A stretch of 64,000 nucleotides of DNA from Alphaproteobacteria bacterium (lineage in GTDB: Bacteria; Pseudomonadota; Alphaproteobacteria; SHVP01), in contig VGES01000001.1 in NCBI GenBank assembly GCA_016869765.1, forward strand, positions 62,001 through 126,000, given 5' to 3'. Made by a program: the position numbers and the translations under genes. The notes below the pieces were generated by a model that did no database searches, was not told the origin of the DNA, and saw nothing but the letters and a program-made list of their open reading frames with translations. Below, one piece after another: positions 1 to 64,000 of the stretch (position 1 is the first letter of the stretch; each line of letters begins with the position of its first letter).

Positions 1-1
1 C

Positions 2-499
2 GGCGTCATTGGCCTCGACAAACTGGTTTCGAGTTCACCGGTCGACTTCTCTCCGGGGCCGGGCCCCGCCACACTGATGACCGACTCGATTCCACCGTTC
101 AGCCCGTTGATTTGCTATGAGGCCATTTTTCCGGGGAACGCCGTCGCCATGGGAATGAGGCCTGCGTGGCTCCTGGGGATCACCAATGACGCTTGGTTCG
201 GTCCCGACGCGGGGCCGGCGCAACACCTGGCAATGGCGCGACTCCGCGCCGTCGAGCAGGGGCTCCCCCTTGTCCGAGCGGCCAACACGGGAATTTCGGC
301 GATCATCGACGGCTACGGTCGGGTGCTGGCGCAGCTTCCGATCGGTCACGAAGGCGTCATCGACCGGAATCTACCGCCGGCGCTGTCGCCGACGCCGTTC
401 TCCCGCTTCGGGGACCGCGGTTTTCTGGCCCTGGTGCTATTGGGTCTCGGTGTCAGCCAATTGGGCCTGCGGCGCGAACCGCGTCAACAGGCGCATTGA
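2..499 (+). CDS. lnt: Apolipoprotein N-acyltransferase, C-terminal part
   Basis: Transfers an acyl chain from phospholipid to the N-terminal cysteine of lipoproteins in the inner membrane. The window opens inside the gene, so only the last 165 residues are seen. They cover the periplasmic end of the nitrilase-like domain: the motif CYEAIFP holds the catalytic cysteine (codon 113-115), TNDAWFG follows, then a tyrosine/arginine-rich stretch, and a final hydrophobic segment (FLALVLLGLGV) that matches the last membrane helix of the family. The frame is open from base 2; the internal ATG at 77 is not the real start. lnt just before a Xre regulator and metK is a familiar alphaproteobacterial order. 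Confidence 0.93.
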   Translation, partial: GVIGLDKLVSSSPVDFSPGPGPATLMTDSIPPFSPLICYEAIFPGNAVAMGMRPAWLLGITNDAWFGPDAGPAQHLAMARLRAVEQGLPLVRAANTGISAIIDGYGRVLAQLPIGHEGVIDRNLPPALSPTPFSRFGDRGFLALVLLGLGVSQLGLRREPRQQAH

Positions 500-614
500 C
501 CTGCCCGGCGTGTCTGCCCTAAAACTCGAAACGCTGGTCGGTTAGTCAGCACAAGTGCATTGGCTCGCGTCCTTTTTGGGGGAGGTCGGGAGCACGTCAA
601 TAAGGTCTAAGCCA

Positions 615-1058
615 GTGCCCCCAAAATCCTCTTCGACGAGACTCGATCCTATCGATGCGCACGTCGGCGGCCGTGTTCGCCTCCGTCGCACGCTTCTCGG
701 GATGAGTCAGGAAAAGCTCGGCCAAGCGGTCGGGTTGACGTTTCAGCAGATTCAGAAATACGAACGCGGCCTCAACCGCATCGGGTCGAGCCGCCTATTT
801 CAGTTCAGCCGAGTCCTCGATGTACCGGTGTCGTTCTTCTTCGACGACATGCAGCTCGATCAGGGAAAGCCCCGGGTCGATGTTGCGACGACGGGCATGG
901 ACGACGACGACGATAGCTTGTCGCGCCGAGAGACACTCGAGCTCATTCGCGCCTACTATCGGATTACCGACCGCGGAATGCGCCGACGGGTCTATGAGCT
1001 GATCAAAGCGATCGGGGGTGAATCGATCGAGACCTCCGGCAATACGTCCTCGGCTTGA
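615..1058 (+). CDS. Xre-family helix-turn-helix regulator
   Basis: A 147-residue DNA-binding protein. Residues about 15-75 form a Cro/C1-type helix-turn-helix (RLRRTLLGMSQEKLG, then FQQIQKYERG), followed by the VPVSFFFDDM segment typical of the alphaproteobacterial subgroup. The C-terminal part is acidic (MDDDDDS) then helical. I chose the GTG at 615 because AAGG lies about ten bases upstream and homologous proteins begin shortly before the IDAHVG stretch; an in-frame GTG at 555 would add 20 atypical residues. It sits between lnt and metK, a conserved location, and may act on metK or on cell-cycle or quorum functions, but nothing here shows its target. Confidence 0.88.
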   Translation: MPPKSSSTRLDPIDAHVGGRVRLRRTLLGMSQEKLGQAVGLTFQQIQKYERGLNRIGSSRLFQFSRVLDVPVSFFFDDMQLDQGKPRVDVATTGMDDDDDSLSRRETLELIRAYYRITDRGMRRRVYELIKAIGGESIETSGNTSSA

Positions 1059-1158
1059 CCTCGCGGCCCAGACCCGAATAAATCAGCCGCCCGTCTGAGC
1101 GGCCGGCGCCCTGGCGTCGCCGCCCGGCCGATTCCTGGAGCCGCCAAGGAGGCGCTGA

Positions 1159-2325
1159 ATGGCCCGTACCGACTACCTGTTCACGAGCGAATCGGTTTCC
1201 GAGGGCCACCCGGACAAGGTCTGCGACCGCATTTCCGATGCCGTGGTCGATGCCTACCTGAAGGCCGACCCGTACGCGCGTGTCGCGGTCGAGACGCTGT
1301 GCACGACCAATCGCATCGTCATCGCCGGTGAGGTGCGGGGCCCGGCCTCGATCCTCAAGTCGATCGAGGGCCTCGCCCGCGAGGCCGTGCGCGACATCGG
1401 TTACGAACAGGACGGTTTCCACTGGAAGAAGGCGGTCGTCGAGATTTACGTGCACGCCCAGTCGCCCGATATCGCCCTGGGCGTTGATGCCGCCGGCAAC
1501 AAGGACGAGGGCGCCGGTGATCAAGGCCTGATGTTCGGATACGCTTGCCGCGAAACGGAATCGTTGATGCCGGCGCCGATCTATTACTCGCATCGCATCC
1601 TTCAGGATCTGGCGAACGCACGAAAGGGCGGCAAAGTTCGCGGCCTTGGGCCCGATGCCAAGAGCCAAGTGACACTGCGCTACAAGAACGGAAAACCGGT
1701 GGGCGCGGCGTCTGTCGTTGTTTCGACCCAGCACGACGAGAACCTGAGCCAGGACGACGTCCGTGCCATCGTTCGGCCATTCGTCGTCAGCGCGTTGCCA
1801 TCCGGCTGGATGTGCTCCGAAGAGTCGTTCTACGTGAATCCGACTGGGAAGTTCGTCGTCGGAGGCCCCGATGGCGATACCGGGCTGACCGGGCGCAAGA
1901 TCATCGTCGACACCTACGGTGGCGCAGCGCCCCACGGCGGCGGTGCCTTCTCGGGCAAGGACCCGACCAAGGTGGACCGTTCAGCGGCCTACGCCGCCCG
2001 CTATGTCGCCAAGAACGTGGTCAGCGCCGGGCTTGCCGATCGTTGCCTCATCCAGGTCGCGTACGCGATCGGCGTCTCCAAACCGCTGTCGCTCTATGTC
2101 GACACGTTCGGTACCTCGACCGTAGCGGAAGACAAGCTCGAGGGCGCGATCACGGAGGCGATGGATTTGCGGCCCCGAGCCATACGAGAGACGTTGGGGC
2201 TGAACCGTCCGATCTACGCACGCACGGCGGCCTACGGCCATTTTGGTCGCAAGCCGGAGGCCGACGGTGGTTTCTCCTGGGAGCGTCTCGACCTCGTCGA
2301 CGCCCTCAAGTCGGCTGTGCGATAG
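1159..2325 (+). CDS. metK: S-adenosylmethionine synthetase
   Basis: Makes S-adenosylmethionine from ATP and methionine in the cytoplasm. The 388-residue length is normal. Visible family motifs are GHPDKVCDR near residues 16-24 (ATP and metal site), ESLMPAP, the glycine-rich [13 protein letters not shown] loop, and [17 protein letters not shown] for phosphate binding. The ATG has a strong ribosome binding site (AAGGAGG, eight bases away). The 100 bases before it are very GC-rich and can fold (GGCCGGCG...CGCCGCCCGGCC), but I do not recognise a known SAM riboswitch there. The downstream trmB frame overlaps the gene's last codons. Confidence 0.98.
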
Positions 2326-3043
2326 GGCGGAGACGACTTCGCCAAGCTCCGAACGGTCTCGTTTCTACGGTCGGCGTCACGGTCACCGGCTAAGCGCGCT
2401 TCAACGCCAACTTCTCGCGCAGGAATTGCCGCGGCGTGACGTGATCCTGCCGCCGGCCGGCGTGGCCCTCGATCCGGCCATCCTGTTTTCGCCCGCCGTG
2501 ACGGCGGTTTGGCTCGAAATCGGTTTTGGCAGTGGCGAACATCTCCTGGCGCAGGCCGAGGCCAATCCAGGAGTTGGCCTGATCGGTTGCGAGCCCTACA
2601 TCAATGGAATCGCAGCGGCGCTGCGCCCTCTGAGCGAGAGACCCGATCTCCCGGTGCGCCTCACCATGCAGGACGCACGCGCCGTCCTGTGGACGGTCGC
2701 CGATCGGTCGCTTGCCCGCGTGTTTCTTCTTTTTCCCGATCCTTGGCCGAAACGGCGTCATCACAAGCGACGGTTCGTCCAACCGGCGGCTCTGGACCAG
2801 CTTGCCCGCGCGATGATCGACGGCGGGGAATTTCGCTTTGCGACCGATCATCGGGAATACGCGCGCTGGACCCTCGGGCACGTGCTCCGGCATGGGGCCT
2901 TCGAATGGCTCGCGCGCTCGCCGAACGATTGGCGCTCGCGCCCGGCGGATTGGCCGGCGACGCGCTATGAACGTAAGGCCGAACGGGCCGGTCGTGCCCC
3001 GATCTTCTTGCGGTTCCGCCGGCGTCCCCGCCTCGGGGCTTGA
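2267..3043 (+). CDS. trmB: tRNA (guanine-N7)-methyltransferase
   Basis: Methylates G46 of tRNA using SAM. The family motifs are clear: [13 protein letters not shown] for SAM binding, GCEPY, then [17 protein letters not shown], the PDPWPK signature for catalysis and tRNA contact. The start is uncertain: RFYGRRHG, which usually lies within the first 15-20 residues, has no ATG, GTG or TTG between it and the metK stop, so the available starts (GTG 2267, TTG 2243) lie inside metK and give an unusually long N-terminus. A CTG start near 2313 is a further possibility. Next to metK, the gene that supplies its cofactor. Confidence 0.92.
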
Positions 3044-3067
3044 AAGTCTCGGGATTCCGCCTAATAT
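3040..3067 (+). promoter_or_regulatory. Candidate sigma-70 promoter for the rimP-nusA-infB operon
   Basis: TTGAAA at 3040-3045, a 16-base spacer, and TAATAT at 3062-3067, lying just at the trmB stop codon. Predicted transcription start is near 3074, giving a leader of about 84 bases that contains a stable hairpin. Called by eye from the consensus, not tested. Confidence 0.5.
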
Positions 3068-3119
3068 CCCGGCCAATCAACAACAACTTCGCTTTGCAAC
3101 CCTGGAAACGGGGCCTAGC

Positions 3120-3137
3120 AGTGGGCGAAAGCCCGCT
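3120..3137 (+). promoter_or_regulatory. Leader hairpin upstream of rimP
   Basis: AGTGGGC, loop GAAA, GCCCGCT: a seven-pair stem closed by a GNRA tetraloop, 20 bases before the rimP ATG. It is followed by CGTTTTGCTGTTTTCGC. A stem at this place ahead of rimP is a familiar feature of alphaproteobacterial genomes to my knowledge; the regulatory role is inferred. Confidence 0.5.
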
Positions 3138-3157
3138 CGTCGTTTTGCTGTTTTCGC

Positions 3158-3703
3158 ATGGTCGATGTCGCTCGAATCGAAGGTTTGATCGCCCCGTCGC
3201 TGGCCGCGATGGGGTTTGCGATCGTGCGCGTCCGCTTTCTCGGCGGTGCCCGCCGCGCGACGCTCCAGATCATGGTCGAGCGAGCCCTGCCCGAGCATGG
3301 TGTGCGCTTGGACGACGGCGGAATATCGGCCGATGACTGTGCCGAGGTAAGCCGCACGGTGTCGGCCCTGCTCGATGTCGAAGACCCGATCGCCGGTGCC
3401 TACGAGCTCGAAATCAGTTCGCCGGGAATCGATCGCCCCCTACTGCGACCGGCAGATTTTCGGCGCTATCGTGGCTTTGCTGCCCGGCTTGAGACACGGC
3501 TGCCGATCGACGGCCGGCGGCGCTTCGCTGGCACTTTGGACGAAACCGACACCCAGCACGTGCGATTGATCGATCCCGATGGCGCGGTGATCTCGGTTCC
3601 CTTCGCCGCCATTCACGCCGCCAAGCTGCAATTGACCGACCATCTCCTGCAAGAAGTGTCGCGCCTGCGATCGCAGGCCCAGACCAAGGAAGAGGCCCTA
3701 TGA
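3158..3703 (+). CDS. rimP: Ribosome maturation factor RimP
   Basis: Assembly factor for the 30S ribosomal subunit. The 181-residue protein has the N-terminal alpha/beta domain (residues 1-90, ending in YELEISSPGIDRPL, the family signature) and the C-terminal SH3-like barrel (about 95-165, GTLDETDTQHVRLID). It is the first gene of the rimP-nusA-infB-rbfA-truB cluster; its stop overlaps the nusA start in ATGA, suggesting translational coupling. Confidence 0.96.
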   Translation: MVDVARIEGLIAPSLAAMGFAIVRVRFLGGARRATLQIMVERALPEHGVRLDDGGISADDCAEVSRTVSALLDVEDPIAGAYELEISSPGIDRPLLRPADFRRYRGFAARLETRLPIDGRRRFAGTLDETDTQHVRLIDPDGAVISVPFAAIHAAKLQLTDHLLQEVSRLRSQAQTKEEAL

Positions 3704-5241
3704 AACAGCCCGAAGTGCGTCGCACCAGCCAGAACCGAATTGAACTGCTGCAGATTGCGGATGCGGTGGCCCGCGAGAAGGTGATCGAGCGCGATACCGT
3801 GCTCAAGGCCATGGAGGAGGCGATCCAGAAAGCGGCGCGTTCGCGCTACGGCATGGAAAACGACATTCGTGCGGAAATCGACCGGTCGACCGGCGAGATC
3901 AAGATCTTTCGCTGCCTCGAGGTCGCTGATGCCATCGAGAGCGAGGCCAAGCAGATTCGTCTCGACGACGCGCGGGAGCGCAACCCCGACGCCCAGGTCG
4001 GCGACATCATCGCCGAACCGCTGCCGCCGCTCGACTTTGGCCGCATTGCGGCACAGACCGCCAAGCAGGTCATCGTGCAAAAAGTGCGCGACGCCGAACG
4101 CGAGCGTCAGTACGAAGAATACAAGGATCGCATCGGTGAGATCGTCAACGGTATCGTCAAACGCGTCGAATACGGGAACGTCACCGTCGACTTGGGCCGA
4201 GCCGAGGCCATCATTCGCCGCGACGAGCTTCTCCCGCGCGAGACGTATCGCCAGGGCGATCGAGTCCGCGCCTATGTCTACGATGTCCGCCGTGAGCCAC
4301 GCGGGCCACAAATCTTTCTGTCGCGCACGCATCCCAAGTTCATGGCCAAGCTCTTCGCCCAGGAGGTGCCGGAGGTGTACGACGGCATCATCGAGATCAA
4401 ATCGGTGGCGAGGGATCCCGGAAGTCGCGCCAAGATCGCGGTGATGTCGAACGATTCCAGCATCGATCCGGTCGGAGCGTGCGTCGGCATGCGCGGCAGT
4501 CGCGTCCAGGCGGTGGTCAACGAGTTACACGGTGAGAAGATCGATATCATTCAATGGTCGCCGGATGACGCAACGTTCATCGTCAATGCGCTGGCCCCGG
4601 CCGAGGTCACCAAGGTCGTGCTCGATGAGGACGCCCATCGTATCGAGGTGGTGGTTCCCGACGATCAGTTGTCGCTTGCGATCGGACGTCGCGGCCAGAA
4701 CGTACGGCTGGCATCCCAACTGACGACCTGGGACATCGATGTCTTGACCGAGGCGGAGGAGTCGGAGCGCCGTCAGGAGGAGTTCCGCCAACGCAGCAAG
4801 TTGTTCATCGACTCGCTCGACGTCGATGAAGTGATCGCGCAGCTGTTGGCGACCGAGGGGTTCGCGTCGGTCAGGGAAATCGCCGAAGTTCCTCCTGGGG
4901 ATTTGTCTTCGATCGAGGGATTCGACGAGAACGTCGCGAGCGAGCTTCAGAATCGGGCGCGGGTCTATCTCGAGAAGGTCGACCAGCAGCTGACGGAAGA
5001 GCGGCGCACCCTTGGCGTGAACGACGAGGTGGCTGCGATCGACGGGTTGACCCCGGCCATGCTCGTGACGTTGGGCAAAGCGGGCGTGAAGACGCTCGAC
5101 GATCTCGGCGATCTGGCGGGCGACGAACTTCGCGAAATGCTACCCGAGGCGGATTTCGGCGAAGAGGAAGCCAATGCGATCATCATGGCCGCTCGCGCGC
5201 ACTGGTTCGAAGGCGAGGAGGCCGGAGGAGCGTCGAACTGA
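3700..5241 (+). CDS. nusA: Transcription termination/antitermination factor NusA
   Basis: Binds RNA polymerase and nascent RNA to modulate pausing, termination and antitermination. The 513 residues show the N-terminal polymerase-binding domain (1-130, AIQKAARSRYG), an S1 domain (about 135-200, GIVKRVEYGNVTVDLGRAEA), two KH domains (about 230-345, GACVGMRGSRVQ and LAIGRRGQNVRLA), and two C-terminal acidic helix-hairpin-helix repeats (about 365-425 and 440-500) as in proteobacterial NusA. Overlaps rimP by four bases. Confidence 0.98.
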   Translation: MKQPEVRRTSQNRIELLQIADAVAREKVIERDTVLKAMEEAIQKAARSRYGMENDIRAEIDRSTGEIKIFRCLEVADAIESEAKQIRLDDARERNPDAQVGDIIAEPLPPLDFGRIAAQTAKQVIVQKVRDAERERQYEEYKDRIGEIVNGIVKRVEYGNVTVDLGRAEAIIRRDELLPRETYRQGDRVRAYVYDVRREPRGPQIFLSRTHPKFMAKLFAQEVPEVYDGIIEIKSVARDPGSRAKIAVMSNDSSIDPVGACVGMRGSRVQAVVNELHGEKIDIIQWSPDDATFIVNALAPAEVTKVVLDEDAHRIEVVVPDDQLSLAIGRRGQNVRLASQLTTWDIDVLTEAEESERRQEEFRQRSKLFIDSLDVDEVIAQLLATEGFASVREIAEVPPGDLSSIEGFDENVASELQNRARVYLEKVDQQLTEERRTLGVNDEVAAIDGLTPAMLVTLGKAGVKTLDDLGDLAGDELREMLPEADFGEEEANAIIMAARAHWFEGEEAGGASN

Positions 5242-5519
5242 CCCACCGGTTTGGCGCGAGCGGCGGGCTGACCGGCTAGCGGTCGTCGGATCGGTGCCGA
5301 AGGAACAAGACCTAGTGGTGCCGGACTCTCGTGCGTTCGCTTGTTTGTTCCCCCGCCGGACCGGGAATTGGGTTTGGCGCATGGCTGGGGAAATGTGGTA
5401 CATGCTTGCCCTCCGGCCTGTGGACAGTGTGAGCGGATCGCGTCCGAATTGGTTCGACGCGGCGTTGTGTATTAGTGGGTCGGTATCGATGTGGCGAAGG
5501 ACGGCCGAGTGATCGCGCG
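5242..5519 (+). other. Non-coding gap between nusA and infB
   Basis: In alphaproteobacteria this position usually holds ylxR (DUF448, often fused to an L7Ae-like domain). Here 278 bases separate the genes. The frame running out of nusA (5174-5512) has no convincing YlxR match, although a short VVPDSRAFACLFPRR stretch faintly recalls the family's VVPD...LPGRG; I cannot tell a decayed remnant from chance. No hairpin followed by T-run is evident, so nusA and infB may still be co-transcribed. Confidence 0.4.
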
Positions 5520-8078
<2,559 letters not shown>

Positions 8079-8105
8079 CCTTGGACTTGGCCCAAGGGGG
8101 ACATC

Positions 8106-8474
8106 ATGACCAGGCGCTCGGTACCCCCGGGCCAGCGGCAATTGCGTGTAGCCTCGCTCGTCCGCGAAGGATTGGCCGAACTGTTCTCACGCGGTGACGT
8201 GCCTGAGCTCGAATCGGCGATGGTGACCGTCTCGGAGGTCCGCATGAGCCCGGATCTGCGCCATGCGACGGTGTTCGTCACCGCCCTGGGCGGCGAGGCC
8301 GACGGCGAAACGCTCGAACGTCTGAAGCAGGCGGGGCCAAGTCTGTCGGGTGAACTGGGTCGCCGCCTGGGACTGCGCTTCGCTCCTAAGTTGGCGTTCG
8401 TTCGCGACACGTCCTTCGATCGCGCCGCCCGTATCGAAGCTCTGCTTCGTCCGAAGGATTCCTCGCCGCAATGA
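8106..8474 (+). CDS. rbfA: 30S ribosome-binding factor RbfA
   Basis: Cold-shock-associated factor that helps mature 16S rRNA. The 122-residue protein carries the single KH-like domain of the family: QRQLRVASLVREGLAELFSRG at the start, then VSEVRMSPDLRHATVFV and LGRRLGLRFAPKLAFVRD. Follows infB after 27 bases and overlaps truB by four (ATGA). Confidence 0.95.
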   Translation: MTRRSVPPGQRQLRVASLVREGLAELFSRGDVPELESAMVTVSEVRMSPDLRHATVFVTALGGEADGETLERLKQAGPSLSGELGRRLGLRFAPKLAFVRDTSFDRAARIEALLRPKDSSPQ

Positions 8475-9361
8475 ACGTCGAAGGCCACCGTCCCCACGGT
8501 TGGTTGGTGATCGACAAGCCCGAAGGGATGACGTCGTCCTCGGTGGTCGGTCGCGTGCGTCGGCTCACAGGAACGAGGCCGGTTGGACATGCAGGGACGC
8601 TGGATCCGCTGGCGACCGGCGTCCTTCCGGTCGCCCTCGGTGAAGCGACCAAGACGACCAGCTTTGCGATGACATTCACCAAAAGCTACCGCGTGACCGT
8701 TGCCTGGGGCGAGGAGAGATCGACCGACGACCGCGAAGGGGACGTCGTCGCCGCCTCGGGGCGGCGCCCGACTGTCGAAGAGGTCTCGGCCGCCCTACCC
8801 CATTTCATCGGGACGCTCTCCCAGCGCCCACCGGCGTTTTCCGCCATCAAGGTCAGCGGTCGACGGGCCTATGCGATTGCGCGTTCTGGTGGCACGCCCG
8901 AGCTCGCCGATCGTACAGTCGTCGTTTACGACCTGCGGTTGGTCTCCGGCGACCGGAATGCCGTGTCGCTCGAGGTCGATTGCGGCAAGGGTTTCTATGT
9001 GCGCGCCCTGGCCCGTGATCTGGGTCGGTCGTTGGGAACGCTGGGCTACGTCCAACGGCTGCGGCGGACTCGGGTCGGTCCGTTCACCGAATCGGCGGCA
9101 ATTTCCCTGGATTCCCTGGGGGACTTGGTCCATAGTGCGCGCCTCATTGAGGTCCTGCAGCCGCTGTTAACCGCGCTGGACGACATCCCGGCGCTGGCTG
9201 TCAGTGACCTGGACGCGACGAAAATCCGTCACGGCCAGAGGATCATGGTGAGTTCGCCCGCGGTCGACGGCCTGGTGGTCGTCGTGCACGACGGGCGGCC
9301 GGTGGCGCTGGCAAGATCCGATCACGGCTCAGTGGCTCCGGTCCGCGTTTTCAATCTTTAG
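8471..9361 (+). CDS. truB: tRNA pseudouridine(55) synthase
   Basis: Converts U55 of tRNA to pseudouridine. The 296-residue protein opens with [13 protein letters not shown] and contains the catalytic loop [12 protein letters not shown], with the nucleophile Asp45. [20 protein letters not shown] and [13 protein letters not shown] are further TruB motifs; the last 60 residues form the small C-terminal RNA-binding domain. Translationally coupled to rbfA. Confidence 0.97.
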
Positions 9362-9377
9362 ACCGAACGAGGCATCG

Positions 9378-9647
9378 ATGTCGGTAACGGCTGAGCGTAA
9401 GGCCGAACTCATCAAAGAGTTCGCGCATGGGAAGAGCGACACCGGCTCCCCCGAGGTTCAAGTGGCGATCCTGTCCGAGCGGATCGCCAACCTGACCGAG
9501 CACTTCAAGACCCACGTCAAGGACACGCACTCGCGACGGGGCCTGCTAATGCTCGTCAATCGACGGCGACGGCTGCTCGATTATCTGCGGCGCGCGGACG
9601 AAGCGCGCTACGACGAGCTCATCAAAAAGCTCGGACTGCGCAAATAA
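9378..9647 (+). CDS. rpsO: 30S ribosomal protein S15
   Basis: Primary 16S rRNA binding protein. The 89 residues are full length and show the family pattern [20 protein letters not shown], the [19 protein letters not shown] rRNA-contact region and [11 protein letters not shown]. Starts 16 bases after truB with GAGG upstream, and is followed by pnp in the classic rpsO-pnp arrangement. Confidence 0.98.
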
Positions 9648-9719
9648 CCGGTGTCAGAGCGTGCCGTGGCGTCTTGCATGCGGCTCATCTTGGTACGCGG
9701 TCGATCGTCCAGCGGACGA

Positions 9720-9785
9720 CCGGCCGCTGTTCATGGCCGGGCCAGCGGGCGCGGCGAAAACGGGTGTCGGCAATCAGGCCGGCAC
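9720..9785 (+). promoter_or_regulatory. pnp leader with two hairpins
   Basis: The 178 bases between rpsO and pnp hold two possible stems: CCGGCC / GGCCGG (9720-9725 with 9735-9740) and GTGTCGG / CCGGCAC (9764-9770 with 9779-9785, one G-U pair). In enterobacteria the pnp leader is folded, cut by RNase III and used for autoregulation; a similar role here is inferred only from position. The rest of the gap shows no gene. Confidence 0.35.
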
Positions 9786-9825
9786 GTAACGGGCGGGACG
9801 CGACTCGCAGGAATGAGGGGAAGAT

Positions 9826-11946
9826 ATGTTCGATATTCATCGCAAGGAAATCATGTGGGGCGGTCGCCGCCTGGTGCTCGAAACCGGCCGATTGGCGCGG
9901 CAGGCCACCGGAGCCGTGCTGGTCACCTACGGCGACACGACGGTCTTGTGTACCGCGGTCGCCCAGAAGTCGCCGCGGCCGGACATCGATTTCTTCCCGC
10001 TGACGGTCAACTATCAGGAAAAGACGTTTGCCGCAGGCAAGATTCCCGGCGGCTTTTTCAAGCGTGAGGGGCGGCCGAGCGAAAAGGAAACGCTGACCTC
10101 GCGCCTCATCGACCGGCCGATCCGCCCGCTCTTCGTCGATGGATTTCGCAACGATACCCAAGTGATCTGTACGGTTCTCTCCCACGACTTGGAGAACACG
10201 CCTGACATCGCGGCGTTGGTCGGAACATCCGCGGCGCTGACGCTTTCGGGGATTCCGTTCCTTGGGCCGATCGGCGGCGCGCGCGTTGGCTACATCAACG
10301 GCGAATACCGTCTCAACCCGACGCCTGCCGAAATGGCGGAATCGAAGCTCGATCTGGTCGTCGCCGGCACCCAGAAAGCGGTGATCATGGTCGAGTCCGA
10401 AGCTCATGAACTGAGCGAAGAGACGATGCTGGGCGCCGTGATGTTCGGCCATCAATCGTTCCAGCCGGTGATCGACTTGATCATCGCCCTGGCCGAGCGC
10501 TGCGCGAAGGAGCCCTGGGTGGTGCCCGAGGACCCGCAAGCAGCGGCTCTGGCGAAGCGGGCCGAACAGGTGATCGGCGCCGACCTTCGCGCCGCCTATG
10601 CCGAGCGCGCGAAGCAGGCGCGCAGCGAGTTGCTTGCCAAAGCGAAGGAAAAGATGGCGGCGGCGCTGGCCCAGGAAAGCATCGACGCTTCGGCCGGCGA
10701 TCTGATGAAGGACCTGGAAAAGAACATCGTCCGCAATCAGATTCTCGACACCGGTATCCGCATCGACGGACGCGACACCAAGACCGTACGGCCAATCGAG
10801 TGCGAGACCGACATTCTGCCGCGAACCCATGGTTCGGCGCTGTTCACGCGTGGCGAAACCCAGGCCCTGGTCGTCACGACGCTCGGGACCGGCCAGGACG
10901 AACAGATCATCGATGCGCTCGAGGGCGAATACCGCGAGCGCTTCATGCTGCACTACAATTTTCCGCCGTATTCGACGGGCGAAACCAAGTTCATGTCCTC
11001 TCCGGGCCGCCGTGAAATCGGCCACGGCAAGTTGGCGTGGCGGGCCGTACGTCCGTTGCTGCCCGACGCCGAGAAGTTCCCCTACACGATTCGCGTGGTC
11101 TCCGAGGTCACCGAATCGAATGGGTCGTCTTCGATGGCGTCGGTGTGTGGCTCGTCGCTTTCGTTGATGAGCGCCGGTGTTCCCCTCAAGGCGCCCGTCG
11201 CCGGTATCGCGATGGGGCTCATTCTCGAGGATCGCGGCTTCGCCGTGCTGTCGGACATTCTCGGCGACGAGGATCATCTCGGCGACATGGACTTCAAGGT
11301 GGCCGGGACCGAGCACGGCGTCACAGCGCTGCAGATGGATATCAAAGTCAACGGCATAACCCGCGAGATCATGCAGACCGCGCTCGCCCAGGCGCGCGAC
11401 GGTCGCCTGCACATCCTCGGGGAGATGAGCAAGGCGCTCAATCGCGCCCGCGACTCGATCAACCGCTACGCCCCGCGCATCACGACACTGACCATCCCCA
11501 AGGACAAGATCCGTGAAGTGATCGGAACCGGGGGCAAGGTCATTCGCGAGATCTGCGAGGTGACGGGCACCAAGATCGACATCGAGGATGACGGGACGAT
11601 CAAGGTCGCGAGCGCCGATTCGAAGGCGGCCGAGGCGGCGGTGCAGTGGATTCGCAACATCGTGGCCGAACCAGAGATCGGAGTCATCTATCGTGGCAAG
11701 GTCGTCAAGGTCGTCGATTTTGGTGCATTCGTGAACTTCATCGGCAACCGCGACGGCTTGGTCCATATCAGCGAGCTCGCGCCGCGGCGCGTGGCCAAGG
11801 TTGGCGACGTCGTCAAAGAGGGTGACGAAGTATGGGTCAAGGTCCTGGCGCTCGATGATCGCGGCAAGGTGCGCCTGAGCATGAAGGCGGTGGACCAACA
11901 AACCGGGCAGGCTGCCGCCGCGGCCGAGGCTCCGGCCGGTTCGTGA
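9826..11946 (+). CDS. pnp: Polyribonucleotide nucleotidyltransferase (PNPase)
   Basis: Phosphorolytic 3'-5' exoribonuclease of the RNA degradosome. The 706 residues have two RNase PH domains (about 10-145 and 320-545) around an all-alpha linker, a KH domain ([20 protein letters not shown]) and a C-terminal S1 domain ([18 protein letters not shown]). [21 protein letters not shown] and the GETQ / [10 protein letters not shown] motifs of the active site are present. RBS GAGGGG lies ahead of the ATG. Confidence 0.98.
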
Positions 11947-12031
11947 GCGAACTGGGCTCCCCGGCCGGCCCCTTTGGGTTTTGTGGAATCGTTCTATATT
12001 TACCGGTGGGACCTTTTGGCGAGGGCGCCGG

Positions 12032-13429
12032 TTGAAAGCTATCAACACTCTTAAGATCTCGGGTTTCGAGGTTCTGCCGCTGGTCGAGGGCGGCAAGGGC
12101 ATTTCTGTATCGAACGGCGAGAGCTCCGGCGCCTGGGCCGCCGCCGGCGGGGTCGGAACGTTCTCGGGCGTAAATGCCGACTCCTACGACGTCGACGGAC
12201 GTCCGGTTCCGCAGCGCTATTTCGGCCGGACGCGGGTCGAGCGCCACGAGGAACTGATCGCGTACGCGATCAAAGGTGGCATCACCCAGGCCAAGATCGC
12301 CCACGACCTGAGCGGGGGCCGCGGTCCGATCCACATGAACGTGCTGTGGGAAATGGCGGCCGCCGAACGGGTTCTCGTGGGCGTGCTCGAAGGGGCGAGC
12401 GGCCTGATCCACGGGGTCACCTGTGGTGCCGGGATGCCCTACCGCTTGGCGGAGTTGGCGGCCCGTTATCGCGTTCACTACTACCCGATCGTTTCGTCGG
12501 CCCGGGCGTTCCGCGCGCTGTGGAAGCGCGCCTACCATAAGTTTTCGGAGCGACTGGGCGGGGTCGTGTACGAGGATCCCTGGTTGGCGGGTGGACACAA
12601 CGGTCTTTCCAATAGCGAAGATCCCGAAAAACCAGAGGATCCTTACCCGCGCGTCGTCGAATTGCGTCGTGTCATGCGGGAGTTTGGATTGGATCAGGTC
12701 CCAATCGTGATGGCCGGTGGGGTCTGGTTCCTGCGAGAGTGGGAGGATTGGTTCGACAATCCCGAACTCGGGCCTGTGGCATTTCAGTTCGGCACCCGTC
12801 CGCTGCTGACGAAAGAAAGCCCCATCTCCGATGCATGGAAGCGTCGCCTGATGACGCTCAAGGAAGGGGATGTCTATCTCAACCGCTTCAGCCCGACCGG
12901 AATGTGGTCGAGCGCGGTCGAGAATGAATTCTTGCGCGAAATGAAGGAACGCTGCGACCGCCAGATCGCTTACACCCGTGAGCCGATCGGCGACCACGCA
13001 GAATCCTTCGGCACTGGTCCGCGCCATCGTCCCGTCTTCGTCACGGCCCACGATCTCGCCCGGGCCCGTGAATGGGTGGCCCAGGGTTACACCGAGGCGA
13101 TGCGAACCCCGGACTCGACGCTGATCTTCGTCACTCCGGAGAAAATGCGCGAGATTCGGACCGATCAGGTCGAGTGCATGGGTTGCTTGAGCGCTTGCCT
13201 GTTCTCCAACTGGTCACAGGATGAGGGCCATACGACAGGAAAGAAGGCCGATCCGCGGAGTTACTGCATTCAGAAGACGCTGCAGACGATCAGCCACAGC
13301 GACGACGTCCAGCACCAGCTGATGTTCGCGGGCCACGCCGCCTTTCGGTTCAGCAGCGACCCGTTTTACTCCAACGGTTTCATCCCAACGGTCAGACAGC
13401 TCGTCGAACGTCTGGTGACGGGAGACTGA
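12032..13429 (+). CDS. Nitronate monooxygenase-like flavoprotein with C-terminal cysteine cluster
   Basis: A 465-residue TIM-barrel flavoprotein of the nitronate monooxygenase / 2-nitropropane dioxygenase superfamily. LEGASGLIHGVTCGAGMPYRLAEL, the GGHNG motif (position of the catalytic histidine in the family) and VIMAGGVWF plus FQFGTRPLLT near the phosphate site support this. Unusually, the region near residue 380-420 carries ECMGCLSACLF and a further SYC, four cysteines in a CxxCxxxC...C pattern that could hold an Fe-S cluster. I use TTG 12032 (KAINTLKISG follows, as homologues begin); GTG 11981 is the alternative. One base separates its stop from the irr start. Substrate unknown. Confidence 0.85.
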   Translation: MKAINTLKISGFEVLPLVEGGKGISVSNGESSGAWAAAGGVGTFSGVNADSYDVDGRPVPQRYFGRTRVERHEELIAYAIKGGITQAKIAHDLSGGRGPIHMNVLWEMAAAERVLVGVLEGASGLIHGVTCGAGMPYRLAELAARYRVHYYPIVSSARAFRALWKRAYHKFSERLGGVVYEDPWLAGGHNGLSNSEDPEKPEDPYPRVVELRRVMREFGLDQVPIVMAGGVWFLREWEDWFDNPELGPVAFQFGTRPLLTKESPISDAWKRRLMTLKEGDVYLNRFSPTGMWSSAVENEFLREMKERCDRQIAYTREPIGDHAESFGTGPRHRPVFVTAHDLARAREWVAQGYTEAMRTPDSTLIFVTPEKMREIRTDQVECMGCLSACLFSNWSQDEGHTTGKKADPRSYCIQKTLQTISHSDDVQHQLMFAGHAAFRFSSDPFYSNGFIPTVRQLVERLVTGD

Positions 13430-13430
13430 G

Positions 13431-13868
13431 ATGGCGCGATCGACCCCGCCCGCTCGATCCTTCGCTTCGGCGCTCAATCGTCTGCGCGCCGCTGGCCTGC
13501 GACCAACGCGCCAGCGTCTAGCCCTCGCCAAGACGCTGTTCGACAAGGGGCCGCGCCATGTCACGGCCGAAGCCCTGCACGCCGAAGCCCTCGACGCGCA
13601 AATGCGGGTTTCGCTCGCAACCGTCTACAACACCTTGCACCAGTTCGTGCGGGTCGGCCTGTTGCGCGAGGTCATGGTCGATCCTGGGCGTTCGTACTTC
13701 GATACCAACGTCGCCGATCACCACCACTTCTGGCAGCCCGACTCGGCGCGCCTGACGGACATTCCGCCCGAGCACGTCGTGGTCAGCCGTATCCCCGCCC
13801 CACCCCTCGGTACCGAGGTCGGGCGCGTCGATGTCGTGGTCCGGCTGCGATCCAAGAAAGGCAAGTAG
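13431..13868 (+). CDS. irr: Fur-family iron response regulator Irr
   Basis: A 145-residue Fur-superfamily regulator. Residues 10-85 form the winged helix (GLRPTRQRLALAKTLF, VSLATVYNTLHQFVRVGLL). The ADHHHFW motif, with three adjacent histidines, and the absence of the CxxC zinc pairs of ordinary Fur point to Irr, the haem-responsive iron regulator of alphaproteobacteria that is active when iron is scarce. It follows the flavoprotein gene by one base and precedes rubrerythrin, whose promoter region contains an Irr-box-like palindrome. PerR is a less likely alternative. Confidence 0.88.
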   Translation: MARSTPPARSFASALNRLRAAGLRPTRQRLALAKTLFDKGPRHVTAEALHAEALDAQMRVSLATVYNTLHQFVRVGLLREVMVDPGRSYFDTNVADHHHFWQPDSARLTDIPPEHVVVSRIPAPPLGTEVGRVDVVVRLRSKKGK

Positions 13869-13888
13869 TTTGGTTGGTTGAGGCGTTT

Positions 13889-13939
13889 ATTGGAGTAATT
13901 CTAAACTATTGACAGACCCTCGAGGATTGCGCATATAAG
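13889..13939 (+). promoter_or_regulatory. Rubrerythrin promoter with Irr-box-like operator
   Basis: ATTGGAG-TAA-TTCTAAA at 13889-13905 resembles the iron control element bound by Irr (TTTAGAA...TTCTAAA half-sites; right half exact, left half imperfect). It lies directly upstream of TTGACA (13909-13914) and, after 17 bases, CATATA (13932-13937) or TATAAG (13934-13939). AT content is clearly higher than in the surroundings. Control by the adjacent Irr is inferred. Confidence 0.6.
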
Positions 13940-13985
13940 CGGCATCACCGAGCCGACGGAACCAACGACCAAAGGAGGATGACAG

Positions 13986-14405
<420 letters not shown>

Positions 14406-14430
14406 GACCCAAGCCCTCGATACTCTGCGT

Positions 14431-14455
14431 GAAGGGGGCCCGTGCGGCCCCCTTC
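14431..14455 (+). terminator. Strong hairpin after rubrerythrin
   Basis: GAAGGGGGCC, loop CGTGC, GGCCCCCTTC: a perfect ten-pair stem 25 bases after the rubrerythrin stop. It is followed by TAGTCTC rather than a T-run, so it is more likely an mRNA 3'-end stabiliser or partial attenuator between the abundant rubrerythrin message and the downstream genes than a full terminator. Confidence 0.55.
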
Positions 14456-14484
14456 TAGTCTCAACACGCTCCGCGGATGAACCG

Positions 14485-15834
14485 ATGAAAGAAGGCAGCC
14501 TGGAAGCTCCGGTTCGCCACCCCCTGGATTGGCAATCCGAATCTTTCGTCGATCTCGAGGCGCTCGATGCCGAGGTGCGTCGGGTCTTCGACATCTGCCA
14601 CGGCTGTCGTCGTTGTTTCAACCTGTGTGATTCGTTCCCGCGATTGTTCGATCTCGTCGATGCCTCGCCGTCCGGGGAGCTCGACGCAGTGGCGAGCGCA
14701 GACTTCAAGCCCGTGGTCGACGCATGCACGCTCTGCGACATGTGTTTCATGACCAAATGCCCCTACGTCCCGCCCCATGAGTTCAATCTCGATTTTCCAC
14801 ACCTGATGCTGCGTTATCGGGTTGCCGAGCGACATCACGGGTTGCGTCCGGGCATTGGCGAGCGTCAACTGACCGAGACGGACCGCAACGGTCGACTTGC
14901 GGGTCTCGCCGTACCGATCGCCAACTGGGCCTCGCGACGGGACAACACACTGACCCGTCCCATCCTAAACGGGATCGCCCATGTGCACCGCGACGTCGAA
15001 CTGCCGAAGTTCCACAGCCCGGCATTCGAGGCACGCTCGCACGAAGTGCCCGAGCGCAACACCGCGGCACCGGCGGCGCAGCGCAAGGCCGTGCTCTATG
15101 CGACCTGTTTCGTGAACTTCAACAACCCGGGCATCGGCGAGGCCGCGCGTGGCGTTCTCGCCAGGAACGGCGTGACCACCGAAGTCGTCTATCCCGAATG
15201 CTGCGGCATGCCGCAACTCGAGGGTGGCGAAATCGATGTCGTCGCTGCCAAGGCCAGGCGGGTGGCAGCGACCCTGCGGCTCTGGATCGACCAAGGGTAC
15301 GACGTCGTGGCCCTGACGCCCTCCTGCGCCCTCATGCTGAAATTCGAGTGGCCGCTCATCGTTCCGGATGACGGCAACATCAAGGTCCTGGCCAGCGCGA
15401 CGCGTGACGTCACCGAATATCTGGTCGATATCGCCAGGAAAGAAGGGCTGGCACCCGGGCTAAAGCCGCTAGGCGGTGGTGTTGCGGTCCATTTGGCCTG
15501 CCACGCGCGGGCGCAAAACATGGGGCCGAAGGCCGCCGAGCTGCTCAAGCTCATTCCGGAAAGCGCGGTCACGATCGTCGAACGCTGCTCGGGGCACGGC
15601 GGGTCGTGGGGCATCAAAGACCAAAACTTTCCGATTGCGGTCAAGAATGGCCGGCCTGCCGCACAGCGGGCGATCGACGCTGGGGCGACCTACGTCAGCT
15701 CCGAGTGCCCGCTGGCGGGAAAGCACCTGGTCCAGGTCATCGAGACGATCGATCCCGCGAAGCGCCTCGATCGCTCATTCCACCCCGTCGAGTTGTTCGC
15801 CAAAGCCTATGGTCTCGCGGTCGAGGGGGATTGA
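14485..15834 (+). CDS. Fe-S oxidoreductase with CCG domains (GlpC/HdrD-like)
   Basis: A 449-residue redox protein. The N-terminal part has two ferredoxin-type cysteine sets ([16 protein letters not shown] and [18 protein letters not shown]), each fit to bind a [4Fe-4S] cluster. The C-terminal half has two CCG-type regions ([12 protein letters not shown] near residue 236 and a second with [12 protein letters not shown] and [10 protein letters not shown], in which the usual CC is replaced by CSG). Such proteins pass electrons to or from small thiol or diiron partners. The rubrerythrin / this protein / DUF3501 trio is a recurring gene set, so it may be the electron donor to rubrerythrin. Confidence 0.88.
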
Positions 15835-15836
15835 TC

Positions 15837-16430
15837 ATGGGTGTGCCCGAGCGCCGCATCGATCGCCGAGACCTGATGACGATGGAGGACTACGGGCGCA
15901 TCCGTCAGGAAAAGCGTCGCGCGATTTCCGAACTCAAGAAGAACCGGCGGCTGGCGATCGGCCCCTTTGCGACGCTCTACTTCGAGAGTTACGACACGAT
16001 GTGGATGCAGATCCACGAGATGCTCTACGTCGAGCGCGGCGGCGAGGACCAGATCGCCGGCGAACTGGCGGCCTACAACCCGTTGATTCCGCAAGGAAAC
16101 GAGATCATCGCTACGCTCATGTTCGAGATCGATGATCCGGCCCGGAGAAGCGCCGAACTCCAGCGACTCGGCGGTGTCGAACACACCGTGGGCCTGAGAA
16201 TCGCGTCGGAACGCATCGTGGCGACGATCATCGGAGAGGAAGAGCGCACGCGCGACGATGGCAAGACGTCGGCTGTCCATTTCTTCCGCTTCGTCATGGA
16301 CGATCGCCAGGTCGCTTTGTTCAAGGACCAGGCGAATGAGGCGATGTTCTCGGTCACCCACCCCAACTATGGTCACCTCGCCATGATTCCGGCCGGCGTT
16401 CGCCAAGCCTTGATCGGCGACCTCAGTTGA
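15837..16430 (+). CDS. DUF3501 family protein
   Basis: A 197-residue cytoplasmic protein with no known biochemical role. RKKRR-like N-terminus (MEDYGRIRQEKRRAISELKK), then FESYDTMWMQIHEMLYVERGG, and a C-terminal FFRFVMDDRQVALFKD segment match DUF3501, a family regularly encoded next to rubrerythrin and a CCG-type Fe-S protein. The ATG lies two bases after the upstream stop, so the pair is co-translated. Its 3' end overlaps the convergent SH3-domain gene by eight bases. Confidence 0.82.
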   Translation: MGVPERRIDRRDLMTMEDYGRIRQEKRRAISELKKNRRLAIGPFATLYFESYDTMWMQIHEMLYVERGGEDQIAGELAAYNPLIPQGNEIIATLMFEIDDPARRSAELQRLGGVEHTVGLRIASERIVATIIGEEERTRDDGKTSAVHFFRFVMDDRQVALFKDQANEAMFSVTHPNYGHLAMIPAGVRQALIGDLS

Positions 16431-16959
16431 ACTCCTCGTTGGCGTAGGTGCCCCAGAGCTGGTCACGTAGGACCCAGCCCCGCCGACCCTGGAGGCTCAA
16501 CCGGCACCACTGCGACCGGCACGACAGAATCTTGGCCACGACCCCGGCCTCGGCATAGGCGACCGGGGCCGACTGCTCCGATGGGTCGGCCCGAAGTGCC
16601 CGAGTCGCCCCTAAGATCATGCCGGTGCGATCCGACGACAGCAGCCGTCGATGAATCCAGGCCTCATCGCCCTCCACATCGCGAACCTTGTACCAGTTGT
16701 CGAACTCGGCCAGCGCTTCGACCGGCATGCCCGATCGTTTGTACACCCAGGCAATCGGATATCGAGTGCCGGGCCCGGAGCGGGCGTTCACGGTGGCGTG
16801 TCGCAGACTGACGTAATGTGGTTTGAAGGCAGCCTCGGCCGCCGTCGCCGGTGTGTGCGGGAGCACCCCTGCGATGAGCATGGCTGCCCAGGCCACGATC
16901 GCGGAAACGGGAAACAGCCACCGGCCATACTCCTCACGCGGATGCCGGGGGGGGTTCAT
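16423..16959 (-). CDS. Secreted protein with bacterial SH3 domains
   Basis: A 178-residue exported protein. A hydrophobic N-terminal segment (LFPVSAIVAWAAMLIAGVLP) ending near ATAAEA is a likely signal peptide. Residues 50-105 form a bacterial SH3 repeat (ATVNARSGPGTRYPIAWVY, DNWYKVRDVEGDEAWIH), and a second weaker one follows (RADPSEQSAPVAYAEAGVVAKIL...GRRGWVLRDQLWG). Such domains commonly bind cell-wall material; the function here is not known. It runs against DUF3501 and is divergent from the dehydrogenase at 17076. Confidence 0.8.
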   Translation of the reverse strand: MNPPRHPREEYGRWLFPVSAIVAWAAMLIAGVLPHTPATAAEAAFKPHYVSLRHATVNARSGPGTRYPIAWVYKRSGMPVEALAEFDNWYKVRDVEGDEAWIHRRLLSSDRTGMILGATRALRADPSEQSAPVAYAEAGVVAKILSCRSQWCRLSLQGRRGWVLRDQLWGTYANEEFN

Positions 16960-17075
16960 GCCGCCGGTAATAACGGCCGTTCGCGGCCACCGTCAAGCCG
17001 CCGCGGCTTTCACGATCGGGAGGATTTTGCTAGACACGACAAACGCCTAGCCCACCGTGGCGTCAGGAGCGCTTG

Positions 17076-18071
17076 ATGCCGCAGCGCCGGCCAAAACCCG
17101 TTGTCGTCGTGACCCGAAAGCTGCCGGACGTGGTGCAAACCCGGATGATGGAGTTGTTCGACGCGCGCCTGAACATCGACGATCACCCCTTTGGCCCCGC
17201 CGAGCTCGCCGCCGCGGTCCGCGACGCCGACGTCCTGGTTCCCACCGTTTCCGATCGCATCGATGCGGGCGTCCTAGGCTCGGCGGGTCCCAACCTCAAG
17301 CTCATCGCCAACTTCGGTAACGGGGTCGATCACATCGACCTGGCGGCTTCGGCCGATCGCGGAATCGTCGTCACGAATACGCCGCGGGTTCTGACCGAGG
17401 ACACCGCCGACATGACGATGGCCTTGATTCTCGCGGCTCCCCGGCGCCTCACCGAGGGCGAGCGGCTCGTTCGCGCGGGTCTTTGGAAAGGATGGTCCCC
17501 CAGTTTCATGTTGGGGCATCGCCTTGCCAACAAGCGTCTTGGGATCGTCGGAATGGGGCGGATCGGGATGGCCGTCGCGCGGCGCGCGCGCGCGTTCGGA
17601 TTGTCGATTCACTATCACAATCGCCGTCGCGTGGCGGAGGACCTCGAAGCCGAACTCGAAGCCACCTACTGGGAAAGTCTGGACCAGATGCTGGCGCACA
17701 TGGACATCGTTTCGGTGAACTGCCCGCATACGCCGGCGACCTACCATCTGCTTTCGGCCCGGCGGCTCAAGCTCCTGCGACGATCCGCCTACATCGTCAA
17801 CACGGCCCGCGGCGAGATCATCGACGAAAACACGTTGGTCGAAATGTTGGCCGCGGGCGAAATCGCCGGCGCGGGCCTGGATGTCTACGAGCACGAACCA
17901 AAGATCCATCCGAAGCTGCTCGGCCTCGACAACGTGGTGCTGCTGCCCCATATGGGTTCCGCGACGCTCGAAGGACGAATCGACACGGGCGAGCGTGTCA
18001 TCGTCAACATTCGTACCTTCATCGACGGTCATCGCCCGCCCGACCGGGTGATCCGCGGGGCAACAATCTGA
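17076..18071 (+). CDS. D-2-hydroxyacid dehydrogenase (glyoxylate/hydroxypyruvate reductase type)
   Basis: A 331-residue NAD(P)-dependent reductase, most like the GyaR/glyoxylate reductase group. Substrate-binding NFGNGVDHIDL, the Rossmann motif GIVGMGRIGMAVARRARAFG, the arginine in NTARGEIIDE, a glutamate in DVYEHEP and the histidine of LLPHMGSAT are all present. ATG 17076 has AGGAG just upstream; a TTG three bases earlier is possible. The 116 bases before it contain no gene and separate it from the divergent SH3 gene. Whether it acts on glyoxylate, hydroxypyruvate or another acid cannot be said. Confidence 0.9.
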   Translation: MPQRRPKPVVVVTRKLPDVVQTRMMELFDARLNIDDHPFGPAELAAAVRDADVLVPTVSDRIDAGVLGSAGPNLKLIANFGNGVDHIDLAASADRGIVVTNTPRVLTEDTADMTMALILAAPRRLTEGERLVRAGLWKGWSPSFMLGHRLANKRLGIVGMGRIGMAVARRARAFGLSIHYHNRRRVAEDLEAELEATYWESLDQMLAHMDIVSVNCPHTPATYHLLSARRLKLLRRSAYIVNTARGEIIDENTLVEMLAAGEIAGAGLDVYEHEPKIHPKLLGLDNVVLLPHMGSATLEGRIDTGERVIVNIRTFIDGHRPPDRVIRGATI

Positions 18072-18079
18072 ATGGGCTC

Positions 18080-18520
18080 CTAGACGAAGATGATCGATCC
18101 ATCGGCGCCGGCGTCACGGAGGAAGGTGACAAGGCCGCCTTCGTCATAGTGCAAGTCGCTGCGCAACTGCGTCCGGCCCAGCCCGATGGCGCGTAACCCC
18201 ATGTCACAGACGAGGAATCGGCCTCCCAGGTCGCGGCACGCCGCGAGCAACTCCTCGAACTCGCCGACGCCCTGGTCACGAAAGCCGCGGTCGATCGTCG
18301 CGGCGTCGGTCGCTTCCCCCGTCGGCAGCGTCTGCCAACCGGGAATCGCGAGGTCGGCACGCAGGGCCTCGATTGCCCTCATGGTGAAGAACAGGGTGAC
18401 AGGCACCGAAATCGCGAGCGCAGCGGCGGCGGTCGCGAGGGCGTAGTGGACGCGTCGGAACTCGCCGGTGAACACGATGATCGCGAGCCGTTTGGGCTTG
18501 TCGGCGGGGTCAGGATTCAT
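18080..18520 (-). CDS. DsrE-family protein
   Basis: A 146-residue protein of the DsrE/DsrF-like fold, a group tied to sulfur transfer. RLAIIVFTGEFRRVHYALATAAAAL opens the fold, GWQTLPTG and GVGEFEELLAACRDLGG follow, and a conserved cysteine sits in FLVCDMGLRA. Start at 18520 (MNPDPADK) rather than five codons earlier; it overlaps the end of moeB by 11 bases, suggesting coupling with that sulfur-carrier adenylyltransferase. Confidence 0.78.
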   Translation of the reverse strand: MNPDPADKPKRLAIIVFTGEFRRVHYALATAAAALAISVPVTLFFTMRAIEALRADLAIPGWQTLPTGEATDAATIDRGFRDQGVGEFEELLAACRDLGGRFLVCDMGLRAIGLGRTQLRSDLHYDEGGLVTFLRDAGADGSIIFV

Positions 18521-19304
18521 GGGCCGAGAGATCACGGATCGTGGCCTGGGGGCCGCACAGGCTGCAGGCGGGATCGGGCCGCACGCGCACCTTGCGGAAC
18601 TCGCTGGTCAGAGCGTCGTAGATGACGAGGTGTCCCGAAAGGCTCCGGCCGATGCCGAGAATCTCCTTGATCACTTCGGTGGCCTGCAACGTACCGACAA
18701 CCCCGGCGACCGCACCCAACACACCGCCCTCGGCGCAGCTCGGAATGAGCCCCTCGGGAGGTGGCGCCGGGTAGATACAGCGATAGCACGGATGTTCACC
18801 GCGCAAGTGCGACTTGAAGGTGGCGATCTGGCCGTCGAAACGCAGCACCGCCGCCGACACCAACGTCTTGCCTGCGAGATGGCAGGCGTCGTTGAGCAGG
18901 AATCGGGTCGGGAAATTGTCACAACCATCGGCGATGACGTCGAAATCCCGAATGACCGTCAGTACGTTTCCCGCCGACAGCCGCTCACGAAAGGCCACGA
19001 CCCGAACCTCGGGGTTCAGCGCCTTCAGCGCCGCGATGGCACTGGCGGTCTTGGCTTCGCCGATGCGGTCCGTCGTATGGGCGATCTGGCGCTGCAGGTT
19101 CGACAGGCTGACATCGTCGTGATCGATGATGCCGATGGTGCCGACACCCGCCGCTGCCAAATACATGAGGAGGGGCGAGCCCAGCCCGCCCGCGCCAACC
19201 ACGAGAACCCGGCTTTCGAGGAGTCGCGCTTGGCCGCTGCCGCCGACCTCGCGGAGAATGATATGGCGGGCATAGCGCTGAATCTGTTGTTCGGTGAAGT
19301 CCAT
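18510..19304 (-). CDS. moeB: MoeB/ThiF-type adenylyltransferase
   Basis: Adenylates the C-terminal glycine of a ubiquitin-like sulfur carrier (MoaD or ThiS) for molybdopterin or thiamine synthesis. The 264 residues begin with the typical RYARHIILREVGGSGQ, have the ATP loop VLVVGAGGLGSP, the SNLQRQ motif, GCDNFPTR, and a zinc site of two CxxC pairs (CYRC, CSLC). The C-terminal rhodanese domain found in some relatives is absent. Last but one in the ubiE-ubiB-coaBC-dut run. ThiF or HesA annotation would be equally defensible. Confidence 0.88.
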   Translation of the reverse strand: MDFTEQQIQRYARHIILREVGGSGQARLLESRVLVVGAGGLGSPLLMYLAAAGVGTIGIIDHDDVSLSNLQRQIAHTTDRIGEAKTASAIAALKALNPEVRVVAFRERLSAGNVLTVIRDFDVIADGCDNFPTRFLLNDACHLAGKTLVSAAVLRFDGQIATFKSHLRGEHPCYRCIYPAPPPEGLIPSCAEGGVLGAVAGVVGTLQATEVIKEILGIGRSLSGHLVIYDALTSEFRKVRVRPDPACSLCGPQATIRDLSAHES

Positions 19305-19323
19305 GATCGGCGCGACCGGTCGG

Positions 19324-19800
19324 TCAACCGTCGGTTCCGGTTCCCGACCGGACGCCGGTGGACCCGAAGCCGCCCGCGCCACGGCTCGTGTCGGGCAACG
19401 TATCGACGGAATCCAACGTTACGCGACTGACGGGCGCGACGATGAGCTGGGCGATCCGGTCACCGCGGCGAATCCGCACGAGGTCCTTGCCGAGGTTGAC
19501 CAGTACGACTCCGACTTCTCCACGGTAGTCCGCATCGATCGTCCCGGGCGCGTTTAACACGGTGATTCCGGCGCGCAGCGCCAGCCCCGATCGGGGTCGA
19601 ACCTGACCCTCGTAACCCTCGGGCAAGGCGAGGCGAAAGCCGGTCGGCACGAGGGCCCTCGAACCGGGGTGCAACAACAACTCGGATTCTACCGCGGCAA
19701 CCAGATCCAGGCCGGCGCTGCCCGGTGTTGCGTAGCGTGGCAACGGCAGGCCTTCGCCGTTCGGCAGACGCTCGATGGCGACGACGATGGGCTCCGTCAT
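19324..19800 (-). CDS. dut: dUTP diphosphatase
   Basis: Hydrolyses dUTP to dUMP and pyrophosphate, keeping uracil out of DNA and feeding dTMP synthesis. The 158-residue trimeric-type enzyme has motif 1 PGSAGLDL, motif 2 RPRSGLA, motif 3 [11 protein letters not shown], motif 4 RGDRIAQLI and motif 5 [10 protein letters not shown]. The ATG at 19800 overlaps the end of coaBC by four bases, as in many proteobacteria where coaBC and dut are adjacent. Confidence 0.97.
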
Positions 19801-21041
19801 GGCGCCTCCTTCGCCGCTGCTGGCGCGGCGCCCGGCCGCCCGAACCACTCGGCGATCCGGCTGCCCAGGCGCTCGGCGACAGCCTCCTTGTCCATCTCCG
19901 GCCAGGGATCGATTCCCGCAGCGCTGATGACGGTGACGCGATTGCGCTCCGCACCGAAGACCGCGCCACCGGCGACGCTATTGGCGATGATCCAATCGCA
20001 TCCCTTGGCCGACAATTTTGTCTTGGCGTTGTCCTCGACCCGGTCGGTTTCGGCGGCGAACCCGACGACCAGGGCTGGTCGTTGCTGGCCATGTCGCGAC
20101 AGGGTCGCGAGGATATCGGGGCTTTCGACCAAGCCGAATGTCGGGACGGCCGATCCCTTCTTGAGCTTCGTCGGACTGGGCTTGGCGATCCGCCAATCCG
20201 AGACAGCCGCGACGCAGATCGCCGCGTCGACGGGCAAGGCCTTGAGGCAGGCGGCCAGCATTTCTTCGGCTGTTTGCACCGGGACGGTCAGCACACCGGG
20301 TGGGGTCGCGAGGTTCGTCGGACCGCTGACCAAGACGATCTCCGCGCCCAGCCGCGCCAGGGCTCCGGCGATCGCGTGACCCTGCCGCCCGGTCGAGTGG
20401 TTGCTCAAGAACCGCACGGGGTCGATGGGCTCCTGGGTCGGTCCCGATGTGACAAGTATCCGTCGGCCGGCCAGCGGAGCTGGTCGCGTCGGCTCCGCCG
20501 CCTCGAGGCGATGGCGGATCGCCGCCACTACGTCCTCCGGTTCCGCGAGTCGACCGAGCCCGAACTCGCCGTCGGCCAGTGGCCCTGCCGCCGGGCCGAC
20601 GACGGCCACGCCGTCATTCTGCAGCCGGGCGATGTTGCGCTGATTGGCTGCGTGATGCCACATCCGGACGTTCATCGCGGGGGCGATCAGCACCGGCTTG
20701 TCGGTCGCCAGCAATGTGGTCGCGGCCAGGTCATCGGCGATCCCAGCAGCCATCTTGGCGATCAGATTGGCGGTCGCCGGCGCCACCACGACGATGTCGG
20801 CCTCGCGCGACAAGCGGATATGTCCCATCTCGCTCTCGTCCTTGAGCGAAAAAAGGTTCTGGTAAACGGGGTGTCCCGACAGAGCGGCGACGGCCATCGG
20901 CGTCACGAATTCGGTTGCGGCCTCGGTGAGGATACAGCGGACGCTGACGCCCTGGTCGCGCAGGCGACGGATCACCTCCAGGCTCTTATAGGCCGCGATG
21001 CCCCCGGCGATGATCAAAAGGACGCGTTTTCCGGTGAGCAC
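19797..21041 (-). CDS. coaBC: Bifunctional phosphopantothenoylcysteine decarboxylase / synthetase
   Basis: Catalyses two steps of coenzyme A synthesis: coupling of cysteine to 4'-phosphopantothenate and decarboxylation. The N-terminal CoaC flavoprotein domain (1-180) has [20 protein letters not shown] and PAMNVRMW; the C-terminal CoaB domain (about 190-400) has [28 protein letters not shown] and the lysine-rich KLKKG region. Length of 414 residues is normal. Confidence 0.96.
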
Positions 21042-21086
21042 AGCGTGGCCTCCTCACTCCCCGAGACGGTGCATCGCACGAAACTT

Positions 21087-22640
21087 TCAGCCGCCAGCAC
21101 AATATCCGAGTGCCAGCAGCGCGGCACCCGCGATCATCGCCAGGACGACCTCGATCGACCGATAGGGGCGCCGTTGCGACGATAGGGCTTGCACGGTCTC
21201 GGGATGCAGCCGAAGTCCATTGCGGCGCGATTCGGCGAGCAGCCCCTCGGCCTCGTCGACAAGGCCTGGGAGTCGCCGGAGTGCGGCCAAAGCCCGACGA
21301 GCGCCATCGGCAGCCTGCCGCACGGGCCCGAGGTTGTCACGGATCCACTCCGCGATCACCGGCTCGGCTTTTTCCCAGAACACGACCGACGGTTCGATCG
21401 AGCGGGCCACCCCTTCGACGACGACCATGGTCTTCTGCAACAGCAGGAGCTGAGGTTGGGTCTCCATCTTGAAGCGCTCAGTGGTCCGCAGCAGTTGGGC
21501 GAGGAAGCGCGCGATCGAAATCTCGTTTGCCGGGCGTCCCAAGACGGGTTCGCCCATCGCACGGCAGGCCTGCGCAAAGGCAGCCAGCGATTGATCCGCC
21601 GGGACATAGCCTGCTTCGAAATGGATCTCGGCGGCCCGCACGTAGTCACGGCGCAGGAACGCCAGCATCAGTTCCGCCAGGTAGCGTCGGGAAGGCAGAT
21701 CCAGGCGCCCCATGATGCCGAAGTCAACGGCCACCAGCGCTCCGTCATCGCGAACCAGAAGGTTTCCGGGATGCATGTCCCCGTGAAAGAACCCATCGCG
21801 AAACACCTGCAGCAAGAACACCCGCAACAGGTTCGTCACCAGCGCTTCGAGATCGATTCCGGCGGCTATCAGGCCCGGACGGTCGGCGATGTTGAGGCCG
21901 TGGACCCGCTCGAGGGTCAACACCCGGGTCGCAGTCCGTGACCAATCGACGGCAGGCACCAGATAGAGCGGGTCGTCGCGGAAATTGTCCGCGAGTTCGG
22001 AAGCCGCCGCCGCCTCGAGGGTGAGGTCCATTTCACGCTCGGTGCCGTCGGAAAAACGCTTCACGACGTCGACGGGGCGCAGGCGCCGCATGCCGGGCTG
22101 GGTGCGCTCGGCCAGTCGCGCGAGCCAAGCGAAGAGCGCGATGTCGCGGCGGAACGCCTGCTCGATCGCCGGGCGGAGGACCTTTATGGCGACCTCGCGG
22201 CCATCGCTCGTCACGGCAAAGTGGACTTGGGCGATGCTGGCTGCCGCGACGGGAACCGCGTCGATGGACTGAAACAGGTCCGCAACCGGCCGGCTGAACG
22301 CCTGTTCGATGGCCCGCCGGGTTTCCTCGACCGGGAACGGCGGCAATCGATCCCGCAGCATCGCCAGGTCTTCGGCCACCTCTTCGCCGACCAGATCGGC
22401 TCGCGTCGACCAAGTCTGGCCGAACTTGATAAAGGCTGGCCCCATTTCCTGCAGGGCGGCGGCGATGCGCTGCCCGCGGCGCAGGGTGGCGATCGCGGGA
22501 GCCGGTTTGGGTAGGATCGGCCGGAGAGCCTTGGCCAGAGCGCCCAGGCCGACCAATCCCAAAAGGTCGAGCGTTCCATGCCGTGCCAGGATGCGCGCGA
22601 GGCGGATAAGCCGCACGATATGGCGAAGGCTGGCGAGCAC
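21087..22640 (-). CDS. ubiB: UbiB family atypical kinase/ATPase for ubiquinone synthesis
   Basis: A 517-residue membrane-anchored ABC1/ADCK-like protein needed for ubiquinone biosynthesis. KFGQTWSTRADLVGEEVAEDL carries the KxGQ motif of the family, AAASIAQVHFA the A-rich nucleotide loop, VAIKVLRP the lysine, FFHGDMHPGNLLV the catalytic loop and VDFGIMG the metal-binding aspartate. The C-terminus ends with a hydrophobic helix (VLAMIAGAALLALGYCAG). Follows ubiE by 15 bases. Confidence 0.95.
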   Translation of the reverse strand: MLASLRHIVRLIRLARILARHGTLDLLGLVGLGALAKALRPILPKPAPAIATLRRGQRIAAALQEMGPAFIKFGQTWSTRADLVGEEVAEDLAMLRDRLPPFPVEETRRAIEQAFSRPVADLFQSIDAVPVAAASIAQVHFAVTSDGREVAIKVLRPAIEQAFRRDIALFAWLARLAERTQPGMRRLRPVDVVKRFSDGTEREMDLTLEAAAASELADNFRDDPLYLVPAVDWSRTATRVLTLERVHGLNIADRPGLIAAGIDLEALVTNLLRVFLLQVFRDGFFHGDMHPGNLLVRDDGALVAVDFGIMGRLDLPSRRYLAELMLAFLRRDYVRAAEIHFEAGYVPADQSLAAFAQACRAMGEPVLGRPANEISIARFLAQLLRTTERFKMETQPQLLLLQKTMVVVEGVARSIEPSVVFWEKAEPVIAEWIRDNLGPVRQAADGARRALAALRRLPGLVDEAEGLLAESRRNGLRLHPETVQALSSQRRPYRSIEVVLAMIAGAALLALGYCAGG

Positions 22641-22655
22641 GCGGTCGCGCCCGGC

Positions 22656-23435
22656 TCAGAGCCGCCAAGCCGAATGGATCGCGACGATACCGCCCGAGAG
22701 GTTCCGGAAGCGAACGTGCGAGAACCCTGCCTCGGCAATCATGGTGGCAAACGTCTGTTGGTCGGGAAAACGTCGAATGCTCTCGACGAGGTAGCGATAG
22801 GGCGCGGCGTCGCCGACAACGATCCGCCCGAGTACGGGAATAACGGAAAACGAATAGCGGTCGTAAGGGCCTGCAATCGTCGAAACCGGCCGGCTGAATT
22901 CGAGGCAGAGAAAGCGGCCACCGGGCGTCAGCACCCGGCGTGCCTCCGCCAAGGCTTTTGGCAGATCAGTGGCGTTTCGTAGGCCGAAGGATACCGTGTA
23001 GGCCTCGACGCTTCGGTCGCGGAGCGGCAGGGCTTCCGCCCTCCCCGCCGCCCAGCGAATGCCGCTCAGCATGCCGCGGTCGATCGCCCGATCCCGCCCC
23101 GTCGCCAACATCGATGGGTTGGCATCGACGACGGTGATCGCCGGAGACGCCAAGCCCCCCGAGGTTTCGTGGTAGCGCTCGAGGAAACGCATGGCGATGT
23201 CGCCGGTACCTCCGGCCACGTCGACCAGGCGGGTCGGTGGCGACGGGAACAGCCCGGCGATGAACTCTCGCTTCCAGCGACGATGAAGGCCGCCGCTCAT
23301 CAGGTCGTTCATCACGTCGTAGCGACTCGAGACCTGATCGAACACCCCTTGGACGAGTTGGTCTTTCTCTTCGGCGCTCACGCGACGAAAACCGAAATCC
23401 ACCGCGTCCGGGACTGCAGGATTTGGGGTAGCCAT
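22656..23435 (-). CDS. ubiE: Ubiquinone/menaquinone C-methyltransferase
   Basis: SAM-dependent methyltransferase of the quinone pathway. The 259 residues show FDQVSSRYDVMNDLMSGGLHRRWK, motif I LVDVAGGTGDIAMRFL, DANPSMLATG and the UbiE signature region SFGLRNATDLPKALAEARRVL. Start at ATG 23435 (MATPNPAV); an earlier in-frame start at 23468 would add eleven residues and run towards the divergent mutM. First gene of the ubiE-ubiB-coaBC-dut run. Confidence 0.96.
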   Translation of the reverse strand: MATPNPAVPDAVDFGFRRVSAEEKDQLVQGVFDQVSSRYDVMNDLMSGGLHRRWKREFIAGLFPSPPTRLVDVAGGTGDIAMRFLERYHETSGGLASPAITVVDANPSMLATGRDRAIDRGMLSGIRWAAGRAEALPLRDRSVEAYTVSFGLRNATDLPKALAEARRVLTPGGRFLCLEFSRPVSTIAGPYDRYSFSVIPVLGRIVVGDAAPYRYLVESIRRFPDQQTFATMIAEAGFSHVRFRNLSGGIVAIHSAWRL

Positions 23436-23492
23436 CGCGGGCGACCATAGCGCAGGGTTGGTGAACACGCTACGTTCGCGAGCTTACCGTGC

Positions 23493-24320
23493 ATGCCCGA
23501 ATTGCCAGAAGTTGAAACGGTCGTTCGAGGGTTGCGGCCGCACCTCGAGGGTCGCCGACTCGCTCGTGTCGAGGTGCGTCGGCCCGACCTGCGGATTCCG
23601 TTCCCGCGCGGCTTTCGCCAGCGTCTCCACGGCCGTGTGATCACGACCCTGCGTCGTCGCGCCAAGTACATTCTCATGTCCTTGGATGACGGTCAGGTCT
23701 TGGTTGTGCATCTCGGCATGTCGGGGCGGCTTCTTGTTCACGCCCGTCCCGTCGCGCGCCAACCCCACGACCATGTCGTGTTGGCGACGGATCGCGGTTT
23801 TGAGGTTGTTTTCAACGATCCGCGACGCTTCGGCCTGATGACCCTTCTCTCCGCGGATCGACTGGACCGCCATCGGCTGTTTCGAGGCATGGGGCCGGAG
23901 CCCCTGGGCAACGAATTCAACGCCGAAATGCTCGAAGCGGCGCTGCGGGGCAAACGGACGCCGGTCAAGGCAGCGCTCCTCGACCAAAGGGTCGTCGCCG
24001 GATTGGGCAATATCTATGTCTGTGAGGCCCTATACCGGGCCGGAATATCGCCCCGTCGACTTGCTGCGTCGGTTGGTCGCGCACGTTCGGCGGGGCTGGT
24101 TGCGGCGATCCGCGACGTTCTGGAGGAGGCAATAGCCGCCGGTGGTTCCTCGCTCAAGGATTACGTGCAGTCCTCGGGCGAACTCGGCTATTTCCAACAC
24201 CGTTTTGCCGTTTATGACCGGGAAGGACAGCGTTGCCCCGACTGCGACTGTTCTGGCCGAATTCGTCGGATCGTCCAAGCGGGGCGTTCATCGTTCTATT
24301 GCCCGCATCGCCAGCGCTAG
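23493..24320 (+). CDS. mutM: Formamidopyrimidine-DNA glycosylase
   Basis: Base-excision repair enzyme that removes 8-oxoguanine and formamidopyrimidines and nicks the strand. The mature N-terminus PELPEVETV supplies catalytic Pro2 and Glu3; RRRAKYIL has the conserved lysine, and [18 protein letters not shown] the helix-two-turn-helix. The C-terminal zinc finger is odd: the usual CxxC pair is CPDCDCSG with two extra residues, and the last pair is CPHR instead of CPxC, so the fourth cysteine is arginine (CGC). The remaining Cys/His residues might still bind zinc. 275 residues, divergent from ubiE. Confidence 0.95.
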
Positions 24321-24433
24321 TGGTTGTACCCGCTGCTCGGAACGAACGGTTGATCGGGTCATCGCCGTCGACTAATTAGGCGCCTTGGACGGCCCCAAGA
24401 CGGACGGTCGCCATCCCATAGGGAGCCTCGTTC

Positions 24434-25210
24434 ATGGCCTACGAGAACATTCACGTCGAGATGCTCGGCACGGTGGCTGTCATCACGCTCAACCGCCCCC
24501 AAGCCATGAACGCGCTGAACGCCGCGCTCATGGCCGACCTGAAGGCCGCGCTCGACGACCTCGAAGGCAACCCAGAAGTCGGCGCCATCGTCCTGACTGG
24601 AAACGAAAAAGCATTCGCTGCCGGGGCCGACATCAAAGAAATGCAAAACAAGTCGTTCGTCGACAACTACAACGGAAATTTCATCACCAAGGATTGGGAA
24701 CGGCTGGAGCAGTGTCGTAAGCCCGTTATTGCCGCTGTCGCCGGGTACGCGTTGGGCGGCGGCTGCGAGGTCGCCATGATGTGCGACTTCATCCTGGCCG
24801 CGAACACGGCGAAATTCGGACAACCAGAGATTCGTCTCGGCATCATCCCGGGATCGGGTGGGACGCAGCGCCTTACCCGCTTCGTTGGCAAGTCTAAGGC
24901 CATGGAGATGGTACTCACCGGACGGATGATGGATGCAGAAGAAGCGGAACGGGCCGGTCTGGTGAGCCGGATCGTGCCGGCCGAAAAGCTGATCGAGGAA
25001 GCGGTCAAAGTGGCGACCGAAATTGCGGCCCTCTCGCGTCCGGCCGTGATGATGGCAAAAGAAACGGTGAACCGAGCCTATGAGACGACCCTGGCCGAAG
25101 GCGTCCACTTCGAGCGCCGGATGTTCTACGCCACGTTCGCGCTCAGTGACCAAAAGGAAGGCATGGCCGCCTTCGCCGAGAAGCGGAAGCCCAGGTTCAA
25201 GAATTGCTGA
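24434..25210 (+). CDS. Enoyl-CoA hydratase
   Basis: A 258-residue crotonase-fold enzyme adding water to trans-2-enoyl-CoA in beta-oxidation. [11 protein letters not shown] and [18 protein letters not shown] build the oxyanion hole, with the first catalytic glutamate in GGGCEVA, and the second glutamate lies in [21 protein letters not shown]-terminal [24 protein letters not shown] is typical. mutM / enoyl-CoA hydratase / rpsT / dnaA is a known alphaproteobacterial order. GGGAGCC precedes the ATG. Confidence 0.95.
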
Positions 25211-25230
25211 GAAATCTGCGGTTTCGGCGA

Positions 25231-25259
25231 TTGACCCGCAGCACGGCCCGGCTTATAAC
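25231..25259 (+). promoter_or_regulatory. Promoter of rpsT
   Basis: TTGACC at 25231-25236, exactly 17 bases, then TATAAC at 25254-25259. The ATG of rpsT follows 32 bases later with AGGGGA as RBS. One of the best consensus matches in the window. Confidence 0.75.
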
Positions 25260-25291
25260 GCCGCCCTTCCACCCACTTTGAGGGGATTGTC

Positions 25292-25558
25292 ATGGCCAAC
25301 CACAAGTCTGCCGAGAAACGGGCGCGTCGCGCCAAGCGTCGGACGGCCATCAACACGGCCAGGATGAATCGTATCCGCAGCTTCGTGCGAAAAGTCGAGG
25401 CGGCGATCGCGAGCGGCGATCAAAACGTCGCTAAAGCGGCGTTGCGTGCAGCACAACCGGAACTGATGCGCGGTGCGAAGCACGGTCTGATCAAGATGAA
25501 CACGGCGTCGCGTCGTGTGTCGCGACTGGCGCAGCGTGTCAAGTTGATGTCAGCCTGA
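25292..25558 (+). CDS. rpsT: 30S ribosomal protein S20
   Basis: Small basic 16S rRNA binding protein of 88 residues. [16 protein letters not shown] at the N-terminus, then [43 protein letters not shown] are characteristic. It has its own promoter and a rho-independent terminator, so it forms a single-gene unit. Confidence 0.98.
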
Positions 25559-25586
25559 CGCACGACCACACCTCTCGTTGAAGAAG

Positions 25587-25616
25587 TCCGCGGACGATGA
25601 CTCCGCGGATTTTTTC
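25587..25616 (+). terminator. Rho-independent terminator of rpsT
   Basis: TCCGCGGA, a seven-base loop, TCCGCGGA, immediately followed by six T residues and CTTTG. Lies 28 bases after the stop codon. Classic hairpin plus T-run. Confidence 0.88.
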
Positions 25617-26026
25617 TTTGCCAAGCACTTGATCGTTCACCTTGTCAAGCATTCGAAAATTCCCGTTCGCGATCTCGCGGCCACATCTTGTGGCCAGCGA
25701 TCGATACGTTGAGGTCGAGACAAATTTCCGCAAAGCAACACGCCGAAATTTTTTTCGGCGTCGCACATGACTCTGATTGCAACGCCCAGGTCACCTGAGT
25801 AGTGTAAAAACCATCGAGCGGTTGGCGAACGTCAACCGATCCAAAAGCGAAGAGGGGAACGACTGAAGAGCTGCCTAAGAACGGTTCTCGGTGGTGGCAC
25901 AGTGCTTGTTGGATGGTTGTGGTGGTTGCGTTGTCGTTATGTCGAGCTCGAACACGAGCCGGTAGACAGTTGGGGGGAGAAAGACCGCAGTCCTGATCGG
26001 GCAGGTCGAGCGGTCACTTCGCATCG
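25617..26026 (+). promoter_or_regulatory. Non-coding region upstream of the rhodanese-dnaA genes, with three inverted repeats
   Basis: No gene is seen in about 410 bases. It is less GC-rich than its surroundings and holds three inverted repeats: GGCCACA-TCT-TGTGGCC (25679-25695), CGCCGAAA-TTTT-TTTCGGCG (25741-25760) and CGGTTG-8-CAACCG (25819-25838). It probably carries the promoter and regulators for the rhodanese and dnaA genes. A clustered set of TTATCCACA-type DnaA boxes is not visible, so I do not call an origin, although dnaA-dnaN-recF-gyrB downstream makes the area a candidate. Confidence 0.5.
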
Positions 26027-26440
26027 ATGGCTTACGCCGGAGACATCTCTGTCCAAGATTCATGGCGCGCCCTGCGTGAGGACGCGTCTGCGGTCTTGAT
26101 CGACGTTCGCACCAAGGCGGAGTGGAACTTCGTCGGCGTTCCCGATCTGTCCACGACAGGGAAGTCCTTGGTTCAGTTGGAATGGCAGACCTTTCCCGGC
26201 GGCCAACCGAATCCGAACTTCGTCAGCGAGCTCAAGGCCAAGATCGGACCGGGGGCCAAGCTCTATTTTCTGTGCCGATCCGGTGGTCGCTCGCGTGCGG
26301 CGGCGGAAGCGATGACCGGGGCCGGGCACGCCCCCTGTTACAACATCGCTGGCGGCTTCGAGGGCGACCTGAACAGCCAAAAGCATCGCGGGACCCATAA
26401 CGGCTGGAAGGCGGCTGGTCTTCCCTGGGCGCAGACCTGA
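26027..26440 (+). CDS. Rhodanese-like domain protein
   Basis: A 137-residue single-domain rhodanese. LIDVRTKAEWNFVGVPDL is the N-terminal CH2A-type motif and FLCRSGGRSRAAAEAM carries the active-site loop CRSGGRSR, with the persulfide-forming cysteine. PCYNIAGGFEGD matches the family's end. It lies two bases before dnaA, so the two are almost certainly co-transcribed; the link is known in related genomes but its meaning is not. Confidence 0.92.
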   Translation: MAYAGDISVQDSWRALREDASAVLIDVRTKAEWNFVGVPDLSTTGKSLVQLEWQTFPGGQPNPNFVSELKAKIGPGAKLYFLCRSGGRSRAAAEAMTGAGHAPCYNIAGGFEGDLNSQKHRGTHNGWKAAGLPWAQT

Positions 26441-26442
26441 GC

Positions 26443-27834
26443 ATGGCAGACCCCACTAGCCTCTCCCCGGAGATGGTCGCGAACTGGGATCGCGTCCGCC
26501 AACGTCTCAAGAAAGAGATCGGCGATGCGTCGTTCAACAACTGGCTCCGCCAACTCGAATTCGCCGGGTTGCGGGACGGCCGCCTGAATTTGACGGTGCC
26601 CACTCGTTTTCTGCGCGATTGGGTGATCTCGCATTACGCCGAACGCATCGAGAACGCCTGGAAGGCCGAGTGTGGCGCGCGCGTGCCGGCTCAGGTCCAA
26701 GTCCGCCCAGTGGAGGCGCCGCCGGTGTCGGCTCGGGACGCCAGCGTCAGTGAAGCGGATCTCAAGGACGGGCGCGCGGCCGTTTCGTTCGAACAGAGTC
26801 TGGCCGAACTCGGGGCGCAGCTCGATCCCCGCTACACGTTCGAAAGCTTCGTCGTCGGAAAACCGAACGAACTCGCGTATGCGGCCGCCTTGCGGGTGGC
26901 GGAAGCCGACGGCGTGCCGTTCAACCCCCTCTATGTGTACGGCGGGGTTGGGCTGGGCAAGACCCACTTGCTGCACGCCATTGGCTGGCACATTCGCAAG
27001 CGCGACCCGAGCCGGCGGGTGATCTACCTGTCGGCCGAGAAGTTCATGTACCAGTTCATCCGGGCACTCCGTTTCAAAGACGTGATGCAGTTCAAGGAGT
27101 TGTTCCGTTCGGTCGACGTGCTGATGATCGACGACGTTCAGTTCATCAGCGGCAAGGAGTCGACCCAGGAGGAATTTTTCCACACGTTCAATGCTTTGGT
27201 GGATCAGAACCGGCAGATCGTCATCTCCGGCGATCGCTCCCCGTCGAATCTCGACGGCATGGAAGAGCGCATGCGCTCGCGGCTCGGCTGGGGTTTGGTC
27301 GCCGACATCCACACGACCGATTATGAATTGCGCCTGGGAATCCTGCAGTCGAAGGTCCAACAGCTGGGCAGCAAAGACGTTCCGCCGCAGGTCCTCGAGT
27401 TCCTGTCGCACCGCATCACGTCCAACGTGCGTGAGCTCGAGGGGGCCTTGACCCGCGTCGTCGCGTATTCGAACCTCGTCGGCCGGCCGATCACGCTCGA
27501 GACCACCCAAGAAGTGTTGCGCGACCTGCTGCGGGCCAACGATCGGCGCATCACGATCGAGGACATCCAAAAGCGCGTCGCCGAGCATTACAACATCCGA
27601 ATTTCGGAGATGCACTCGGCGCGGCGCGCGCGGGCCGTGGCACGCCCGCGCCAGGTGGCGATGTATCTGGCCAAGCAACTCACTTCGCGCTCGCTGCCCG
27701 AGATCGGCCGCAAGTTCGGAGGACGGGACCACACGACGGTGATGCACGCCGTCAAACGCATCGACGAATTGCGCCAAACCGACTCCAATCTGGCCGAGGA
27801 CATCGACCTCCTCCGGCGCATGCTGGAAACCTGA
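26443..27834 (+). CDS. dnaA: Chromosomal replication initiator DnaA
   Basis: ATP-dependent initiator that opens the replication origin and also acts as a transcription regulator. The 463 residues show domain I (1-85, WDRVRQRLKKEIGDASFNNWL), a short variable linker, the AAA+ domain with Walker A GGVGLGKTH at 167-175 and Walker B DDVQF from 230, the arginine-finger region MRSRLGWGL, and domain IV with the DNA-contact signature RDHTTVMHAVKRI (usually TVLHA). Start ATG 26443. Confidence 0.98.
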   Translation: MADPTSLSPEMVANWDRVRQRLKKEIGDASFNNWLRQLEFAGLRDGRLNLTVPTRFLRDWVISHYAERIENAWKAECGARVPAQVQVRPVEAPPVSARDASVSEADLKDGRAAVSFEQSLAELGAQLDPRYTFESFVVGKPNELAYAAALRVAEADGVPFNPLYVYGGVGLGKTHLLHAIGWHIRKRDPSRRVIYLSAEKFMYQFIRALRFKDVMQFKELFRSVDVLMIDDVQFISGKESTQEEFFHTFNALVDQNRQIVISGDRSPSNLDGMEERMRSRLGWGLVADIHTTDYELRLGILQSKVQQLGSKDVPPQVLEFLSHRITSNVRELEGALTRVVAYSNLVGRPITLETTQEVLRDLLRANDRRITIEDIQKRVAEHYNIRISEMHSARRARAVARPRQVAMYLAKQLTSRSLPEIGRKFGGRDHTTVMHAVKRIDELRQTDSNLAEDIDLLRRMLET

Positions 27835-27906
27835 AAAACCGCAGAGTTCAGCGGGCTTTTCCCCCTATTTCGCGACAAAGAAACAGGCTGAGTCGGGCCC
27901 CGACGG

Positions 27907-28024
27907 TGGTATAATTCGGCCCCGTCGCACTGGCGGCGGAACGATCCAGTTTGGCTTCTTTCTGCGGTGCTTCGACCTCCATCTTTTGCGATCGGACGAC
28001 CTAAGGACGCTCCAGGCGTCCACA
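27907..28024 (+). promoter_or_regulatory. dnaN promoter and leader
   Basis: Within the 244-base dnaA-dnaN gap, TGGTATAAT at 27907-27915 is an extended -10 (TGn plus consensus TATAAT); the -35 region is poor, as such promoters allow. Downstream, GGACGC-TCCAG-GCGTCC (28005-28021) is a small hairpin, and GCGTCCACA (28016-28024) is a weak, partial DnaA-box match that I would not rely on. Confidence 0.55.
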
Positions 28025-28078
28025 GGATCGCAGGCGGGCTCGGCGTTCGCGAGAAGCCGGTAACCGCAGTGAAGGCCG

Positions 28079-29197
28079 ATGAAACTGACAATTGAACGCG
28101 CGACGCTCCTGGCCGCCCTCGGTCACGTGCAGAACGTGGTCGAGCGGCGCAATACCATCCCCATTCTCTCGAACGTGCTCGTGTCGGCCGGCGATGGCCA
28201 GCTGTCGATGACGGCGACCGACCTCGACCTGACGATCGTCGAGCGGGTCGCGTCGGAGGCCCGTCAGTCGGGCGCGACGACGACGCCGGCCCACACGCTC
28301 TATGACATCGTTCGCAAGTTGCCCGAAGGGGCCCAGGTCGAGCTGTCGACGGGCAAGGACGACGCGAGATTGGCGATCGTGGCCGGGCGCTCCTCCTTCA
28401 GTTTGCCGTGCCTGCCCAAAGAGGATTTTCCGGCGCAGACCGACGACAAGCTGCCAACCCGATTCCGGGTGGCGGCCGAGGATCTGCGGCGGCTGATCGA
28501 CAAGACCCGCTTTGCGATTTCGACCGAAGAGACCCGGTACTACCTGAACGGCATCTATCTCCACGCCGCAAAGAGCGCTGGGGTCGCGATGCTTCGTGCC
28601 GTGGCGACGGATGGACACCGTTTGGCGCAAGTCGAATCGCCGCTGCCCGACGGCGCCGCCGGCATGCCTGGGGTCATCGTGCCGCGCAAAGCGATTGCCG
28701 AGTTGCGACGGCTGATCGATCAGGTCGCCGACCCCATCGAGGTGTCGCTCTCCGACACAAAGATGCGGTTTTCGTTCGGCCAGACCGTCCTCACGACCAA
28801 ATTGATCGATGGCACGTTCCCCGACTATCAACGGGTCATTCCGTCCGACAACGACAAGACCCTGGAGGTCGACTGCAGACGGTTTGCCGAAGCCGTCGAC
28901 CGGGTATCGACGATCTCCACCGAGAAGTCGCGGTCGATCAAGCTCACGATCGGGAAGGATCGTTTGCAGCTTTCGGCCACCAGCCCCGAAGCCGGCAGCG
29001 CCAGCGAGGAGATGGAGGTGAGTTACCCCGGGGATTCCCTCGAGATCGGCTTCAACTCCAAGTATCTCCTCGACATCGCGACCCAGATCGACGGCGACAT
29101 CGCCCGGATCGACCTGGCCGATGCGGTGTCGCCCACCATCGTCCGGGACCTCGGCGATGAGCGCGCGCTCTACGTCCTGATGCCCATGCGCGTGTAG
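28079..29197 (+). CDS. dnaN: DNA polymerase III sliding clamp, beta subunit
   Basis: Ring-shaped processivity clamp. The 372 residues have three equivalent clamp domains: MKLTIERATLLAALGHVQNVVERRNTIPILSNVLV at the start of the first, RLIDKTRFAISTEETRYYLNGIYL in the second, and LEVDCRRFAEAVDRVSTISTEKSRSIKL in the third; the C-terminal MPMRV is the classic ending that lines the protein-binding pocket. A GAAGG RBS precedes the ATG. Confidence 0.98.
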   Translation: MKLTIERATLLAALGHVQNVVERRNTIPILSNVLVSAGDGQLSMTATDLDLTIVERVASEARQSGATTTPAHTLYDIVRKLPEGAQVELSTGKDDARLAIVAGRSSFSLPCLPKEDFPAQTDDKLPTRFRVAAEDLRRLIDKTRFAISTEETRYYLNGIYLHAAKSAGVAMLRAVATDGHRLAQVESPLPDGAAGMPGVIVPRKAIAELRRLIDQVADPIEVSLSDTKMRFSFGQTVLTTKLIDGTFPDYQRVIPSDNDKTLEVDCRRFAEAVDRVSTISTEKSRSIKLTIGKDRLQLSATSPEAGSASEEMEVSYPGDSLEIGFNSKYLLDIATQIDGDIARIDLADAVSPTIVRDLGDERALYVLMPMRV

Positions 29198-29200
29198 CCG

Positions 29201-32825
<3,625 letters not shown>

Positions 32826-32833
32826 CCTGCTAA

Positions 32834-34048
32834 CTAGTCGGCGAAGGCCGCTGCGTTCCGTGGACGCCAGCCGACGAGCGTGACAAATACCGTCACTGCC
32901 AGGGTGATGGCGGCCCCCATGGTGGTTGTCATCGGCAGGACCGAGCCGTCGTGGAGGATGCCCACCAACACGCCCACCAGGGCGCCGAACGACGACTGGG
33001 AAAAAGCGAGCAGGGCCGAAGCCGAACCGGCGATCGTCGGGAACGGCGCCATTGCGGCGGCCGTTCCGAGCGGAAACACGAAACCCATGGCGAAAGCGAA
33101 GACCGTCATCGGTCCGACGATCGTCGCCGCCGTGACAATGCCGAGCACCGGGAAGATTGCGGCGGCGAGTCCCGCGGCGAGCGCCAGCACCAACGAGCCT
33201 CGGAAAAGCCGCTCAAGCCCGACCTTGGGCAAGAGCCGGTCGACCAGCAGAGTGCCACTCAGGAACCCCCCGACCTGAATACTGATCATGAAGGGGAATT
33301 CGTCTGGCGCGAAGTGCAGAACTTCGATGAACACGAACGGCGAAGCGAACAGGAACGCGAAGAACGTCGAGAACGCGAGCATCATCGTTCCGCCATAGCC
33401 GACGTACGTGCGATCGCGCAGTAGGCGCCCGTAGTTTCGTAGCAACGCGCCGACATCGAGCGCATGAGGATCGGGCCGAACATTGGTCTCCTTCACCGAG
33501 ATCACCGCGAGAATGAGCCCGAGCAATCCGAAGGCGGCGAGAAACACGAAGTTGGCGCGCCAGCCGAAGGCGGTGAGCATGAGGCCGCCCAAAACCGGCG
33601 CGATGGCCGGGGCCGCGGCGATGATCGTACCGATCCTCGCCAACATCGAGGCGGCCGCTTCGCGGTCGTAGAGATCGCGCACGATCGCCAGACAGATGAC
33701 GCCCCCTGCCGCCCCGCCGAGCGCCTGAAGAAAGCGCAACACGAGGAGGTCCGCGATCGTTTCGATCGCCGTGATCGCCAGCGACACGACGATGAAGACC
33801 GCGGTTCCGACGATGAGCGGTCGACGCCGGCCAAAGCGATCGGAGACCGGGCCATAGACCAGTTGCGCCAAGGCGAAACTGATCATGTAAACGCCGATTG
33901 TCGCCTGCGCACCCGCGACACCCACCCTGAGCTCGCGGGCGATGGTCGGCAAAGAGGCGAGATACATGTCGGTGGCCATCCAACCCACGACCATGACAGT
34001 GGACAGGACGACGAGCAGGTAGCCGGTGCGGGGCAAGGACCACCTCAA
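32834..34048 (-). CDS. Bcr/CflA-family MFS exporter (copy 4 of a tandem array)
   Basis: A 404-residue transporter with twelve predicted membrane helices. WMATDMYLASLPTIA near the N-terminus is the Bcr/CflA signature, and YGPVSDRFGRRRPL is the loop 2-3 motif of the major facilitator superfamily. Family members export drugs such as bicyclomycin, chloramphenicol or sulfonamides with proton antiport; the substrate here is unknown. GSASALLAFSQSSFGALVG in helix 11 is the counterpart of GTASxL in the other three copies. Convergent with gyrB, with only eight bases between them. Confidence 0.9.
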   Translation of the reverse strand: MRWSLPRTGYLLVVLSTVMVVGWMATDMYLASLPTIARELRVGVAGAQATIGVYMISFALAQLVYGPVSDRFGRRRPLIVGTAVFIVVSLAITAIETIADLLVLRFLQALGGAAGGVICLAIVRDLYDREAAASMLARIGTIIAAAPAIAPVLGGLMLTAFGWRANFVFLAAFGLLGLILAVISVKETNVRPDPHALDVGALLRNYGRLLRDRTYVGYGGTMMLAFSTFFAFLFASPFVFIEVLHFAPDEFPFMISIQVGGFLSGTLLVDRLLPKVGLERLFRGSLVLALAAGLAAAIFPVLGIVTAATIVGPMTVFAFAMGFVFPLGTAAAMAPFPTIAGSASALLAFSQSSFGALVGVLVGILHDGSVLPMTTTMGAAITLAVTVFVTLVGWRPRNAAAFAD

Positions 34049-34099
34049 GGGGTAAACGGCGCGCGACTATAGGAACCGCGGCTATCCGAGGCAAACCGT

Positions 34100-35296
34100 T
34101 CAGGCTCGGGTGCGCACCAGCGGTCCAAGGATGGCGAGGAACGAAACGATCGAGGCGGCAATGCAGAGCGCCATCAACAGGGCCATCGGGCGCGCGGAGT
34201 GGTCGAACAGCATGCCGACGGCCTGCCCGCTGATGACCGACCCCACCGCCTGGACAAAACCAATGAGCGACGACGCCGTACCGGCGATCTGGGGGTGGGG
34301 CGCCATCGCCCCGGCGAAGCACAACGGCATGAGCACGCCGAGCCCGAGCGTCACCACGGTGATTGGCATCAAAATGGTCGCAGCGTTCGGGGCCACGAGC
34401 GCGCCTATCACGAGGAGAACCGCACCGGTTCCGCACACCACGAGGGCCCCGCCGCAGACCCGGACCAGGGGGCGCCGCCGCGTCAATCGATCGGCCAGAT
34501 AATTTCCGCAAATGAACGAACTCGCCATCGCGGTGAACACGAGGCCGAACACGGCCGGGCGCATGCTGAACACCGTGATGAACAGGTGCGAACTGCCGGA
34601 AACGAACACGAACATCCCAGCCAGCAGGAACGCGACGGTGAAACAGTAGCCCGCGAACTGCCGATCATTGAGCAACACGCGCATGTTGCGAAGCAGCGGA
34701 ACCGGATCGATGGCGTGTGGGTTCTTGCGCGGGACCGTCTCCTTATAGACCCGGGCCACGAGCGCAACCAGCATCGCAACGTAGACCAGCGTCGCCACCA
34801 GCACGGCGCGCCACCCGAACACGTCGGCCAGGAAGCCACCCGCCATGGGGACCACCGTCGACACCGTGCCCATGACCATGGTGGTGCGTGCCAACATGCG
34901 TGTCGTCCCCGCAGGGTCGTGGGTGTCTCGGATGATCGTGCGGTTGAGAATCCAGGCGGCCGAGGCCCCGATGGCCTGAAAGAACCGGGAGGACGCCAGT
35001 ACCCCGATCGTCGGCGCGAATGTGGCCACGGCCGTCGCCACGAAAAATACGCCGAGACCCAGCAGGAGGAGCGGACGACGTCCGAAGCGATCGGCGAGCG
35101 GCCCGACACAGAGCTGGCCGATGGCATAGCCCGCGACGAACAATGTCAGGGTCAGTTGCGCCGTCTCGACACCCACGCCGAAGTCGCGAGCGACGATGGG
35201 GACCATGACGGAGAACATGTCGGTTGTGATTGGACCGGATGCGACCAGGGCGCCGCAGAAGGCGAGCATTGCCGGAGAGTTCGGCCGCAACGTCAT
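34100..35296 (-). CDS. Bcr/CflA-family MFS exporter (copy 3)
   Basis: A 398-residue twelve-helix transporter. Start ATG 35296 (MTLRPNSPAMLAFCGAL), overlapping the stop of the upstream copy by four bases, so they are translationally coupled. Signatures: PITTDMFSVMVPIVA, VGPLADRFGRRPLLL and GTASSLIGFVQAVGSVISGQ. Reading further upstream in this frame gives a spurious 1106-codon stretch because GC-rich antisense sequence lacks stops; it should not be taken as a fusion. Export substrate unknown. Confidence 0.9.
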   Translation of the reverse strand: MTLRPNSPAMLAFCGALVASGPITTDMFSVMVPIVARDFGVGVETAQLTLTLFVAGYAIGQLCVGPLADRFGRRPLLLLGLGVFFVATAVATFAPTIGVLASSRFFQAIGASAAWILNRTIIRDTHDPAGTTRMLARTTMVMGTVSTVVPMAGGFLADVFGWRAVLVATLVYVAMLVALVARVYKETVPRKNPHAIDPVPLLRNMRVLLNDRQFAGYCFTVAFLLAGMFVFVSGSSHLFITVFSMRPAVFGLVFTAMASSFICGNYLADRLTRRRPLVRVCGGALVVCGTGAVLLVIGALVAPNAATILMPITVVTLGLGVLMPLCFAGAMAPHPQIAGTASSLIGFVQAVGSVISGQAVGMLFDHSARPMALLMALCIAASIVSFLAILGPLVRTRA

Positions 35297-36492
35297 GGCC
35301 GTACCGGGTCGGTCATGACCGGTCGAAGCACGAAGCCGTAAATCGCTGCCCCAACCACCGCGGTCGCGGTCATGACCGTGACCATCGGCCAAGCGGTGCC
35401 GTCGAACAGGGTCGCCGCCAGGGTACCGAAGGTCGCTGCGGCGAGAGACTGGCCTACGCCCAGCAGCGAGGACGCGGTTCCCGCCATATGCGGATTGGGC
35501 CCTAGCCCGCCCGATTGGGCCAGTGGCATGACGAAGCCCACCCCGAGGGATGCGACCGCCAAGGGCAACAGATACCAAGGCCAAGGCACCGAGCCCAATG
35601 CGATCAGGACGGCGAGCGAGGTGCAGCCGACGACCGGCAGACAAACGCCGACCGCCATCAGCCGTCGGCGCCCCATGCGCCTGATGAGCGGGGCGGTGGC
35701 CAACGACGAGATGAACAGCGCGCCTTCCATGGCAAAGAACACGACTCCGAACAGCGTCGGCGTGACACTCAAGACTTCGACAAAAAAGAACGAACCATTC
35801 GCCAGGAATGTGAACGCGACGCTCAACGTGAAACACTGACACAACAGATACCCGGAGAACGTTCGATTGCGCAGCAACGTCCGCATGTTCCCCACGACCG
35901 CCCCGATCCTTAGCGACAGGCGACGCTCGGGCGCCGATTCGGGCAGCCAGCGCAGGACCGCCAGCACATAGGCCACGCCGAGGAAGCCGGGTAGGGCAAA
36001 GACCCAAGGCCAGCCGGCCACTTCCGTCAGGTAGCCACCACTGATCGGCATGGCCATCGACAAGACGCTCATGATCGCGAAGGTGTAACCCATCACGCGG
36101 GTGGTCTCTTCGGGCGTGTGAAGGTCCCGAATAACGGCCCGCGATAGAACCCAGGCCGAGGCGACGCCGGTCGCTTGGATGAACCGCCACGCGATCAGCG
36201 ACCCGATGCTCGGGGCCAGGGCGCAGGCAACGCTGCTGACAGCGAGGAGGGCCATACCGGCGGCAAGGACTGGACGGCGGCCAAAACGGTCGGCCAGAGG
36301 GCCGACGAAGAACTGTCCCGTCGCGAAGCCGTACCAGAACACGCCGAAGGTCAACTGTGCGGTCGCGACATCGGTGGCGAAGTGGCCGCGGATTGCGGGC
36401 ATCGCCGGAATGAACATGTCGGTGGAAAACGCGCCCATCGACACGAGTCCGCCGATGAACACCAGCAGTGCTGGGGACCCAGGTCGAAGCAT
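35293..36492 (-). CDS. Bcr/CflA-family MFS exporter (copy 2)
   Basis: A 399-residue twelve-helix transporter. AFSTDMFIPAMPAIR is the family signature, VGPLADRFGRRPVLAAG the loop motif and GTASSLLGVGQSLAAATFG the helix-11 pattern. Begins immediately after the stop of copy 1 (36493) and overlaps copy 3 by four bases. The copies are clearly homologous but diverged outside the motifs, so the array is not a recent duplication. Confidence 0.9.
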   Translation of the reverse strand: MLRPGSPALLVFIGGLVSMGAFSTDMFIPAMPAIRGHFATDVATAQLTFGVFWYGFATGQFFVGPLADRFGRRPVLAAGMALLAVSSVACALAPSIGSLIAWRFIQATGVASAWVLSRAVIRDLHTPEETTRVMGYTFAIMSVLSMAMPISGGYLTEVAGWPWVFALPGFLGVAYVLAVLRWLPESAPERRLSLRIGAVVGNMRTLLRNRTFSGYLLCQCFTLSVAFTFLANGSFFFVEVLSVTPTLFGVVFFAMEGALFISSLATAPLIRRMGRRRLMAVGVCLPVVGCTSLAVLIALGSVPWPWYLLPLAVASLGVGFVMPLAQSGGLGPNPHMAGTASSLLGVGQSLAAATFGTLAATLFDGTAWPMVTVMTATAVVGAAIYGFVLRPVMTDPVRP

Positions 36493-37701
36493 TCAACCTC
36501 GTGCCGGCTCTCGTCGGCGCAACACCAGGAAGAGCGCGAGGGCGAGCGTGGCCAGAGTCAAGAACTGCCAAACCACCGGTCGCGGCGAGTCGTCGTAGAA
36601 GACCCCGACCATTTGCGCCGCGAGGGCGCCGACGACGGCCTGTAACAGTCCGATCAACGTCGAAGCGGTACCGGCGATCATCGGGTGTGGTGCCAACGCA
36701 CCGGCAAATCCCAAGGGGACGATAAAGCCCATCGTGGCGCTGAAGGCGATCATGATCACGATCATCGTCACGACGCCGAACAATCCAACGGTGGTGGCTA
36801 CTACCGCGAGGCCCATACCCGCCGCCAACAGCGCGAGCACCGTACCGTAGAGCCGCGCCGACGGCCCGCGGCGGGTAACTCGGGCGGCCACCGCTGAGGA
36901 CACCATGTTGGTGAGCGCAATGGGGATGAACACGAGGCCGAACTCCGCTGGGGACAGTCCGAGCTGGCGGATAAACACGAAGGGGGCCGACGTGAGGAAC
37001 GTGAACAGAACGCCATAAACCAGGGACACCGACACGGCGTAGCTCGCGAAGACGGGATCCGTCAGCAGTCCGCCGAAGTTCCGCAAGGTCTGGAGCGGCC
37101 GGATGGCGGTCGGATCGAGTTTGGGTACCGATTCCGGAAACCACAGGAGCACGACGACGGCGATCGCCAAGGCGTAGACCCCGTGGAACACGAAAATCGA
37201 CCACCACCCGAATCCACCCAGCAGCTGAGCCCCGATCGAAGGCGAAATCAGCGTCGTCGAGGCCATGATGATCGAGGCCAGCGCCACCATCCGCGGCATC
37301 TGCGCGGGCTGGTGCAGGTCGCGAATCACCGCGCGACCGAGCACCAGGCCGAAGGCCGTTCCGATGGCCTGGACGAACCGACCGCCGATTAGGGTCTCGA
37401 TCGACGGGGCGAGCGCGCATGCGAAGCTGGCGGCCGAGAACAGCAGCGCGCCCCCGATGATGGCGGGGCGTCGTCCCAAGCGGTCGGCGACCGGCCCGTA
37501 GATAAGCTGGCCCAGCGCGAAACCGGCCAGGTAGACACTCATCGTTTGCTGCGCCGTGGGCACGTCAACGGAGAAAATCCCCGGAAGGGCGGCGAGCGCC
37601 GGGAGGAACATATCGGTCGCAATCGGACCGATGCCGAACCAAGTGCCGATCAGGGCAACGAGCGCGAGCGATCCGGGTCGGAAAAGGGACGAGGTGGGCA
37701 C
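36493..37701 (-). CDS. Bcr/CflA-family MFS exporter (copy 1)
   Basis: A 402-residue twelve-helix transporter, first of the four-gene run. IGPIATDMFLPALAALP, YGPVADRLGRRPAIIG and GTASTLIGLLQAVVGALAA are the family motifs. I chose GTG 37701 because AAGG stands seven bases upstream; TTG 37737 and GTG 37710 are in frame. No dedicated regulator lies next to the array: the upstream neighbour is the YgjP-like peptidase on the same strand. Confidence 0.9.
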   Translation of the reverse strand: MPTSSLFRPGSLALVALIGTWFGIGPIATDMFLPALAALPGIFSVDVPTAQQTMSVYLAGFALGQLIYGPVADRLGRRPAIIGGALLFSAASFACALAPSIETLIGGRFVQAIGTAFGLVLGRAVIRDLHQPAQMPRMVALASIIMASTTLISPSIGAQLLGGFGWWSIFVFHGVYALAIAVVVLLWFPESVPKLDPTAIRPLQTLRNFGGLLTDPVFASYAVSVSLVYGVLFTFLTSAPFVFIRQLGLSPAEFGLVFIPIALTNMVSSAVAARVTRRGPSARLYGTVLALLAAGMGLAVVATTVGLFGVVTMIVIMIAFSATMGFIVPLGFAGALAPHPMIAGTASTLIGLLQAVVGALAAQMVGVFYDDSPRPVVWQFLTLATLALALFLVLRRREPARG

Positions 37702-37743
37702 TCGCGTCACCTTAGGGGGCCGACCCCGCGTTCGCAAACTTCG

Positions 37744-38436
37744 TCAGCCGAAGCGGTGCAGGGCCGCTCCGTTCTCGCGCAACCAGCGGCGGCAGTCCCG
37801 GTAGTCCGGGCACAGTCGAGCGACAATGCGCCAGAAACGGGGTCCGTGGTTCAGTTCCACGAGGTGTGCCACCTCGTGAGCGACCACGTAATTCATCACC
37901 GGTTCCGGCGCCAGCAGCAGTCGCCAAGAGAACGAGATTTGACCGTCCGCGGTGCAACTGCCCCAACGGCTTCGCGGGTCCCGGATCGTAATCCGCCGGA
38001 CCCGGCGCTCGATCGTAGTCGCCATGACGCAGGCACGCTCGGCCAGGGTCTGGCGCGCCGAGGTGCGCAGCCAATCGCGCAGCCTTCGCGCCAGAAAGCG
38101 GGGATCCCCGCCAACGACGATGGCCTCATGGGTCAAGGTGACGCTGCCACGAAACGCCCGTTGATGCTCGATCCGGCGTTGACCGCCGCCGAACGGCAAC
38201 ACGGCGCCGTCGCAGAACGGAACATGAGGAGGCAATGCCCGGAGTTGCCGCGCGATCCAACCCGCCTTACGGCGCGCGAACGCGAGACCCTCGGCCTGGG
38301 ACACGAAGCGCGGCAGGATCAACTTGACGCGCCCACCGCGTTCGTCGACTCGCAGGTTGATGTTTCGTGCGCGCTCGCTCACCGAAACGTCGATGACGAG
38401 CGCGTTTCCGGAAAGGTCGATGGTCGCCTGCGTCAT
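37744..38436 (-). CDS. YgjP-like zinc metallopeptidase (DUF45/M48 type)
   Basis: A 230-residue predicted metal-dependent hydrolase. [20 protein letters not shown] holds the HExxH zinc motif and the third histidine, [26 protein letters not shown] is the family's WGSC signature, and [17 protein letters not shown] starts the fold. Start ATG 38436 ([10 protein letters not shown]); an upstream ATG at 38502 would extend over the divergent VOC gene. Substrate unknown. Confidence 0.88.
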
Positions 38437-38486
38437 GGCCCGATTGGCCGATTGCGCCCCGCCGGGAGGGGCGCAATGATAGTGCC

Positions 38487-38909
38487 ATGACCACCGTTCC
38501 ACCGTTCCATCTCGCTTTTCCGGTTCACGACCTCGCGGCAGCGCGGGCCTTCTACGGCGATCTTCTCCAGTGCCCGGAAGGACGCTCCAGCGAGGAATGG
38601 GTCGACTTCAACCTCTTCGGGCATCAGATCGTGGCGCATCTCGCGCCGTCGGAGCAACGAGCGGGACCGACCAATCTCGTCGACGGCGAGGACGTTCCGG
38701 TTCGGCACTTCGGCGTCGTCCTGGCGTGGGGCGACTGGCATCGCCTGGCGGATCGTCTGCGCAAGGCCAAGATCGAATTCGTCATCGAGCCCGGAATCCG
38801 ATTCCAGGGCAAGGTGGGCGAACAGGCGACGATGTTCTTTCGCGACCCCAGCGGCAACGCGCTCGAGTTCAAGTCGTTTCGCGACCCCTCGCAGTTGTTC
38901 GCGCGGTGA
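38487..38909 (+). CDS. VOC-superfamily protein (glyoxalase/bleomycin resistance type)
   Basis: A 140-residue protein with the paired beta-alpha-beta-beta-beta modules of the vicinal oxygen chelate fold. [23 protein letters not shown] supplies the first metal-ligand histidine; [18 protein letters not shown] the second module, and [17 protein letters not shown] the last ligand, a glutamate. Similar to the small YkcA/PhnB-like dioxygenase group. Whether it is a dioxygenase, epimerase or binding protein cannot be told. Confidence 0.86.
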
Positions 38910-38911
38910 AC

Positions 38912-39355
38912 TCACGCCGGCCAGCGCACGATGCGCTCGGCGGGGTCCCCGGCTTCGCGCTCGCTGATGACTCGACCGCGCACGGACATCCCGGCCTCGT
39001 GGATGGTCCGTTTGCTTCCTGAGATCAGGTGATGCCACCAATAGAGGTCTTTCCCTTCGGCCACGAGCCGATAGGCACAGGTCGACGGCATCCAATTCAG
39101 TCGGCGGACGTTGCGCGAGGTGAGCACCACGCAATCGGCGACGAGTCGTTGGCGTGCCTCGTAATCGCGACAGCGACAGGTGTGGGTATTGAGGAGGCGG
39201 CAGGCAACGTCCGTGTAGTCGACGCCGCGCGCACCGTCGCCGAGCTTCACCAGACAGCACTTGCCACAGCCATCGCACAACAGTTCCCACTCGGACGCTG
39301 AAAGCTCCGAGAGTTTCTTGCGCCTCCAGAACGGGGCTTCGCTATCGGTCGTCAA
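38912..39355 (-). CDS. YcgN-family cysteine cluster protein (UPF0260)
   Basis: A 147-residue protein of the YcgN group, named for its conserved cysteines. LCDGCGKCCLVKLGD, then ACRLLNTHTCRCRDYEARQR and PSTCAYRLV give about eight cysteines, likely binding iron or zinc; function unknown. It lies three bases from the end of the PHA depolymerase gene on the same strand, and faces the convergent VOC gene with two bases between. Confidence 0.88.
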   Translation of the reverse strand: MTTDSEAPFWRRKKLSELSASEWELLCDGCGKCCLVKLGDGARGVDYTDVACRLLNTHTCRCRDYEARQRLVADCVVLTSRNVRRLNWMPSTCAYRLVAEGKDLYWWHHLISGSKRTIHEAGMSVRGRVISEREAGDPAERIVRWPA

Positions 39356-39358
39356 GGT

Positions 39359-40579
39359 TCAGCGGTGCTCGCGGATGAATGCGGCGACCATCGGCTTGAT
39401 CTCTTCGCGCCAGCGTCGCCCGTTGAAGATGCCGTAGTGGCCGGTCGCCTTCTGCAGGTGATAGCGTTTTCGTTCGGCGGCGACGTTGACGCACAGGTCG
39501 AGCGCGGCGCGGGTTTGCCCAACACCCGAAATGTCGTCGAGTTCTCCTTCGACAGCGAGCAGCGCCGTGTGGCGGATGGCGGCCGGCTCAACGGGCTGGC
39601 CACGCCACACCATGGTCCCGCGGGGTAGCGCATGCTCCTGGAAGACCGTACGAACCGTCTGCAGGTAGTACTCGGCCGGAAGGTCCATCACCGCCAGGTA
39701 CTCGTCGTAGAATCGTCGATGAGCGGCAGCACTCTCCCCGTCGCCCTCGACGAGGTGGTCGAACAACCGCCGGTGCGCCCGGACGTGACGGTCGAGGTTC
39801 ATGGTCATGAATCCGGTCAGTTGCAGGAACCCCGGGTAGACCCGCCGCCCATGTCCGAGGTGCGGCCAGGGAACGCGGTGGATGGCGTTGGCTTCGAACC
39901 AGGCGAGGGAGTTGTCCTCGGCCAATCGGTTCGGAACCGTCGGGTTGATTCGCGTGTCGATCGGTCCCCCCATCATGGTCAAGGAGAGGGGCTGTACCGT
40001 GTCTTTGGCGGCGGCCAAGAGTGCGGCCGTTGCCAGGACCGGCACCGAGGGCTGGCACACCGCCATGATGTGCAACGTCGGGCCCATGTGGCGCGCGAAA
40101 TCGATCAAGTACGCGATGTAGTCGTCGAGGTCGAAGGATCCATGGCGAAGCCCGACGTCACGACCGTTGGTCCAATCGGTCACGTAGACGTCGTGATCGG
40201 GCAATAGCGCTTCCACCGTGCCGCGCAATAGCGTGGCGTAGTGGCCCGACAGCGGCGCCACGATCAACAGTCGAGGGTCCTCGCGCTCGATCCCCTGGCG
40301 CTCGAAGTGGAGCAGATTGCAGAACGGGCGATGCACAGCCACCTTTTCCTGAACGGCCACCTCGCGCCCGTCGATCACCGTGCTGTTCAAACCGAAGGCC
40401 GGCTTGTCACGGCGCAGGCTGGCGTAGGCGTAGAACTCGCACGCTGCCGCCGCTGTGCGGCCGACCGACGTGTGAGTCAGGGGGTTCAGGGGGTGGCGAA
40501 GCAGGACTTGCCCGCCGAGCGCGGCCATACGCAACGGGGCGGTGGCGGCGCGCTGCCACTCGTGGACGAGATACAACAA
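39359..40579 (-). CDS. phaZ: Intracellular polyhydroxyalkanoate depolymerase
   Basis: Breaks down stored PHB granules inside the cell. The 406 residues carry the lipase-like box with cysteine as nucleophile (AVCQPSVPVLA), the catalytic aspartate in VEGELDDISG, and the histidine in TGHYGIFNG, all as in alphaproteobacterial PhaZ. LVHEWQRAATAPLR and DWTNGRDVGLRHGSFDLDDY are further signatures. The start is TTG 40579 (reading MLYLVHE as relatives do), with GGGGAA nine bases upstream. Shows that the host stores polyhydroxyalkanoate. Confidence 0.95.
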   Translation of the reverse strand: MLYLVHEWQRAATAPLRMAALGGQVLLRHPLNPLTHTSVGRTAAAACEFYAYASLRRDKPAFGLNSTVIDGREVAVQEKVAVHRPFCNLLHFERQGIEREDPRLLIVAPLSGHYATLLRGTVEALLPDHDVYVTDWTNGRDVGLRHGSFDLDDYIAYLIDFARHMGPTLHIMAVCQPSVPVLATAALLAAAKDTVQPLSLTMMGGPIDTRINPTVPNRLAEDNSLAWFEANAIHRVPWPHLGHGRRVYPGFLQLTGFMTMNLDRHVRAHRRLFDHLVEGDGESAAAHRRFYDEYLAVMDLPAEYYLQTVRTVFQEHALPRGTMVWRGQPVEPAAIRHTALLAVEGELDDISGVGQTRAALDLCVNVAAERKRYHLQKATGHYGIFNGRRWREEIKPMVAAFIREHR

Positions 40580-40665
40580 CAGTCTATTCCCCGGCGGTCG
40601 GGGGACTTCAACCGCCTTCGTAACAAGCCATTGTACGTGGCCGGGGCGTCAAGAAGAAGGGTGCT

Positions 40666-41277
40666 CTAGAGGTAGCGGCGCAGATGGCGGGCGATCTCGT
40701 CGGCGTTCAGCCCGCCTCGGAAGTGCGTGACGTACCGCCCGTCGGGACCCATCAGGAACACCAGCGAGGAATGATCCATCAAATAGTCGGTGGAGCCGGA
40801 ATCGCGGGCGCGCCCGAAGTAGACGCCGTAACTCCGTGCGATCGCCTTGGTCTGTTCGAGGCTTCCCGTGAGCGCGACCTGCCGTGGATGGAAGTGGCCC
40901 GCATAGTCCCGCAGCAAGTCGACGGTGTCCCGTTCCGGATCGATCGTCACGAAAATCGGTACCACCGGATCCGCGCGGCTGCCGAGCTGATCCAGGGCCT
41001 GATGGACGTTTTGCAACGTCAAGGGACAGACATCGGGGCAATAGGTGTAGCCAAAGAACACGAGCATGTATTTGCCGGCGAACGTGCGATCCGTGACCGT
41101 CCGACCCTGTTGGTCGGTGAGTTCGAATGGCCCGCCGATGGCCGGGTGGTTGAGGTTGGATTGTGGCGCGGTGATCGGGACGAGGAACCCGATCGCGGTC
41201 CCAACCGCCACCGCCAGCAGCGCGGCGACGATGATCACCCATCCTCGCGGGCGTGTTTTCTGCGCGGTCTCCGTCAT
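40666..41277 (-). CDS. SCO1/SenC copper chaperone
   Basis: A 203-residue membrane-anchored thioredoxin-fold protein for CuA centre assembly of cytochrome c oxidase or for redox sensing. One N-terminal helix (WVIIVAALLAVAVGTAIGFLVP) anchors it to the periplasmic face; the copper ligands are Cys80 and Cys84 in YCPDVCP and the histidine in LMDHSSLVFL. Start ATG 41277 overlaps the upstream membrane-protein stop by four bases. RegB/RegA, whose relatives are linked to senC in Rhodobacter, lie about 4.5 kb away. Confidence 0.92.
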   Translation of the reverse strand: MTETAQKTRPRGWVIIVAALLAVAVGTAIGFLVPITAPQSNLNHPAIGGPFELTDQQGRTVTDRTFAGKYMLVFFGYTYCPDVCPLTLQNVHQALDQLGSRADPVVPIFVTIDPERDTVDLLRDYAGHFHPRQVALTGSLEQTKAIARSYGVYFGRARDSGSTDYLMDHSSLVFLMGPDGRYVTHFRGGLNADEIARHLRRYL

Positions 41278-41567
41278 CGCATTCCCAACCATGGGCGAAG
41301 TACGAACCCCCCCAGTAGCCCGATGGTGATCGCCGCCCAACAGACTCCGGGGCGGGCAAGTATCTCGAGGTGCAAGCGGGTACTGCGCCAGCCGACCGCG
41401 TGCAAGGCCGCCCCGATCAACCCGATCAAAAGGACAGCCCCGAGCAGACGAGCCAGCACGCTGCCGTCGGTGCCGAGCGCCTCCGGTCTTTGGCTCAACG
41501 CCAGAACGCTGCCGCCGATCAAGCCCAGGGACCACACACGCGCTATGAAGGGAGCACGAATCATCAT
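41274..41567 (-). CDS. Small membrane protein, function unknown
   Basis: A 97-residue protein with three probable membrane helices (VWSLGLIGGSVLALS, LLGAVLLIGLIGAALHAV, VCWAAITIGLLGGFVLRPWL). I do not recognise the family. The four-base overlap with SCO1 makes it a likely partner in oxidase or copper handling. ATG 41567 (or 41564) is my choice; in-frame ATGs at 41585 and 41594 would lengthen it by six or nine residues. Confidence 0.65.
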   Translation of the reverse strand: MMIRAPFIARVWSLGLIGGSVLALSQRPEALGTDGSVLARLLGAVLLIGLIGAALHAVGWRSTRLHLEILARPGVCWAAITIGLLGGFVLRPWLGMR

Positions 41568-41645
41568 CGGCCTGAATGTAGGCATCTCGGCCACGGCCGC
41601 AAAGCCCGACGCGATCCCTCGTTGACGGACTTGGCGGCGCTCCGC

Positions 41646-42674
41646 ATGCTCCCGACGATGGGTGCGGGCTGGCAGCTCGACTTTCGCTGGGGGGCGCTGG
41701 CCGCCGACGCCGAACCTCTGTTCGTGCTGCTCGCGGCGATCCTGGTTGATGGCCTGTTGGGCGTGGTCGTCGCGCGGGTTCCCGTCAGTGGCGGCCCGTT
41801 CTTTCGTTTCGTCGAGGATTTGATCCGGCGGCTAAATCGCCCAGGGCGCACTGTGGCGACGCGGCGAACCCGTGGCGCCATTTTTGGCCTCGTGCTAGCG
41901 GGGTCGGGCGCCGGTTTCGGTCTGGCTCTATCGGCCATGACCGCCACCCTGCCATTTGGTTGGCTGGTAAGCGTCGTTGTGCTGCTGTTGAGCCTCGAAT
42001 GGGGTCGCTCGATGGCGCGTGCTCGTGCTGTTGCTCGGGCCTTCGCGGGGGGCAGAGACGCCTTAGCATCTTTGCCCGCCCTCCGCGGCGACGGCCAGCC
42101 GCCCATGGCGACCGCCGATGGTTTTGCCGCCAGTCGAGGCGCCGTCGAACATGTCTGTGGTCGTTTCGCCGACGGACTGGTCGTCGCGGTGTTTTGGTTC
42201 GTCCTGCTCGGCTTTCCCGGGCTGATGGTGAGCCGATTCGTCGCCCGAGCCGCGAACCTGACGCCGCCCACCAACCCCGACCTGCGCGACTTTGGCGCCG
42301 TGGTGTGGCGTTTGAACGAGGCGCTATCGTGGTTGCCCCGGCGGATGGCGGCGTTGCTGCTCGTGCTTGCGGCCGTGCTCGTCCCAGGGGCCTCGGCGGC
42401 GAGGGCGGCTCGTCAATTCATGCGCGGGGCGCCCAGTGGCGGTGCAGCCACAGTGCTTGCGGTCTCCGCCGCTGCCCTCGGGCTTTCGCTCGGCGGGCCG
42501 CGACCCTCCGGCGATCCGGCGGGTGCCGGCCCGGCGCCCTGGCTCGGCCCAGACGACGGACGGGCACGCGCCGACGCTGCGGACGCTCGCCGGGCCCTCT
42601 ACCTGGTTCAGGTGGCGGGTCTCGGAGTCCTGGTGGTTGTCGCTTTGGTCGCGGTTGCTCGCTTCGGGCCCTAG
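41646..42674 (+). CDS. CobD/CbiB-like membrane protein, divergent
   Basis: A 342-residue multi-helix membrane protein clearly related to adenosylcobinamide-phosphate synthase. FVLLAAILVDGLLGVV, FAASRGAVEHVCGRFADGLVVAVFWFVLLG and DFGAVVWRLNEALSWLPRRMAALL follow the CbiB plan (ENLVDGVVAPLFY, RYRDFGWASARLDDLANWIPAR). Several normally invariant residues are changed: VGRDT is absent (RGDG), the lysine/asparagine loop AYKAVNTLDSM is VSRFVARAANL. No other cobalamin gene is nearby, so this may be a paralogue with another role. ATG 41646 chosen; TTG 41622 possible. Convergent with 42741. Confidence 0.75.
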   Translation: MLPTMGAGWQLDFRWGALAADAEPLFVLLAAILVDGLLGVVVARVPVSGGPFFRFVEDLIRRLNRPGRTVATRRTRGAIFGLVLAGSGAGFGLALSAMTATLPFGWLVSVVVLLLSLEWGRSMARARAVARAFAGGRDALASLPALRGDGQPPMATADGFAASRGAVEHVCGRFADGLVVAVFWFVLLGFPGLMVSRFVARAANLTPPTNPDLRDFGAVVWRLNEALSWLPRRMAALLLVLAAVLVPGASAARAARQFMRGAPSGGAATVLAVSAAALGLSLGGPRPSGDPAGAGPAPWLGPDDGRARADAADARRALYLVQVAGLGVLVVVALVAVARFGP

Positions 42675-42740
42675 CGAACGATCGATCTTTCGCACGCAGT
42701 CGAAGCGATGCCCGAGCGGGGCCCCGGCGCGCGATCTTGG

Positions 42741-43424
42741 CTATCGCAACTCGCCTTCGAGCCGGTCGAGCACGTAGGTGGTGCGCGTGAGATCCCAGCG
42801 CATCTTGACGAGTTGGGTGTCCTCGCCTGTGACCCAGACCAAAAGCGGTGTCCGACCGGGAAGGGACGACAGGATGCGGTAGTGTCGGGTGGCGAACGTG
42901 CCGGCAGGTACCGTCACCCGTTCCTCACCGGCGTACTCGATCCGCTTGTGGGACAGACCCGCCATCGGACCCGAATCGCCTAGCGGGTTGGGCGATGATG
43001 CGGCGCCGGTGACGACTTGAATGCGTTCATCTTTGCTGCGGTCGAACATCACGGTCTGCCAGCCGTCGCCGGTGAGGGCATGGGTGACGAACACACTCAG
43101 CGGATCGGTGCTCCTCAGACTCTGGCGAACGCGGCCTTCGGCAACCGTGACGGCCTCACATTCGACCACATCACCGCGACACTGGAACCATGCCGATCCC
43201 ATGTAGGCGCCTCGAACGGTGAGCCGAACGTAAGCATCGAGCGGCCGCCAAGCATCGTCCACGCTCTGGACGCAGTCACGCAGGATACGGTCGCGGTCGA
43301 GTTCGCAAACGGCGCGCAACGTTCGTTGGCCGGCGCCTATCGAGACCGCCACCCATTCGCGGCCGGTTTCACCAAAATCATCGTGATGGCGTGTGATGCG
43401 GCCGCGGTAGGTCCGATGGTCCAT
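42741..43424 (-). CDS. Hypothetical protein, DUF3108/DUF6134-like
   Basis: A 227-residue mostly beta protein without signal peptide or membrane helix, having repeated antiparallel strands (AYVRLTVRGAYMGSAWFQCRG, RIEYAGEERVTVPAGTFATRHY, LVWVTGEDTQLVKMRWDLTRTTYVL). The VPAGTF...Y and VWVT...LV pattern resembles DUF3108-type lipocalin-like proteins, but the assignment is weak. ATG 43424 is the best start; longer readings upstream run through the SYLF gene in another frame. Same strand as, and 50 bases after, the SYLF gene. Confidence 0.62.
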   Translation of the reverse strand: MDHRTYRGRITRHHDDFGETGREWVAVSIGAGQRTLRAVCELDRDRILRDCVQSVDDAWRPLDAYVRLTVRGAYMGSAWFQCRGDVVECEAVTVAEGRVRQSLRSTDPLSVFVTHALTGDGWQTVMFDRSKDERIQVVTGAASSPNPLGDSGPMAGLSHKRIEYAGEERVTVPAGTFATRHYRILSSLPGRTPLLVWVTGEDTQLVKMRWDLTRTTYVLDRLEGELR

Positions 43425-43474
43425 GTCCCAGTGTAGGCGCGGCCGTCGGTCGTGGCGAGTGTCACGTCTTGAGG

Positions 43475-44179
43475 CTAGCGCTCGAGCGTCGCGTCGAGCG
43501 AGCCGCGCAACGCGTTGGCTCCGGCATGATCGACGGCGAAATTCATCAGGATGTCGCGGGCGGACACGCGCTGTCCGTAGTAGGTCGCATTGGCGTTGTC
43601 GAGCGGTGTCAGCACGGCCCCTTCCAGAGAGGCGCCTGCAAACAAGCCCTTGGTACGCGAGTAGGCATAGACGTCGGCGCGGAAGTTGGTCGTCGTCGCG
43701 GCCTCCACCCCGCGGCCGAGGGGGCCGGCCGCGACGCTGGCGTCTCCCCCGAGCGTGACCCGATTGCGCAGGACCGCGTCGACCGCCCGGTCGGTCATCA
43801 GTAGCAACATGACTTCGGAGGCCTGTGCCCCGATTTGCAATCCGACGCTGCCCGCGCCGAAGGAGTAGAACGCGGGGGCACTCCATCGCCCGTCGCGCCG
43901 CGTCAGCAGCACGCCGTTGCCGCCTTCGCCACCGATGATGAAACCCGCCTTGAGGAGTTGCGGAATGATCAGGACAGCCTTGGCTCGCGCGAGCAGGATG
44001 CGCATCGAGCCCATGTCGGCATCGAGGCGAAACTCCTCGACGGTCGTTCGTGCCCGGTCGATCAAGATCTGGGCTTCCTGGGCCTGGACTTGACGTGGTC
44101 CGAGGGTGACGAGAACTCCGAGGAGAATCGCGAGCCCCACACAGGACCGCCAGCGACCCAATGCCTTTAGACCGAACAC
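43475..44179 (-). CDS. SYLF-domain (Ysc84-type) lipid-binding protein
   Basis: A 234-residue exported protein. The first 30 residues form a signal peptide (VGLAILLGVLVTLGPRQVQAQ). The rest is the SYLF domain: LLARAKAVLIIPQLLKAGFIIGGEGGNGVLL, FYSFGAGSVGLQIGAQASEVMLLLM and FAGASLEGAVL. The domain binds phosphoinositides in eukaryotes; bacterial members act in the envelope, role unclear. GTG 44179 is chosen because AAGGAGG precedes it by six bases; an upstream TTG/GTG lies before that RBS. Follows the ABC exporter genes by 13 bases. Confidence 0.9.
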   Translation of the reverse strand: MFGLKALGRWRSCVGLAILLGVLVTLGPRQVQAQEAQILIDRARTTVEEFRLDADMGSMRILLARAKAVLIIPQLLKAGFIIGGEGGNGVLLTRRDGRWSAPAFYSFGAGSVGLQIGAQASEVMLLLMTDRAVDAVLRNRVTLGGDASVAAGPLGRGVEAATTTNFRADVYAYSRTKGLFAGASLEGAVLTPLDNANATYYGQRVSARDILMNFAVDHAGANALRGSLDATLER

Positions 44180-44192
44180 GACGTGCCTCCTT

Positions 44193-45020
44193 CTATTCAC
44201 CAAGATTGAGCAACAACCCTCGCCGCCGCGCCACCTGGAAAAAGGCGTGGAAGGCGACGAGGCCGACGGTCAGATACACAAGGTTCAACAGGGCCGCGTT
44301 GAGCAACAGGTCCGCCCGAAACGCGCCATCGATCAAGATGGCACGCATGCCCTCGAACACATGTGTCGATGGCAGCGACAGGCTGATGGGCTGCAACCAG
44401 GCAGGTAACACGGCGACAGGATAATAGATCGCGGTAATCGGGGTCATGATGAAGGCGGTGCCCCACGCCAGGTTCTCGGCCCCCATGCCGTAGCGCATGA
44501 TCAGACCGCACATGACAAGACCGATCGCCCAGCCCATCACCATCAGGTTGAGATAGAACCCGATCAGGGGCAACCCGAGCGCATAGATCGAAAAATCGAA
44601 GATCGCCATGGCCGCCAGGGTCGCGGGCACGAGCCCGACGGTGGTCTTCAGGACGCTCACCACCATCAACGACAGGGCGAGTTCGATGGGACGCAGCGGC
44701 GTTACGAACAGGTGGCCGAGGTTGCGCGACCAGATCTCTTCGAGAAACGAGTAGAACATCCCGATCTGGCCACGAAACAGGACGTCCCAGAGCAGGGCCC
44801 CAGAGAGCAGCACGCCGAAGGCTTGGGCAAAGAAGTTCGACTTGGCGGCCAGAAAAACCGTCAGGAAGCCCCACATCGTCATCTGCACGGTCGGCCAGTA
44901 GGTGAGGTCGAGGAACCGGGGCCAGGATCCGCGGAAGAGATAGACGTGCCGCAGAATCATGGCCGCGATGCGGCGGAGCGCCGCCAGCCACCAGGGGTGC
45001 GGGACCAGGGGCTGGGTCAC
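44193..45020 (-). CDS. ABC-2 type transporter permease
   Basis: A 275-residue permease with six probable helices (FLTVFLAAKSNFFAQAFGVLL, VVSVLKTTVGLVPATLAAMAI, LVMCGLIMRYGMGAENLAWG, LVYLTVGLVAFHAFF). Family: ABC-2 exporters of lipids, polysaccharides or drugs. It starts on the last four bases of the ATPase gene. Substrate unknown; the co-encoded SYLF protein hints at lipid or envelope transport. Confidence 0.88.
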   Translation of the reverse strand: MTQPLVPHPWWLAALRRIAAMILRHVYLFRGSWPRFLDLTYWPTVQMTMWGFLTVFLAAKSNFFAQAFGVLLSGALLWDVLFRGQIGMFYSFLEEIWSRNLGHLFVTPLRPIELALSLMVVSVLKTTVGLVPATLAAMAIFDFSIYALGLPLIGFYLNLMVMGWAIGLVMCGLIMRYGMGAENLAWGTAFIMTPITAIYYPVAVLPAWLQPISLSLPSTHVFEGMRAILIDGAFRADLLLNAALLNLVYLTVGLVAFHAFFQVARRRGLLLNLGE

Positions 45021-45763
45021 GATGCGGCCGCCGTGCGCGATCCACCGCGCGCAACATCGAGAAAAACCTCCTCGAGGTTCGTGCGGCCATAACGCGCAAT
45101 CAAGTCGGCCGGCCGTCCGCGATCGACCAACGCCCCGGCCCGCAACATCAGGACATCGTCACACATACGTTCGACCTCGGCCATGTTGTGCGAAGCGAGC
45201 ACGATGGTGGCGCCGGTCTTCTGGCGATAGTGCGCGAGGTACTGGCGCATGCCGTCGGCCGTATCCGGATCCATCGAGGCGGTCGGTTCGTCGAGCAGGA
45301 GCAGGGCCGGTTCATTGAGCAGCGACTTGGCCAAAGCCACCCGGGTCTTCTGGCCGGCGGAGAGCGATCCGAAGGGACGATCGAGCATTTGGTGCACGTC
45401 GAGCTCCCTGGCGATCGCGCCGATGCGCTCGCGCGCCCGATTCAGCCCGTAGAGCCGGGCAAACACGAGCAGGTTCTCTTCGACCGTCAGACGCCGCGGC
45501 AGGTCGACGTAGGGCGAGGAAAAATTCATGCGCGGTAGGACCCGGTGGCGGTCGCGCAGCATGTCGACACCGAGCACGGTGACGCGGCCGCTACTCGGTA
45601 ACAGGAGGCCCAGCAGAATTGCGATGGTGGTGGTCTTCCCGGCGCCGTTGCCACCCAAGAGGGCGGTCGTGGATCCGCTCTCGACCGAAAAGGTGAGATC
45701 CTGGATCGCCACGACGTCTTGATAACTCTTGCTCAAGTGCTCGACGACGATCGCCTCGGCCAT
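45017..45763 (-). CDS. ABC transporter ATP-binding protein
   Basis: A 248-residue ATPase that energises the permease at 44193. Walker A GGNGAGKTTT, Q-loop (MNFSSPYVDLPRRLTVEEN), signature LSAGQKTRVALA, Walker B LLLLDEPTASMDPDTA and switch histidine LASHNMAEVERM are all in place. DrrA/CcmA-like. Start ATG 45763; divergent from regB, with 84 bases between the starts. Confidence 0.95.
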   Translation of the reverse strand: MAEAIVVEHLSKSYQDVVAIQDLTFSVESGSTTALLGGNGAGKTTTIAILLGLLLPSSGRVTVLGVDMLRDRHRVLPRMNFSSPYVDLPRRLTVEENLLVFARLYGLNRARERIGAIARELDVHQMLDRPFGSLSAGQKTRVALAKSLLNEPALLLLDEPTASMDPDTADGMRQYLAHYRQKTGATIVLASHNMAEVERMCDDVLMLRAGALVDRGRPADLIARYGRTNLEEVFLDVARGGSRTAAAS

Positions 45764-45847
45764 GGCCGAAATATGGGGCCAAAGACCATGCGGTGCCAGC
45801 CACCTGGCGGTTTGCTCGCCGCGACACCGGCGGTCTAGGCTGCCACC

Positions 45848-47167
45848 ATGACTCCAGCGTTGACCCCGATCTCGGGCGGGTTCGCCGGTTTGACCGTCGG
45901 ATTGCCGCCGGCCGCCGGCGGTCGCGTGCGCCTCAAGACCCTGGTCCTCATTCGCTGGGTCGCACTGGTCGGCCAAGCGGCCGCCATCCTGGTCGTGGGC
46001 TTTCTGTTCTCCTTCCCGACCGACGTGGTGTCGTCCCTGCTGACCGTCGGGGTTTCGGCCCTTCTCAACCTCTTTCTCATGTTGCGCTATCCGGCGACGA
46101 CGCGGCTCTCGGACGTCCAGGCCGGCTTCTACCTCGCCTACGACATCCTGCAACTCACGGTGCTGCTCTATCTCAATGGCGGAATCGCCAATCCGTTCGC
46201 GATCCTCGTGCTGGTCCCGGCGACGATTGCCGCAACCATCTTGAGTTTGCGCAGCACGTTGTCGCTGGTGGTCATCTCGGTCGTTTGCCTGACCCTCGTC
46301 ACACTCGTCCACCAGCCGCTGCCGTGGTCGATGGGGTTCACGCTGCCCTCGCTGTATGTCGCCGGCATTTGGGTGGCCTTGGTGCTCGGCATGGGATTCA
46401 TTACGGTCTATGCGTGGCGGGTGGCGGCGGAGAGCCGACTGATGGCCGACGCCTTGGCCGCGACCCAGTTGGCACTGGCCCGGGAACAGCGGTTTTCGGC
46501 CCTCGGGGCTTTGGCCGCAGCCGCGGCCCACGAACTCGGGACGCCGCTAGGCACGATCACGCTGGTAGCCAAGGAGTTGTCGCGCGAACTGCCCAAGGAT
46601 GGGCCCCACGCCGAGGACGTCTCGTTGCTCGTGAGCGAGTCGGAGCGCTGTCGGGACATCCTGGCTCAGCTGTCCCGCCGGCCCGAGGGCGATCCGGCCC
46701 CGTTCGATCGGCTGGCCCTGCCGGCGTTGGTCGACTCGATCGTTACCCCGCTGAGGGGGGACGAAATCGAAATCCAGATCGACGTGCAGAACCCCTACAC
46801 CCAGGGGGACCCGACGGTGCCGGTCGTGTCGCGGCGCCCGGAAATCCTGCACGGCCTCGGCAACATCGTGGAGAACGCCATCGATTTCGCGGCGACTCGG
46901 GTCACGATCCGCGTGTCCTGGGATACCGGCGTGGCCCGCCTGACCGTTCTCGACGACGGGCCCGGGTTTGCGGCCAGCGTCCTCGGCATCGTGGGCGAGC
47001 CTTACGTCACCACGCGCCGGGACCAGGACGGCATGGGCCTCGGCCTGTTCATCGCAAAGACCCTGCTCGAACGGACCGGGGCGACAGTGCTGTTCTCCAA
47101 CGCACAAGGCGGTGGCGCCCATGTTGCCATCCTGTGGCCACGTGCGTTATTGGAAGCAGCCCCATGA
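45848..47167 (+). CDS. regB: Redox sensor histidine kinase RegB (PrrB/ActS type)
   Basis: A 439-residue membrane kinase that senses respiratory quinone and redox state. Six N-terminal helices hold the family's quinone-binding heptapeptide GGxxNPF as GGIANPF at 111-117. The H-box is AAAHELGTPLG with phospho-accepting His228; the redox-active cysteine of RegB is Cys268 (SERCRDILAQL). The ATPase domain has ENAIDFA and DDGPGF, GMGLGLFIAK. All RegB-specific sites are kept, so redox control of respiration and fixation genes is likely. Coupled to regA by ATGA. Confidence 0.94.
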   Translation: MTPALTPISGGFAGLTVGLPPAAGGRVRLKTLVLIRWVALVGQAAAILVVGFLFSFPTDVVSSLLTVGVSALLNLFLMLRYPATTRLSDVQAGFYLAYDILQLTVLLYLNGGIANPFAILVLVPATIAATILSLRSTLSLVVISVVCLTLVTLVHQPLPWSMGFTLPSLYVAGIWVALVLGMGFITVYAWRVAAESRLMADALAATQLALAREQRFSALGALAAAAAHELGTPLGTITLVAKELSRELPKDGPHAEDVSLLVSESERCRDILAQLSRRPEGDPAPFDRLALPALVDSIVTPLRGDEIEIQIDVQNPYTQGDPTVPVVSRRPEILHGLGNIVENAIDFAATRVTIRVSWDTGVARLTVLDDGPGFAASVLGIVGEPYVTTRRDQDGMGLGLFIAKTLLERTGATVLFSNAQGGGAHVAILWPRALLEAAP

Positions 47168-47721
47168 ACGAACCGACGGCTGCCCCAAAACCCGTGACCG
47201 ACCGCACGTTATTGATCGTCGATGACGACCAGACCTTCCGAACCCGTTTGGCGCGGGCGATGGAGCAGCGTGGTTTTCTGGTTCGGACCGCCGCGTCGGT
47301 CAGCGACGTGGCGGCCGCACTCGATCCCGGGGCGTCAGCGTTCGCGATCGTCGACCTGAAGCTAGCCGACGGCAACGGAATCGACGTCGTCCCCGTGTTG
47401 CGGCGCAAACGGGCCGATATGCGAATCGTCGTCTTGACCGGCTACGGCAACATCGCCACGGCGGTGGCTGCCGTGAAGGCGGGGGCGGTCGACTATCTCG
47501 CCAAGCCGGCCGATGCCGACGACATCGAGGCCGCGTTGATGGCGAGCCGCGAAACCAAGGCATCACCGCCGGAGCATCCGATGTCGGCCGACCGCGTGCG
47601 CTGGGAGCATATCCAACGGGTCTATGAACTCTGTGATCGCAACGTCTCAGAAACGGCGCGTCGTCTTCGCATGCACCGCCGGACGTTGCAGCGAATCCTC
47701 GCCAAACGGTCCCCACAGTGA
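47164..47721 (+). CDS. regA: Redox response regulator RegA (PrrA/ActR type)
   Basis: A 185-residue response regulator. The receiver domain (about 14-125) has LLIVDDDQ, the phosphorylated aspartate in AIVDLKLADG (residue 64), LTGYG and AKPAD. A proline-containing linker (KASPPEHPMSADRV) leads to the Fis-type helix-turn-helix NVSETARRLRMHRRTLQRIL, a near-invariant feature of RegA. Overlaps regB by four bases. Longer frames upstream of 47164 are not coding. Confidence 0.95.
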   Translation: MNEPTAAPKPVTDRTLLIVDDDQTFRTRLARAMEQRGFLVRTAASVSDVAAALDPGASAFAIVDLKLADGNGIDVVPVLRRKRADMRIVVLTGYGNIATAVAAVKAGAVDYLAKPADADDIEAALMASRETKASPPEHPMSADRVRWEHIQRVYELCDRNVSETARRLRMHRRTLQRILAKRSPQ

Positions 47722-47790
47722 CCCGGAAACACTTGATCTAAAAGCATTCTTGGCCGGTTCCTGCCATCTCTCGTGTAAGATGGGATCGCC

Positions 47791-49263
47791 ATGAGCGAGC
47801 CCTACCCTCTCGCCGCCCTCGTCGATCGCCTGAACGAAGCCCGCGTGTTGTGCGTGGGCGATGTCATGCTCGATCGTTTTGTCCGTGGCACCGTCGATCG
47901 CGTTTCTCCCGAGGCACCGATTCCGGTGTTGCGCGTCGACCCGGAGCACAGCGACACGATGCTGGGCGGGGTCGGCAACGTTGCCCACAACGTGACGTCG
48001 CTCGGTGCGCGGGCGGTGCTGATTTCGGCCGTGGGCCAGGACGCTGTCGGATCTGAACTGATGGCGGCGGCCCGCGCCGTTCCGGGCCTGACGCTGGAGA
48101 TCATTCCCGTACCCGGTCGGACGACGACGCTCAAAGAGCGCTACGCCGCCCGTGGGCAGCAGTTGCTACGCGTCGATCGCGAGACGACGGCGGAGATTGG
48201 CGAGGCGGCGGCGACGGCAGTGCTAGCGGCCGTCGAGCGCCACCTCGGCCAGTGCGGGGCTGTGGTCGTCTCGGACTACGGCAAGGGCGTTCTCACCGAG
48301 CGGGTTCTGCGCTGCATTCTCGATCACGCCGAATCCGCCGGATGCCCGGTCATCATCGATCCCTACGGGCTTGACTACGGACGCTACCGTGGCGCGGCCG
48401 TGATCTCGCCCAATCGTGCCGAACTGCAGCTGGCGAGTGGCCTGCCCTGCCAGCGCGAAGCCGAAATCATCGCCGCGGCGCGCAGCGTCATGCGGCGATG
48501 GGCTCTCCCGTGCCTGCTGGTGACCCGCAGCGAAGACGGTATGTCCCTGATCACGACCGACCAGGCGACTCACTTCTCGGCCCAGGCGCGTGAGGTCTAC
48601 GACGTGTCCGGCGCGGGGGACACGGTGGTCGCGACCTTTGCCGTGGCTCGGGCCCTGGCGGCCGCGCCACCGCTCGCCGCCGCATTGGCCAACACGGCGG
48701 CGGGGATTGTCGTGCAGAAGCTCGGCACCGCGGTCGTCTATCCCGAGGACATCCTCGCCGCTTTGCACGAAACGCACCTCCGCCTGAGCGATGCCAAGGT
48801 CAAGCCGTTGGCGGCTGCCGCCCGCATCGTCGACGGATGGCGTCGCGCCGGCCAACGCATCGGCTTCACCAACGGCACGTTCGATCTTCTTCATCCCGGG
48901 CATCTGTCGTCTATTCGGCAGGCGCGGTCGGCGTGCGACCGCCTCGTCCTCGGGCTCAACAGCGACAGTTCCGTGAGACGCTACAAGGGGCCGACCCGGC
49001 CGATTCAGGGGGAAACGGCGCGAGCCCTGGTGTTGGCCTCGATCGAGCAGGTCGACCTTGTGGTGATCTTCGATGACGACACGCCGATGGCCGTCATCCA
49101 GGCGCTGCGCCCCGATGTCCTGGTCAAGGGCGCCGACTACCGGCTGGATCAGGTCGTGGGAGCCGAGTTCGTGGCCTCCTACGGCGGCAAGGTGATCCTC
49201 GCCGATCTCGTCGACGGCCAAAGCACGACCCGAACCATCGCCCGCATGGTCAAAAAGCCATGA
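47791..49263 (+). CDS. hldE: Bifunctional heptose-7-phosphate kinase / heptose-1-phosphate adenylyltransferase
   Basis: Makes ADP-D-glycero-beta-D-manno-heptose for lipopolysaccharide core. The 490 residues have an N-terminal ribokinase-like kinase (1-330: DVMLDRFVRGTVDRVSPEAPIPV, VVSDYGKGVL, DVSGAGDTVVATFA with the catalytic aspartate) and a C-terminal nucleotidyltransferase (about 350-490: GFTNGTFDLLHPGHL). Implies a Gram-negative outer membrane with heptose-containing LPS. Confidence 0.97.
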   Translation: MSEPYPLAALVDRLNEARVLCVGDVMLDRFVRGTVDRVSPEAPIPVLRVDPEHSDTMLGGVGNVAHNVTSLGARAVLISAVGQDAVGSELMAAARAVPGLTLEIIPVPGRTTTLKERYAARGQQLLRVDRETTAEIGEAAATAVLAAVERHLGQCGAVVVSDYGKGVLTERVLRCILDHAESAGCPVIIDPYGLDYGRYRGAAVISPNRAELQLASGLPCQREAEIIAAARSVMRRWALPCLLVTRSEDGMSLITTDQATHFSAQAREVYDVSGAGDTVVATFAVARALAAAPPLAAALANTAAGIVVQKLGTAVVYPEDILAALHETHLRLSDAKVKPLAAAARIVDGWRRAGQRIGFTNGTFDLLHPGHLSSIRQARSACDRLVLGLNSDSSVRRYKGPTRPIQGETARALVLASIEQVDLVVIFDDDTPMAVIQALRPDVLVKGADYRLDQVVGAEFVASYGGKVILADLVDGQSTTRTIARMVKKP

Positions 49264-50246
49264 TCCTGGTCACCGGCGGGGCCGGCTTCATCGGCTCGAA
49301 CATCGTTGCCGCCCTCACCGCGCTCGGCGATCGTGAAGTCGCGGTCTGTGACTGGCTCGGCCAGGGCGACAAGTGGCGCAACCTCGCCAAGCACGAGGTG
49401 ACGCAATTCGTCACCCCCGACCAGTTGATGCCGTTCCTCAAGTCCGAGGCCTACCGGATCGACTCGGTCATCCATATGGGGGCGATCTCGGATACGACCG
49501 AAACCGACGTCGACAAGCTGATCAAGACCAACTACCAGCTGTCGGTCGACCTCTGGGATTGGTGCGCCAAGAACGAGGCGGTCTTCATCTATGCCTCGTC
49601 GGCGGCAACCTATGGCGACGGCAGCAACGGCTTCGACGACGACAGTTCGATGGCGGCGCTCGCCAAGCTTCGCCCGCTCAATCCGTACGGTTGGAGCAAG
49701 CACCTTTTCGACCGCCGCGTCGCGCGCATGCTGGCGGAGCATCAGCCGCAACCCGAGCAGTGGGCGGGGCTGAAGTTCTTCAACGTGTTCGGCCCGAACG
49801 AATATCACAAGAACCGGCAAGCGAGCGTGGCGTTACAGATTCACGATCAGATCCTGGTTGGGAATCCGGTGCGCTTGTTCCGCTCGCACAACCCGGAATA
49901 TCGCGACGGCGGTCAGCGCCGCGACTTCGTTTGGATCGAGGACTGCGTGGCGATCGTCCAGTGGCTGCTCGATGAGACCGAAACCTGCGGCATATTCAAT
50001 GTCGGGTCGGGCGAATCGCGCACCTTCCTCGACATGGCGGGCGCCGTCGCCAATGCCATGGGGGAGCAACTCGCGGTCGAGTTCATCGACACCCCGGAGG
50101 AGATCCGGGATCAATATCAGTATTTCACCGAAGCCAAGGTGGACCGGCTGCGAGATGCCGGCTTCACGCGTGCCTTCACGCCCCTCGAAGAGGCGGCAAA
50201 GCGCTACGTTCAGCAATACCTCTCGCAGCCGGACTCGTATCGCTGA
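49260..50246 (+). CDS. hldD: ADP-glyceromanno-heptose 6-epimerase
   Basis: Converts ADP-D-glycero-D-manno-heptose to the L-glycero form used for LPS. The 328-residue SDR has the NADP-binding GGAGFIGSNIV at the very N-terminus, catalytic serine/threonine in YASSAATYG and the YGWSK tyrosine-lysine pair. FFNVFGPNEYHK is typical of HldD. Overlaps hldE by four bases. Confidence 0.96.
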   Translation: MILVTGGAGFIGSNIVAALTALGDREVAVCDWLGQGDKWRNLAKHEVTQFVTPDQLMPFLKSEAYRIDSVIHMGAISDTTETDVDKLIKTNYQLSVDLWDWCAKNEAVFIYASSAATYGDGSNGFDDDSSMAALAKLRPLNPYGWSKHLFDRRVARMLAEHQPQPEQWAGLKFFNVFGPNEYHKNRQASVALQIHDQILVGNPVRLFRSHNPEYRDGGQRRDFVWIEDCVAIVQWLLDETETCGIFNVGSGESRTFLDMAGAVANAMGEQLAVEFIDTPEEIRDQYQYFTEAKVDRLRDAGFTRAFTPLEEAAKRYVQQYLSQPDSYR

Positions 50247-50249
50247 GCG

Positions 50250-50921
50250 CTACCAGGTCTTGACCGGGGGCGATTTGACCTCGATCTGGATGCAATCCTC
50301 GATCGCTTCCGACCAGTGCGGCACGCCTTTGGGGTGGAACCAGGAGTCGCCGGGGTTGGCCATGAACTCCTTGCCACCGATGTTGAGCTTCAGTTTGCCG
50401 CTGACCAGATGGCACGCGGTCTCGTGGTCATCGTGCTGATGGACGGCGTCGCGGGCGCCCTTCGGGCGCTGGATCTCGAGCATCAGGATATTGTCGCTCT
50501 TCGACATCACTTTGACGCTGACCGGGACAGGCATTGGCTTGCCCTCGACCTTCTCGATCTTGGTCACCGGAGCCTTGCTGCCGTCGGTGTAGTTGGTCTT
50601 GAAGTTCTCGATCTTTCCGGGCACGGGTTCCTCCTGGAGCGTTTCGTTGTTTAAGGTGGACAGCTTGCGACCGATTTCGTCCTCGCTCAAGACACCACGC
50701 TCGATCAAGGCGGTCTTGATGGCGAGCAGCCAGGTCTCGGAATAGGTGCGCGTTTCGCTCTCGAGAGCGTGATAGAGATCGACCGCGCGCTGATGCAGGG
50801 CGCGATCGTAACTCGTCCCGCGTTGGCCGGTGACGAGCGTCAGCATGGCATCGACGCGCTTGTCGAAGAACGTGGGTTCGCGGTCGGTCCGATCGATCGG
50901 TCGCGGTGGCGCGGCGGTCAT
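50250..50921 (-). CDS. Two-domain protein: nitrile-hydratase-beta-like helical domain plus cupin
   Basis: A 223-residue protein. Residues 15-85 (RVDAMLTLVTGQRGTSYD, SETWLLAIKTALIERGVLSEDEI) recall the helical N-terminal part of nitrile hydratase beta subunits and their accessory proteins. After a linker, residues 140-215 are a single cupin barrel with metal ligands His161, His163, His166 or Glu167 and His202 (AVHQHDDHE, GDSWFHPKGVPHW). No catalytic nitrile hydratase metal site is present. ATG 50921 overlaps the isochorismatase gene by four bases; longer upstream readings belong to that gene in another frame. Function not known. Confidence 0.72.
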   Translation of the reverse strand: MTAAPPRPIDRTDREPTFFDKRVDAMLTLVTGQRGTSYDRALHQRAVDLYHALESETRTYSETWLLAIKTALIERGVLSEDEIGRKLSTLNNETLQEEPVPGKIENFKTNYTDGSKAPVTKIEKVEGKPMPVPVSVKVMSKSDNILMLEIQRPKGARDAVHQHDDHETACHLVSGKLKLNIGGKEFMANPGDSWFHPKGVPHWSEAIEDCIQIEVKSPPVKTW

Positions 50922-51622
50922 TCGGCGGCTCGCGCGGCGGCGTTCTGGAGCTTTCCGATGACGGCGTCCGTCGTTTGGATGTCGGCGAAGCTGCCGTTGA
51001 GGCTCATCAGGCTCGCGACGTGCTGCTCGTCGTTCGCCGCCGCATTGGCGTCGCTCACCATGATCACCTTGTAGTTCATCATCGCCGCGTCCCTTGCCGT
51101 CGCCTCGCAGCAGATGTTGGTCACGGTCCCGGCGATCAACAGCGTGTCGATGCGCCGAGCCAGGAGGTGTTCGTGCAGCCGGGACGATCCGGCGACGAAC
51201 GCACTGAAGCGGTCCTTTTCGATACGCAGGTCCGTTGGTCGAGCGTCCAGACCCTGGTACAGCGCGTGCCCGACACCGCCGTCTCGCAGGCCATCGAGGA
51301 TTGTCGCTTTGAGGGCGGGCGTGCAGAAGTGATCGAAGAATGTCGACCACGTCGCCGCCGACTTCGAAGTGAAGGTGGTCACGACCCACACCACGGTACC
51401 ACCGGCCTGCCGGGTCGCCTCGGCCAGACGGTTGATGTTGGGCACGATCGCGCGTGCCGTCGTCAGGGACCCGGGCTGTCCGGCGCCGCAAAAAAAGTGC
51501 TGCATGTCGATCACGACCAGCGCCGTGCGGGCGGCCGCAATGGTCGGGAACACTTCGAGACGGCCACCGCGCCGGGCCCGCAGCCGTTCGAGCGTCGCCG
51601 CCGGATACTCAAGTCGGTGCAT
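50918..51622 (-). CDS. Isochorismatase-family cysteine hydrolase
   Basis: A 234-residue hydrolase of the isochorismatase / nicotinamidase fold. ALVVIDMQHFFCG carries the catalytic aspartate, RFSAFVAGS the region of the lysine or arginine, and TVTNICCEATARDA the nucleophilic cysteine (ICC, with two adjacent Cys). Members hydrolyse amides such as N-carbamoyl compounds or maleamate, or isochorismate. ATG 51622 chosen over 51697. Co-transcribed with the cupin gene after it. Confidence 0.9.
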   Translation of the reverse strand: MHRLEYPAATLERLRARRGGRLEVFPTIAAARTALVVIDMQHFFCGAGQPGSLTTARAIVPNINRLAEATRQAGGTVVWVVTTFTSKSAATWSTFFDHFCTPALKATILDGLRDGGVGHALYQGLDARPTDLRIEKDRFSAFVAGSSRLHEHLLARRIDTLLIAGTVTNICCEATARDAAMMNYKVIMVSDANAAANDEQHVASLMSLNGSFADIQTTDAVIGKLQNAAARAAE

Positions 51623-51672
51623 GGAACTCCCCTGGGCCAAGACTAGGGCTGTCGCCGCGCCAGGCCAAGGGA

Positions 51673-52539
51673 TCAGGATTCGACGACGCCAAACCACCGT
51701 TCGCCGCGGGTTTGGCGGATATGGCCGGCCGTCGGTCCCGGGAAATGCGCGGCGAAGATCAACGTGTCGTCGTCCGTGTGGTCGGCCATGAAACGTTCGC
51801 GAGTCCGGCGTGACGCCACGGGATCGTGACAGAAAAAACTGCTCCAGTCGGGACGGCGGACCTGGATCGGGTGATGCATCAGGTCGCCGGTCATCATCGC
51901 TCGCTGCCGTTGCGACCGCAGGTGAACCGCATAGTGCCCTGGTGTATGGCCCGGGGTCGGGTGCAGGACGACCTCGTCATCCAAGGCGAAGTCGTTGTCG
52001 ACCAGGGCGGCCTGGCCGGCTTCGACGATCGGTCGGACGCTGTCTTGGATCGGCAGATAGGCTCGGTCGCCCGGCTGTAACGCCGCGAAGTGTTCATAGT
52101 CGGCCTTCGCAAACACTTAGCGCGCCTTGGGGAACGTCGGCACCCATCGCCCGCCGTCGAGGCGGGTATTCCAACCCACGTGATCGCCGTGCAAATGGGT
52201 ACACATGACGTAGTCGATGTCACTGGGCGAGAGCCTGAGCTGCGCCAGGTTCTCGAGGTAGGGGCGGCTCTGGCGATGCCAGAGGGGTTGCACCCGCTCC
52301 TTGTGGTTGCCGACGCAGGTGTCGATGAGGATGGTGTGGCGCGAGGTCCGGACCACGTAGCTGTGGATGCTGGACCGGATCTGGCCGCTCGCTTCGTCGA
52401 AGAAGTGTGGCACGAGCCACGCCCGGGCTTGTCTGGCCACGGCAGGGTCGTAGTCCGGGAAGGCCTGCGCCGGGTCGAATGCGAACTCGACCTCGACCAG
52501 CTTCTCGACGGTGATGGCCCCGATGCGCTGCGGGCGCAT
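51673..52539 (-). pseudogene. Metallo-beta-lactamase-fold hydrolase, interrupted by a stop codon
   Basis: Second copy of the tandem pair. Reading from ATG 52539 (MRPQRIGAITVEKLVE) the product keeps the zinc motif CTHLHGDHVGWN but meets TAA at 52119-52117, in the position of the tyrosine of KARYVF in the intact neighbour (here KAR-stop-VFAKADY). After the stop the same frame continues to 51673 with GHTPGHY and MTGDLMHHPIQV, so the break is a single TAC to TAA change. The start overlaps the upstream gene's stop (TGATG). Whether it is a true pseudogene or a sequencing error needs checking. Confidence 0.85.
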
Positions 52540-53402
52540 CAAGGGGTCACGTGGAACTGACAGCGGTCGCCTCGGCTGACGATACGCCCGGCGGTGGCGC
52601 CTGCGAAGTGAGCCGCGAAGATGACGACGTCGCGATCGGCGTGGTCGTGAACGAATTTCCGGCGCGTGCGGCGCGAATGGTTGGGGTCGCGGCAGAAGTT
52701 GCTGCTCCACTCGGGTCGGTGGACCTGGATCGGGTGGTGCATGAGATCGCCCGTCATCATGCCTTGGCGCCCCTCGGAGGTGAGGTGCACGCAATAATGC
52801 CCGGGCGTGTGGCCGGGCGTCGGGTAGAGCGAGACGTCGTCTCCGAGCGCGAAGTCGTAGCCGACGATTGCGGCCTGACCGGCTTCGACGATCGGCCGGA
52901 CCGAGTCGCTGATGCTGTCGTAGCCGTGCTCTCCCGGTTTGAGCGCGTTGTAATGGTCGTAGTCGGCCTTCGAGAAGACGTAGCGCGCCTTCGGGAATGT
53001 CGGGACCCAACGGCCCTTGTCGAGGCGCGTGTTCCAGCCGACGTGATCGCCGTGCAGGTGCGTGCACATGACGTAGTCGATGTCGTCGGGTCCGAGGCCG
53101 AGTTTGGCCAGGTTCTCGAGATAGGGGCGCCTTTGCATGTGCCACTGCGGCAGCGGGCGCGGCTTGTCGTTGCCAACGCAGGTGTCGATCAGGATCGTAT
53201 GGCGGCCGGTCCGCACGATGTAGCTGTGGAAGCTGAAGCTGAGTGTGCCCCTGGCGTAGTCGACGAAGTGCGGCGCGAGCCAGGACTTGTTCGCGGCGGT
53301 CACCGTCGGATCGTAGTCGGGCAGCGCCCGGACGGGATCGAAAGCCTCTTCGTACTCGACCAGTTTCTCGACGCGAATCGCGCCGACGTTTTGCGGTTTC
53401 AT
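52539..53402 (-). CDS. Metallo-beta-lactamase-fold hydrolase (intact copy)
   Basis: A 287-residue MBL-fold enzyme. HLHGDH at 115-120 is the HxHxDH metal motif; PTPGHTPGHYCVH and TGDLMHHPIQ supply further ligands. Relatives include lactonases and other hydrolases; substrate unknown. It is the first and intact member of a tandem pair, starting eight bases after the VOC gene on the same strand and ending in TGATG overlapping the broken copy. Confidence 0.92.
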   Translation of the reverse strand: MKPQNVGAIRVEKLVEYEEAFDPVRALPDYDPTVTAANKSWLAPHFVDYARGTLSFSFHSYIVRTGRHTILIDTCVGNDKPRPLPQWHMQRRPYLENLAKLGLGPDDIDYVMCTHLHGDHVGWNTRLDKGRWVPTFPKARYVFSKADYDHYNALKPGEHGYDSISDSVRPIVEAGQAAIVGYDFALGDDVSLYPTPGHTPGHYCVHLTSEGRQGMMTGDLMHHPIQVHRPEWSSNFCRDPNHSRRTRRKFVHDHADRDVVIFAAHFAGATAGRIVSRGDRCQFHVTP

Positions 53403-53410
53403 GACTCAGC

Positions 53411-53791
53411 TCAGACCGGTTGTTGTGAGGCGTGCGAGGAATAGACGGTGAAGCGGTGGCGGCCCGGGCCGACGAAGGTGAACCAATCGTGGATCCGCCC
53501 GCGCTTGAGCGCGGTCGGCCGCAAACGGAGGGATTGGCAACGCCGGCGGGCTGCGGCCACATCGTCGTACATCAGATCGAACGGTGCCGCCGAAACCCGG
53601 CGCGGCGCGGCTGCGCGGCGAAGGACGAGGTGAGTGCCGCCGCGCAGTTCCATGACGGCGAAGTCATCCTCGGACACGATCGGCCTCAGGCCGAGCGCCG
53701 TGAAGGTGGCGATCGCCACCGCGACTCTCTCCACTTTGAGCGCTACATGCCCGATTGCGGCGTCCGGGCGCCTATCCCTGGCTTTGCGCAT
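53411..53791 (-). CDS. VOC-superfamily protein, small
   Basis: A 126-residue protein with a VOC-type fold: IGHVALKVERVAVAIATFTALGLRP (first module, histidine ligand) and a second module ending in RFTVYSS. Arginine-rich (RRAAAPRRV). Chosen start ATG 53791 has GGAGGA six bases upstream; longer readings lack an RBS. First gene of the minus-strand VOC / MBL / MBL / isochorismatase / cupin run, and divergent from the toxin-antitoxin operon. Confidence 0.72.
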   Translation of the reverse strand: MRKARDRRPDAAIGHVALKVERVAVAIATFTALGLRPIVSEDDFAVMELRGGTHLVLRRAAAPRRVSAAPFDLMYDDVAAARRRCQSLRLRPTALKRGRIHDWFTFVGPGRHRFTVYSSHASQQPV

Positions 53792-53823
53792 AGTTCCTCC
53801 GTTGGCCAAATCTAGTCCCCGTT

Positions 53824-54145
<322 letters not shown>

Positions 54146-54149
54146 CCGG

Positions 54150-54554
54150 ATGTTCGTCCTCGACACCTCAGTGGCCGTCGCTTGGCATTTCGAAGATCAG
54201 GGCAACGACTACGTGATTCGTGTTTGGGACCGGCTGACCAACGAACGGGCCGTCGTCCCCAAACTATTCCTTGCCGAGTTCGCCAATGCCATCGTCAGCG
54301 CGGTTCGCAGTAGGAAAGTGAGCCGCGAGGATGCTGGCACGATCATTCTTGGCATGGCCAGCCTGCCGATCGATGTCGATCGGGATGGTGATTGGAACGA
54401 AGCCTCTGTCGTGATGGAACTTGCGACCGGTCTGAACCTGACGGCCTACGACGCGACCTATCTCCAGCTCGCCCTTGCGCGTCGCATTCCGTTGGCGACC
54501 CAAGACCGAGCCCTGTTGGATGCGGCAAGGACGTTGGGGGTCACCGTTCTGTAG
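54150..54554 (+). CDS. vapC: PIN-domain toxin VapC
   Basis: A 134-residue ribonuclease toxin. PIN active-site acids are seen: Asp5 (FVLDTSVAVAW), Glu43 (FLAEFANAI), Asp101 (TAYDATYLQLA) and Asp119 (ATQDRALLDAA), and the chain has normal length, so it should be active unless bound by its antitoxin. Base use is slightly less GC-rich than its neighbours, consistent with transfer. Confidence 0.92.
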   Translation: MFVLDTSVAVAWHFEDQGNDYVIRVWDRLTNERAVVPKLFLAEFANAIVSAVRSRKVSREDAGTIILGMASLPIDVDRDGDWNEASVVMELATGLNLTAYDATYLQLALARRIPLATQDRALLDAARTLGVTVL

Positions 54555-54579
54555 CCTGTCGTCTAAGGGTGTTGTTCCC

Positions 54580-55452
54580 CTAGCCCGCTCGGCGCGTCGA
54601 AAAATCGAGGCCGACGTCGAGGGCGCTCACGCTATGGGTGAGGGCGCCGAGCGAAATGAGATCGACGCCGCTCTCGGCCACGGCGCGGACGTTCTTGGCG
54701 GTGACGCCGCCCGAGGCTTCGGTGATCATCCGGCCCCCCACCATCGCCACGGCGCGACGCAGGTCCTCGGGTGTCATGTTGTCGAGCAGCACGGCATCGA
54801 CGGGATCGAGCAACAGCTCTTCCAGTTGTGCCAACGTGTCGACCTCGACCTCGACCTTGACGAGATGGCCGACATGTCGACGTACGCGCGCCACCGCCTC
54901 GCGAACGCTGCCGGCCACCGCAATATGGTTGTCTTTGACGAGCACCGCGTCATCAAGGCCGAAACGGTGGTTCGATCCACCGCCCGCACGCACCGCGAAT
55001 TTTTCGAGGGCGCGCAGCCCGGGTGTTGTTTTCCGCGTGCAGACGATCGCGGCCTTGGTGCCCCGGACGGCCGCAACCATGTCGCGGGTCGCCGTCGCGA
55101 TGCCGCACAACCGCCCGAGAAAATTCAACGCCGTGCGCTCAGCCACCAGGATTGGCCGCGCTGCGCCACCGATGCGCGCCAGCGTCTGGCCTGCTTGAAC
55201 GTCGCTGCCATCCGGGGCATCGATCGTGATCGTCAGCGAAGCATCGAGTCGGCGAAACACCGCGACTGCGACCTCGATCCCGGCGATGCGGCCCGGTTTG
55301 CGCGCGACGATGACGGCATCGGCGTGATCACCGGGGCCGGCGATGGCATCGCTCGTGAGATCGCCGGCCACGCCGAGATCCTCCTCGAGCGCGCGATCGA
55401 TGACCGCCGCGTAGTGCGACGCGAACAGGGGTGGAACGCGGGGAGACGTCAA
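54580..55452 (-). CDS. nadC: Nicotinate-nucleotide pyrophosphorylase (carboxylating)
   Basis: Converts quinolinate and PRPP to nicotinate mononucleotide in NAD synthesis. The 290-residue type II phosphoribosyltransferase has [59 protein letters not shown] and [10 protein letters not shown] with [12 protein letters not shown], all QPRTase hallmarks. The likely start is TTG 55452, four bases after the nadA stop; longer readings run into nadA. Confidence 0.95.
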
Positions 55453-55456
55453 GCGT

Positions 55457-56464
55457 TCAGCGGCCGATCGCGACCATGCGCTCGACCGATCGCCGGGCCC
55501 GCTCGGCGATGTCCGCAGGAATCTCGACCCGCGGCTCCAAGGTCTCCAGCGCATGATGAATCTTGTCGAGCGTGATCCGCTTCATATGCGGACACAGGTT
55601 GCACGGACGGATGAACTCGACGCTGGGCAACTCGGCGGCCACGTTGTCGCTCATCGAGCACTCCGTGACCATCAGGACTCGGGCCGGTCGTCGCTGGCGC
55701 ACGAAGTCGATCATGTTGGCGGTCGAACCGACGTAGTCGACGGCGTCGAGGACCTCCGGTGGGCATTCGGGGTGCGCGATCACCACGAGCCCCTCGTGGT
55801 CGCGGCGGTAGGCTGCGATCTCGGCGGCAGAAAAACGCTCGTGGACCTCGCAATGGCCCTTCCACAGGATGACGTCGACCTTGGTCTGTCGTGCGACCCA
55901 GCGCCCGAGATACTCATCGGGCAGGAAAATCACCCGTGGCACCTTGAGCGATTCGACGACTTTGACGGCGTTGCCCGAGGTGCAGCAGACGTCGGTTTCC
56001 GCCTTCACGTCGGCCGAGGTGTTGACATAGGACACCACCGGTACGCCCGGGTACTTCTGGCGCAAGAGACGCACGTCCGCGCCCGTAACCGACGCCGCGA
56101 GCGAACAGCCGGCATCGAGATCGGGGATGACGACGGTTTTTTCCGGGCTCAGGAGCTTGGCGGTCTCGGCCATGAAATGAACGCCCGCCATGACGATCAC
56201 GTCGGCCTTGGTTTTGGCCGCCTGCTGCGCGAGCGCGAGCGAGTCGCCGACGAAGTCCGAGACGCAGTGGTAGATCTCGGGGGTCATGTAATTGTGCGCG
56301 AGAATGACGGCGTTCCGCTCGCGCTTCAGCCGGTTGATCGCAGCGACGTATGGCGCATGGTGCGGCCATTCGATCGCCGGGATGACGTTGCGCACCCGCT
56401 CATAGAGCGGCGCGGTCGATCGGGCGATCTCGTCGGTGTAGGCCAGGGCAGTGGCGGCGCTCAA
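55457..56464 (-). CDS. nadA: Quinolinate synthase A
   Basis: Fe-S enzyme that condenses iminoaspartate with dihydroxyacetone phosphate to quinolinate. The 335 residues have [28 protein letters not shown], and three cysteines for the [4Fe-4S] cluster: the one in AGCSLAAS, the one in VTECSMSD and [13 protein letters not shown] 56464 is the only nearby start. No nadB lies beside it; iminoaspartate must come from an enzyme elsewhere. Followed by nadC. Confidence 0.95.
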
Positions 56465-56500
56465 AGGACGCTCCGCGGTTGCTTCAGGGTATGGTCAAAG

Positions 56501-56577
<77 letters not shown>

Positions 56578-56607
56578 CGGTGCTTCGTTGGTTCCTTGTT
56601 TGCACCA

Positions 56608-56636
56608 AAAGTATTCAATGCGACCCACCCTTTCAA
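56608..56636 (-). promoter_or_regulatory. Promoter of tRNA-Arg
   Basis: On the minus strand, TTGAAA (56636-56631), 17 bases, TACTTT (56613-56608), placed 31 bases ahead of the first tRNA base. Correct spacing and position for a stable RNA gene. Confidence 0.7.
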
Positions 56637-56729
56637 CGGAGCCGCAGCGATCCTGGGGCGCTGTTTTAAGCCTTTGATCACGCTGGGTAAAGTGGTGCCC
56701 CGGGCACCCGCACCGCGGGCGCCCCTGCC

Positions 56730-58178
56730 CTAGCCGCGCCACAGACGGACGCTGAACAGCATCAGGAGGGTGAAGATTTCAAGACGCCCCAGGAACATGC
56801 CAAAGCAGAGCACCCACTTGGCCGCATCCGAGAGTGACTGAAAATTGCCGCTCGGTCCGATGATGTCGCCGAGGCCCGGCCCGTGGTTGCTCAGGATGCT
56901 GGCGGCGCCGCTGAACGCGGTCACGAGGTCATAGCCTAAGGCCGCCAACACGAGCGTGAGGCTCGCCAGCGACACGATGTACACCGCAAAGAAGGCCATG
57001 ACGCTCGCCTGAACGTCGTCGTGCACGTGCTGGCCCATGTAGTGCATGGGAAAGACGCCATGCGGTTGCATCTGGCGACGAAGTTGGGCTCCGATCAGTC
57101 GTGCCAGGATCTGCAGCCGAAAGACCTTGATGGCGCCCGTCGTCGAGCCCGTGCAACCGCCGACGCACATCAGCAGAACAAAGCCGACCATGGCGAACCC
57201 ACCCCACGTTCCGTAGTCGGCCGACGCGTAGCCCGTGGTCGTTGTCACGGAAGTCACGTTGAACAGAGCCAACCGAAGGGCGATGCCGAATTCGACATCG
57301 CGGGTGGCATGCAGCCACAGGGTCATCGCCAGGCTCGCCAACAACACAATCGCCAAGAAGGCTCTGATCTGGCTGTCGCTCCACAACGGGCGGAAGTGCC
57401 CACGGGCGAGCAAAATAAAGACGACCATGGGGCAGCCGCCGATCAGCATGAAGAGGATCGCGATCCATTCGATCGCGGGGTTTTGAAACCAGGCAAACGA
57501 CGAATCGTAGTTGGCGAAACCGGCGGTCGACACGGTGGTCATCGCGTGCGTCACGGCATCGAAACCGCTCATTCCAGCGACGCCATAGAGGATCGCGCAG
57601 AGGGCGGTCAGCCCGACGTAGACGGCAACCGTCGCGGCTGCGACCGAAGAAAGCCGCGGCAGAACTTTGTCCGATTTCTCCGAGGACTCGGCCCGGAAGA
57701 GCTGCATTCCGCCGACGCGAAGGAAGGGCAGCACGGCGATCGCCATGACGATGATGCCTGCCCCACCGATGAATTGCAGGATTGATCGCCACAACAGGAT
57801 TCCGGGCGGCATCGACTCGAGCCCGACCAGCACCGTCGCCCCGGTGGTCGTCAGTCCGGAGACAGCTTCGAAATAGGCATCGACGTAGCTGAGCGTGATG
57901 TCGGAGAACACGAACGGCAGGGCGCTGAAGGCCGAGAGGACGATCCACGTGGCGGCGGTCAGCACGAACCCTTGACGCAGATCGAGACGCATGGCGTCAC
58001 CGCGGAAGCCCGTCGCGAGCGCGACGCCGACAAAGAGCGTTGCTGCCCCCGAGAGCGCGAACACGCGCCAATCGTCGTGGCCGATCGCGGCGTCGACCAA
58101 CGCCGGCACCATCATGGCGACGGCCAGCGCCGAGAGAAACAGGCCGAGGATGAACAGCACGGGGCGAAAGTCGGTCAT
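56730..58178 (-). CDS. trkH: Potassium uptake subunit TrkH (second of a tandem pair)
   Basis: Potassium-translocating membrane subunit of the Trk system. The 482 residues have the eight helices and four P-loops with selectivity-filter patterns: [33 protein letters not shown] and [10 protein letters not shown]. It ends in [14 protein letters not shown]. Start ATG 58178 ([11 protein letters not shown]). Follows the other TrkH by ten bases. The cytoplasmic regulatory partner TrkA is not in the window. Confidence 0.93.
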
Positions 58179-58188
58179 GGCTTGCCGC

Positions 58189-59637
58189 CTAACCGCGCCA
58201 GAGTCGTGGGGCAAACAGCATCAGCAACGTGAAAATCTCGAGCCGGCCGAGGAGCATGGCAAAGGAGAGGACCCAGGTCGCGAGATCGGACAGCGGCTGA
58301 TAATTGCCGACCGGCCCCACGATGTCGCCCAGTCCCGGTCCGACGTTGCCGAGCGCAGCGGCAACCGCGGTGATGGCGGTAACGAAGTCATAGCCGCAGG
58401 CGGCGATGATGACAGTGAGCAAAGCAAACGAAAGCATGTAGGCGGCGAAGAAGGCCATGACGCCGACAGGGACGTCGTCCTGAACCAACTGGTTCATGTA
58501 GCGAATGGGGAAGACGCCATGAGGTTGCACCTGCGCTCGCAGTTGGCTCACGACACGCCGGACCAAGATCTCGAGGCGAAAGACTTTGACCGACCCCGAG
58601 GTCGAGCCAGTACAACCGCCGACGAACATGAGCATCAGCAGGAGCACCCACGCCAACCCGCCCCACGCGTTGTAGTCGGTCGAGGCGAATCCCGTCGTGC
58701 TGACGACGGAGGTGACATTGAAGAACGTCAACCGCAGGGCGCGTCCGAGCGGAATATCCTGGGTTGCGAAGAGCCAGAGCCCGAGCCCGACACTCACGAC
58801 AACGATGAGACCGAGAAAGACCTGAACCTGACTACTCGTGAGAAATGGCCGGACCTGGCCGCGCGCCAACAGGATGAGCAAAACCAAGGGACAGCCGCCG
58901 AGGAACATGAAGATCGTGGCGATCCACTCGGCCTCGGGGTTCCCGAGCTGACCAAACGAGTTGTCGTAGTTGGCGAACCCTCCGGTCGAGGTGGTCGTCA
59001 TGGCATGGGTGATCGCATCGAACGGGCTTAGGCCAACGACCAAGAACAAGAGGGCGCAGGCCACCGTCATGGCGACGTAGACGACCACCGTTGCTCCGGC
59101 TACGGAGGACAGACGCGGAAGAACCTTGTCCGATTTTTCGGAGGACTCGGTCCAAAACAATTGCATGCCGCCGATCCGCAGAAATGGAAACACCGCGATC
59201 GCCATCACGATGATTCCGGCACCGCCCACGAACTGGAGCAGCGCCCGCCACAGCAGTATTCCCGGCGGCAGGGAATCGAGCCCGACGATCACCGTCGCTC
59301 CCGTCGTGGTTAGTCCCGAGACGGTCTCGAAGTATGCATCGGTGAAGGAGAGCTCCTGCTCCGAGAACATGAAGGGCAGTGCGCCAAAAGCAGATAACAC
59401 CAGCCAAGTTGTTGCCGTGAGGAGAAAACCCTGGCGGAGATCGATCTCCGTGAGGTCGCCGCGGAACGCCACGATAAGGGCAACGCCTACGAACAGGGTC
59501 AGCGCGGCCGCCGCCATGAAGACCTGCCAATCCCGATTGTCGGCCGCCAAGTCGACGAGGGCAGGGATCATCATGGTCACCGCCAGGGCCGACAGGAAGA
59601 CACCTAGGATGTAGAAGACGGGGCGGACGTCGGACAT
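58189..59637 (-). CDS. trkH: Potassium uptake subunit TrkH (first of a tandem pair)
   Basis: A 482-residue paralogue of the next gene with the same plan and length. Filter loops: [33 protein letters not shown] and LGNVGPGLGD; the last P-loop reads GNVG where the other has SNHG, so conductance or regulation may differ. Ends in FTLLMLFAPRLWRG. Start MSDVRPVFYIL matches the paralogue's start. The 214 bases before it, up to the divergent zinc-finger gene at 59852, hold no gene. Confidence 0.93.
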   Translation of the reverse strand: MSDVRPVFYILGVFLSALAVTMMIPALVDLAADNRDWQVFMAAAALTLFVGVALIVAFRGDLTEIDLRQGFLLTATTWLVLSAFGALPFMFSEQELSFTDAYFETVSGLTTTGATVIVGLDSLPPGILLWRALLQFVGGAGIIVMAIAVFPFLRIGGMQLFWTESSEKSDKVLPRLSSVAGATVVVYVAMTVACALLFLVVGLSPFDAITHAMTTTSTGGFANYDNSFGQLGNPEAEWIATIFMFLGGCPLVLLILLARGQVRPFLTSSQVQVFLGLIVVVSVGLGLWLFATQDIPLGRALRLTFFNVTSVVSTTGFASTDYNAWGGLAWVLLLMLMFVGGCTGSTSGSVKVFRLEILVRRVVSQLRAQVQPHGVFPIRYMNQLVQDDVPVGVMAFFAAYMLSFALLTVIIAACGYDFVTAITAVAAALGNVGPGLGDIVGPVGNYQPLSDLATWVLSFAMLLGRLEIFTLLMLFAPRLWRG

Positions 59638-59851
59638 CGGCGGGGACGAAACACCAACGCGGAAAGGCCCAATGGAGGCCGGTTGCGCCGGAATCTAGCC
59701 CTCTGCCTCGGGTCGGTCATCGAAAACCCGTGCCCGGCGCAGCCCTTTTTTTGGCCAATGCGTCCATCGCGGAGCCCGTTTCGCCCGAGTTGCCTGCGTC
59801 GGGCGAGCCGCTATCATGCGCGCCGCGTGGGCCCAGCAGGGAAGTGCGACG

Positions 59852-60028
59852 ATGCAGCCGCCAGAGACGATCGTGGTCGAGAGCGACAAGGTTGCCTGTG
59901 ACGGGGGCGACGTCTCGGGCCATCCGCGGGTTTATCTGAACCTGGGCGAGAAGGGCGAAACCGACTGCCCGTATTGTGGCCGGCGCTTCGTGCGACGGAC
60001 CGGGGCCAAAGCCGCCCACGCCGCCTGA
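59852..60028 (+). CDS. CHCC-type zinc-finger protein
   Basis: A 58-residue protein of the zf-CHCC family. ACDGG...HPRVYLNL...CPYCGRRF places one Cys, one His and two Cys for zinc. The mitochondrial complex I subunit NDUFS6 has this domain, and alphaproteobacteria carry the short form as an accessory protein of complex I. Start ATG 59852 (MQPPETIVV). Confidence 0.88.
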   Translation: MQPPETIVVESDKVACDGGDVSGHPRVYLNLGEKGETDCPYCGRRFVRRTGAKAAHAA

Positions 60029-60094
60029 TCGTTTCTGTGGATATCGGCCGGCGACCACTGGGGTCCGCGGCTAGCAGCGTGCGATAGTCGCGAC

Positions 60095-62896
60095 ATGGCC
60101 AAGACTTCCTCCGCGCCGGCGAAACGGCGGACGATCTATCTCGTCGATGGGTCGGGGTATGTCTACCGCGCCTACCACGCGCTGCCGCCCCTCACCCGCA
60201 AGCGCGACGGGATGCCCGTCGGCGCCGTCGTCGGCTTCTGCAACATGCTCAACAAGCTGATCGAGGATCACTTCGGCAACGGCGACGGCACCCATATCGC
60301 CGTCATCTTCGACAAGGGCGAGGTGACGTTTCGCAACGACATCTACAAGGAGTACAAGGCCAATCGCGACGAAACGCCCGACGACTTGATCCCACAATTC
60401 AAGCCGATCCGCGACGCCACGCGGGCCTTCAACATCGCCAGCATAGAACAGGCGGGCTTCGAGGCCGACGACATCATCGCGACCTACGCGCGGATCGCGC
60501 GCGAGGCGGGCGAAGATGTCGTGATCGTCTCGTCCGACAAGGACCTCATGCAGCTCGTGGGCGATGGCGTGACGATGTTCGACCCCCTCAAGTCGCGTCC
60601 CATCGGCCGGGCCGAAGTCATCGAACGGTTCGGGGTCGGTCCGGAGCGGGTCGTCGACGTGCAATCGCTGGCCGGCGATTCGACCGACAACGTGCCCGGC
60701 GTTCCCGGCATCGGCGTCAAGACGGCGGCTCTGCTGATCAACGAGTTCGGCGACCTCGACACGCTCTTGCGACGGGCCACCGAGATCAAACAGGAGAAGC
60801 GCCGCGAGAACCTGATTCAGTTCGCCGATCAGGCGCGCCTCAGTCGCGAACTCGTCAAGCTACGCAGCGATGTTCCGGTCGAGGAGTCCCTCGACGACTT
60901 GCAGTTCGCGCCGTCCGCGCCGGACAAGCTTTTGCCCTTTCTCGAGGACATGGAATTCTCGACTCTCGCCAAACGCATCCGCGCTCGCGATGGCGCGTCG
61001 CCGACAGCTTCGACCCCAGCGATCAGTGACGGCGCCACCAACGTCGCGACCAAGGGACCAGGCACGACCGCCCACACGGTCGTCGCCGATCGTGCGGTCC
61101 TCAAAGGATGGGCCGACCGGGCGCGACTGCGCGGCGCCTTGGCGCTGCATCCTGTCTTCTCCGGCCCATCGCCCCTGCGTGACCGCCTGATCGGATTGGG
61201 GCTCTGCATCGATCCCGGAACGGCGGCCTACGTGCCGATTGCCGCAGAACAGCCGCCGCAGGGCGGGCTTGCGCTCGAAGGTGGGGCCGCAGCGAGTCTC
61301 ACGCTGCGCGACGTGATCGGGGAACTCGAGCCGGTTCTGAGCGATGCGGGCGTGCTCAAGATCGCCCATGACGCAAAGGTCCTGCTGGTCGCCTTCGCCA
61401 ACCACGAACAACCGATGGCACCGATCGAGGACACGATGGTGCTGTCCTACGACCTCGAAGCGGGTCTGCATGCGCACGACCTCGAGTCCGTGGCGCCGGT
61501 GTTTCTCGACCGCACGCTGCCGACGCTCGCGGCGCTCACGGGCAGCGGCAAGAACGCTCGCGCCGTCGAGGCCCTGGCGGCAACCGAGGTATTGCCGGTC
61601 GCGGCAGGCGCGGCGGATGCCGTTCGTCGTCTCGCCATGGTGCTTCATCCCCGGCTCGTGCCCGCGCGCGCGACGGTGGTCTACGAGACCATCGATCGTC
61701 CCTTGCTGCCGGTGCTGGCCGACATGGAACGGCTGGGAATCCGCGTCGAGCCTACGGTTCTCAAGGAACAATCGCGGGCGTTCGCCGACCGCATGGTGGC
61801 GCTCGAAAAGGAGATCGAGAAGCTCGCCGGCCGGCCGTTCAACGTCGGCTCACCAAAACAGCTCGGCGAGATACTCTTCGAGAACATGGGGTTGGCCGGG
61901 GGGAAGAAGGGCAAGAGCGGCGCCTATTCGACCGGCGCCGACGTCCTCGAAGCACTTGCGGCGGAGGGCGTCACCCTGGCCGAGCGCGTGCTCGATTGGC
62001 GCGAGGTGTCCAAGCTCAAGAACACCTACACCGACAAGCTGCCCGAGGAGATCAATCCGGCGACCGGCCGAATTCACACGACCTTCGACGTGGCCGTCGC
62101 CAACACCGGTCGGCTTTCCTCAAACGACCCCAACCTGCAGAACATCCCGATCCGCACCGAGGAAGGACGCAAGATTCGTCGCGCCTTCGTTCCCGATCGC
62201 GGCCACCAGTTGCTGTCGGCCGACTACTCGCAGATCGAACTTCGGCTCCTCGCGCACATGGCCGACATTCCGCAACTGACGCGCGCCTTCCAGGACGGGA
62301 CGGATATTCACGCGCTGACCGCGAGCGAGGTGTTCGGCGTTCCGGTCAAGGGCATGGATCCAGCGGTGCGTCGTCGCGCCAAGGCGATCAACTTCGGCAT
62401 CATCTACGGCATCAGTCCGTTCGGTCTCGCCCGTCAGCTGGGGATCGCCCAGTCCGAGGCGCGTGACTACATCAACGCCTACTTCCAACGCTTCCCCGGC
62501 ATCCGGGGTTACATGGAGGAGCAGAAAGAACTCTGCCGCAAGAACGGCTGGGTCAAGACGATCTTCGGGCGGCGCGTCCATCTCCCGGGTATCCGCGAGA
62601 AGAATCCGGCGGCCCGCGCCTTCGCCGAACGCCAGGCCATCAACGCCCCGTTGCAGGGCGCGGCAGCCGACATCATCAAGCGCGCCATGATCCGGCTTCC
62701 CGAATCCCTGGGCACGGCCCAGCTCCGCGCCAGGATGCTGCTGCAGGTTCACGACGAGCTGGTGTTCGAGGTTCCGGCCGGTGAAACCAAGGAGACGGCC
62801 GACCTCGTCAAGCAAGTGATGGAAGGGGTCGCCCACCTCAAGGTTCCCCTGGTCGTCGAGACGGGCATCGGCGGCAACTGGGACGAGGCCCACTGA
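60095..62896 (+). CDS. polA: DNA polymerase I with degenerate proofreading domain
   Basis: Gap-filling and Okazaki-fragment polymerase. The 933 residues have an intact 5' nuclease (about 12-300: YLVDGSGYVYRAYHAL, GFEADDIIATYAR, SSDKDLMQLV), a 3'-5' exonuclease region (about 330-540) and the polymerase (about 560-933: motif A LLSADYSQIELRLLAHM, motif B RRRAKAINFGIIYGIS, motif C LLQVHDELVFE). In the exonuclease region the metal-binding residues are gone: the DTE position reads HPV at 352-354, the NxxxD pair is Asp426 and Leu430, and VAAGA replaces YAAED. Proofreading is thus probably lost. Confidence 0.96.
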   Translation: MAKTSSAPAKRRTIYLVDGSGYVYRAYHALPPLTRKRDGMPVGAVVGFCNMLNKLIEDHFGNGDGTHIAVIFDKGEVTFRNDIYKEYKANRDETPDDLIPQFKPIRDATRAFNIASIEQAGFEADDIIATYARIAREAGEDVVIVSSDKDLMQLVGDGVTMFDPLKSRPIGRAEVIERFGVGPERVVDVQSLAGDSTDNVPGVPGIGVKTAALLINEFGDLDTLLRRATEIKQEKRRENLIQFADQARLSRELVKLRSDVPVEESLDDLQFAPSAPDKLLPFLEDMEFSTLAKRIRARDGASPTASTPAISDGATNVATKGPGTTAHTVVADRAVLKGWADRARLRGALALHPVFSGPSPLRDRLIGLGLCIDPGTAAYVPIAAEQPPQGGLALEGGAAASLTLRDVIGELEPVLSDAGVLKIAHDAKVLLVAFANHEQPMAPIEDTMVLSYDLEAGLHAHDLESVAPVFLDRTLPTLAALTGSGKNARAVEALAATEVLPVAAGAADAVRRLAMVLHPRLVPARATVVYETIDRPLLPVLADMERLGIRVEPTVLKEQSRAFADRMVALEKEIEKLAGRPFNVGSPKQLGEILFENMGLAGGKKGKSGAYSTGADVLEALAAEGVTLAERVLDWREVSKLKNTYTDKLPEEINPATGRIHTTFDVAVANTGRLSSNDPNLQNIPIRTEEGRKIRRAFVPDRGHQLLSADYSQIELRLLAHMADIPQLTRAFQDGTDIHALTASEVFGVPVKGMDPAVRRRAKAINFGIIYGISPFGLARQLGIAQSEARDYINAYFQRFPGIRGYMEEQKELCRKNGWVKTIFGRRVHLPGIREKNPAARAFAERQAINAPLQGAAADIIKRAMIRLPESLGTAQLRARMLLQVHDELVFEVPAGETKETADLVKQVMEGVAHLKVPLVVETGIGGNWDEAH

Positions 62897-62899
62897 GAC

Positions 62900-63601
62900 A
62901 TGGCCAGGGAGCCGGTCGACCGGGACCTGCTCGACGAACAGTTGGCGTACTATCGGGCTCGAGCACCGGAATACGACGAGTGGTTTCTGCGCACCGGGCG
63001 TTACGACCGTGGGGTGCAGGCGACACGGGATTGGTTCGCCGAGGTGGCCGAGGTCGAGCGCGCGCTCGACCGTTTTGCGCCGCGCGGTCAGGTGCTGGAG
63101 CTGGCCGCCGGCACGGGCTGGTGGACCGCGCGACTCGCGCGCTACGCCGGGGCGCTCACCGCGGTCGACGCTTCGCCGGAAACGATCGAGCGCAATCGCG
63201 TGCGAATGAAGGCGATGAACCTCGCCCTGCCAACCTACGTCCAGGCGGACCTTTTCGCGTGGCAACCCGTTGTCGCCTACGACGCGGTGTTCTTCGGCTT
63301 TTGGCTCAGTCATGTCCCGGAAGAACATTTTGCCGCATTCTGGCAATTGGTTCGGAACGCGCTGGCGCCGGGTGGCCGGGTCTTTTTCGTCGACAGCCGC
63401 CGCGATCCGCAGTCGACCGCCCATGACCATGTTCTCGACGATGGCGACGTCCAGTGGCGTCGGCTGAACGACGGTCGTCGGTTTCGCGTCGTAAAGCGCT
63501 TCTACGACCCGCTCGAACTCGAAGAAACCCTTCGACGCTTGGGCTGGCAAGCGGTCGTGCGGACCACGGCGCGCTACTTCCTGATCGGCGAAGCCTCCTG
63601 A
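62900..63601 (+). CDS. SAM-dependent methyltransferase
   Basis: A 233-residue class I methyltransferase. LELAAGTGWWTARLARYAG is motif I, AVDASPETIERNRVR motif II and VVAYDAVFFGFWLSHVPEEHFAAFW motif IV; LAPGGRVFFVD follows. Substrate is unknown, with a preceding arginine- and tyrosine-rich N-terminus (LAYYRARAPEYDEWFLRTG) typical of small-molecule methyltransferases. Starts three bases after polA. Confidence 0.9.
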   Translation: MAREPVDRDLLDEQLAYYRARAPEYDEWFLRTGRYDRGVQATRDWFAEVAEVERALDRFAPRGQVLELAAGTGWWTARLARYAGALTAVDASPETIERNRVRMKAMNLALPTYVQADLFAWQPVVAYDAVFFGFWLSHVPEEHFAAFWQLVRNALAPGGRVFFVDSRRDPQSTAHDHVLDDGDVQWRRLNDGRRFRVVKRFYDPLELEETLRRLGWQAVVRTTARYFLIGEAS

Positions 63602-63605
63602 CGGC

Positions 63606-64000
63606 TCAGCCGCCGACGATCGTCCGACCAGCGCCCGGGCTTATGGTTTGACCGGTCACGGCACTCGCCGCCGGCGAGGCAAGGAAAGCCACGACCGCTG
63701 CCACCTCCTCGGGCGTCGGCAGCCGGCCCATCGGGGCCTTGGCAGCCTCGGCTTCGATGAACGCCGGACCGACCGAGGCCAGGGTCAATTCGCTTCGCAT
63801 CAACGTCGGCGCCACGGCGTTGACGCAGATCTGCCAGGGAGCGAATTCCTTGGCCCAGGCCTTGGTCAGGCCGAGGAGCGCCGCCTTGGCCGCGGTGTAG
63901 TGCGACGCGGCGGGACTGCCCGCGAGGGCAAAATCCGAGGCGATCAGGACGATCCGCCCCCAGCGCTGGGCCTTCATCGCCGGCACCAGGAGTTGGGTGA
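63606..64000 (-). CDS. Short-chain dehydrogenase/reductase, C-terminal part
   Basis: The gene is cut by the end of the window; its N-terminal NAD(P)-binding half lies beyond base 64000. The visible part reads MKAQRWGRIVLIAS (catalytic serine region), HYTAAKAALLGLTKAWAKEFAP (YxxxK pair), VNAVAPTLM and VTGQTISPGAG, all classical SDR features. Convergent with the methyltransferase gene, four bases apart. Substrate unknown. Confidence 0.9.
   Translation of the reverse strand, partial: TQLLVPAMKAQRWGRIVLIASDFALAGSPAASHYTAAKAALLGLTKAWAKEFAPWQICVNAVAPTLMRSELTLASVGPAFIEAEAAKAPMGRLPTPEEVAAVVAFLASPAASAVTGQTISPGAGRTIVGG

Follow-up and report, generated by a model that had tools for sequence, protein, structure and literature searches.

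Within the window, the 64,000-nucleotide stretch of alphaproteobacterial DNA analysed here, a gene of the nitronate monooxygenase (NMO) superfamily stands directly before the iron response regulator gene irr, which raises the question of what this enzyme does and whether its function is tied to Irr. The gene (12032-13429, + strand) starts with TTG and encodes 465 residues that its open reading frame, Pfam and PDB matches and fold identify as a FabX-like enzyme. The Pfam NMO match (PF03060) is above cut-off, and the annotation usually to be expected for such a protein is ‘nitronate monooxygenase’. The TGA stop at 13427-13429 leaves a gap of 1 base before the ATG of irr (13431-13868, + strand), whose Fur-family product matches NCBIfam IrrA NF045678 with 202 bits against a cut-off of 150. 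The initial annotation had described this one-base linkage correctly, and it had also recognised the motif ECMGCLSACLF followed by a further cysteine, which we locate as C382, C385, C389 and C412. From these it proposed an FMN/Fe-S enzyme in an operon with irr that could act either as an iron-dependent redox sensor or as a detoxifier of nitro compounds or radicals. Its remark that standard NMOs use only FMN is accurate, FabX of Helicobacter pylori being the published exception (PMC8626469).

H. pylori FabX (HP0773) belongs to the NMO superfamily and binds FMN as well as a [4Fe-4S] cluster, whose ligands are C300, C304, C308 and C320 (PMC8626469). In unsaturated fatty acid (UFA) synthesis by H. 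pylori, which has neither fabA nor fabB, the enzyme first removes hydrogen from decanoyl-ACP and then converts the product into its cis-3 isomer, with O2 as acceptor and formation of superoxide (PMC8626469). Across all PDB chains, FabX was the best match to the window protein by sequence and the sole strong one (phmmer 7e-20, profile 1e-24), with FabK next at 7e-4. The protein’s family shares a mere 20-22% or so of sequence identity with the H. pylori enzyme, and the FabX homologues reported in PMC8626469 are above 50% identical. A plain HMMER alignment to FabX is cut short before it reaches the cysteine domain by an insertion of ~65 residues (residues ~313-375; 12968-13156, + strand), which precedes the cluster domain, is absent from H. 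pylori FabX and its FabX-type relatives, and is built of beta-alpha units that are well modelled in the predicted structure. The FabX-type proteins of other Pseudomonadota classes match H. pylori FabX over their full length at 1.5e-99, and an hhalign comparison of 34 FabX-like with 4 FabX-type proteins gave an E-value of 8.5e-39 over residues 3 to 465, with both the cysteine domain and the catalytic His aligned.

For the fold, our conclusions rest on a structure model built from the diverse 34-row alignment (mean pLDDT 92.8, about 94 over the cysteine region) instead of an earlier model from a shallow alignment with pLDDT 38-46 around the cysteines. Foldseek searches with this model placed FabX entries at ranks 1-5 (E 8e-22 to 7e-20, TM up to 0.82 on the target), followed by the best FabK at 9e-15, with NMO and nitroalkane oxidase structures ranking below FabX and FabK. 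This ranking and the presence of the predicted Fe-S domain lead us to reject a classical FMN-only nitronate monooxygenase, and FabK is rejected on the ranking together with a TIGR03151 score of 20.6 bits against a cut-off of 453.

In the joint alignment, the FabX residues G22, G23, G25, N99, G127, I147, S149, E175, H182, G184, Q240 and T243 all have conserved equivalents. The FMN ligand N99 corresponds to N103 (12338-12340), E175, which contacts FMN and pantetheine, to E181 (12572-12574), and the catalytic H182 to H189 (12596-12598), all three invariant and on the + strand; the FMN contacts Q252 and T255 of the window protein are invariant or nearly so. The cluster ligands C300, C304 and C308 are matched by C382, C385 and C389 (13175-13177, 13184-13186 and 13196-13198, together 13175-13198, + strand) and C320 by C412 within YCIQ (13265-13267, + strand), giving the full motif CxxCxxxCx22C, and equivalents of the tunnel residues I321, L325 and F339 are also kept. 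The four cysteines are invariant in 110/110 homologues, comprising the 81 closest sequences, the window included, and 29 divergent alphaproteobacterial ones that are 46-67% identical; because they are kept in 81/81 and 29/29 of these respectively, they are not there by chance. As for the remaining cysteines, C131 is invariant among the 81 closest sequences and C308 of the window protein is not conserved. Additional cysteines lie within the cluster motif of three small-genome carriers (L179-L181; DCCTCLSAC, GCCCCLSEC and NCHCCLSAC). The aligned and invariant FMN and His residues and the four predicted [4Fe-4S] ligands thus bear out the FMN/Fe-S part of the initial annotation.

Around this common core, several positions have changed. 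Among the ACP-docking equivalents, R160 is invariant, K152 has become R, K159 is still K, the key ACP contact R164 is K or R in 28/34 sequences and T130 is Y or F. Y277 of FabX is Phe or Met in the alphaproteobacterial family, and the FMN-site residue M24 is replaced throughout by Lys within EGGKGIS (K22 in the window protein, 12095-12097), which may mark a different flavin tuning. Since R164, T130, Y277 and M24 are changed and a ~65-residue segment is added, the substrate or the electron acceptor may differ from those of FabX.

The distribution of the gene was surveyed in 387 Alphaproteobacteria genomes of completeness >= 90%. The FabX-like gene is present in 205 of these and fabA in 155 (called at E below 1e-60; the family cut-off matches 152), and only 2/387 hold both, against about 82 expected if the two were independent. 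In one of the two, the match is short, weak, unrelated and without the cysteines; the other (G364) has a divergent full-length copy. All 144 genomes with fabB are among those with fabA. As the genomes are related and not independent, a Fisher value for this exclusion is not usable as a probability, and because relatedness inflates significance we rely on the effect size and on short-range switches: the exclusion holds inside the mixed families f78, f96 and f107, in f96 even within one genus (g203), and G259 with the FabX-like gene and G386 with fabA and fabB are of the same genus. FA_desaturase-family genes accompany the FabX-like gene in about half of its genomes, and 103 of the 203 FabX-only genomes, which are by definition without fabA, show no FA_desaturase-family match. 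Neither a FabX-like gene nor fabA was found in 29/387 genomes, where a wider profile gave no match save one that was insignificant. Strong FabX-like matches of about 810-860 bits, without an adjoining irr, also occur in another class of the same phylum (L198-L202; families f165 and f184).

Neither fabA nor fabB reaches its cut-off in the window’s own genome (99.6% complete), which does encode a FabF-type KAS, a single member of the FA_desaturase family (L162) and a protein that matches FabI strongly, at 438.8 bits (cut-off 446). An w7 double bond in a C18 chain is the product expected when the bond is inserted at C10 and the chain is then elongated. The FabX-like gene is found in Skermanella aerolata (L057, 73%), which has no fabA above cut-off, and Skermanella cutis contains 73.5% C18:1 w7c/w6c (PMC11767975). 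From this we infer, across two species, a link between the FabX-like gene of the one and the w7-rich lipids of the other.

The two alternatives also share one chromosomal address. Gene order in the FabX-like carriers is infB-rbfA-truB-pnp-fabX-irr-rbr-CCG-DUF3501, and in fabA genomes it is infB-rbfA-truB-pnp-[fabI-fabB-fabA]-irr-rbr-CCG-DUF3501 with the bracketed trio on the opposite strand, as confirmed in L143. The most constant upstream neighbour of fabX is pnp (9826-11946, + strand, in the window), which adjoins it in 62/68 loci and 18/20 sampled families; irr adjoins fabX in 43/67 loci (missing in 24/67) and 15/20 sampled families, and it also adjoins fabA in 23/40 sampled fabA genomes. 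The one-base gap is peculiar to the window’s genome, the distance elsewhere being 5 to over 280 bp. Because fabX and fabI-fabB-fabA alternate at one locus, irr is best seen as a neighbour of the UFA locus and not as a functional partner. In some carriers a further gene separates pnp from fabX (L003, 4130-4900); in Stella vacuolata it reads like a glycerophosphodiester phosphodiesterase. Downstream of irr, in fabX and fabA genomes, lies a conserved cassette (13986-16430 in the window) of rubrerythrin, a GlpC-like CCG/4Fe-4S protein and DUF3501 that looks like an Irr-controlled peroxide/redox system. The adjoining rubrerythrin gives no evidence of FabX-made peroxide, since genomes with fabA have it to the same extent.

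We scanned the 300 bp upstream of the genes for TTTAGAANNNTTCTAAA, which we take to be the Irr-box, allowing <=3 mismatches. Such sites precede rbr in 43/49 loci, three of them perfect, and in the window the Irr-box-like palindrome lies at 13889-13905, upstream of the 139-residue rubrerythrin at 13986-14405. At the same threshold they were found before irr in 7/63, fabX in 1/99 and CCG in 0/46 cases, and in 0/257 control stretches. A weak site with 3 mismatches lies upstream of fabX in the window (11982-11998, + strand) and recurs in its nearest relatives L001 (3 mismatches) and L002 (4); it is not general. In these three genomes irr lies 1-15 bp from fabX, too close for a promoter of its own, which would account for a site ahead of fabX. 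It may have moved there with local co-regulation, as judged from the three genomes. The FabX-like gene is not a general member of the Irr regulon or a partner of Irr, having neither a conserved Irr-box nor conserved irr adjacency.

Taken together, the homology, the invariance of the catalytic and cluster residues, the mutual avoidance of this gene and fabA or fabB, and the shared locus make it very probable that the window protein belongs to a distinct alphaproteobacterial FabX subfamily, a putative FMN + [4Fe-4S] acyl-ACP dehydrogenase/isomerase that serves UFA synthesis and replaces fabA-fabB; on this basis we also infer the reaction, cluster type, substrate length and O2 acceptor. The enzyme would take a saturated medium-chain acyl-ACP (about C10) as substrate, from which H189 and FMN would remove two hydrogens to give trans-2-enoyl-ACP, and this would be isomerised to cis-3-enoyl-ACP in a bent tunnel. 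Elongation by a FabF-type enzyme would then yield UFAs of the omega-7 type, for instance cis-vaccenate. The four cysteines would hold a [4Fe-4S] cluster beside the tunnel, with electrons passed to and from FMN, and the insertion next to the cluster could allow a different acceptor to be used. The gene would thereby replace fabA-fabB in both function and position, at a locus of the form pnp-[fabX or fabI-fabB-fabA]-irr. Weighing against this reading are the low identity to H. pylori FabX, the changed residues and added segment, the desaturase-family gene of the window’s genome, the divergent copy that accompanies fabA in G364, and the 29 genomes with neither gene.

An iron/oxygen-responsive redox sensor, or a nitro or radical detoxifier, working with Irr as the initial annotation envisaged, would fit the one-base linkage in the window’s genome, the Fe-S site and the weak Irr-box-like site that the window shares with its two nearest relatives ahead of fabX. 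We consider such a role very unlikely, given that irr accompanies fabX less constantly than pnp does and stands beside fabA as well, that Irr-box-like sites mark rbr and not fabX, that the gene is distributed as a substitute for fabA, and that its nearest relative of established function is an enzyme of lipid metabolism. The homologue alignment that the initial annotation had suggested as a check retained the four cysteines throughout, and the irr linkage did not always travel with them.

Two further readings keep the enzyme within lipid metabolism. FabK is the next relative by fold and sequence and has the catalytic His and FMN site in common with FabX (PMC8626469), which would suit a FabK-like enoyl-ACP reductase, or another reducing FMN enzyme of fatty acid synthesis, in which the Fe-S cluster is the point of electron entry. 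This seems improbable to us: the genome already has its strong FabI match, FabK lacks the four cysteines, the cluster domain of FabX takes the place of the NAD(P)H domain (PMC8626469), and a reductase would leave the exclusion of fabA and fabB unexplained. More improbable still is that the enzyme is an acyl-CoA or acyl-ACP dehydrogenase using the same chemistry to make another product, for instance a modified lipid, with UFAs coming from desaturases or an unknown route and the fabA exclusion a phylogenetic coincidence. The desaturase-family genes in half of the FabX-like genomes and the differences at R164, T130 and Y277 are consistent with it, but it is opposed by the 103 FabX-only genomes that have neither a desaturase-family match nor fabA, by the persistence of the exclusion within families and within genus g203, and by the gene’s occupation of the fabI-fabB-fabA locus.

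While FabX itself is known, the subfamily described here stands apart by its low identity to the H. pylori enzyme, its insertion, its other cysteine spacing and its concealment under an NMO annotation. In the non-subscription literature searched, which included papers mentioning FabX, we found no description of such an enzyme in Alphaproteobacteria, nor of an irr-fabA link. The ‘nitronate monooxygenase’ annotation leaves open the source of the dominant 18:1 w7 lipids in fabA-less Alphaproteobacteria, among them numerous genera of the Rhodospirillales type and small genomes like those of Caedimonas relatives, and the FabX reading offers one specific, testable answer. The best reading is that roughly every second alphaproteobacterium makes its UFAs with an enzyme of the predicted FabX subfamily, and that a core step of a lipid pathway has been swapped in place at a fixed chromosomal address. 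Membrane unsaturation would then depend on an Fe-S flavoenzyme and therefore on iron and redox state. We add, tentatively and with more doubt than conviction, that a redox FabX rather than FabA starting UFAs in roughly half of the class may be the older state, fabI-fabB-fabA having later been swapped into the pnp-irr locus (or the reverse), and that the insertion would serve an acceptor other than O2 and so allow anaerobic function.

Compared with H. pylori FabX (PDB 7e1q, 9lt5), the window protein shares the NMO TIM barrel, the catalytic His, the FMN contacts, basic residues at several positions on the ACP side, the C-terminal four-Cys predicted cluster domain with its C-I and F-x-G motifs, and a genome without fabA and fabB. 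It differs in its cluster spacing (CxxCxxxCx22C, against CxxxCxxxCx11C), in the ~65-residue insertion ahead of the cluster, in the replacement of M24 by Lys, T130 by Tyr (or Phe), Y277 by Phe or Met and R164 mostly by Lys, and in its gene neighbourhood. The FabX-type proteins of other Pseudomonadota classes (L193-L195, L196) match it in a full-length profile comparison and have the same cluster cysteines and the CL-x2-C and FCI motifs, but they lack the insertion and have a first cysteine spacing of CxxxC (L193-L195) or Cx5C (L196). The latter, from a large-genome member of the phylum, represents a third FabX-type branch (CPTALECLSRC). FabK enoyl-ACP reductase (2z6i, 9pl0, 4iql) has the NMO fold, FMN and the catalytic His in common with the window protein, whereas it has no Fe-S domain, depends on NAD(P)H and catalyses the opposite reaction. 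FabA/FabB would be the functional analogue, with the same predicted pathway step and the same chromosomal locus by irr and pnp, although FabA/FabB is unrelated as a protein, acts on 3-hydroxydecanoyl-ACP and uses no redox cofactors.
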